A DNA stretch of 32,557 nt, from the NCBI GenBank assembly GCA_002771515.1, contig PCTL01000019.1, positions 1 through 32,557 on the forward strand, written 5' to 3'. Under the pieces are notes generated by a model. That model was not told the origin of the DNA and ran no database searches. It saw nothing but the letters and a program-made list of their open reading frames with translations. Source of the DNA: Candidatus Lloydbacteria bacterium CG22_combo_CG10-13_8_21_14_all_47_15. Lineage in GTDB: Bacteria; Patescibacteriota; Minisyncoccia; Phycocordibacterales; 21-14-all-47-15. This document shows positions 1 to 32,557 of the stretch, one piece after another. How positions within the stretch are numbered: the stretch's first letter is position 1; the number at the start of each line of letters is the position of its first letter. The position numbers and the translations under genes are program-made.

Positions 1-17
1 CAAAATTACAGCAAAGT

Positions 18-1826
18 TTATAGCTTACCGAGTTTGACGGCAAGCAGTTCGGTACTAGCAAGTAATGCTTTGACTTCCTGCAAACCGCTATCCCAAAACG
101 ATGGGTCGCTGATATCAATACCCATGTTCGCAAAAATATTTCTCGGCGAATCAGAAAGCCCTGCCGAAAGAAACTGTTTGACCTGTGCAATAAACGCCGG
201 GTCCTCCCGCACGCGTGCCTGCATCGCTTTTGATATTAGAAGACCGCTCGCATACGAATATACATAAAACGGAGCGCGGATATGCGACCAATGCACCCAC
301 CAATGCTCAGACCCTGGTGATTGCGCCACAGCTTCGCCCATGTATGCTTCCATATGCTTCCGAAACATCGCGCCAATATCATCTTTTGAAAGGTATCCTT
401 TTTCACGATACTCTGCGTGTATTTCCTGTTCAAAACGGTAAAGCGCCGACTGACGATAAATCGTTGATATGTCATCATTTAATTTCATCATCATAAGAGA
501 AAGTTTCAGCTCATCAGAAGCATCTTCCATTAGATGCTCTAACACGAAATCTTCCATAAAAGTGCTTGCCACTTCCGCTGTTGCAAGCGGCGTATCAAAG
601 GAAAGCGCGTTCTGTTTCTCACGAATTAATTCATTATTAATACCGTGTCCGGATTCATGGGCAAGCGTCAATACATCGTTTAACTCATCAGTATAATTCA
701 TTAAAATGTAAGTCGGCTGCGTCAATAGTTCATGCGCGCAGAACGCACCGCCACTCTTTCCTTTTCTCGGATAGACATCAACCTGTCCGCTCTCTACAAA
801 CCGTCTGAAAATATCCGCAAAAGACCGGTCAAGATGTTCAAATACTTTGTGAACAAGATGCGCTGCGTCAAAATACGAATATTTCTTGTTTACGCTGCCA
901 TACGGAACATTCCGTTCGTGATAGGCAAGACGCGGCACACCTAAAAGCTTTGCTTTGAGGGCGTAATATCGCTTTGCGGTGTCAAAATTATCCGATACTG
1001 TCCGTATGAGCGCGTCTACAGCTTCCGTATCAATATCGTCACTTACATGCCGCGCCTCATCCGGCCGGCAGTAACCGCGCCGCTCACCGATAGCGCGCTT
1101 GAACTCAAGCATGGAATTTATCTCCGCCTCAGCAACATCAACATGCGTTCCAAGAATCGTGCGCACATGCTCCGCCGCCTCATCACGCACCGATTTGTCA
1201 CGACTGGAAAGGAGCGATAAAAGCTCATTAAAATTTTTCTTCGCGCGGGTCCCGTCTTCAGTGCGTGTTTCGCGCTCTTCGCGATTTAGAAACCGCGATA
1301 CCATATCAACCCAGTTACCGACAGCAGGTTTCCCCACCAGATTAAGTATCGCTTCTTCCGGTTCAGATAGATTATACTTCGCTGTTTTAAATAACCGCTC
1401 CAGATAATAACGGTATGCTGATAATTCCGGCGCGGCAAGAAAACGCGACTGCTCCGCCTCTGGAATCTTTGCAATCCGCAATTCAAAAAATTGTATGTCG
1501 TTTGCGAGCTTCACCGAAAAATCGTGTATATGCTGTTCGCGCGCCTTAAGTGAAGGATTATCTTCATCTTGCGCGCCACGGAGATGAAAATAGTAACCTT
1601 CATCGCCACACATGCCGTACCGCGAAAAAAGCGCTTCGTACTCGTCAAGCGCTTCTTTCAATACTTTAGGGTCATTCACATAGTCATCGCGCCCGCGCCA
1701 CTTTTTCACAAACGCTTCATTTGCGGCTTGAATCTCAACACGCTTCTGCTCAAATGCTGAATCAGCATCCCCCGCCGCAAGCGGTGAAAGGTCCCATTCT
1801 GTTTTTAAAATATTAAGAGATACCAC
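18..1826 (-). CDS. pepF: Oligoendopeptidase F (M3 family zinc peptidase)
   Basis: Cytosolic zinc metallopeptidase of the M3 family that cuts short peptides. The 602-residue product is full length for PepF. The zinc motif HESGH lies at residues 390-394, and the first His, the Glu and the second His are the expected zinc ligand, catalytic base and ligand. The N-terminus starts with the family-typical WDLSPL at about residues 11-16. The start is GTG at 1826, because the next in-frame Met is about 70 residues inside. No Shine-Dalgarno is visible. Only five bases separate it from the cysteine desulfurase stop, so the two are very probably co-transcribed. The stop lies 17 bases from the window edge. 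The peptides it degrades cannot be read from the sequence. Confidence 0.95.
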   Translation of the reverse strand: MVSLNILKTEWDLSPLAAGDADSAFEQKRVEIQAANEAFVKKWRGRDDYVNDPKVLKEALDEYEALFSRYGMCGDEGYYFHLRGAQDEDNPSLKAREQHIHDFSVKLANDIQFFELRIAKIPEAEQSRFLAAPELSAYRYYLERLFKTAKYNLSEPEEAILNLVGKPAVGNWVDMVSRFLNREERETRTEDGTRAKKNFNELLSLLSSRDKSVRDEAAEHVRTILGTHVDVAEAEINSMLEFKRAIGERRGYCRPDEARHVSDDIDTEAVDALIRTVSDNFDTAKRYYALKAKLLGVPRLAYHERNVPYGSVNKKYSYFDAAHLVHKVFEHLDRSFADIFRRFVESGQVDVYPRKGKSGGAFCAHELLTQPTYILMNYTDELNDVLTLAHESGHGINNELIREKQNALSFDTPLATAEVASTFMEDFVLEHLMEDASDELKLSLMMMKLNDDISTIYRQSALYRFEQEIHAEYREKGYLSKDDIGAMFRKHMEAYMGEAVAQSPGSEHWWVHWSHIRAPFYVYSYASGLLISKAMQARVREDPAFIAQVKQFLSAGLSDSPRNIFANMGIDISDPSFWDSGLQEVKALLASTELLAVKLGKL

Positions 1827-1831
1827 AAGAA

Positions 1832-3034
1832 TTATAGTTTACTATATTTTTGAGCAATTTCTAAGAGGGCTTCAACCGTCGCGTCAATATCTTTTTTCGT
1901 CGTGTACCTTCCCAAACTAAATCGTACGGAATTTTCCGAGCGCCATTTTTCGCCGCCGAGCGCGGCGACTACATACGACGCATCTTCCTCATCCGAAGCA
2001 CACGCGCTTTTTGCGGACGCGGCGATACCTTTCGCGTCAAGCTCTATTATCATAAGCTGGCTTTCAATATCCGGAAACGAGACATTCACATTATTCGGCA
2101 ACCTAGCGTCCATTGAACCATTAATAATAGTTTCCGGAAATTTTTCTTTAACGCGCCCCAGAAAATAATCGCGAAGTTTCGTTTGGCGCATCGATTCTTT
2201 TTCTCTATGCGCGCGTGCGATATTAAGCGCCTTCGCTATGCCGACAATCGCCGCTATATTCTCCGTGCCGCTTCGGAGACCGTGCTCTTGCTCGCCACCA
2301 TATATAAGCGGGACCAGTCCTACATCGCGTCTCTTATACAAAACACCGATGCCTTTCGGTCCGTATATCTTTGAGGCATTAAAAGTGAGTAGATCAGCGC
2401 CAAACCGAGCCGGACCAACATCCAGATAGTTCATCGCCTGACATGCGTCTATGTGGAACAAAACCTGGAATTTTGAATTTTCTGTCTTGGCATTCTTGCG
2501 ATGCCGGCGGATAATCGCTGCGATTTCTTTAACCGGCTGTATCGTCCCTATTTCGTTATTCGCATACATAACCGATACGAACACAGTTTCCGGCCGAAGC
2601 GCTTGTTTAAGCTCGGAAAGCTGTACCATACCGCCTTGATCCACCTGAAGAAAAGTTACCTCTATTTCACCCGCTTTTTCAAGCGCGCGGCACGCGTTTA
2701 AAACCGAAGGATGTTCAATCGCACTCGTAATGAAATGCGGCTTTTCTACGCCGTCAGCGCGTGCCGCGCGTGCGATACCGAACACTGCGAGATTATTCGC
2801 CTCCGTACCGCTTCCGGTAAATATGATTTCATCGGAATGCGCACCAAGCATCCGCGCGATTTCCGAGCGGGCAACTTCTACTGCCTTTTTTGCTTCCACT
2901 CCTTCCTTGTATATCGCGCTTGGATTCCCCTGTGTCGTAGAAAAATACGGTTGCATTACAGAAAACACGCGCCTATCCAAAGGCGTGCCAGCGGCGTAGT
3001 CCAAATATATTCGCTTTTGTCGTTTAAAAATCAT
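1832..3034 (-). CDS. Cysteine desulfurase (NifS/IscS type)
   Basis: PLP enzyme (class V aminotransferase fold) that takes sulfur from cysteine, giving alanine and an enzyme persulfide for Fe-S clusters or tRNA thiolation. From the chosen ATG the protein has 400 residues. It opens with YLDYAAGTP (residues 10-18). PLP contacts are H108, D196 and Q199; the Schiff-base lysine is K222 in SKIYGPKG, and the persulfide cysteine is C345 in the loop SACAS. The open frame extends to 3196, but the extra 54 residues do not fit the family and would run into infB on the other strand, so ATG 3034 is preferred. A weak purine run precedes it. No IscU or SufU gene is adjacent; the partner in the operon is pepF. 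IscS versus SufS subtype cannot be settled by eye. Confidence 0.93.
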   Translation of the reverse strand: MIFKRQKRIYLDYAAGTPLDRRVFSVMQPYFSTTQGNPSAIYKEGVEAKKAVEVARSEIARMLGAHSDEIIFTGSGTEANNLAVFGIARAARADGVEKPHFITSAIEHPSVLNACRALEKAGEIEVTFLQVDQGGMVQLSELKQALRPETVFVSVMYANNEIGTIQPVKEIAAIIRRHRKNAKTENSKFQVLFHIDACQAMNYLDVGPARFGADLLTFNASKIYGPKGIGVLYKRRDVGLVPLIYGGEQEHGLRSGTENIAAIVGIAKALNIARAHREKESMRQTKLRDYFLGRVKEKFPETIINGSMDARLPNNVNVSFPDIESQLMIIELDAKGIAASAKSACASDEEDASYVVAALGGEKWRSENSVRFSLGRYTTKKDIDATVEALLEIAQKYSKL

Positions 3035-3066
3035 TTCTTTTATACGGTACCACCAGTGTTTCGTTT

Positions 3067-3095
3067 TTGCAAAAACAATAAAAATATTGTAAAAT
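3067..3095 (+). promoter_or_regulatory. Promoter of infB, predicting a near-leaderless mRNA
   Basis: The -35 box is TTGCAA (3067-3072), followed by a 17-base spacer and the -10 box TAAAAT (3090-3095). A start seven bases downstream falls near 3102, leaving about five or six bases before the infB ATG at 3108. No Shine-Dalgarno sequence fits in that space. The transcription start is inferred. Confidence 0.6.
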
Positions 3096-3107
3096 AAAAA
3101 CTTATAC

Positions 3108-4625
3108 ATGGAAAAACCGACAGAACAAGGAAATACTGGTAATACGGTTCTCCGCCCGCCCGTTGTCGTGGTAATGGGCCATATTGACCATGGCAAGTCA
3201 ACACTCTTGGACTATATCAGAAAGACAAATGTGGTAGAAAAAGAAGCGGGTGGCATCACACAGCGTATCTCGGCATACGAAGCAGAGCACGCTGGTCGTG
3301 CGATTACCTTCTTGGACACCCCCGGACACGAGGCCTTTTCCTCCATGCGCGAATGTGGCGTTTGTTGTGCGGATATCGCTATTTTAGTTGTATCCGCCGA
3401 AGACGGCGTGAAGGCGCAAACACTTGAAGCGCTCACCGCAATCCGTACTGTAAAAGTCCCTTTTGTCGTCGCCATCAACAAAATAGACAAAGCTGGGGCG
3501 AATGTTGAGCACACAAAACAGAGCTTGGCGGAAAATGATGTTTTTGTGGAAGGGTACGGCGGCGACATTCCTTTTGCGGCAATTTCTGCAAAGACAGGCG
3601 AGGGAGTGGACAACCTTCTGGATACTATACTTCTCGTCGCAGACCTTGAAGAATTGACCGGAAACAAAGCGCTTCCGGCTTCCGGTATCATATTGGAATC
3701 AAATGTGGACGCGAAGAGAGGCGTAGCTGCAACTCTCATCATCAAAAATGGCACGCTTAAGAAAGGTCAGTTTGTCGCTGCAAACGGTGCGTTCTCGCCG
3801 GTACGGATTATGGAAAATTTCTTGGGTAAACCGATAGATACGGCCACGGTGTCATCGCCTGTTCAGATTATCGGCTGGAATTCTCTGCCACCCACAGGAA
3901 GCACATTCACGACATTCAACTCAAAAAAAGATGCGGAGAAAAAGGCGACAGAATCAGAACTGGACAACACTAACAAACAAATATTTGGAGACGCGCACGC
4001 GGCAACTTCTATTCCACTCGTTATAAAAACAGATGCAGCCGGCGGGATTGCCGCTATTAAAAAAGAAATCGCAAAAATTTCTGTGCCGGATGTGTCGTGG
4101 AACATTATTAAAGAAGGTGTGGGCGATATTTCTGAAAACGATATCAAGACAGCGCACGGTACCACAAAAGATGGCAAGCTAAATAATGCGCTCGTTGTCG
4201 GATTCAATGTCGGCATTGACCGGCGCGCAACACAAATAGCGGACCGTGCTGAAGTCCCCGTGAAAACATTTTCTGTAATTTACGACATCGGCATCTGGCT
4301 TATTGAAACCGCGGAAAGACTGAAGCCGAAAGTGGAAATAGAGGAAACGACAGGTACTGCAAAAATAATCAGGGTCTTCAGCCAAACGAAGAATAAACAG
4401 GTTCTTGGTGGCCGTGTAAAAGAAGGTGTGATTCACGACGGTGACAATGTGCAAATCATCCGCCGCGAGTATGAAATCGGCCGTGGAAAAATCCGCGAGC
4501 TCCAGCAACAGAAAGCACATGCGGATGATGTGAGCAAGGATATGGAATTCGGTGTGATGGTGGAATCAAAAACTGAAATTGCGGAGGGTGATACAATAGC
4601 GGCGTTTACATTAACGGTGCGGTAA
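3108..4625 (+). CDS. infB: Translation initiation factor IF-2, short form
   Basis: GTPase that places initiator tRNA on the 30S subunit and promotes joining of the 50S. The 505-residue protein begins almost at the G domain. G1 is GHIDHGKS (residues 24-31), G3 is DTPGH (70-74), G4 is NKID (124-127) and G5 is SAK (160-162). Beta-barrel domain II, the linker domain and the C-terminal initiator-tRNA-binding barrel follow. The long N-terminal region seen in E. coli (890 residues) is absent, as in other reduced IF-2 proteins. rbfA starts three bases after the stop, a common bacterial pairing. The promoter is so close to the ATG that a near-leaderless mRNA is predicted. Confidence 0.96.
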   Translation: MEKPTEQGNTGNTVLRPPVVVVMGHIDHGKSTLLDYIRKTNVVEKEAGGITQRISAYEAEHAGRAITFLDTPGHEAFSSMRECGVCCADIAILVVSAEDGVKAQTLEALTAIRTVKVPFVVAINKIDKAGANVEHTKQSLAENDVFVEGYGGDIPFAAISAKTGEGVDNLLDTILLVADLEELTGNKALPASGIILESNVDAKRGVAATLIIKNGTLKKGQFVAANGAFSPVRIMENFLGKPIDTATVSSPVQIIGWNSLPPTGSTFTTFNSKKDAEKKATESELDNTNKQIFGDAHAATSIPLVIKTDAAGGIAAIKKEIAKISVPDVSWNIIKEGVGDISENDIKTAHGTTKDGKLNNALVVGFNVGIDRRATQIADRAEVPVKTFSVIYDIGIWLIETAERLKPKVEIEETTGTAKIIRVFSQTKNKQVLGGRVKEGVIHDGDNVQIIRREYEIGRGKIRELQQQKAHADDVSKDMEFGVMVESKTEIAEGDTIAAFTLTVR

Positions 4626-4628
4626 TCA

Positions 4629-4958
4629 ATGAGCAAAAGACAGGAGCAAGTTAAAGAACTCTTGAACCGGCTAGCCGCTGCGTTCTTCAGCGACATAGCC
4701 GGTACGCATTCACTCATCACCGTAACCGGTGTAACGATCGCGAAAGATTTTGCCCGCGCGACCGTCTTTATTTCGGTCCTGCCGGAACAAGCGGAACATG
4801 AAGCGCTCTCATTTGCAAAAAGAAAACGAAGTGACTTAAGAGAATATATACGGCAAAACACTGACCTGCGGCGACTACCGAGAATTGAAATTGAGATTGA
4901 CCAGGGCGAACAACACCGCAGGCGGATTGACGAATTATTGCGGGAGGATAAAAATTAA
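4629..4958 (+). CDS. rbfA: 30S ribosome-binding factor A
   Basis: KH-fold assembly factor that binds the maturing 30S subunit near helix 1 of 16S rRNA. The 109 residues have the family pattern: an N-terminal helix (RQEQVKELLNRLAAAFF), the segment ITVTGVTIAKDFARATVFIS, and a basic C-terminal part around RLPRIEIEID. The length is typical. It follows infB after three bases, and tRNA-Cys begins five bases after its stop, so infB, rbfA and tRNA-Cys probably share a transcript. Confidence 0.92.
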   Translation: MSKRQEQVKELLNRLAAAFFSDIAGTHSLITVTGVTIAKDFARATVFISVLPEQAEHEALSFAKRKRSDLREYIRQNTDLRRLPRIEIEIDQGEQHRRRIDELLREDKN

Positions 4959-4963
4959 TACAT

Positions 4964-5035
4964 GGTCCAGTAGCCAAGTGGTAAGGCAAGGGTCTGCAAA
5001 ACCCTTATACGGGGGTTCGATTCCCCCCTGGACCT
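4964..5035 (+). tRNA. tRNA-Cys (GCA)
   Basis: Full cloverleaf: acceptor GGTCCAG (4964-4970) pairs with CTGGACC (5028-5034); anticodon stem AGGGT/ACCCT; loop CTGCAAA with anticodon GCA at 4996-4998; T-arm GGGGG TTCGATT CCCCC; discriminator T. CCA is not encoded. It lies five bases after rbfA. Confidence 0.96.
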
Positions 5036-5095
5036 CAAGGGTACGGGAGCAAAGCAACTGCTTGCTTTGCGTGGGGAATCGAAAGCCGGAGCAAT
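5036..5095 (+). repeat. Post-tRNA spacer element, copy A, with an antisense T-arm
   Basis: This spacer begins after tRNA-Cys. GGGGAATCGAA at 5073-5083 is an exact reverse complement of the tRNA-Cys T-arm segment at 5016-5026. The part starting GAGCAAAGCAACTGCTT resembles copy C after tRNA-Leu(UAA), and the first part resembles copy B. Function is unknown; it may be the remnant of tRNA-gene duplication. Confidence 0.6.
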
Positions 5096-5103
5096 GTGCG
5101 AGT

Positions 5104-5177
5104 TTCCGCCTTCGGCGGAAGGCGAGCACTGCGAGGCGGGCTCGCGAAAATTTTCCGTCAGGAAAATTATTCGTGAG
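5104..5177 (+). other. Three successive hairpins between tRNA genes
   Basis: Stem 1 is TTCCGCC (5104-5110) with GGCGGAA (5114-5120). Stem 2 pairs GCGAGC (5122-5127) with GCTCGC (5140-5145). Stem 3 is CTCGCGAA...AATTTTCC, loop GTCA, then GGAAAATT...TTCGTGAG (5141-5177), about 16 pairs; its base shares positions with stem 2, so the two compete. No long T run follows, so a simple intrinsic terminator is unlikely. It could be a processing or mobile-repeat hairpin; the role is unknown. Confidence 0.5.
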
Positions 5178-5230
5178 CGATTCCCACCTGGACCTCAAGA
5201 TACAAGGAGCAGGCAACCTGCTCTGTGCAA
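5178..5230 (+). repeat. Post-tRNA spacer element, copy B: tRNA-Cys 3' remnant
   Basis: Bases 5178-5199 match the T-loop, 3' T-stem and acceptor strand of tRNA-Cys (5018-5039) with one mismatch, at an offset of 160. The similarity continues into the spacer (TAC, then GGAGCA, then a CAAC/CTGCT hairpin). No 5' tRNA half is present, so this is a partial duplicate and not a tRNA gene. Confidence 0.65.
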
Positions 5231-5242
5231 GAAAAACAAAGC

Positions 5243-5325
5243 GGGGCAGTGGCGGAACCAGGTATACGCGCACGACTTAAAATCGTGTCCCGAAAGGGAT
5301 GTGGGTTCGATTCCCACCTGCCCCA
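5243..5325 (+). tRNA. tRNA-Leu (TAA)
   Basis: Acceptor GGGGCAG (5243-5249) pairs with CTGCCCC (5318-5324), discriminator A5325. Anticodon stem CACGA/TCGTG encloses loop CTTAAAA, anticodon TAA at 5278-5280. The class II variable arm TCCCGAAAGGGA confirms leucine. CCA is not encoded. Confidence 0.96.
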
Positions 5326-5345
5326 TTTAAATAAAGTGAAAAGTG

Positions 5346-5400
5346 GCAGAGCAAACAAACTGCTTTGCCTGCGTGTGGAATCAAACCACGGAATGGTGAA
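5346..5400 (+). repeat. Post-tRNA spacer element, copy C, with a degenerate antisense T-arm
   Basis: It begins 20 bases after tRNA-Leu(UAA). GAGCAAACAAACTGCTT and GCGTGTGGAATC match copy A with few changes. GTGTGGAATCAAACCAC (5373-5389) reads in reverse complement like a T-arm, stem GTGG, loop TTTGATT, stem CCAC. Confidence 0.55.
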
Positions 5401-5403
5401 AAA

Positions 5404-5433
5404 TTGACAGCATGCTCCGCGGTGATATATGAT
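5404..5433 (+). promoter_or_regulatory. Promoter of the small Cys-rich protein gene
   Basis: A perfect -35 TTGACA (5404-5409) precedes TATATG (16-base spacer) or TATGAT (18-base spacer, 5428-5433). Transcription would start near 5440, leaving a leader of about 50 bases with a strong ribosome-binding site. Confidence 0.55.
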
Positions 5434-5490
5434 GGGGTTTACATATTTTTATTTGTTCTTTTATCAACATGCCAAACCATGGAGGTGGAG

Positions 5491-5751
5491 ATGGCTGAAG
5501 AAAAGTCATACAGAGAATTCAAAAAAACAGCGGCTGAACTTGCAATCAAAAAGAAAATTTTAGAGGAAAAAGCGCAAAAATCCGGCAAATCATTTTGTTT
5601 TTGCCCCACAAGAGAAAAAGAAGAATCGTATACAAGATGCCCGATACCGGAGCTTGAAATGTGCCCAATTTGCGGTAGGTCAAATCAGGCGGATGCTCGA
5701 TTCTCCACGACAAGCCAGTGTGACTTTATTTTTGTATCCCCTGCTGTATAA
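5491..5751 (+). CDS. Small Cys-rich, probably zinc-binding protein
   Basis: An 86-residue protein I do not recognise. The first 32 residues are a charged, probably helical segment rich in Lys, Glu and Ala. The rest holds CxC (C36, C38), C50, a CPxCG knuckle (C58, C61) and C77, which looks like a zinc-ribbon-type site. ATG 5491 is chosen because GGAGG sits five bases upstream (5481-5485); the frame is open further upstream, including an ATG at 5479, but without such support. The gene stands alone between tRNA genes, with its own promoter and an intrinsic terminator five bases after the stop, which suggests a strongly expressed single-gene unit. The function is unknown; nucleic-acid or ribosome binding is only a guess. 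Confidence 0.7.
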   Translation: MAEEKSYREFKKTAAELAIKKKILEEKAQKSGKSFCFCPTREKEESYTRCPIPELEMCPICGRSNQADARFSTTSQCDFIFVSPAV

Positions 5752-5755
5752 ATTT

Positions 5756-5782
5756 AAAAAGGCCCATTGTTTGGGCCTTTTT
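5756..5782 (+). terminator. Intrinsic terminator after the small Cys-rich gene
   Basis: Stem GGCCCA (5761-5766) with TGGGCC (5772-5777), loop TTGTT, flanked by AAAAA and TTTTT. Confidence 0.88.
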
Positions 5783-5785
5783 ATC

Positions 5786-5812
5786 TTGGAAATTGTAAAA
5801 ATATGGTATACT
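5786..5812 (+). promoter_or_regulatory. Promoter of tRNA-Lys
   Basis: Extended -10 TGG-TATACT (-10 hexamer 5807-5812), with a possible -35 TTGGAA (5786-5791) at a short 15-base spacing. The start would fall near 5819, seven bases before the tRNA. Confidence 0.55.
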
Positions 5813-5825
5813 ATGCCAGTATATT

Positions 5826-5898
5826 CCGCCCATAGCTCAATTGGTAGAGCAGCTGGCTCTTAACCAGAAGGTTCTAGGTTCGATTCCTAGTGGGCGGA
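5826..5898 (+). tRNA. tRNA-Lys (CTT)
   Basis: Acceptor CCGCCCA (5826-5832) pairs with TGGGCGG (5891-5897), discriminator A. D-stem GCTC/GAGC with TTGG in the loop; anticodon loop CTCTTAA gives anticodon CTT; T-arm CTAGG TTCGATT CCTAG. CCA is not encoded. C1-G72 is unusual for a tRNA-Lys. Confidence 0.93.
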
Positions 5899-5988
5899 TA
5901 CGGAATATACGAATCACACACACCTATTATACATACCGATTTGAATCCAGAACAAAATCAATATGTGTGAAGATATGTATAGAATAGA

Positions 5989-6069
5989 GGGCGGGTGGCG
6001 AAATGGTATACGCGCGTGGCTTAGGACCACGTGGAGCAATCCGTGGAGGTTCAAGTCCTCTCCCGCCCA
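5989..6069 (+). tRNA. tRNA-Leu (TAG)
   Basis: Acceptor GGGCGGG (5989-5995) pairs with CCCGCCC (6062-6068), discriminator A6069. Anticodon stem CGTGG/CCACG with loop CTTAGGA gives anticodon TAG. The variable arm GGA GCAA TCC is class II. CCA is not encoded. Confidence 0.95.
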
Positions 6070-6073
6070 CAAT

Positions 6074-6097
6074 TCGGTCTCTGAATCGGTCTCTGAA
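6074..6097. repeat. Two tandem copies of a 12-base unit
   Basis: TCGGTCTCTGAA occurs twice in direct succession just after tRNA-Leu(UAG). An imperfect inverted repeat follows at 6108-6154 (GTTCT..CTCT.GTGC with GCAC.AGAG.GAAC). No T run accompanies it, so I do not call a terminator. These lie between the tRNA and the end of glyA. Confidence 0.6.
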
Positions 6098-6177
6098 AAA
6101 CCGTTAAGTTCTACTCTGGTGCGAACTTGGTACAATAAAAGCACTAGAGAGAACCGGCTGTATGGAGAGTTTATCTT

Positions 6178-7350
6178 TTATCTTTTGAGAATCCGTGCAA
6201 TACGCGCGGCAATCTGCTTAAAATCCTTTTCTTTTTTGCCGCAGGTAGTTTCTGCCGCAGTACCTAGCCGGATACCTGAAGGGTCTTTCGGCGGGCGCGT
6301 GTCAAACGGAATCGTATTTTTGTTCACAATTATCCCAGCTGTTTCAAGCCGCTCGCTTGCTTCTTTGCCACCAATTCCGCTCCCGCCGCGCCATACATCA
6401 ACTAACAAAAGATGGGTATCGGTCCCGCCAGATATAATTCTAAAACCGTTTTTTTGTAATTCTTGCGCTAGAATACGCGCATTTTTTATTACCTGTCTCA
6501 CATACGCCTTGAACGGCGGTTGAGCCGCCTCATTAAGCGCCACTGCAACAGACGCTATCTGATTCATATGCGGTCCTCCCTGAAGCCCTGGGAAAACGGC
6601 TTTGTTTATTTTTGCCGGCAGATTCCGCGAATCTTTTTTTGAAAAAATAAGTGCCGCACGCGGACCGCGAAGCGTTTTATGTGTGGTCGTCGTAACAATA
6701 TCAGCGTATGGAAATGGTGACGGATGCACGCCACCTGCGACAAGCCCCGCAATATGCGACATATCTACCAATAAGTACGCGCCACACGCATCTGCAATTT
6801 TTCTAAATTTTTTAAAATTTATTTTTCTAGGATAAGCAGTGAAGCCGGCAACGATGATATCCGGACTTTCTTTTTTTGCCAGCTGTTCAAGCGCATCATA
6901 ATTAAGCCATTCGGTTTTTTTATCAACTCCATAGGGGATTTGCCTCCAAATAATGCCTGTCACGGAAACACGCTGACCATGCGTGAGATGGCCGCCACTG
7001 GCAAGTTCCATTCCCATGATTTTTCCACCTTTCGGTACCAGAGCTAAATATACGGCGAGATTTGCAGGCGAACCTGAAAGCGGTTGTACATTCACACTCC
7101 ATTTTTTTGGAGACAGCGTGAATAATGCCAACGCGCGTTCTTCGGCAAGAAGCTCTATCTTATCAGCCACTTCGTTGCCACCATAGTAGCGCGCGGCAGG
7201 GTAGCCCTCGGCATATTTATTCACAAATACAGAACCAAGCGCCGAGAGCACATCTGCGGAAACATAATTTTCTGATGCAATCAAATTACACGCCCGTCTC
7301 TGACGGGCTCGCTCCTCTTTTATATATTGTGCGACATCTTTATCTTTCAT
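6178..7350 (-). CDS. glyA: Serine hydroxymethyltransferase
   Basis: PLP enzyme that interconverts serine and glycine and gives methylene-tetrahydrofolate. At 390 residues it is somewhat shorter than the usual 410-420. Landmarks are NLIASENYVS (22-31), YAEGYPAARYYGG (47-58), DMSHIAGL (196-203) and the Schiff-base lysine K225 in TTTTHKTLRGPR. The C-terminal substrate-binding GIRLGT is kept, but the following segment reads AAETTCGK where most homologues have PAxTxRGF; this may be lineage drift. The ATG at 7350 has only a weak purine run upstream. It runs convergent with the tRNA cluster. Confidence 0.95.
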   Translation of the reverse strand: MKDKDVAQYIKEERARQRRACNLIASENYVSADVLSALGSVFVNKYAEGYPAARYYGGNEVADKIELLAEERALALFTLSPKKWSVNVQPLSGSPANLAVYLALVPKGGKIMGMELASGGHLTHGQRVSVTGIIWRQIPYGVDKKTEWLNYDALEQLAKKESPDIIVAGFTAYPRKINFKKFRKIADACGAYLLVDMSHIAGLVAGGVHPSPFPYADIVTTTTHKTLRGPRAALIFSKKDSRNLPAKINKAVFPGLQGGPHMNQIASVAVALNEAAQPPFKAYVRQVIKNARILAQELQKNGFRIISGGTDTHLLLVDVWRGGSGIGGKEASERLETAGIIVNKNTIPFDTRPPKDPSGIRLGTAAETTCGKKEKDFKQIAARIARILKR

Positions 7351-7382
7351 TATATTCTGATTCTTTTTTTCAACTCGACAAT

Positions 7383-7388
7383 ATTATA
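7383..7388 (-). promoter_or_regulatory. Possible -10 box of glyA
   Basis: TATAAT on the minus strand, 32 bases upstream of the glyA ATG. No convincing -35 box is seen at the usual distance. Confidence 0.35.
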
Positions 7389-7410
7389 CGGCATACTAGC
7401 TGCAAACTAT

Positions 7411-7447
7411 TACCAGCATGTATAAACGCGTTCAAAACCTGCTGGTA
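7411..7447. other. Inverted repeat between glyA and the sugar transferase gene
   Basis: TACCAGCA (7411-7418) and TGCTGGTA (7440-7447) are perfect 8-base arms separated by 21 bases. It lies downstream of the sugar transferase stop and upstream of glyA. With no T run on the minus strand it may be a weak terminator or a regulatory site for glyA. Confidence 0.4.
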
Positions 7448-7477
7448 TGACTGTTTTTAGTAAAATCTGCGAGATAG

Positions 7478-8830
7478 TTATGCCCCGCTCCGCGATAAAA
7501 GTGTTTTTATAGTCTTAAGCGCTATTTTGATATCAAGCCATACTGAACGATTCTTGATGTAATATAGATCATATGAAAGTTTTGTACTCGTCTGTGCCAC
7601 ATCTATATCGTGGTGCGGCGCTTCTTTATGGTAAATCTGCGCCCATCCTGAAAGCCCCGGCTTGATAAGGTATCGAACATTATAGTACGGAATCTGTTCC
7701 GCGTATGCCATCGCCGGCTCAGGAAATTCCGGCCGCGGACCGATAAGCGAAATATCTCCTTTTAATACATTCCAGAGCTGGGGCAGTTCATCAATACGAG
7801 TCCTGCGTAAAAACCTTCCAACCTGCGTAACGACATTTTCCAAACCCCTGCTCCATTCTCCCTGATCGTTAGCCGTCATCGTTCGAAACTTCATCAATCG
7901 AATTATTTTCTTATCCTGCCCAACGCGATTCTGATAAGTAAATATATCGCCGCCATCATCAAGTTTAATAGCGAGAAAAATAAAAGGATAACACACAAGC
8001 GACACAACGCCCGCTAAAAATGAAATGATGATGTCCATCGTACGCTTGAATGTATCGTACATAAGGTGCGGCGCCGATGAAATGTTCTCCAGAAACCAGC
8101 TATCTCCCAAAAGAGATAGTGGTTCGCGGTCAAACACTTCTTCATAAATCTTATACTTATCAATAAACTGCACCTTTGAGAAAATTAGATTGTAAAGATG
8201 CGGCACGAGCGGAGCAACTTTATCATTTTGCAGATCAATGACGATAGTTGTAATCCCTTCTGCATATACGGTATTGATAATCTCGTCTTTGAACGCAGTC
8301 TCGTCTACTTTCTCTATATCAATAGAGCGCACAAAGTGCATATGATACCGTGGATTTTTATTAATTTCTTCTTCCAGTTCGCGCAATTCATGACCTGTGC
8401 CGATAATGACCGCCTTCTCTTTTCTACTTCCACCGCCAAGTGCAATAATTGACAATCGCCAGCCCAGAATAAAAACGAAAGAAACGCCGAGGTAGATAAA
8501 TAGATTGGTCTTCGGCGCAATTTTAAAAATCGGAATAAAATAGAAAAAGAGTACTGCGAGCACGCTGTTCCACCCTTGCGTCTTCAACACAAGAGAGGGG
8601 AGCCGTTTACGTAGAAGCAGAGTATGCTTGTCGTACAATCCGGCAATAAAAAACGCGAGCGCCCACACCGCAAAAAGAATTGAAAACGGAAGAGAGTGCA
8701 TCGCTACAGTTGCATAGTCTGGCAACTCAAAATAGCGGAGCACTAGAGTAACAAAAAGTGCCGTGTACAAAAGCACAATATCACCAACAAAAAGCATTAT
8801 TGATTCCCATTTATTTTGAAATGTCATCAT
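7478..8830 (-). CDS. Polyprenyl-phosphate sugar-1-phosphate transferase (initiating glycosyltransferase)
   Basis: Membrane enzyme of the WbaP/CpsE type that moves a sugar phosphate from a nucleotide sugar to undecaprenyl phosphate, the first step of a surface glycan. Residues 10-130 hold about four membrane helices. A Rossmann-like domain follows (VIIGTGHE, 141-148). The C-terminal bacterial sugar transferase domain starts at KRTMD (262-266), with a re-entrant hydrophobic segment to about 290, then QNRVG (300-304), KFRTM (314-318), RIDELPQLWNV (345-355), GPRPE (364-368) and PGLSGWAQ (391-398). The start is the first of two adjacent ATGs, preceded by AGGTG. The donor sugar cannot be told. It faces the GT4 gene across a shared control region. 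Confidence 0.93.
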   Translation of the reverse strand: MMTFQNKWESIMLFVGDIVLLYTALFVTLVLRYFELPDYATVAMHSLPFSILFAVWALAFFIAGLYDKHTLLLRKRLPSLVLKTQGWNSVLAVLFFYFIPIFKIAPKTNLFIYLGVSFVFILGWRLSIIALGGGSRKEKAVIIGTGHELRELEEEINKNPRYHMHFVRSIDIEKVDETAFKDEIINTVYAEGITTIVIDLQNDKVAPLVPHLYNLIFSKVQFIDKYKIYEEVFDREPLSLLGDSWFLENISSAPHLMYDTFKRTMDIIISFLAGVVSLVCYPFIFLAIKLDDGGDIFTYQNRVGQDKKIIRLMKFRTMTANDQGEWSRGLENVVTQVGRFLRRTRIDELPQLWNVLKGDISLIGPRPEFPEPAMAYAEQIPYYNVRYLIKPGLSGWAQIYHKEAPHHDIDVAQTSTKLSYDLYYIKNRSVWLDIKIALKTIKTLLSRSGA

Positions 8831-8841
8831 TTTGCACCTAC

Positions 8842-8847
8842 ACTATA
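8842..8847 (-). promoter_or_regulatory. Candidate -10 box of the sugar transferase gene
   Basis: TATAGT on the minus strand, with TAGATT 17 bases further upstream as a weak -35. The predicted start is only about five bases before the ATG, and would remove part of the AGGTG element. Confidence 0.4.
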
Positions 8848-8911
8848 TCAAAAACTGTAGTAAAATCTACCTATACGCGGTCATGCGACTAATAATCTAT
8901 AAGTAATCGTA

Positions 8912-8930
8912 TATGTCATTTAATGACATA
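8912..8930. promoter_or_regulatory. Perfect 19-base palindrome, operator candidate
   Basis: Arms TATGTCATT and AATGACATA are exact reverse complements around a single central T. It sits between the divergent sugar transferase and GT4 genes, 65 bases upstream of the latter's predicted -10 box. The size and symmetry fit a dimeric regulator's operator. No regulator is identified. Confidence 0.5.
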
Positions 8931-8973
8931 ACAAATAACAATCACTCTTACTGGCTTCAATACAATAGATAAT

Positions 8974-9002
8974 TTGCACAATTATACAATATAATATATA
9001 AT
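8974..9002 (+). promoter_or_regulatory. Promoter of the GT4 gene, predicting a leaderless mRNA
   Basis: TTGCAC (8974-8979), 17-base spacer, then consensus TATAAT (8997-9002). A start seven or eight bases on falls at 9009-9010, the first base of the ATG. Confidence 0.65.
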
Positions 9003-9009
9003 ATTGTCA

Positions 9010-10176
9010 ATGCGTGGGAGAAAAAAAATCCTATACTTAATCACAAAATCAAACCAAGGCGGCGCTCAGCGGCATGTGTACGACCTAGCAACCAACCTGC
9101 CAAAGGAAATCTTTGATGTGTCGATCTATGCCGGCGGAGACGGCCAGCATGCAGGACATGCAAGCTGGCTCTTGACAAAACTCCGCGAAAAAAAAGTCCG
9201 TGCTAACTATCTACCTTTTCTAGCGCGCGATATAAATATCTCCACAGACATCACGGTCTTTTTCCATCTCTTGAAACTCTTCAAAAAAGAGCGTCCTGAC
9301 ATAGTACATTTACACAGTTCAAAAATCGGCGGTCTTGGAGCACTCGCGGCACGCATTGCCGGCGTACCAAATATTATTTTCACGGCACACGGCTGGTCAT
9401 TCAATGAACCGTGGCGAACGCCTCTTTCACGCTGCATTATATGGACTCTTTCTCTCCTAACCGCGCTCTTATGCCATCGTATCATCACCATAACGAAACA
9501 CGATACGGCTCAGGCTAAAAAGATGCCATTTATATCAGAAGAAAAAATTGCATACATCCCGAATGGCATCAGAGACATTGCATTTTTGTCGCGCGCACAA
9601 GCACGCATCGCTCTCTTGGGCGCGCGCAAAGCGGCATTTGCCGATGATATATGGGTCGGCACTATTTCAGAACTCACAAAAAATAAAGGCTTAGACTATG
9701 CGTTGTCTGCAATAGTAATACTCAAAAAGAAGGTGGCGGAACCATTCCGCTTCATTATCATAGGCGCGGGGGAAGACCAAAGCGCACTTGAAAAAGAAAT
9801 ACGGATAAAAAAACTTGATGATACTGTTTTCCTCGTGGGACACAGGGAGGATGCTGCCACCCTCCTTAAGGCATTTGATATCTTCACCCTCACTTCGCTC
9901 AAAGAAGGCTTGCCGTATGCACTCCTTGAGGCGGGGCTCGCGGAAACAGCAATCGTAGTAGCATCCGATATCGGCGGCATTCCTGATATTATTGAGCATA
10001 ATGTATCCGGCCTCCTCGTACCACCACAAAATACTGCCGCGATAAGCGACGCCCTAACTCGTATGATACTTGATAAACAATCAGCTAAAAAAATGGCTGA
10101 TAAATTGCGTAAAAAAATCGTCAAGTTCTGGACGATAGAAAAAATGCTTCACGATATCAAAAAACTTTACAAATAA
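9010..10176 (+). CDS. GT4-family glycosyltransferase
   Basis: GT-B fold retaining glycosyltransferase that transfers a sugar from a nucleotide donor, probably on the inner face of the membrane during surface-glycan assembly. From ATG 9010 it has 388 residues. The N-terminal half shows the acceptor-side motif GGAQRHV (17-23) and HLHSSKIGGLGALAARIAG. The C-terminal donor domain has the ELTKNKG loop and the E-x7-E motif in EGLPYALLEAG (E299, E307). A TTG two codons upstream would also be in frame, but the promoter position favours the ATG. A hydrophobic stretch at about residues 142-156 may bind the membrane. Substrate is unknown; the divergent initiating transferase suggests a shared pathway. 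Confidence 0.92.
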   Translation: MRGRKKILYLITKSNQGGAQRHVYDLATNLPKEIFDVSIYAGGDGQHAGHASWLLTKLREKKVRANYLPFLARDINISTDITVFFHLLKLFKKERPDIVHLHSSKIGGLGALAARIAGVPNIIFTAHGWSFNEPWRTPLSRCIIWTLSLLTALLCHRIITITKHDTAQAKKMPFISEEKIAYIPNGIRDIAFLSRAQARIALLGARKAAFADDIWVGTISELTKNKGLDYALSAIVILKKKVAEPFRFIIIGAGEDQSALEKEIRIKKLDDTVFLVGHREDAATLLKAFDIFTLTSLKEGLPYALLEAGLAETAIVVASDIGGIPDIIEHNVSGLLVPPQNTAAISDALTRMILDKQSAKKMADKLRKKIVKFWTIEKMLHDIKKLYK

Positions 10177-10194
10177 GTGGTTTATCGGTATAAT
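10166..10194 (+). promoter_or_regulatory. Promoter of the 49-residue membrane peptide gene
   Basis: TTTACA (10166-10171), 17-base spacer, TATAAT (10189-10194). The -35 overlaps the end of the GT4 gene. A leader of about 60 bases is predicted. Confidence 0.65.
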
Positions 10195-10261
10195 ATAAAA
10201 AATTGTTATTTAACAGTATGGTAATAGTATCTGTAAGAACAATTAAAAGAGGAGATTAAAT

Positions 10262-10411
10262 ATGGAAACATTGATAGTATTGTTCGGTTCAATAGTTATT
10301 TTCGTAGGATGGATTGTCGCATGCGTCTGGATTATGCTACTAACAATCTTTGAGTCAAAACCTGCCGTGGCGGTGGAGACAGTAAAATATCGAAAAAAAC
10401 TGGGGAATTGA
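10262..10411 (+). CDS. Small single-pass membrane peptide (49 residues)
   Basis: The reading frame starts at ATG 10262 after AGAGGAG, a good ribosome-binding site seven bases upstream, and ends with TGA. The product has one hydrophobic helix at about residues 4-28 (from LIVLFGS through WIMLLTIF) and a basic tail rich in Lys/Arg ending KYRKKLGN. It has its own promoter and a strong terminator, so it forms a complete small transcription unit. I do not recognise a family. A membrane-associated regulatory or structural peptide is possible; a toxin-like peptide cannot be excluded, though no antisense RNA is evident. Confidence 0.7.
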   Translation: METLIVLFGSIVIFVGWIVACVWIMLLTIFESKPAVAVETVKYRKKLGN

Positions 10412-10425
10412 ATATTATACTTCGC

Positions 10426-10456
10426 AAGCCGGCTCATTCATGAGCCGGCTTTATTA
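10426..10456 (+). terminator. Intrinsic terminator after the small membrane peptide
   Basis: Stem AAGCCGGCTCA (10426-10436), loop TTCA, TGAGCCGGCTT (10441-10451), followed by a T-rich stretch. Confidence 0.85.
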
Positions 10457-10558
10457 TTTTTGCCATTATTTCAACATAAAAAATAATGGTATATTGCAAC
10501 CGCTACAATATACCACAACAAGACATCTAAACACTCTGCCACAATTATAGCCGAGTGT

Positions 10559-11713
10559 TTAAATACCAATCATTTCATGTTCAATCGCGCTCCGACGCAC
10601 CGGGCGCGCATAACGGGACATACCCATAAGGATTCCAAGTCCGGCAAATTCAGTAATGATGTGCGAACCGCCATAGCTCAAAAACGGAACTGTCGTACCA
10701 GTCACTGGAAAAAGCCCGACATTGATGCCTATATGGAGTATGATATGGCTCATAAAGAAAATCACGAGCCCAACCGCAAAAAGCATTTCAAAATTTGTTG
10801 ACCCTACAAGCGCTATAGCCAGAATCCGCCAAATTAGAATACCGTAAAGCATAAATAGAATGATTGCTCCGACAAATCCCCACTCCTCGGCAAATGCCGC
10901 AAAAATGAAATCGGTCTGATATTCGGGCAAGAATTTCAGCCGAGATTGCGTACCGTAGCCAATTCCCTTGCCAAATATCTCGCCGGACCCGACGGCAATC
11001 ATAGATTGGCGCGCGTGATATCCGGCACCCTGCACATCCGCAAGCGGATGCATAAATGAGAGAATTCTAACTTTCTGATATGGTTCAAACCCGAATTGCC
11101 ATAATCCGGAAAAAAGCACCGTCGCAAAAAGAATCACAATTAGAAGATGCTTTTTTGACACCCCCGATACTATAATCATGCCAAACCAAATAGAAGCAAT
11201 GATGAGCGCTGAACCGAAATCCGGCTGGAATGCGATTAAAAAAAATGGAATGGCGGCATAGATACCGGAAATAAAAATATGACGGAAGTGCGAAATCTCA
11301 ATATGGCGTCTGGAAAAATATTTTGCAAGGACAATTATTAAAATAAGCTTCATCATGTCAGACGGCTGAAACGACACAGGGCCAATCGTGAACCAACTTC
11401 GCGTACCATTAACCGTATCACCGATAAGTAAAAGCAAGATGAGTAAGAGTATTCCTATGAAAAAAAGCGATGATACTACTTCTGTACGCCGTAAAATCCT
11501 AAAATCAAAAAGACTTAAGGTGAAAAACACGCCAATTCCGATTGCCGTCCAGATAATCTGCCGGTTGAAAAACTCATTCGGCTCAACAAACGAATTCATG
11601 GTTATGAGACCGAATACAACAAGAAAAAAAGCTGCAATAAAGAGGGGCCAATCAACTTTAAACAAAACGCGCCTTATTCCGGCGCGTGCATAAGCGCGCG
11701 TAATCATTGCCAT
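10559..11713 (-). CDS. rodA: RodA/FtsW-family (SEDS) peptidoglycan glycosyltransferase
   Basis: Polytopic membrane protein that polymerises lipid II into glycan strands, normally with a class B penicillin-binding protein. About ten membrane helices are visible. Conserved features are GTRSWF, QPSDMMK, QPDFGSAL, the long outer loop FLPEYQTDFIF with the putative catalytic Asp (about residue 268 from this start), and SYGGSH near the end. The frame opens at 11755, but ATG 11713 is preferred because it lies just after the upstream gene's stop and gives 384 residues, near the usual 370-400. The loop resembles RodA more than FtsW. No PBP2 or mreB lies nearby in the window. Confidence 0.9.
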   Translation of the reverse strand: MAMITRAYARAGIRRVLFKVDWPLFIAAFFLVVFGLITMNSFVEPNEFFNRQIIWTAIGIGVFFTLSLFDFRILRRTEVVSSLFFIGILLLILLLLIGDTVNGTRSWFTIGPVSFQPSDMMKLILIIVLAKYFSRRHIEISHFRHIFISGIYAAIPFFLIAFQPDFGSALIIASIWFGMIIVSGVSKKHLLIVILFATVLFSGLWQFGFEPYQKVRILSFMHPLADVQGAGYHARQSMIAVGSGEIFGKGIGYGTQSRLKFLPEYQTDFIFAAFAEEWGFVGAIILFMLYGILIWRILAIALVGSTNFEMLFAVGLVIFFMSHIILHIGINVGLFPVTGTTVPFLSYGGSHIITEFAGLGILMGMSRYARPVRRSAIEHEMIGI

Positions 11714-11717
11714 TGTA

Positions 11718-12488
11718 TTATTGTGCGACAAATATGTTGCGGCGGGGGAGGACATCTACCCGAGCCGGAAATTCATCAAATTTTCTGCGCCAAGTGAAAA
11801 AGATTGTTTCGGTCTTTTCAGCTGGAAAAACATCAATCCTAGTTTCGCTTGCCGCGAACACATTCTCATCGTCATCAAAAAGCACGGCGGTAACCGTTAC
11901 TCCCCTAAGCTCTTCAAAAGACACATTGGATAAAACAGCTTTAAGCTGGCTGCCAGTTTCTGTTTCTTCAAACAGAGTTTCGCGAACAACAATCGGAAGA
12001 AGCGAAGCAGTTTCTCTTTGCCATTCCGGGTCCGGTTCAAACTCAAGGAATGCGCGAGTTGGCACACGATTCCCCGTCCGAATATTTCCTTCATAGACAT
12101 AGAATCGTTCATTTGGATTCACAAATGTCGCGCCAGCGCCACGCGCCACCAAAAGATTCTCGGCATCAAACAATTTAAAAAGATATGAGATGCGAGTAAT
12201 GCCTGCTCCGGCATTTGGATTCTCCAAAAAAGCAAGTGCGTCATGCGCACCTTCGCCGGCAGGAATCACCCTGCTCCACAATGTAAAAAGTGGTGAGATG
12301 TTTGCAGGGCATGCGGTAGTACACGGACCGCCGCAATCAATCCCGTCTTCCTTTTGATTCAGTTTGCCATCCACGCATGAAGGCGCGTTATATAATACTG
12401 AAAAAAGAAAAGCACCAACCGCTAACATTACCACACCAAAGAGACCTCCAAAAATACGCAATTGTCGTTGTGTCGCCCAAGTAGCCAT
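11718..12488 (-). CDS. Membrane-anchored protein with a DCGG cysteine motif
   Basis: A 256-residue protein from ATG 12488. A single membrane helix lies at about residues 10-32 (from LRIFGGLFG to FLFSVLY). Directly after it comes the segment C-x-DG-x-x-N-x-x-E-x-GIDCGGPC-x-x-x-C, a DCGG motif I have seen in predicted exported proteins; here four cysteines may form disulphides or bind metal. The remaining 180 residues look like one or two beta-sandwich domains outside the membrane. The open frame reaches 12566, but that extra part would start in the rRNA terminator region. It ends four bases before rodA, so the two probably form an operon, and a role beside RodA in the envelope is an inference. 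Exact function unknown. Confidence 0.8.
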   Translation of the reverse strand: MATWATQRQLRIFGGLFGVVMLAVGAFLFSVLYNAPSCVDGKLNQKEDGIDCGGPCTTACPANISPLFTLWSRVIPAGEGAHDALAFLENPNAGAGITRISYLFKLFDAENLLVARGAGATFVNPNERFYVYEGNIRTGNRVPTRAFLEFEPDPEWQRETASLLPIVVRETLFEETETGSQLKAVLSNVSFEELRGVTVTAVLFDDDENVFAASETRIDVFPAEKTETIFFTWRRKFDEFPARVDVLPRRNIFVAQ

Positions 12489-12506
12489 ATATGAACCTAT
12501 ACTACC

Positions 12507-12540
12507 AAAAAACACCGATAATAAAAAGCCGGTGTTTTTT
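12507..12540 (-). terminator. rRNA unit terminator
   Basis: On the minus strand: A6, CACCG, a 12-base loop, CGGTG and T6. It lies 40 bases after the 5S gene and upstream of the DCGG gene. Confidence 0.8.
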
Positions 12541-12580
12541 AGTATATATCTGCTCTGTACGAGCATCTGCTCAAGTCCTT

Positions 12581-12693
12581 TGTGCCGGCGCCGACCTACT
12601 CTTGCCCTGTCGGACTACCATCGGCGCTGATTAGCTTAACTTCCGTGTTCGGAATGAGAACGGGTGTATCCCAATCGCCAAAGCACCGGCACA
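12581..12693 (-). rRNA. rrf: 5S ribosomal RNA
   Basis: About 113 bases. The ends pair as helix I (5' TGTGCCGG... with ...CCGGCACA 3'). The conserved core CCGAACACGGAAGTTAAG is seen on the minus strand, followed by CGCCGATGGTAGT. It lies downstream of the 23S gene and a tRNA-like element. Confidence 0.95.
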
Positions 12694-12725
12694 AAATACT
12701 CGAGCTCTCCACGCTCTTTATCCTT

Positions 12726-12802
12726 TGGTAGAGTCGGGGGGCATTGCACCCCCCAACCTTTCCGCTTGTGGCGGAACGCTTTCCTCCTTAAGCTACGACT
12801 CT
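12726..12802 (-). tRNA. tRNA-like element with encoded CCA in the 23S-5S spacer (degenerate or non-standard tRNA)
   Basis: On the minus strand the cloverleaf is complete: acceptor AGAGTCG (12802-12796) pairs with CGACTCT; T8 A9; D-stem GCTT/AAGC with GG in the loop; anticodon stem TTCCG/CGGAA; variable region AGGTTG; T-stem GGGGG/CCCCC; discriminator A; then CCA (12728-12726). All four stems pair perfectly. However, the anticodon loop CCACAAG lacks U33 (nominal anticodon ACA), and the T-loop TGCAATG has G where pseudouridine-55 is normal. The four ordinary tRNA genes in this window do not encode CCA. It could be a rare tRNA, a tRNA mimic used for rRNA processing, or a decayed tRNA; the intact pairing argues against simple decay. 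Confidence 0.6.
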
Positions 12803-12891
12803 CCATTTATTATAAAAAACAGCGGACAAGGACAAATGTATCACGCACAATACAAGACAATAACCGAAAAACAACAATTCCACATCCCCAT

Positions 12892-15958
<3,067 letters not shown>

Positions 15959-15999
15959 TTACGGAAATATGGAATACATATATTATTTTTCGGTTACCC

Positions 16000-16029
16000 A
16001 ATACTGCACCTTCTTGGTAGTGCAGTATT
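16000..16029 (-). other. Hairpin in the 23S leader
   Basis: AATACTGCAC and GTGCAGTATT form ten perfect pairs around a ten-base loop, 40 bases upstream of the 23S 5' end. It may help rRNA processing or antitermination. The rest of 16030-16180 is leader with no gene seen. Confidence 0.5.
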
Positions 16030-16180
16030 CTATTTAGTTTTCAAATTGCATTCACGCCAGTCGTATCTCAAAAACAAAACCGCTTAATGGCGGTTCGGAC
16101 AACAGATAATCACTAGGGATTTCTACTTATCCTTTCCGCAATGGGATTTTGTTTTTAACCGTATTCATACCGTACATTTC

Positions 16181-16208
16181 ATTATACGCAGCGCGCAAGC
16201 GCCGTCAA
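16181..16208 (-). promoter_or_regulatory. Promoter of the 23S-5S unit
   Basis: On the minus strand TTGACG (16208-16203), a 16-base GC-rich spacer, then TATAAT (16186-16181). The start would fall near 16174, giving a leader of about 215 bases before 23S. This supports an independently transcribed 23S-5S unit. The stretch 16209-16348 shows nothing else I can identify. Confidence 0.7.
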
Positions 16209-16348
16209 GTCCCTATACAGTTAACCTTATGGGATGACGCTTTCAAGCCGGATTGGAACGACAAATAGTAACTGAACATAGGTCTCTAATATATATTCGT
16301 ATATATCCGCCATATCTAAACCGTTTATAGGTTTCTTGCGTTTCTGGC

Positions 16349-16380
16349 AAAAAAACACCACTGTGCGGTGGTGTTTTTTT
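16349..16380 (-). terminator. Intrinsic terminator of the channel-like gene
   Basis: A7, CACCAC, loop TGTGCG, GTGGTG, T7. Nearly symmetrical, so it may act in both directions. Confidence 0.85.
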
Positions 16381-16411
16381 GAAAACAGAATTTGAGATTA
16401 AAAAGCCTCGC

Positions 16412-17098
16412 TTATTTTCCAGAAATCTCGCCTCGCAACCGTTCAATATATTTTGCTGCAGCATCCTTCCCGCCAAGACCGAACGCAAGACCAATACCGA
16501 GCGAAAGCGCCACGATAACACCCGTAAAGAGTGTCTGCGCAAAAACGCCGGCAATGCCAAGCTGACTAACTGCCGCGAGAAGCGCAAAAATCCAGATTGC
16601 CCACCGTGCTACACCGCCCAAAAAATGCGCAGACGGAATACCTGCCGCTTTTGCTGAGCCGGTCACTACCCGCTGAATAAACTGCGCAATCAGAGCGGCT
16701 GACAGCAAAATAAGCGCCGCCACAAACACATTCGGCAAATAGAGCAACACCACATCTTTTAGAAAGATGGTTACTTGTGCAAGCCCGAGAACATCAAACG
16801 CCGCAACAAGAAAGACGATGATGATGAACCATTTTACCAAGTCGCCGATAAACAGGCCGGAATTCAAATTAAAGCCTGTTCGGTTTATGACATCCTCAAA
16901 CCCCGCACTCGCCAGCGCACTATCTACTCGCAACGCCTTGATGATCTGTGCCACAACTCGCCCAAGCACTGCCGCAATCACCCATCCGATGATGAAGATA
17001 ATCAGCGCAACTACCAGATTCGGTACAAATCCAAGCACACCAATCCATAAATTCTGGAATGACTGTGTCAAGACATCGCTCCACGTTTGTAATACCAT
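16412..17098 (-). CDS. Mechanosensitive-channel-like membrane protein (conserved TM helix family)
   Basis: A 228-residue integral membrane protein with about five hydrophobic helices. The first is at residues 17-46 (LWIGVLGFVPNLVVALIIFIIGWVIAAVLG); it is followed by the Gly/Ala-rich segment ending GIGLAFGLGGKDAAAKYIERL, typical of the short TM-helix proteins related to small-conductance mechanosensitive channels. The large soluble MscS beta domain is absent. It is a single-gene unit with its own promoter and terminator. A role in osmotic relief is inferred from distant family similarity only. Confidence 0.75.
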   Translation of the reverse strand: MVLQTWSDVLTQSFQNLWIGVLGFVPNLVVALIIFIIGWVIAAVLGRVVAQIIKALRVDSALASAGFEDVINRTGFNLNSGLFIGDLVKWFIIIVFLVAAFDVLGLAQVTIFLKDVVLLYLPNVFVAALILLSAALIAQFIQRVVTGSAKAAGIPSAHFLGGVARWAIWIFALLAAVSQLGIAGVFAQTLFTGVIVALSLGIGLAFGLGGKDAAAKYIERLRGEISGK

Positions 17099-17115
17099 AT
17101 CAAGCTTGATTTATG

Positions 17116-17144
17116 ATTATAGTAATATCGCCGTACCGCAAAAA
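17116..17144 (-). promoter_or_regulatory. Promoter of the channel-like gene
   Basis: On the minus strand TTTTTG (17144-17139), 17 bases, TATAAT (17121-17116). The predicted start leaves only about 11 bases before the ATG at 17098, with no Shine-Dalgarno. The stretch 17145-17301 shows nothing else identifiable. Confidence 0.5.
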
Positions 17145-17301
17145 TATTCCACGGAAAAACGACAAAATACTCGACCACTAACTAATAATCATTTTAAATT
17201 ATACCATTTTAATAGTGCGTTGTTACCGCTCCTGTGGATAACCACGCGTGCCGAACTGAAGGCGTGATTTATTCTTTTATTGTCAGATTTCTGACTCACC
17301 G

Positions 17302-17922
17302 CTAATCAATCCCAATTTTGTCAAATATTTTTTCATGCGGATAGTCAAGAATATCGCGAATAAATTTATCGTACATACCATGACGATACAAAAAATCCTT
17401 TGTATCAAAAACCGCATAATGAAGTTCGCGCCCGACTTCGGCCTCAATCAATCGTATGGATTGTTCAAGCATCCCGCGTTTTAGACGATCACCAACAATT
17501 AGAAGGTCCACGCGGCTGTCTGGATCGTGTATAAAAATACCGGATATAATAATCAGCTTTACCTTCCCACCTCGGCGGCATCGCGTCACGATATCTTCTG
17601 TTTTTATCGGTCCCGAGCTTGATAATAGATTGTAAAACTGGTTAAGGAGGGGAAATGCAGGATCAAGTTGCCATCCAATAACCGCTTTCTTTCCCGGTTT
17701 TCCTTTTGAATTTATCCGCGGTTTTCTCTCTTTAAAGAAACGCTTGTACCGGATAAACCCAACGGAATAAAGCATGCCGGTCTCACGGCGAACGGTTGAA
17801 CCACTCACTTTGCTCCGATATGCAATATCCCTGTTTAAGAATGCAAGCTCCGGATTAAGAAGAAACAGCCTCATAATCTTGATTCGAGCCGTCCCGCCAA
17901 AGAGTTTTCCGAGAATATCCAT
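17302..17922 (-). CDS. Winged-helix protein with a nucleotidyltransferase-like C-terminal domain
   Basis: A 206-residue protein. Residues 1-60 look like a winged helix-turn-helix (FGGTARIKIMRLFLLNPE, then RDIAYRSKVSGSTVRRETGML). The middle is basic and may touch nucleic acid. The C-terminal half contains SRVDLLIVGD (about residues 135-144), which resembles the metal-binding strand of minimal nucleotidyltransferases, preceded by an IISGIF strand. Only one acidic position of the usual GS-x-DxD pattern is clear, so catalysis is doubtful. It could be a transcriptional regulator with a ligand-sensing or toxin-derived domain. ATG 17922 has no Shine-Dalgarno; an 8-base palindrome TTCATGAA lies about 20 bases upstream. 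No antitoxin partner is adjacent. Confidence 0.65.
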   Translation of the reverse strand: MDILGKLFGGTARIKIMRLFLLNPELAFLNRDIAYRSKVSGSTVRRETGMLYSVGFIRYKRFFKERKPRINSKGKPGKKAVIGWQLDPAFPLLNQFYNLLSSSGPIKTEDIVTRCRRGGKVKLIIISGIFIHDPDSRVDLLIVGDRLKRGMLEQSIRLIEAEVGRELHYAVFDTKDFLYRHGMYDKFIRDILDYPHEKIFDKIGID

Positions 17923-18061
17923 TGTGGATACTCTAACACTTCATGAACTTGTGGGGATATTGACTACGCATTTTTCATGTGATGTTACAATACTGAAATA
18001 GGTAGCATCTTTATTAGTGCAAAATGAAGACATTGCCGCTAAAATGTTCGTGGACTGCAAC

Positions 18062-18089
18062 AAAAAATCGCGCCGTAGCGCGATTTTTT
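18062..18089 (-). terminator. Intrinsic terminator of rplJ-rplL
   Basis: A6, TCGCGC, 4-base loop, GCGCGA, T6, one base after the rplL stop. Confidence 0.9.
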
Positions 18090-18090
18090 C

Positions 18091-18585
18091 TTATTTCAAT
18101 TCTATTTTTCCACCAGCTGCTTCAACTTTTTTCTTCAACTCTTCCGCTTCCTCTTTCTTCATACCTTGCTTAAGCATTGCCGGCGCGGCATCTACCAAAT
18201 CTTTCGCTTCTTTCAAGCCGAGACCTAACGCTTCTTTAAGCGCCTTAATGACTTGAATTTTCTGAGCTCCGGCATCCGCGAGCTCAACATCAAAGGATGA
18301 TTTCTCTTCCGCGGCCTCACCTGTGCCCGCACCCGATGCGGACATAGCCATTGCAGCCGCCGACACACCAAATTTCTTTTCAAGCACTTTCACAAGTTCA
18401 TGAAGCTCAAGCACGCTCATGTCCTCAATTTTTGAGACCAGGTCTTTAAATTTCTGAGGAACCTCTACTTCTTCACTGTCCGGCTCAGTCACAGGTAGCG
18501 CGGCTTCCACTTTTGTATCTTCCACAGGTTTCTCCGGAGCGGCAGTTTCCTCTGTTTGTGCTGCCTTTTTTTCTTCGTCTGTCAT
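18091..18585 (-). CDS. rplL: Ribosomal protein bL12 (L7/L12) with an acidic N-terminal extension
   Basis: Stalk protein that recruits translation GTPases; it binds L10 through its N-terminus. The usual protein is about 120 residues, and this one has 164. The normal N-terminal dimerisation part begins near residue 43 ([34 protein letters not shown]). An Ala/Gly hinge follows (about 75-90), then the factor-binding domain ([23 protein letters not shown]). The first 42 residues are an added stretch rich in Glu, Lys, Pro and Ala, likely disordered. The first ATG is used because no start exists at the usual N-terminus until Met56, which would remove needed residues. No Shine-Dalgarno is visible; rplJ ends 27 bases upstream. 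Confidence 0.95.
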
Positions 18586-18612
18586 AATGATTAATAATTT
18601 ATGTTAATAATT

Positions 18613-19104
18613 TTATACTTCTCGTTTCTTCGCAATCTGACCAAGCGCCACGACAAACTGCTGAATTGGCGAGTTAATAAGATTCACAAACTGACCATAC
18701 AGAACATTCTGTGACGGTATCTCGGCAATATCTGTCATAGCCGCTTGGTCCATATACCTGCCTTCAAAAATGCCGCCGATAATCCTAATTGCGTCCTTGT
18801 ATGTTTTCTGGAATGCGTATACTTCCCGTGCCGGTGCAATCAAGTCATCACCGTATACCAACGCCAATTCACCTTCAAACGCCGGCTCTACGCCCGACAC
18901 ACCGCTATCGGCAAGCACACGCTTCACAATCGTCTTTTTTGCAACTTTGTAGGAAATACCTTTCTTGTGAAGCGCTTTCCGCATAGCGGTCGTCTCTGCA
19001 ACCGGCAGTCCATGAAAATTTACAAACGCAACTGACGGCGATGCCTTTACAGCATCGGCTACTTCAGAATATATTTCCTTCTTTTTGTCTTTTGATACAG
19101 CCAT
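18613..19104 (-). CDS. rplJ: Ribosomal protein uL10
   Basis: Base of the ribosomal stalk; binds 23S rRNA and carries L12 dimers. The 163-residue product shows the family N-terminus (KDKKKEIYSEVADAVKASPSVAFVNFHGL), the segment MRKALHKKGISYKVAKKTI, and a C-terminal helix that should bind L12. The gene forms a two-gene operon with rplL behind an L10 leader. The common neighbours rplK, rplA and rpoB are not present here, so the cluster is split. Confidence 0.95.
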   Translation of the reverse strand: MAVSKDKKKEIYSEVADAVKASPSVAFVNFHGLPVAETTAMRKALHKKGISYKVAKKTIVKRVLADSGVSGVEPAFEGELALVYGDDLIAPAREVYAFQKTYKDAIRIIGGIFEGRYMDQAAMTDIAEIPSQNVLYGQFVNLINSPIQQFVVALGQIAKKREV

Positions 19105-19169
19105 AATAAAAGTATCAAACTTTGGTTATCTTCTCGGCTTGGAAAGATAAATTATATTCATCTTTCGTT

Positions 19170-19266
19170 CGCCATGTGTCGCTAATAAAAAAATAAACGG
19201 CCAAAAGCCGCGCGTACTTCGACCTCGGCAGGGCTTATGGTATACCGCCTGCTGTCTACGGCTTGT
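19170..19266 (-). promoter_or_regulatory. Ribosomal protein L10 leader
   Basis: The minus strand carries the hallmark segments GTAGACAGCAGG (about 19261-19250) and CCCTGCCGAGG (about 19234-19224), which pair through GCAGG/CCTGC as in the known L10 leader that binds the L10-L12 complex for feedback control. Downstream, CGGC TTTTG GCCG followed by TTTATTTTTTT (19210-19187) may be an attenuator. The rest up to the ATG at 19104 is untranslated. Confidence 0.75.
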
Positions 19267-19272
19267 ATATAC

Positions 19273-19301
19273 TATATACCGCCAGAGCATCAAAAAGTCA
19301 A
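19273..19301 (-). promoter_or_regulatory. Promoter of rplJ-rplL
   Basis: On the minus strand TTGACT (19301-19296), a 17-base spacer, TATATA (19278-19273). The start would fall near 19266, right at the L10 leader, giving a leader of about 160 bases. Confidence 0.7.
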
Positions 19302-19332
19302 TAGCAAACTGCTATTATGGCGCACAGTAAAT

Positions 19333-19368
19333 AAAAATTCTCCGGTAGCGTACCGCCGGAGAATTTTT
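19333..19368 (-). terminator. Intrinsic terminator after the peptidoglycan-binding gene
   Basis: AAAAATTCTCCGG and CCGGAGAATTTTT form a 13-base stem around a ten-base loop, 17 bases after the stop. Confidence 0.88.
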
Positions 19369-19384
19369 ATCCTGTAATATTCCT

Positions 19385-20683
19385 TTACTGTGCAATCTGT
19401 GTTTGAAGTTCCGCCTGAAGAGTTTCAAGCTGACTAAGCATTGCCTGAATCTGTACCTCCAGAGCATCTACATCCGCCTGGTTTCCTTGTGCCGGAGCCG
19501 CAGGAACGGCAGGCACTTCAGTCGGTACGGCAGGGATTGCAGGCATACCTCCGCTAAAGATTTCTCCAAACTTCGCGCGCGTTTTCGGACCTACAAAACC
19601 GTATCCCGGATCTCCGGTGCCAGCCACACCATATTTTACTTGAAATTTCTGCACTGCTTTTTCGGTCAGAGAACCGAAGTAGTCGGTTTCGTTACCTGGC
19701 GAGCCGACGCCTGATGAAGAAATAATCGTGTCCGTGTCGGAGTTTAAGAGCTGTTGGAGCCGTTTGACATCCGTACCTGCTTGTCCAAGCCCCAACGCCG
19801 CTGTAAAGACAGGAGAAACTGCTGTTGCGACAGGTGACGGCTCTGCCACTTCGGGAGCTTGCGGTTCTGCATTACTGAATACTTCCGCGAGTTTTGCCCG
19901 TGTAGCGGGACCCACAAGACCGTAACCTGTTGTGTCAGGAGAGCCACTTGAGACCACCCCGTACTTCGCCTGGAATTTCTGCACCGCTTTTTCGGTCAGA
20001 GAACCGAAGTAGTCGGTTTCGTTGCCTGGCGAGCCGACGCCTGATGAAGAAATAATCGTGTCCGTGTCGGAGTTTAAGAGCTGTTGGAGCCGTTTGACCT
20101 CATCGCTTGATATTCCACGCGTGAGTGTTCCCGCAAATACCGGGGAAACGGCGAGCGCGACAGGAGAGGGCTGTGCTACCGTAGAAGCCGGTGTCGTTAG
20201 CGCGCCTGCTATCGGCACACCCGGAACCACAATCGGCTGTGACGCAGGGATACCTCCTCCTCCGCCTCCTCCACCACCAGTAGAACCGCCGCCACTTGAC
20301 GCAGCGCCTCCGCCACCGCCTCCGCTACAAGTACTCCCTGAAGTAGGAGTAACTGTTACGGTTACAGTTGTGTCCCATAGGTCATTTTCAATTGTAAGCG
20401 TAGAATTACTGCTTCCGCATACAAAACTTTTCCTATAATCAACAGGGTCAACCGTAAAGTTACGCTTATCGCTTGAGGTAATTGTCATTTTAGCATCGCG
20501 CGAGAGATCAGCTGTAAACTTAGTAGCACTCACAGTAACGGAGTCGATACTACCTTGCGAAACGGTAAAACTATCGCCGCCAACGCTTATCGTAGAACCT
20601 GTAAGAACAGCATCGGTATTTGCAGCAAACGAAGCCATCGGAAAGAGAATCAGCGTGGCAACGAGTAACCATTTGTTTGCCAT
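19385..20683 (-). CDS. Exported protein with two peptidoglycan-binding domains
   Basis: A 432-residue exported protein. Residues 1-20 are a signal peptide with cleavage after SFA. A small beta-rich domain follows (21-118), then a Gly/Ser linker with runs of glycine (119-144). Two PG_binding_1 domains lie at about 183-270 and 293-377, each with [24 protein letters not shown] and GP-x-TRAK. A Pro/Ala linker and a coiled coil (about 402-432) finish it. The two domains are almost identical at the DNA level. It probably ties a surface structure to the wall. It lies 23 bases downstream of the repeat-protein gene and probably shares its promoter. Confidence 0.88.
19644..19768. repeat. 125-base direct repeat, copy 1
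   Basis: Identical to 19974-20098 except for two bases, at an offset of exactly 330 bases (110 codons). It encodes the core of the second peptidoglycan-binding domain. Confidence 0.9.
19974..20098. repeat. 125-base direct repeat, copy 2
   Basis: Partner of 19644-19768; it encodes the core of the first peptidoglycan-binding domain. The in-frame spacing allows gain or loss of a domain by recombination. Confidence 0.9.
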
Positions 20684-20706
20684 AATAATAAGAGTTAATT
20701 GATCAA

Positions 20707-21471
20707 TTACTTGATGCCAATAAAGTTAATGGTGGTATTTGCGCTTTCAATACTTGTCGTTGTGGTTGCCAAATCACCGACATTCGCGATAGATAATCCG
20801 ATTGTGCTCGCCGCCGTTGAGGATGCCGCCTGAATAATAAAGTTTGAATGGAGTGTCGGTGCCTGAACAAATATCTTAAATCCAGTGGTTACACCGGTCG
20901 CGCCTGTGCAACTTGCAACCGCTGTAGATGACGCGGTAACCGTTGTATTCGCAAGACTGCATGTGCCGAATATCATTCCGCTGATTGTTCCAGCCGTGCT
21001 ATTACCTCCAACAATTAAATTAGTCGTGCTTGCTGTGGTCGTAACATCAAGATTTGTACCTACAGTCAGCGCGCCTGTAGTTGAAGCACTGCCGTTGATT
21101 GTAACTGAATCCGCCACGGCATCTCCCAAGGTAACATTGCCGTTTGCCGTCAGAGTTCCTGCAGTCGCGAAGTTTCCGTTGGTGGAAGTTGTAGTCGCGA
21201 AACCGTTTACCCACAAATTACCTCCAACAGTCAGTCCATTGGTTGTAGACGCATTGCCGGTAATAATAATTGCATCTGCCGCCGCATCGCCTAAAGTGAC
21301 TGCGTCATTGAGGGTTGTTGCGCCACTTACAGTAAGCGACCCTCCTGTAGTAATATTCGTGCTAATCGTTGTCGCCGCGGATGCCGCAATAGCAACAAAA
21401 ACAAACGAAAGAACGACGGAAAATGCCACAGAAAACATGTCGCGTTTCTTAAATAACTTTTTCATACGCAT
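20707..21471 (-). CDS. Exported Thr/Ala/Ser-rich repeat protein, fibre-like
   Basis: A 254-residue protein from ATG 21471. An N-terminal signal segment ends at about residue 32 (ASA before ATT). The mature part repeats short beta-forming units such as LTVGGN, LTVGTN, VTLGDA and ASTT(N/G), rich in Thr, Ala, Asn and Gly; this resembles surface fibre or beta-solenoid head repeats. Two cysteines lie near the C-terminal third (GTCSLANT and ASCTGA). The C-terminal part ([11 protein letters not shown]...) looks like a capping beta domain. TTG at 21480 and ATG at 21465 are other possible starts; none has a Shine-Dalgarno. It probably forms or decorates a surface layer or fibre together with the next gene's wall-binding product. 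No family name is assigned. Confidence 0.7.
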
Positions 21472-21623
21472 GTAACGCAAAAGATAAAGATTGCGTTATA
21501 ATATAAAATTACTAATAAAAATAAATAAAGTTTTTCTCGCCTATGTTTTTTGGATTTCGACGCCAAGCATAGGTTTATTTATAACCAAACCAGAGCACAC
21601 TGAGTTTTCACAGTGATACATAT

Positions 21624-21653
21624 ATCATAGCGTGCGGGGGGGGGGTGTTGCAA
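21624..21653 (-). promoter_or_regulatory. Candidate phase-variable promoter with a ten-base C tract in its spacer
   Basis: On the minus strand TTGCAA (21653-21648) and TATGAT (21629-21624) are 18 bases apart, and the spacer contains ten C in a row (21645-21636). A start near 21617 would give a leader of about 146 bases, with possible hairpins CACTG/CAGTG and CCTATG/CATAGG, before the fibre-like gene. A second promoter closer to the gene (AT-rich at 21490-21510) cannot be excluded. The rest of 21481-21716 has no gene. Confidence 0.5.
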
Positions 21654-21716
21654 AACAATGTATGTGGATAACATTACAACAGACCGAGCAACGATGTTTC
21701 AATACGATTTGATTGC

Positions 21717-21747
21717 AAAAAAAAATACGCTCACTGGCGTATTTTTT
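21717..21747 (-). terminator. Intrinsic terminator after the DUF4956 gene
   Basis: A-run, ATACGC (21725-21730), loop TCACTG, GCGTAT, T-run. It closes the CotH/VTC operon. Confidence 0.85.
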
Positions 21748-21772
21748 ATGTGTTCCGACGCAACTTGTACGG

Positions 21773-22447
21773 TTAATATTCAACACTCTTCTCTCCGCTA
21801 ATGATATTTACACTTGAAATCAAATCTTTGTCGTGTAATTCATTTATAAGTTTCGCGGAATCAAAAGTATCTTTCAATTTAATAGAAAATATATATGTAT
21901 TTGTGTCTACTCCGTAGGTCTTTGCCTGTAGAAATTCAAAGGATTCGGCGAAACCGGAAATAACTTTCCGTACTTCGTCCATATTAATATTTTTCTTTGC
22001 GTTGAAGGTCAAAATAAACCCGACATTACTGGTCATACTTCCGATATGGTACCGATAGAGACCGAGGATAATCAGCGAGATAATTACAGTTGATATGAGC
22101 GCTATTGAATAGTGGCTCGTACCGACCGCAACGCCGATTACGAGCGCGAAGAATACGAAAGCAATGTCGCGCGTTTCCTTCAAAATCGTGCGGAACCGAA
22201 TAAGAGAAAAGGCGCCAAGAAGCGCGAAAGCGCCAACAAGATTATTCTGCACCACCATCATCACAACCGAGCCGAGGATACCGACAATAATCAATGTAAA
22301 GATAAATGATGGCGAATATGATAGCCCTTGATGCGTCCGCTTATATACAAAGACAATCACCAAGAGAAGCGCAAACGCAAATAGCAGGTTAAAGACTACA
22401 ATGGCAGAACTTAATTCTGTTTGTGTCAAATTATAAAAATTGTTCAT
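21773..22447 (-). CDS. DUF4956-family membrane protein
   Basis: A 224-residue protein. Four or so membrane helices lie in residues 15-135. Between them is the family-typical segment NNLVGAFALLGAFSLIRFRTILKETRDIAFVFFALVIGVAVG. The C-terminal 85 residues are a soluble, ferredoxin-like alpha/beta domain facing the cytosol. It ends the operon CotH, CotH-beta-helix, VTC, DUF4956; genes of these families are known to occur together in other bacteria. The function is not established; membrane support for the VTC enzyme is a guess. It starts ten bases after the VTC gene stop. Confidence 0.85.
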   Translation of the reverse strand: MNNFYNLTQTELSSAIVVFNLLFAFALLLVIVFVYKRTHQGLSYSPSFIFTLIIVGILGSVVMMVVQNNLVGAFALLGAFSLIRFRTILKETRDIAFVFFALVIGVAVGTSHYSIALISTVIISLIILGLYRYHIGSMTSNVGFILTFNAKKNINMDEVRKVISGFAESFEFLQAKTYGVDTNTYIFSIKLKDTFDSAKLINELHDKDLISSVNIISGEKSVEY

Positions 22448-22457
22448 AAAATAAATG

Positions 22458-23174
22458 TTATCTTCCTATAGGATAAGCCGCGGTCAGCGCGTCAATGGCA
22501 TTCGTATACTTTGAAAACGGCTCGCGCGACAAGTGGAACCTGCGAACCATATCGCCGAACCACCACGGCATCGCTCCAAAAAATTTTACTTCCATCACCG
22601 CCCGCCCCGGCGCGACGGAAAACATTCCACCATTATCCACAAAATCACTCCACGCGCAAGTTTCAATATCGTAGTCAATGGTCAACCGTATCTCCGACAA
22701 AAAATAGCTCACATACGCGCTGCGCTTATACCGTACCACGATATTTGGATGATAATTTTTCATCTGGAAATAGTGCAGAAATTTCCGTAACTGCGCGTCG
22801 TTCCCATTGCGCGATTTTAACGCGGCTACATCAGTATTGTGAAGAAGAGATGCAAATCCATCACCATCCACGACGCTTCTTATCTTTCGTATATTCATAT
22901 TGTGTTTTTCTTTTATTTCAAGCCACACATCCCCGCCGTAGGAAAACGAATTTTCATAAATCCTCGCTCGCATTTTTCTGCGAAATTTCACGCCGCTTAA
23001 CTTATCATGATAATCATCTAAAAGAGGCGTATCAAAATACAAGCTCGTGACGATGTACGATCCGTCTTGCGCGGTGTCTTTATCAAGTCCGATTTTTTGC
23101 AGATACTCTTCAAAAATCGGCATCATATGCGCGTCAATAATATATTTAAACTCGTGCCTGCTGTTTTTTGTCAT
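22458..23174 (-). CDS. VTC-domain protein (polyphosphate polymerase-like)
   Basis: A 238-residue protein with the VTC fold, a tunnel enzyme related to the yeast vacuolar polyphosphate polymerase. Expected charged tunnel residues are present: RHEFKY (6-11), RRKMRARIY, LEIKEK, VRYKRSAY, TIDYDI and VMEVKF. ATG 23174 lies four bases after the CotH stop and gives the family-typical N-terminus; the frame extending to 23342 would overlap the CotH gene. No membrane segment is seen, so it probably acts in the cytosol, perhaps docked on the DUF4956 protein. Polyphosphate synthesis is the family's assigned role but is unproven for this branch. Confidence 0.87.
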   Translation of the reverse strand: MTKNSRHEFKYIIDAHMMPIFEEYLQKIGLDKDTAQDGSYIVTSLYFDTPLLDDYHDKLSGVKFRRKMRARIYENSFSYGGDVWLEIKEKHNMNIRKIRSVVDGDGFASLLHNTDVAALKSRNGNDAQLRKFLHYFQMKNYHPNIVVRYKRSAYVSYFLSEIRLTIDYDIETCAWSDFVDNGGMFSVAPGRAVMEVKFFGAMPWWFGDMVRRFHLSREPFSKYTNAIDALTAAYPIGR

Positions 23175-23178
23175 ATGC

Positions 23179-25572
23179 TTATTTGATATATCGGTACTCT
23201 TGGACCGGAAACTCTGCCCCTTCAAACAAAGATAATGCATCTGCCGCAAGCGGGATAGTAACATTTTCAAATATATTTTCCGAAAGAACAGCGGCTCCGC
23301 CATTGGCAAATTCCGCTTTCTTGCGGTATGCGACAATACCAATCTTCGTATCTAAAATTCTATTACCTGAAATATCGGCAACGGCGTTATCTTTCACAGC
23401 AATGCCAATTTCACATCCGGTAATAGTATTTTCCCGAATAATCGGCCGAGCCCCTTCTCCTACACTTATTCCCTTGTCGGAACAGCCATATACCTGATTG
23501 TTTTCCGCAAGAATATCACTCCAACTCAAATCAATAGCGTCACCGCCTCCGTCAAAGCCGATGTCAGAAAACACATTACCGACAATCTTCGTATCTCTTG
23601 AAACAAAATCAACATCTATGGCGTCAGAAAATGTGTGCTCAAACCTAGAATCTCTAATGCTCGCTTCTCCGTATTTTATATTCAACGCGTCATCGTCGCC
23701 TGAATTGCTGAATGTTGTGTCTGAAATTTCAACCGATGCGTTGTGAAATGCCACCATTCCGGTAAATGTAATACCGTTTATACTCTCACCCGAACCGCCA
23801 TCAAAGAAAACATTCTCTACAATACTCTTTTCTTCCGTATTGACCACGGCAAATGTTCCCCATTCCCTACCGGTATTCGCGCGCATCACACGGATAGGCG
23901 CAAAACTGCGCCCGCGCGCAACGATAGGACTATACGAAATCACGGAGACGCCTTCTCCCATATATAGAGTCGCCCCAGCGTCAATCTGTACCCGAACCCC
24001 GCGTGGAACAATAATATCACTCCCAAAATAGTACGAGCCGGGCAAGAGCGCTACAGTTAACGCGTCCCGTTTGACGAACGATGGATTGACGCGGATAAAT
24101 TCATCAATAGAGGAGCCGGATTCAGAGAAACGCTTAAACTCACCTTCCGGAAAAAATCGGTTTTTATCAGGATCATCGCCCTTGTCGGCAGTATAATAGC
24201 TATCCCCGTACTCAAGCACGGCTTTCGCGCTATGGAAATTATCAACCGCAATATCCCTAAATACCCCAACCTGCCGAATAAACTGGAAATTATTGTAAAG
24301 CTTTGCCCCGTCCGTAAAGAAATCCGCCTTTGTCTTGTCGTACCAGTCGTCATAAAAAGACAAATCGTCCATTAAGTTTGAGTCATCCGATATGTATGCT
24401 CCAAGAAGTTTATTCCGTGCTTCGCGGAATTCCGGAATACCGAGAATACGGCTTGAGATATCTGTGATATGGTCCCCGCGCATCGTATCAATCGCCGTCA
24501 TCTCCAAATCCCACGGACTGAATTCAAATTTTCCGGTATCTGGATTAAATATTAAAAACACATTTCCAAAGGTTTCGTTAAAATGACTGCTACCGGCAAG
24601 AATGCTCACCACATTGAACGCGTAAAATTTATCCATATCAAGTATGTTGGGTATCAGGCGTTTGAATGTTCCATCATCCGCACCATCCAGAAGTTCATAA
24701 AAAGTCCGTACGGCAGTGTCTGCCGTCGCTTGGCCTGTATGTCTGGTAAAGTAGTATGTCCCATCTTTCCGTACCACAGAAAACACGGAAGAATCATTAG
24801 CATCGGCACTCTCTCCGACAAGAATACTATCGTCAAGATTAAACACCGACAGTGCATCTGATACAGGACGCTTGTTCAGCCATTCATCAGTGAAGCGTTC
24901 TACGGTCAGATAAACTCCCATATCAACTCCGTTTATCCGAAGCCGCGCAAACGACATATCAAGCGTCGTCAACCCTAATTTCTGCGCGCGATACAAATTG
25001 AGCGGTTCAGCAAAATATTTTCGGTCATATGGAATAATAAAATCCAAACTCTTCATACCTTGAAACAGATTTTTTGACGGAAATTTGACCCGTATTGATT
25101 TTTGAAAACTATTCCAGTGGTTTGCGTTGGTACCTCGATATTTTACTTTTACTTCATCCTGATATCCTCCGAAGGCGAACCCGCCGGTAGCCCATACTCT
25201 GTTATCGCTTTCCAAATATCCACCCACGGGGTCAGCCGGTAAATTCGCATTCAGAAAGACCATATTTTGCGTAGTGATAAACATGTCATATACAGGCAAG
25301 TGAGACGGCGCCAGGGAATGTACCAAATAGTACGGCGCGAAAAAAATATCCGGAAGTTTCCGCAAGGAATGATACGCGTGCAAAAAATGCCGGGCAATGG
25401 GATTCCCTAGAATGCTTGTTCTAAAAGCGTTAAAAGAGGCGCTTCTTTGCTCAAGCGGATTTTGAAATATCACAAGAGAAAAAATCACCGCAAAAAAGAC
25501 GCACGCGACGAGGAGCGGATACCGTACTTTTTTTTGTCTGAAAAAATGCCGTATGTTCATATCTGATATCAT
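23179..25572 (-). CDS. CotH-family protein fused to a right-handed beta-helix
   Basis: A 797-residue protein, anchored by one N-terminal helix (about residues 18-36). The CotH domain (about 95-480) has the CotH basic strand VKYRGTNANHWNSFQKSIRVKF (143-164) and the kinase-like motif NETFGNVFLIFNP followed by PWDLEM (353-358), whose Asp should bind metal. From about residue 505 to 780 comes a parallel beta-helix (ISDTTFSNSGDD, IRDSRFEHT, IVGNVFSDIG and ENNQVYG repeats). CotH proteins are atypical protein kinases related to Fam20C in other bacteria. The beta-helix may bind or modify a surface polymer. The start ATG directly follows the upstream stop; Met5 is an alternative start. Confidence 0.85.
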   Translation of the reverse strand: MISDMNIRHFFRQKKVRYPLLVACVFFAVIFSLVIFQNPLEQRSASFNAFRTSILGNPIARHFLHAYHSLRKLPDIFFAPYYLVHSLAPSHLPVYDMFITTQNMVFLNANLPADPVGGYLESDNRVWATGGFAFGGYQDEVKVKYRGTNANHWNSFQKSIRVKFPSKNLFQGMKSLDFIIPYDRKYFAEPLNLYRAQKLGLTTLDMSFARLRINGVDMGVYLTVERFTDEWLNKRPVSDALSVFNLDDSILVGESADANDSSVFSVVRKDGTYYFTRHTGQATADTAVRTFYELLDGADDGTFKRLIPNILDMDKFYAFNVVSILAGSSHFNETFGNVFLIFNPDTGKFEFSPWDLEMTAIDTMRGDHITDISSRILGIPEFREARNKLLGAYISDDSNLMDDLSFYDDWYDKTKADFFTDGAKLYNNFQFIRQVGVFRDIAVDNFHSAKAVLEYGDSYYTADKGDDPDKNRFFPEGEFKRFSESGSSIDEFIRVNPSFVKRDALTVALLPGSYYFGSDIIVPRGVRVQIDAGATLYMGEGVSVISYSPIVARGRSFAPIRVMRANTGREWGTFAVVNTEEKSIVENVFFDGGSGESINGITFTGMVAFHNASVEISDTTFSNSGDDDALNIKYGEASIRDSRFEHTFSDAIDVDFVSRDTKIVGNVFSDIGFDGGGDAIDLSWSDILAENNQVYGCSDKGISVGEGARPIIRENTITGCEIGIAVKDNAVADISGNRILDTKIGIVAYRKKAEFANGGAAVLSENIFENVTIPLAADALSLFEGAEFPVQEYRYIK

Positions 25573-26886
25573 CTAGCGTGCGTACTCGTTCTCCAGCACA
25601 TTGCGCGCGTTGTGAAAATTATTAATAAAATGCCAACGGGTCTCCGCCACTGTGTTCATAAACACAAAGTTGTTGTCTTTTTTTGCGGTATCTTTGAAAA
25701 ACGCACCTTTCGTACTCTCGTATAAATTGTCGTAAAACTTAAGGTCATCCCTCAAATTGTCGGGGTTATCTATATACTCGGCCAAAAGCTCATTCCGCCG
25801 TTCCCGAAACGCGTCTACTGACAATATTCGCTGTGACAAAGTTGAGTTCTCAGTATAATGCTCACGCGCCGGATTGATAACGATATCAATCGGCACCATT
25901 TCAAATTTTCCAGTTTCCGCATTACGAAGAAGCATCACATTCTCAAAATCATACTGTGGATTACCTGCAAGAATGGTCAGGATATCCCACCGGTAAAACT
26001 TCTCCATATCCAAGAGTTTTGGTATCTCTCTTTCAAACACCTCATCTGTGGCGGTATCAACAATGGAAATCAGCGCTTCAAGATTTTTGTATCGTTCTTT
26101 TTCTTCTATGTAGCTTTTCCAACCGCCGATAAACTCAATGTCGTACAGCGACAGTACAGATTCATATTCTACTTCATTATCTCCGCCAAAAAGCGCCATG
26201 GAACCGTCGTCAACGCCAAATATATTTGATCCGGCAGGTACGCCCTTTTTGTCTAAAAGCTCCCGCGACCAATGGTCGGATACAATATACACGCCATGAT
26301 TCTCGCCATTCAAGATGACATTCATAAAGCGCATATCGGGCGTTAACAAACCGAATTTCTCCGCACGATACATATTGAGAAAAGGAGCATAATATAATTT
26401 GTCAGACGGAAGTACCAAATTAAGCGCGGATGCGCCTTCAAAAAGATGCCCCTCCGAAAACTTTACGCGATAGGATTTTTTAAAACTATTCCAATGATTT
26501 GAATTCAAGCCCTTGTATCGCACATCTGCTTCAGAAATAAAGCCGTCGCTCTGGAACATACCTTTCACAAACACACGGTTTTCATCAAGGCTGATGCTCG
26601 TAAACGGAGAAGACTTCGGTAGGTTATCGTTCAAATAGAGAATATCTTTTGATTCAATGTCCAAAGAAAGCTCCGGGAGGTCGGTTTGAATAAACAAATA
26701 CGGGAAAAATACGATGTCCGGCAACTTTCTGAGCGAACGGTAGAGCGGGAGTAATTGTCTGCCAAATTCACTATCCGTTACTTTTGATTTAATGGTCAAA
26801 GGCAATGAATTAAGCCACCAAAGCAAAGTAGCCGATACAACCGATATCACGATAAAGACAAGATATTTGTGGCGCGCCGATTTCAT
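25573..26886 (-). CDS. CotH-family protein, membrane anchored
   Basis: A 437-residue CotH protein with one N-terminal membrane helix (LVFIVISVVSATLLWWLN). The body is CotH: VRYKGLNSNHWNSFKKSYRVKF, AGNPQYDFENVMLLRNAETGKFE, then VPIDIV. The metal-binding Asp of the last motif is kept, but the following acidic residue found in the partner CotH (WDLE) is replaced (IDIV), and Trp is lost. It has no beta-helix. ATG 26886 is preferred over the frame opening at 26958, which starts inside a terminator. It is the first gene of the operon. It may be the weaker or regulatory half of a CotH pair. Confidence 0.83.
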   Translation of the reverse strand: MKSARHKYLVFIVISVVSATLLWWLNSLPLTIKSKVTDSEFGRQLLPLYRSLRKLPDIVFFPYLFIQTDLPELSLDIESKDILYLNDNLPKSSPFTSISLDENRVFVKGMFQSDGFISEADVRYKGLNSNHWNSFKKSYRVKFSEGHLFEGASALNLVLPSDKLYYAPFLNMYRAEKFGLLTPDMRFMNVILNGENHGVYIVSDHWSRELLDKKGVPAGSNIFGVDDGSMALFGGDNEVEYESVLSLYDIEFIGGWKSYIEEKERYKNLEALISIVDTATDEVFEREIPKLLDMEKFYRWDILTILAGNPQYDFENVMLLRNAETGKFEMVPIDIVINPAREHYTENSTLSQRILSVDAFRERRNELLAEYIDNPDNLRDDLKFYDNLYESTKGAFFKDTAKKDNNFVFMNTVAETRWHFINNFHNARNVLENEYAR

Positions 26887-26904
26887 TTTATAATCCAAGC
26901 ATTC

Positions 26905-26919
26905 TACCGTAAAACGGTA
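26905..26919. promoter_or_regulatory. Short inverted repeat upstream of the CotH operon
   Basis: TACCG and CGGTA separated by five bases, just upstream of the first CotH gene and next to a possible -10 TAGAAT on the minus strand. It could be a regulator site. Confidence 0.35.
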
Positions 26920-26951
26920 AAAAATCCAGCGTCTCATGACGCTGGATTTTT
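26919..26951 (-). terminator. Intrinsic terminator between the sugar operon and the CotH operon
   Basis: AAATCCAGCGTC, loop TCAT, GACGCTGGATTTTT: about 14 pairs followed by T. Symmetrical enough to act in both directions. It separates the two minus-strand operons. Confidence 0.88.
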
Positions 26952-26974
26952 GATACATAATTCTATGCTATTAC

Positions 26975-28027
26975 TTATTCCGCGATAAAAGCCCACTGCA
27001 TCGGAGTTCCGCGTTCAATATCTTGAGCCGCTCTACGGCCCCAGACTGAACGGCAATATTTTGGAGCAAGTCCGTTGCCTGGACGGATAGACCGCACATT
27101 TTTCTCGGTAAAACTTTCTCCTTTCCGAATATCAGAAACCGCAAATAGGGACTTTCTGAAAATTACATTCTCTGCCGACCCTCCCGAAGCCCCGTAACAC
27201 GGGGTACCGATGATTTTTTCTGTCTGCCGAATCGCGTCAACCATATGCCGCAATTCATCTGGCTCCAAAGAAAATGACGCGTCTGGCCCGCCATCTTTGC
27301 GTGAAAGTGTAACATGCTTCTCAATAATAGCCGCACCGAACGCAACCGCCAGAACTGGCACTTCAGTCCCAAGCGTATGATCAGATAAACCAACGATTCC
27401 GCCAAACCGCTCTCTCATATCCGGTATAGTAGCGAGATTCATTTCCGCAGGTGTGGCAGGATACGCGCTCACACAGTGGAGCAATGCGATTGACGGGCAA
27501 CCGCCTCCTTTCAATGTTGCGAGCGCCAGATTGATTTCGCTAACTGAAGCCATGCCGCATGACATAATAACCGGTTTCCGCGTACGCCCAATCCTCTCTA
27601 ACAAAGGTATGTCAGTAACTTCAAAAGACGAGACTTTGTACGCCGGCATATCAAGCTCTTCCAAAAAATCAACTGCGGTGATATCAAACGGCGAAGAAAA
27701 ACAAATGAGCCCCTTTGACTCTGCGTACTTCTTCAAGTGCGGCTGCCATTCCCACGGCGTATATGCCTCGTTATACAATTGATAGAGAGTCCGCCATTTC
27801 CACGCGTCATTGCTCTTCACCTGAAAATATTCTTTGTCAGAATCAATTGTAATCGTATCCGCTGTATATGTTTGAAGTTTTATCGCGTGCGCGCCTGCTT
27901 TGCGCACCGCATCTATGATATTACGCGCATTGGCATATGATTGCAGATGATTTGCGGACAATTCCGCGACAATCAATGTTTGGCAACCTATACCAACCAC
28001 CCTCTTTCCGATATACATGTGTTGCAT
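26975..28027 (-). CDS. pseI: Pseudaminic acid synthase-type enzyme
   Basis: NeuB-family enzyme that condenses phosphoenolpyruvate with a 6-deoxy diacetamido hexose to give a nonulosonic acid. The 350 residues hold the TIM-barrel (about 10-280) and a C-terminal antifreeze-like SAF domain (SLFAVSDIRKGESFTEKNVRSIRPGNG, about 290-316). AELSANH (21-27), KLQTYTADTITIDSDKEYF and EAYTPWEWQP are typical of PseI rather than sialic or legionaminic synthases. The start has AAGGAG seven bases upstream. It is the last gene of the sugar operon, 13 bases after the GNAT gene. PseB, PseC and PseG are not in the window, so the exact sugar is uncertain. Confidence 0.9.
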   Translation of the reverse strand: MQHMYIGKRVVGIGCQTLIVAELSANHLQSYANARNIIDAVRKAGAHAIKLQTYTADTITIDSDKEYFQVKSNDAWKWRTLYQLYNEAYTPWEWQPHLKKYAESKGLICFSSPFDITAVDFLEELDMPAYKVSSFEVTDIPLLERIGRTRKPVIMSCGMASVSEINLALATLKGGGCPSIALLHCVSAYPATPAEMNLATIPDMRERFGGIVGLSDHTLGTEVPVLAVAFGAAIIEKHVTLSRKDGGPDASFSLEPDELRHMVDAIRQTEKIIGTPCYGASGGSAENVIFRKSLFAVSDIRKGESFTEKNVRSIRPGNGLAPKYCRSVWGRRAAQDIERGTPMQWAFIAE

Positions 28028-28040
28028 TTCATATCTCCTT

Positions 28041-28529
28041 TCAATCCGTGCACATATCGCGATACAAAATCATATGCATACAGAGTTCGCCCATTCTGTT
28101 AATTTCTGTGAATCGGCCGTATCCTGCTTTTTCAAATGTTTTAACGGAAGCCGTATTATTTTTTTTTACAAATGCACAGATACATTGAATCTGCGGATGC
28201 GCATCAAAGAATTGTGATGATGTTTCCCGCAATACCTTTGCCCCATATCCCATTCCGCGAAAATGTGACGACAGTGCGATATGCACTTCTGCATTCTGCG
28301 CACCGGATATATCAAACCGCACTTGACCTGCTGGAAGAAAATCAATTTCCGCGATATAGAAAACGGTGCACCCAGAAGACATCTTTTCCTTATACCACAG
28401 GCAGTGGGTATCCCAATCAATAAAAACATTGTCAAAAGACGCTTCCCGTACCGCTGTCTCATTCCGTAAATTGAACACGAATTCCCTGTCTTCTTCACTT
28501 GCTTTCCTAATGACGATCATTGCAGTCAT
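28041..28529 (-). CDS. GNAT-family N-acetyltransferase
   Basis: A 162-residue GNAT enzyme. The acetyl-CoA-binding segment is SSHFRGMGYGAKVLRE (RGMGYGA matches the R/Q-x-x-G-x-G/A pattern), followed by NNTASVKTFEKAGYG, the usual C-terminal strand-helix. Its place beside a PseI-type synthase suggests N-acetylation of the amino sugar precursor, as PseH does, but protein substrates cannot be excluded. Its ATG overlaps the stop of the DUF218 gene (ATGA), so translation is coupled. Met4 is a second possible start. Confidence 0.85.
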   Translation of the reverse strand: MTAMIVIRKASEEDREFVFNLRNETAVREASFDNVFIDWDTHCLWYKEKMSSGCTVFYIAEIDFLPAGQVRFDISGAQNAEVHIALSSHFRGMGYGAKVLRETSSQFFDAHPQIQCICAFVKKNNTASVKTFEKAGYGRFTEINRMGELCMHMILYRDMCTD

Positions 28530-29149
28530 AGTACATATCCCCCTTTCAGGATATCGCGTACCCCTTGTTGCTCAAGCGATACTCTCTTTTTTAATTCGGT
28601 ACTTTGATACGCATCGGCAATCATGGTTTCCCATTGCTCACTGTCGTTTGCAATACAAATTTGTTCAGCAGAACAAAGCGACAATATTCCGGCAGACAAA
28701 ACATTGTTCAGCGCGCTTAATGCGTCTAAACATTCAATCATCGCCTGAATACGCGGCAGATGATATTCATTTGAAATCAGGGTCACGGACTCCTGTCCTG
28801 CCTCAAGAAACTTTTGTAATACAAGGAGACCCTCAAATGTAGTTCCGGAGTTGCTTTCAATTGTAATGTCCGGAGCGGCTATACCAAGCGTTTCAAGCTC
28901 ACCCGCCATGACCTGCGATATCGCCGGCATATCCGGTGTTGCCCGCATATGTCCTCGTCCTCCTATTACAAGAAGCGCCGCGGGCCGATTCTCTTTCCGG
29001 AATTGCTTATATGTATATACCCCTGCTAATACACGGAATCTGTCTCCCAGTACGCCGAAATCATCTCCCTCATCAAGCCATGTGGTACGCCAACCGCCCG
29101 TATCTTTCACAAGACCGCCTGCAAAAATTGCAATAATATGTGCGTTCAT
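28526..29149 (-). CDS. DUF218 (YdcF/ElyC-like) protein
   Basis: A 207-residue alpha/beta protein without a signal or membrane segment. DUF218 marks are LVIGGRGH, the motif ESNSGTTFEG and LISNEYHLPR. ElyC and SanA of this fold influence envelope polymers, and YdcF binds S-adenosylmethionine; none of these roles can be assigned here. It is unusual inside a nonulosonic-acid operon and may be a pathway-specific hydrolase or carrier factor. GAGG precedes the ATG, and the aminotransferase stop is three bases upstream. Confidence 0.8.
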   Translation of the reverse strand: MNAHIIAIFAGGLVKDTGGWRTTWLDEGDDFGVLGDRFRVLAGVYTYKQFRKENRPAALLVIGGRGHMRATPDMPAISQVMAGELETLGIAAPDITIESNSGTTFEGLLVLQKFLEAGQESVTLISNEYHLPRIQAMIECLDALSALNNVLSAGILSLCSAEQICIANDSEQWETMIADAYQSTELKKRVSLEQQGVRDILKGGYVL

Positions 29150-29151
29150 CT

Positions 29152-30456
29152 CTACCTCACTTTAAATATATTCGTAATTGGCTTTCCCTCCAGAGAACTT
29201 TTTAAGCTGTTATTTTCAAGCAACACTTTCATACGACCAAATATCTTATCGTACGCGTCTAGGAGATTATTAACATCTTTTTTTGTATGCGTAAAGCTTA
29301 TATTATGCTGGCCGAACCACAAAAATCCCTTTTTCAAGAGTTCTTGTTGTATATAACTTTTTATTTCCAAGTCGGACACAGAATCTGTAGAAGAAATCAG
29401 AAATATTTGCCACGGAGGTTTACCGACTACACTTATGATATCCCCAAGTTTATAATGTGCGACAAGCATATTTGTCCTATCTTTTAATATTTGTCCAAGA
29501 TGCCACAGATACGGAATGACTTTTTTCTTCTCCATTTCCCGTATAGTCGCCACAGCAGCCGCCAAAGACAGGCATTCCCCGCCAAAGGTAAAAGAATAAA
29601 AAATATCATCAACCGCCCGCATATATTTTTTCTGTCCCACCAATGCGGCAATCGGCATGCCGTTTGCCATTGATTTTCCAAATGTCGCAAGATCCGGCGT
29701 AATTCCAAAATATTTTTGCGCGCCGCCAATATCAAACCTAAATCCTGTAATAATCTCGTCAAAAATAAGCAGTGCGCCATGTTTGCGTGCGAGTGTCTTT
29801 ACTTTTTGCAGAAAATTATTTTGGGGCTCACTATAATTCATTGGCTCCATGATTACGGCGGCAACTTTATTTTTGTGTTTTTTAAAAATTCTTTCAAGCG
29901 ATGATATATCGTTATAGACAAACGAGTGGGTCATTGCACGAGTACTTTTCGGCACTCCGAGGTGCCGCGCGGTTGAGCCGATGTACCAATCGTGCCAGCC
30001 ATGATATCCGCACGCGGCAATATGGTCACGACCTGTTATCGCGCGAGCAAGCCGTACAGCGCCTGTCGTCACATCAGACCCGTTTTTTCCGAAACGCACC
30101 ATCTCGGCGCATGGTATATGTTTGATGAGAAGCTCCGCCAGTTCATATTCAAGCGGAGATGGAAGCGAAAATATGATGCCTTTCTTGAGCTGATGCTTAA
30201 TCGCATCATCAACCGCTTTATATTGATAGCCTAAAATAACCGGCAAAAGTCCGTTTATAAAATCTATATATTCATTGCCGTCAACATCCCAGACACGGCT
30301 CCCCTTTCCATGCGTTATAAAAAGCGGCGCAACGCCCTGCGCCCATTGTAAATGGCTTTTTGAGAATGTTTGCGACGCAAGCGGAATAACTTTACTTACT
30401 TTCGCGAACAACGCGTTACTTTTTTTGACTTTTGCTTTTAGATTTTTGTTTTTCAT
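29152..30456 (-). CDS. Class III aminotransferase (glutamate-1-semialdehyde mutase-like)
   Basis: PLP enzyme, 434 residues. The fold is clear: GKNGSDVTTGAVRLARA (123-139), YHGWHDWY (151-158), FDEIITGFRF (232-241, Asp233 binds the pyridine N), and the Schiff-base lysine K261 in TFGKSMANG. It resembles glutamate-1-semialdehyde aminomutase but lies in a sugar operon, so it probably aminates or rearranges a sugar or small precursor. It starts 41 bases inside the end of the cytidylyltransferase gene; no later Met is suitable. The Lys-rich N-terminal 12 residues may reflect this overlap. Confidence 0.87.
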   Translation of the reverse strand: MKNKNLKAKVKKSNALFAKVSKVIPLASQTFSKSHLQWAQGVAPLFITHGKGSRVWDVDGNEYIDFINGLLPVILGYQYKAVDDAIKHQLKKGIIFSLPSPLEYELAELLIKHIPCAEMVRFGKNGSDVTTGAVRLARAITGRDHIAACGYHGWHDWYIGSTARHLGVPKSTRAMTHSFVYNDISSLERIFKKHKNKVAAVIMEPMNYSEPQNNFLQKVKTLARKHGALLIFDEIITGFRFDIGGAQKYFGITPDLATFGKSMANGMPIAALVGQKKYMRAVDDIFYSFTFGGECLSLAAAVATIREMEKKKVIPYLWHLGQILKDRTNMLVAHYKLGDIISVVGKPPWQIFLISSTDSVSDLEIKSYIQQELLKKGFLWFGQHNISFTHTKKDVNNLLDAYDKIFGRMKVLLENNSLKSSLEGKPITNIFKVR

Positions 30457-31198
30457 CTTCTTGAAGAGATTTTAATAATCCGCTATTCCGAGTTATATAC
30501 ATATTTTTAAGCATTATATCCGGATTCTTACTCAACAATACAATATAATCCATATAAGACGCGTCATGCGTAGTATGCGTCAGTAGAAATTTAATAACAT
30601 CAAAATCCTCCGGTTCATCTACGGTCATTCGGAAATGCGCCCAATTGTGCGACGCGGATACATTTCCCTTTTTAAATTTTTTCTGTTTCCGTATGTACTG
30701 AGTCATATGCTCCCGTTCAGACGGAAGCGTCGCTTTTTGAGCCGCCTCTATAAGTGCCTTTTTTGTAAACACTTCCACATCCATACCATCGGGGAAAGTC
30801 TCCGGGTCAATATTGCAGGCATAATCAAGTTTTTTTTCGTAGAAAATAGCAATGACGCTTTCAGCCACTTTCGGATCAACAATAGGGCAGTCACTCGTAA
30901 TACGCACAATCGTATTATACTCCGGATACGCGAGCGAACACCTGTAGTAGCGGTCCAAGAGATCTGTCTCTGAACCGCGGACACAGGAAATTTTAATTCT
31001 CTTGCACAACAGCGCGAGTACATCATCTCGTTTATGCGTGGTTGTCGCGACAACTATTTTATCAATAGATGCCACCTGCGTTACTCTGGAAATACAGTGC
31101 TCAAGCAATGTTTTTCCTGCGACCTTCTTCAACACCTTGCGCGGAAACCTTGTTGATCCGGTCCGCGCCTGAATGATGCATAATGTTTTTGTTTTCAT
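30416..31198 (-). CDS. SpsF-like cytidylyltransferase
   Basis: Nucleotidyltransferase of the CMP-sugar (SpsF/NeuA-like) group, 260 residues from ATG 31198. The N-terminal nucleotide-binding loop is IIQARTGSTRFPRKVL, and later come RITSDCPIVDP and TVDEPEDFDVI, both typical. It should activate a sugar acid or polyol with CTP. SpsF-family genes often accompany NeuB/PseI-type synthases and a class III aminotransferase. The frame is open upstream to 31252, but that would overlap the oxidoreductase gene; ATG 31198 lies four bases after its stop. The C-terminus is a Lys/Ser-rich tail within the overlap with the next gene. Confidence 0.88.
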   Translation of the reverse strand: MKTKTLCIIQARTGSTRFPRKVLKKVAGKTLLEHCISRVTQVASIDKIVVATTTHKRDDVLALLCKRIKISCVRGSETDLLDRYYRCSLAYPEYNTIVRITSDCPIVDPKVAESVIAIFYEKKLDYACNIDPETFPDGMDVEVFTKKALIEAAQKATLPSEREHMTQYIRKQKKFKKGNVSASHNWAHFRMTVDEPEDFDVIKFLLTHTTHDASYMDYIVLLSKNPDIMLKNMYITRNSGLLKSLQEDEKQKSKSKSQKK

Positions 31199-31202
31199 AT
31201 TG

Positions 31203-32150
31203 TCATATTTTACCTCTAGCTGTTGACAGAAGTTTGACAACCGCCTTACCACCTACGATATCCTGCAATGGTTTCTTTCCGTGTGCCACGCATTGTAAAA
31301 AATGTTTCAATTCATCAATAAACATCTGATTTGTATTTTTCTCTCCATGATACAAAACTTTTATTCTTCGTTCGTCTGCAAAAACGACTGAATCATCCAT
31401 AAAATCAATCGTGAGCGTTCCCTTATCTGTCACGATATCAATAAAATGCGCGCGCTTCCGGCTCACATAGTCTATGACTGCGGTACTCAACACGCCATTC
31501 TCATGCACAAACACAAGCGCGGCCGCTTCTTCACCGCGAATGCCAAGCATTGAAACATCACCGGTGCATACGCTGTATTTCTTGATATGTCCTAACAAAA
31601 ATTCCAAATAATTTACCAAGTGAGACCCTGAGTCCATAATCAGACGCTCCGCGCCACCGGTTTCTTTTAATGTTTCGTAGATATACGGACGGTGCACCGG
31701 TATGGAGTATCCGGCAATCACTCGCGAAAGCACCGGCTTGCCATACCGCCCGCTTTCCAGCGCGCGACGCATTACAGCTAAACCCTTATGAAAAAGATAA
31801 TTGCACGCCACCATACGAACTAGTTTTTTGTCTCTGCATACTGTTTCAAGCTCTGCAATTCCGGCCACTGTGTCGGAAAGAGGTTTTTCAATAAACAGAT
31901 GGCAACCGGCTTTTGCGCACCGAAGCGCTGTCCTCACATGAAGGTTGCTCGGGTTACAGACAAAAGCAATGTCAAATTGTTTGAGCGCGTTACCGCCGAT
32001 ACTCGTAAGAGCCCGAATACCTGCGCCGACTGTTTTCGTATCAATATCGTACACAGACACATTATGATATCCAAGCGTACGCAGATTCTGATAATGCCGT
32101 TTACCGATTGAACCAAAACCGATAATAATTATGTTGCATTTTTTATCCAT
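31203..32150 (-). CDS. Gfo/Idh/MocA-family oxidoreductase
   Basis: NAD(P)-dependent sugar dehydrogenase, 315 residues. The Rossmann loop is GFGSIGKRH (11-19), with the acidic DIDT after strand two. EKPL (about 88-91) carries the expected catalytic Lys, and GSHLVNYLEF in the second domain has the conserved His. It probably oxidises a nucleotide-linked or free sugar for the same surface sugar. The start overlaps the stop of the FemAB-like gene by eight bases; the SpsF-like gene follows after four bases. Confidence 0.88.
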   Translation of the reverse strand: MDKKCNIIIIGFGSIGKRHYQNLRTLGYHNVSVYDIDTKTVGAGIRALTSIGGNALKQFDIAFVCNPSNLHVRTALRCAKAGCHLFIEKPLSDTVAGIAELETVCRDKKLVRMVACNYLFHKGLAVMRRALESGRYGKPVLSRVIAGYSIPVHRPYIYETLKETGGAERLIMDSGSHLVNYLEFLLGHIKKYSVCTGDVSMLGIRGEEAAALVFVHENGVLSTAVIDYVSRKRAHFIDIVTDKGTLTIDFMDDSVVFADERRIKVLYHGEKNTNQMFIDELKHFLQCVAHGKKPLQDIVGGKAVVKLLSTARGKI

Positions 32151-32557
32151 GATATGGCGTTAACGAATCGGCATATTTCTTTATTCTTGAGTGATATACA
32201 TCGGCAAAGTATTCTTTATCATAGTATTTTTCCCCCATCGGGAGCAGTGCGGTAAAACCTCCAAACCCCCGTTTGAATTTTGAGATGCTCTTTTCCTTTT
32301 CGGTGGGGAAATGCTCAAGCGTTTGTGCGTAATATTGCCATCCGATCTCATAAAATTTAATTGCATGCTCATGCATCCATTTTATGCCTTCCCACTGTAT
32401 AAAATGCGCGACCGGAATTCCGGCAGAGTTCGGGTCATTACACGCGGAACCATAATATGCGTTGTTTTTGTACAAGAAAAAATAAGAAAAACCAACAAAC
32501 ATATTTCCTTTTTTTGCGCCAATTAAAAAAGCGTTCCCTTCTCGTATCCAGTCATAC
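32143..32557 (-). CDS. FemAB/GNAT-like acyltransferase, C-terminal part (cut by window edge)
   Basis: The frame is open to the right edge, so the gene starts outside the window; 137 residues are visible. Features are NAFLIGAKKGNMFVGFSYF, YYGSACNDP, IQWEGIKWMHEH, KFYEIGWQ and ISKFKRGFGG, which fit the C-terminal GNAT-like half of FemAB or BioF2-like acyltransferases found in surface-sugar clusters. An internal ATG at 32502 exists but the upstream codons remain coding-like. It overlaps the oxidoreductase start by eight bases. The substrate is unknown. Confidence 0.75.
   Translation of the reverse strand, partial: YDWIREGNAFLIGAKKGNMFVGFSYFFLYKNNAYYGSACNDPNSAGIPVAHFIQWEGIKWMHEHAIKFYEIGWQYYAQTLEHFPTEKEKSISKFKRGFGGFTALLPMGEKYYDKEYFADVYHSRIKKYADSLTPYHG

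What the first reader, a model, noticed from the sequence alone, without database searches (positions are those of the whole stretch)
12726..12802. CCA-tailed tRNA-like element between 23S and 5S
All cloverleaf stems pair perfectly and a discriminator A plus CCA follow, yet the anticodon loop lacks U33 and the T-loop lacks T55. Four normal tRNAs in the same window do not encode CCA. This mix suggests an RNA kept for its shape, perhaps as an RNase P / RNase Z cutting signal that frees 23S and 5S, rather than for decoding. It could instead be a rare tRNA with nominal anticodon ACA.
Basis: partly seen in the sequence, partly recalled or inferred. Interest (0 to 1): 0.82.

Follow-up and report, generated by a model that had tools for sequence, protein, structure and literature searches.

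The report
Non-decoding tRNA-like element in rRNA spacer
Between the two large-subunit ribosomal RNA genes of a tiny-genome bacterium sits a perfectly folded tRNA look-alike that cannot read codons, and many related species carry similar tRNA-shaped elements with wrecked anticodon arms in the same place, which suggests they are kept for their shape (probably RNA processing) and not for translation.

Summary
Minus strand 12802-12726 is a full cloverleaf: 21 of 21 stem pairs Watson-Crick, then A+CCA, with C33 for U33 and G55 for U55. It sits between 23S and 5S in a 658-kb Patescibacteria genome (nearest named relatives: Lloydbacteria, Yonathbacteria). A covariance model built without it gives 47.9 bits, E 3e-13. 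Default ARAGORN and Rfam tRNA thresholds miss it. Decoding is unlikely: the 42 tRNAs found elsewhere in this genome all have U33, and a normal tRNA-Cys(GCA) exists. In the same order, 49 of 189 23S-5S spacers hold 67 sense-strand tRNA-like elements, against 1 of 48 in other Patescibacteria classes. About two thirds are non-decoding (wrong-size or large inserted anticodon loops, expanded D-loops) yet keep acceptor and T stems with strong compensatory change. This supports 'kept for its shape'. The specific 'cut signal that frees 23S and 5S' is plausible but unproven: conventional 23S and 5S flank stalks and RNase III are also present, most relatives lack an element, and no RNA data exist. Most likely it is a decoding-dead spacer tRNA retained as an RNase P-type, t-element-like module, a variant I found undescribed in the papers searched.

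The parts
12726..12802 (-). tRNA-like element, whole cloverleaf plus encoded ACCA
   Evidence: sequence; fold; R1 model 47.9 bits; shuffles
12796..12802 (-). acceptor stem 5' strand AGAGTCG; predicted RNase P cut is just 5' of 12802
   Evidence: sequence; cut site inferred from tRNA rules
12778..12793 (-). D arm GCTT-AAGGAGGA-AAGC
   Evidence: sequence
12760..12776 (-). anticodon-like arm TTCCG-CCACAAG-CGGAA; C33 instead of U33; 6-bp stem with 5-nt loop possible
   Evidence: sequence; fold
12737..12753 (-). T arm GGGGG-TGCAATG-CCCCC; G55 instead of U55
   Evidence: sequence
12730..12736 (-). acceptor stem 3' strand CGACTCT
   Evidence: sequence
12726..12729 (-). discriminator A73 and encoded CCA
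   Evidence: sequence
12896..15954 (-). 23S rRNA gene
   Evidence: Rfam RF02541
12583..12690 (-). 5S rRNA gene
   Evidence: Rfam RF00001
12859..12895 (-). 23S 3' trailer strand of the leader/trailer stalk
   Evidence: RNAduplex -58.0 against shuffled mean -40.8, best of 200 shuffles -55.9; extent approximate
15955..15998 (-). 23S 5' leader strand of the same stalk
   Evidence: extent approximate
12691..12704 (-). 5' flank strand of the 5S stalk (pairs with 12570-12582)
   Evidence: RNAduplex -18.7 kcal/mol
4964..5036 (+). normal tRNA-Cys(GCA), which makes an ACA tRNA-Cys unnecessary
   Evidence: ARAGORN

Best explanation
The element is a tRNA-derived cloverleaf that can no longer decode. It is carried inside the 23S-5S precursor, between the 23S stalk and the 5S stalk, and is kept because the precursor gains from its tRNA shape, chiefly the acceptor/T-arm helix and the tRNA elbow. 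Most likely mechanism: RNase P recognises this helix and cuts just before A12802, which separates the 23S-side from the 5S-side precursor; the CCA-ended piece is then trimmed away from the 5S side. Shown: the structure, its position and strand, loss of decoding features, recurrence in relatives, and compensatory conservation of acceptor and T stems in non-decoding relatives. Inferred: co-transcription, RNase P cleavage, and benefit to rRNA maturation.
For: Perfect 21/21 Watson-Crick stems although identity to any of the genome's own tRNAs is at most 68%, no better than a shuffled element and below the typical tRNA-to-tRNA value, so it is not a recent dead copy. All 42 ordinary tRNAs found in the genome have U33, as do 54 of 55 control tRNAs outside spacers. 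67 sense-strand elements lie in 49 of 189 same-order spacers against 1 of 48 in other classes, Fisher p 1e-4. In 40 elements classed as non-decoding, acceptor+T pairs are 98.5% standard, 10 of 12 pairs show double changes, and no shuffle reaches the covariation score. In one clade with 23S ends 91-99% identical, interiors differ wildly (D-loop inserts L136/L169, a 66-nt anticodon-arm loop in L235, a 3- to 5-nt loop in L251) while acceptor and T stems covary. T-loop TTCRANT is kept in nearly all, which fits elbow or acceptor readers such as RNase P rather than the ribosome. RNase P RNA is present. CCA is encoded in 39 of 67 spacer elements against 17 of 55 other tRNAs, p 0.003, though elements are not independent.
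Against: RNase III and conventional stalks around 23S and 5S could do the processing alone. About three quarters of relatives lack any element. In the Yonathbacteria clade the ACCA pairs inside a following hairpin (L251: ACCG/CGGT, compensated), so CCA there may be kept for another reason. The window element itself has no close ortholog and has lost U55. Some covariation predates loss of decoding, because elements derive from different tRNAs. About two thirds of CPR RNase P RNAs examined by Lui et al. lack the UGG motif that binds CCA (PMC8172020). No transcript data.
Confidence: 0.5

Rival explanations
1. Structural insulator: the cloverleaf is kept only as a compact, independently folding domain that keeps the 23S and 5S stalks from mispairing in a long spacer; it is not cut at a specific site.
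For: It lies between two stalks. Mean cloverleaf pair probability in the full-spacer fold is 0.82. Element-bearing spacers are longer (median 388 against 113.5 nt).
Against: An insulator need not keep a tRNA T-loop, elbow and 7+5 bp acceptor/T geometry, yet these are kept in nearly all elements; many long spacers have no element.
Confidence: 0.17
2. Neutral relic: tRNA genes land repeatedly in this spacer, lose decoding, and drift away; the window element is a relic that happens still to be paired.
For: Patchy distribution, varied tRNA origins, several elements that differ from a normal tRNA by a one-base anticodon-loop deletion, and tandem scars of tRNA 3' halves.
Against: The window element is saturated in sequence yet has 21/21 pairs; 98.5% paired cells with double changes among non-decoding elements; retention in all seven members studied of one clade despite rearranged interiors; all four spacers read from the window's nearest relatives (G000, G001, G002, L222) have an element.
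Confidence: 0.22
3. A functional but unusual tRNA, nominal tRNA-Cys(ACA), or a charged non-decoding tRNA used outside the ribosome.
For: Complete cloverleaf with A73 and CCA; relaxed ARAGORN labels it Cys(aca).
Against: No U33, no U55, A73 rather than the U73 expected for tRNA-Cys (established knowledge), normal tRNA-Cys(GCA) present, Rfam tRNA threshold not reached; relatives lack any usable anticodon.
Confidence: 0.06
4. Attachment site of mobile elements: the tRNA 3' half is an integration target and the elements mark past insertions.
For: Tandem partial copies of tRNA 3' halves in L084, L046/L069 and L199.
Against: I saw no integrase gene in the spacers examined by eye and no flanking duplicate noted at the window element; does not explain stem covariation.
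Confidence: 0.05

Closest known systems
Spacer tRNAs of rRNA operons (e.g. tRNA-Ile/Ala of bacterial 16S-23S spacers)
   Same: tRNA fold, same strand, within the rRNA precursor, between the processing stalks
   Different: in the 23S-5S spacer; cannot decode; often with inserted or resized anticodon arms
t-elements of plant mitochondria (Forner et al. 2007, cited in PMC4368725)
   Same: tRNA-like structures without decoding function at transcript borders, proposed RNase P/Z substrates
   Different: bacterial rRNA spacer, RNA-based RNase P, cleavage not shown here; even in plants one t-element (cox1) was unaffected by RNase P knock-down (PMC4368725)
Mitochondrial tRNA punctuation
   Same: tRNA shape as the cutting signal between rRNA and other transcripts
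   Different: there the tRNAs also decode
Group I intron-bearing tRNAs of CPR (PMC8172020)
   Same: interrupted tRNA-like genes in CPR
   Different: inserts here are short (roughly 10-150 nt); the group I introns detected near them lie in 23S

Membership tests
decoding tRNA | cloverleaf with 7/4/5/5 stems | tested here: met
   21/21 pairs
decoding tRNA | U33 in a 7-nt anticodon loop | tested here: not met
   C33; 42/42 other tRNAs have U33
decoding tRNA | T-loop U54 U55 C56 R57 A58 | tested here: not met
   TGCAATG, G55
decoding tRNA | passes standard tRNA models (RF00005 gathering, ARAGORN default) | tested here: not met
   but own model R1 gives E 3e-13
decoding tRNA | aminoacylated and used in translation | not testable with these tools
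   no RNA data
rRNA-operon spacer tRNA | lies on the rRNA strand inside the spacer between processing stalks | tested here: met
t-element (tRNA-like processing signal) | tRNA-like fold without decoding capacity at an RNA border, conserved for structure | tested here: met
   (for relatives; structure only for the window copy)
t-element (tRNA-like processing signal) | cleaved by RNase P and/or RNase Z in vivo | not testable with these tools
   needs RNA
group I intron in tRNA | catalytic intron core within the tRNA | tested here: not met
   no intron inside the elements of 20 loci scanned; none in the window spacer
viral tRNA-like structure | Rfam TLS model above gathering | tested here: not met
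   Tymo TLS 10.5 bits against 40

The most novel reading that the evidence does not exclude
One order of Patescibacteria uses a rapidly turning-over set of decoding-dead tRNA shapes as RNase P-cut punctuation inside the 23S-5S rRNA precursor: a bacterial counterpart of mitochondrial t-elements, in which acceptor/T domains are conserved while anticodon and D domains are free to shrink, expand or vanish.
Probability: 0.4. Interest if true: 0.75.

Novelty: new variant of a known kind. Interest (0 to 1): 0.6.

Why it matters
If true, tRNA shape alone works as an rRNA-processing or folding module in bacteria, and these spacers are natural experiments on what RNase P (or another elbow reader) needs from a substrate. 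It also means tRNA annotation in CPR genomes contains genes that do not decode, and misses others such as this one that standard tools do not call.

Tried and rejected
Direct DNA search of 60 relatives found only chance-length matches, so orthologs had to be found by position. Missing RNase III as the reason for a substitute signal: rejected, RNase III is in 92 of 98 relatives and in this genome. Group I introns as the cause of the inserts: rejected. Viral tRNA-like structure: rejected. Recent copy of a host tRNA: rejected. CCA as a feature unique to the element in this genome: rejected, 16 of 42 other tRNAs encode it. The MFE of the whole 205-nt spacer is only mildly better than shuffles (z -1.6). 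The whole-genome first look with R1 did not list the window element although direct cmsearch does, so such whole-genome scans undercount.

Full report
What is there. On the minus strand, 23S (15954-12896) is followed by a 205-nt spacer and 5S (12690-12583). Positions 12802-12726 of the spacer read AGAGTCG TA GCTT-AAGGAGGA-AAGC G TTCCG-CCACAAG-CGGAA AGGTTG GGGGG-TGCAATG-CCCCC CGACTCT A CCA. No shuffle out of 1500 gave 21/21 pairs; MFE z is -3.9. A covariance model built only from tRNA-like elements of other species' spacers scores it 47.9 bits, E 3e-13. Default ARAGORN and Rfam miss it.

Where it comes from. The window is one of 34 contigs of a 658-kb genome. The closest named relatives by the neighbouring RodA-like protein are Lloydbacteria, Yonathbacteria, Nomurabacteria and Taylorbacteria, i.e. 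Parcubacteria/Paceibacterota of the Patescibacteria. The 16S gene is on another contig, in line with unlinked rRNA genes reported for CPR (PMC8172020). The 23S-5S-rodA order is kept in most of those loci that reach the rRNA.

Not a decoding tRNA. I recovered 42 ordinary tRNAs from this genome; all 42 have U33. A normal tRNA-Cys(GCA) is in the window. The element is no more similar to any of these tRNAs than a shuffled copy of itself is (best 68%), so it is not a recent dead copy: its sequence has turned over while every pair stayed intact. By counting tails, 16 of 42 tRNAs encode CCA, so encoded CCA is unremarkable here, although the four tRNAs in the window lack it.

The same site in relatives. 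I extracted 189 distinct 23S-5S spacers of the order. 49 carry 67 tRNA-like elements, all on the rRNA strand. In other classes of the phylum only 1 of 48 spacers does (L335; Fisher p 1e-4). By an automatic rule 17 elements look decoding-competent and 50 do not. The rule misfiles a few both ways: L199 and L058 look like real tRNAs, while L069 looks non-decoding although filed as competent. 'About two thirds non-decoding' is therefore the fair statement. Defects include 5-, 6- and 8-nt anticodon loops, non-U33 loops, 12- to 66-nt insertions in the anticodon arm (L084, L085, L205, L212, L235), and D-loop insertions (L088, L136, L169). No group I intron lies in these elements in the 20 loci scanned.

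Constraint on the acceptor/T domain. In 40 elements classed as non-decoding, the 12 acceptor+T pairs are standard in 98.5% of cells, 10 of 12 pairs show changes on both sides, and covariation is 0.92 against 0.20 in shuffles. Part of this is inherited from different parent tRNAs, so a within-clade test matters. In seven Yonathbacteria-type spacers (23S ends 91-99% identical) interiors are completely rearranged, yet 97.6% of acceptor+T cells pair and five pairs changed on both sides, reached by 1 of 500 shuffles. Seven sequences are few, and I set their alignment by hand. L101 and L207, with 99-100% identical rRNA ends, differ in acceptor sequence (partly by compensatory change) and in nearly everything between. 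T-loop TTCRANT is kept in nearly all elements; the window copy is an exception.

Processing context. A 23S leader/trailer stalk is predicted in the window (-58 kcal/mol against a shuffled mean of -41; best shuffle -55.9) and in 8 of 13 tested relatives at z below -3. 5S has its own flank stalk (-18.7). RNase III and RNase P RNA are encoded. So the element is not the only way to free 23S and 5S; it sits where spacer tRNAs sit in other rRNA operons. I therefore accept 'kept for shape', give RNase P cleavage about even odds, and regard 'needed to free 23S and 5S' as unproven.

Novelty. Literature searches for pseudo-tRNAs or tRNA-like elements in 23S-5S spacers, and for CPR, found no description; the library is open-access only. 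The nearest parallel is the plant mitochondrial t-element. I class this as a new variant of a known kind.

Noticed in passing
L101, L136, L169, L207, L235, L251, L241 (directly 3' of the element): A hairpin follows the acceptor stem and in most contains the encoded ACCA as its 5' strand (ACCATTTC...GAAATGGT); L251 has ACCG with compensating CGGT, so the hairpin rather than CCA may be conserved.
   Followed up: partly
L084, L046, L069, L199 spacers: Tandem or repeated partial copies of the tRNA 3' half (L084: a unit of about 147 bp repeated), which look like duplication or insertion scars.
   Followed up: no
L084, L046, L092, L095 spacers: A palindromic hairpin with ends like AAGACCTTTTGA...TCAAAAGGTGTAC recurs in different species, possibly a small mobile palindrome.
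   Followed up: no
L136 248-449, L251 3517-3716, L235 1930-2278, L207 3135-3461: Group I introns match at or inside the 23S genes of these relatives.
   Followed up: no
G000:C17 and G000:C31: 16S lies on a different contig from 23S-5S, so the rRNA genes are probably unlinked in this genome.
   Followed up: partly
G000:C10:1787-1861 (-): A weak extra match to the tRNA-like model (21 bits) that is not among the 42 Rfam tRNA hits; may be another odd tRNA.
   Followed up: no
window 19183-19279 (-): L10 leader (RF00557) ahead of the L10/L7-L12 ribosomal protein genes; ordinary.
   Followed up: no

Follow-up and report, generated by a model that had tools for sequence, protein, structure and literature searches.

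A ten-cytosine tract in the promoter of a fibre and wall-binding gene cassette as a probable phase-variation switch in a Patescibacteria-like genome

We analysed a window of DNA, by which we mean the whole stretch of 32,557 nucleotides, and found a tract of ten C residues between the -35-like and -10-like hexamers of a promoter that precedes genes for an exported fibre-like protein and a wall-binding partner. Phase variation of this two-gene surface cassette through the tract is the best explanation of the site and, in our judgement, a probable one, because the tract is an outlier in length, the promoter and the cassette are conserved, relatives carry repeats and length differences, a methyltransferase reading frame is split at the second tract of the genome, and no MutS was found. 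For the most part, Patescibacteria are regarded as episymbionts, and nearly all are uncultured. A fibre cassette that is widely conserved and driven by a hypermutable promoter would be a concrete answer to how they vary their attachment surface, and one that can be tested in reads, where counts of tract length in existing metagenomes could suffice.

Promoter and cassette

The features of the site are collected in Table 1. On the minus strand, positions 21653 to 21624 read TTGCAA, CA, ten C, GCACGC and TATGAT. An initial annotation had placed TTGCAA and TATGAT 18 bases apart on this strand, with C at ten of these bases; the spacing can be read directly in the sequence, and the count of ten is right for the single run, the whole spacer holding 14 C. 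Nine bases separate TTATCCACA from TTGCAA on the same strand. The -35 can also be read in other registers (TTTGCA with a 19-nt spacer, 9/12; GCAACA with 16 nt, 8/12), and sites in the AT-rich leader score 8/12 and could be alternative promoters. An Rfam search of positions 15000-23000 returned no family in the leader. Genes just upstream, at 21773-26958 on the minus strand, encode a DUF4956 protein, a VTC domain protein and two CotH-like proteins, one of them with a C-terminal beta-helix; the hairpin in the table, AAAAAATACGC-CAGTGA-GCGTATTTTTT with a T tail, would terminate the upstream VTC/DUF4956 transcript.

Table 1. Features of the promoter site and of the cassette in the window
Feature	Position	Strand	Basis or remark
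Exported protein with Gly/Ser-rich linker and two PG_binding_1 domains	19385..20683	-	PF01471, E 1.4e-14, 2 stretches
Exported fibre-like protein	20707..21471	-	254 aa from ATG 21471, 252 aa from ATG 21465
Leader of proposed transcript, about 150 nt, AT-rich, with hairpins	21472..21623	-	Sequence
-10-like TATGAT	21624..21629	-	5/6 match; 33 nt 3' of TTATCCACA box
Ten-C tract in promoter spacer, proposed hypermutable element	21636..21645	-	Sequence, run statistics
-35-like TTGCAA	21648..21653	-	4/6 match; register ambiguous
TTATCCACA, DnaA-box-like upstream element kept in fibre-family promoters	21663..21671	-	Comparison
Intrinsic-terminator-like hairpin with T tail	21717..21747	-	Sequence; fold -11.0 kcal/mol

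Taken alone, the hexamer pair that straddles the tract is weak (9/12, P ~0.027 by shuffling of the flanks), and promoter-like matches in the region overall occur at chance level, with 18 found and 20 expected. What makes the promoter convincing is the TTATCCACA box, which the first reading had missed. Upstream DNA of 150 nt or more was available for 22 members of the fibre family, counting that of the window; of these, 19 have TTATCCACA upstream, against 0.11 expected from shuffles; the count took in the reverse complement and one-base variants within 300 nt. A good -10 is located 20-39 nt past the box, most often 28-33 nt, in 17 of these 22 genes, that of the window among them. The distance in the window is 33 nt, the same as in two homologs (L215 and L218). 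Because this frame of box and -10 is kept across the family, we take the poly-C, on the comparison of sequences, to lie inside a real promoter, namely the one conserved in the fibre family. The claim of a promoter upstream of the fibre gene is borne out by the comparison with this conserved promoter, and the site as a whole has a homopolymer of about 8 nt or more between the hexamers of a sigma-70-type promoter, namely C10 in TTGCAA-18-TATGAT, its -35 being weak.

The box is not confined to the fibre family. The window's own genome holds 18 copies of TTATCCACA against two of a reversed control (9-fold), many of them just 5' of a -10, and the copy at 17233-17241 on the minus strand is in the promoter of an MscS-like gene. 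The motif is a perfect DnaA-box consensus, and a -10 frequently follows it by 20-41 nt (window, L153-L170). It is possibly a general promoter element in Patescibacteria, and would as such give access to gene regulation in bacteria for which transcription data are almost absent. Besides these promoters bearing a DnaA box, the genome encodes DnaA domain IV, which makes DnaA a candidate for reading the motif; another protein may do so instead. Among the papers searched, none joins the DnaA box with Patescibacteria.

The fibre-like protein has an N-terminal signal or anchor, a conserved ATTISTNI motif, Gly/Thr-rich repeats and a conserved C-terminal domain. It matched no Pfam family, and the name fibre is suggested by the character of its sequence; the protein would be displayed on the cell surface. 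The gene for the PG-binding protein begins 23 nt past the fibre stop. The initial annotation had described the two as a fibre-like exported protein and its wall-binding partner, and this holds: in all 14 homologs with enough downstream DNA an exported gene of the PG-binding type is next after the fibre gene, 7-144 nt away. Partner type in the homologs was judged by eye, the Pfam run on partners covering the window protein only; the homologous partners show a conserved N-terminal domain, a Gly/Ser-rich linker and, where the contig piece reaches, PG-binding-like repeats. Fibre homologs are scattered through the order. Beyond the cassette, at 19183-19279 on the minus strand, a ribosomal protein L10 leader (Rfam RF00557, above the gathering score) precedes the genes for L10 and L7/L12.

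Length of the tract and the second tract of the genome

The window belongs to a Patescibacteria-like genome of 658 kb in 34 contigs, 93% complete; relatives from the public collection bear the label Patescibacteria or Parcubacteria. In its 658,133 bases only two C/G runs of at least 7 occur, both exactly 10 long, and runs of 7, 8 or 9 number zero. Run counts drop about fivefold per extra base in 82 kb of the same genome; extrapolation of this decay gives about nine runs of at least 7 genome-wide but only about 0.06 of at least 10, so that two of the latter have P ~0.002. The tract of the window is, as in a contingency locus, far longer than the background runs of its genome. Two runs of 10 with none of 7-9 give the impression of two sites at which long tracts are selected, not of general drift. 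The length of the tract in the assembly consensus may be off by one base.

The other C10/G10 run (G000:C1:17449-17458, G000 being the window's own genome; L001 1501-1510, L033 2950-2959) is in a locus of sugar and glycan genes that includes FdtA, methyltransferases and glycosyltransferases. An open reading frame with a SAM-methyltransferase-like start leads into the G10 tract, beyond which the second half lies in a different frame. The two halves may be one gene, since their frames adjoin and the N-terminal half matches Methyltransf_23 weakly; homologs of the C-terminal half numbered none in the 147 relatives. This second tract is likely a coding phase-variation locus in its off state; alternatively, an error in consensus length would give the frame split the same appearance.

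Repeats in the promoters of relatives

Of the 22 fibre promoters, just 3 have a repeat between box and -10, most having none. In one homolog (G081) the interval holds (GA)7, and in another (G239, L227) a G7 stands directly before TATAAT, between box and -10. Apart from this G7 and a C7 located 173 nt upstream (L225), the homologous promoters contain no C/G run of at least 7. Fibre promoters that are nearly identical can differ in the length of the tract. One relative (G129) has five paralogous genes for exported tail-fibre-like proteins with a poly-G upstream of each (L070, L119, L120, L122); three of these tracts, with near-identical flanks, have 10, 10 and 13 G, and the other two have 11 and 11. 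In a further relative (G141), the -35 zone ahead of an extended -10 is occupied by a tract of G10-G12 at five sites or more (L091, L147-L150), several of which precede genes with signal peptides.

Across the order, 62 of 148 genomes have a C/G run of at least 10. When the 110 non-redundant tracts of this length were considered, a TTAT[AC]CAC box was present within 70 nt of the tract in 11 (0.86 expected), always on the upstream side with respect to the promoter strand. In 14 cases the G tract borders immediately on a -10-like hexamer (1.6 expected), and strong promoters straddle the tract in seven (1.2 expected). The promoter strand in most relatives is the G strand, unlike the C strand of the window. 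Artefacts account for some tracts of the order, which stand next to Ns or at the end of a contig (L050, L051, L086, L102), and stems of terminators for others.

Proposed switch and alternatives

In the switch that we propose, the promoter would consist of the DnaA-box-like TTATCCACA, a weak -35 and the -10, and slipped-strand mispairing at replication would add or remove C residues. A lack of MutS would favour such slippage: in the 93% complete genome no match to PF00488 (MutS_V) was detected, while control genomes do match. A single step would change the -35/-10 spacing from 18 to 17 or 19 and would at the same time alter the spacing from box to -10, turning these two elements against each other by about 34 degrees. 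Either RNA polymerase or a factor bound at the box would then work better or worse, and clonal cells would differ heritably and reversibly in the amount of fibre. We infer that tract length changes in this population and that such changes alter transcription. As the register of the -35 is ambiguous, a spacing of 17 nt is one candidate among others for the ON state. The distance from box to -10 is itself variable in the family, and therefore the effect may be graded, or may act through the spacing to an upstream factor, rather than only through a -35/-10 optimum.

The promoter could be real and its C10 still a neutral run, expanded passively in a genome without mismatch repair and drifting in length with hardly any change in expression. 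The missing MutS_V match and the many homologous promoters without a repeat would suit this account, as would the tolerance of box-to--10 spacing, which covers 20-39 nt. Passive expansion predicts many runs of 7-9 across the genome, however, where there are zero; moreover, both runs of 10 are in surface-related loci and unrelated repeat units occupy the same place in homologs, and we consider a neutral run unlikely. A chance run of C, or an error of sequencing or assembly, close to promoter-like letters is much less credible still. The weakness of the hexamer match alone and the poly-G/C artefacts known from contig ends or beside Ns (those four loci listed above) speak for it; against it, the tract is internal to its contig, has unique flanks, sits in a conserved promoter frame and is a strong outlier in run length.

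A role of the poly-C as an operator, or as a DNA or RNA structure such as a G-quadruplex or a binding site, would replace spacing as the basis of its function. Some relatives have their tracts beside or upstream of the -10 and not between two clear boxes, and those of G141 stand in the -35 zone, as this account would have it. The tract of the window, however, is upstream of the expected start and so would not be transcribed, and in the G081 homolog (GA)7 takes its place, which argues for length and not for a C-specific code; we regard this account as doubtful, somewhat more so than the neutral run. An origin of the tract in a diversity-generating retroelement (DGR) was also considered, since 31 readable loci with bAvd and reverse transcriptase (RT) genes in relatives carry such repeats. 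It was rejected because the window's own genome, 93% assembled, has no RT match of the bAvd/RT type; the genes on either side of the tract encode neither a bAvd protein nor an RT, and the probability left to this origin is negligible. Several points weigh against the proposed switch itself: the 4/6 match of the -35, the small number of fibre promoters with a repeat, the possible alternative promoters in the leader, the use of the G strand in most relatives, and a possible one-base error in the consensus length. Phase variation through promoter spacing keeps by far the largest share of our confidence.

Relation to known systems

The tract of porA in Neisseria meningitidis is a poly-G, and its product is an outer-membrane porin, whereas the window combines a poly-C with a wall and fibre cassette. 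Layout and predicted mechanism in porA and fetA are otherwise the same as in the window. In porA, fetA and opc of N. meningitidis the tract lies between -10 and -35 (PMC2791445), in agreement with the earlier remark that a homopolymer at this place is a known switch, as in porA. According to the account of Sarkari 1994 given in PMC2791445, the promoter spacer of opc, a gene for a surface protein, contains a poly-C, as does that of the putative surface gene in the window; length-dependent expression was measured for opc, whereas for the window such dependence is inferred. The opc gene also differs in phylum and protein family, and the window has a conserved DnaA-box-like element before its -35. 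The proposed switch is of the opc/porA/fetA kind in a distant phylum and not a new mechanism.

The hif fimbriae of Haemophilus influenzae have a TA repeat in a divergent promoter, a case that the (GA)7 of the G081 homolog resembles. In hif and nadA the repeat length may set the distance between regulator and promoter, as the interval from box to -10 could do in the window, where the regulator at the box is putative. The repeat of nadA in N. meningitidis alters the spacing between regulator sites (PMC2791445). Contingency loci of the Campylobacter type have poly-G/C tracts within the coding sequence of glycan genes (PMC3068675); the second C10/G10 tract, which splits a methyltransferase of a sugar locus, is similar, with only one such locus in this genome. 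From the same radiation, the only repeat-based variation that we found is the hypervariable PTD-repeat gene of a gracilibacterium (PMC6851277), where nine-base coding repeats vary in one protein, which is not an on/off homopolymer switch. No report of a homopolymer switch in Patescibacteria, CPR or Saccharibacteria was found among the matches listed.

Diversity-generating retroelements in relatives

Many tracts of the order, in relatives and not in the window's genome, have a bAvd gene (PF22296) on one side and a divergent reverse transcriptase on the other (L171-L200 and, for example, L041, L087, L135 and L141). In three loci tested, neighbouring repeats of 109-124 nt differ mainly at template adenines, the mismatches facing T (A on the other strand) in one copy in 20 of 20, 20 of 20 and 13-14 of 16 cases; these loci are therefore diversity-generating retroelements, consistent with the Patescibacteria-restricted DGR clade 2 (PMC8144416). 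None of the papers searched joins diversity-generating retroelements with slipped-strand mispairing. The occurrence of the same kind of repeat on them would link two kinds of programmed hypermutation.

In the 31 readable loci, which were partly chosen for having a tract so that the proportion is not a rate, the repeat at the fixed place between bAvd and RT is poly-C in 27, (CT)n in two, (GTCA)n in one and (AACC)n in one. In six of the 31 the nearest ATG shares the frame of bAvd, and in 25 it does not. This suggests that the DGRs of this order are phase-variable, and frame-shifting repeats at a fixed position are perhaps a more novel finding than the switch of the window. On a wider scale, we lean slightly towards the view that this order of Patescibacteria runs a programme of repeat-based phase variation, in this genome without MutS, that would take in fibre promoters marked by the DnaA-box-like motif, glycan enzymes, and the DGRs of relatives, in which one frame-shifting repeat is shared by the bAvd frame and the RT promoter. 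In 29 readable loci that were found by RT alone and judged by eye, a G run of at least 8 was present in 22 and another repeat in six others.
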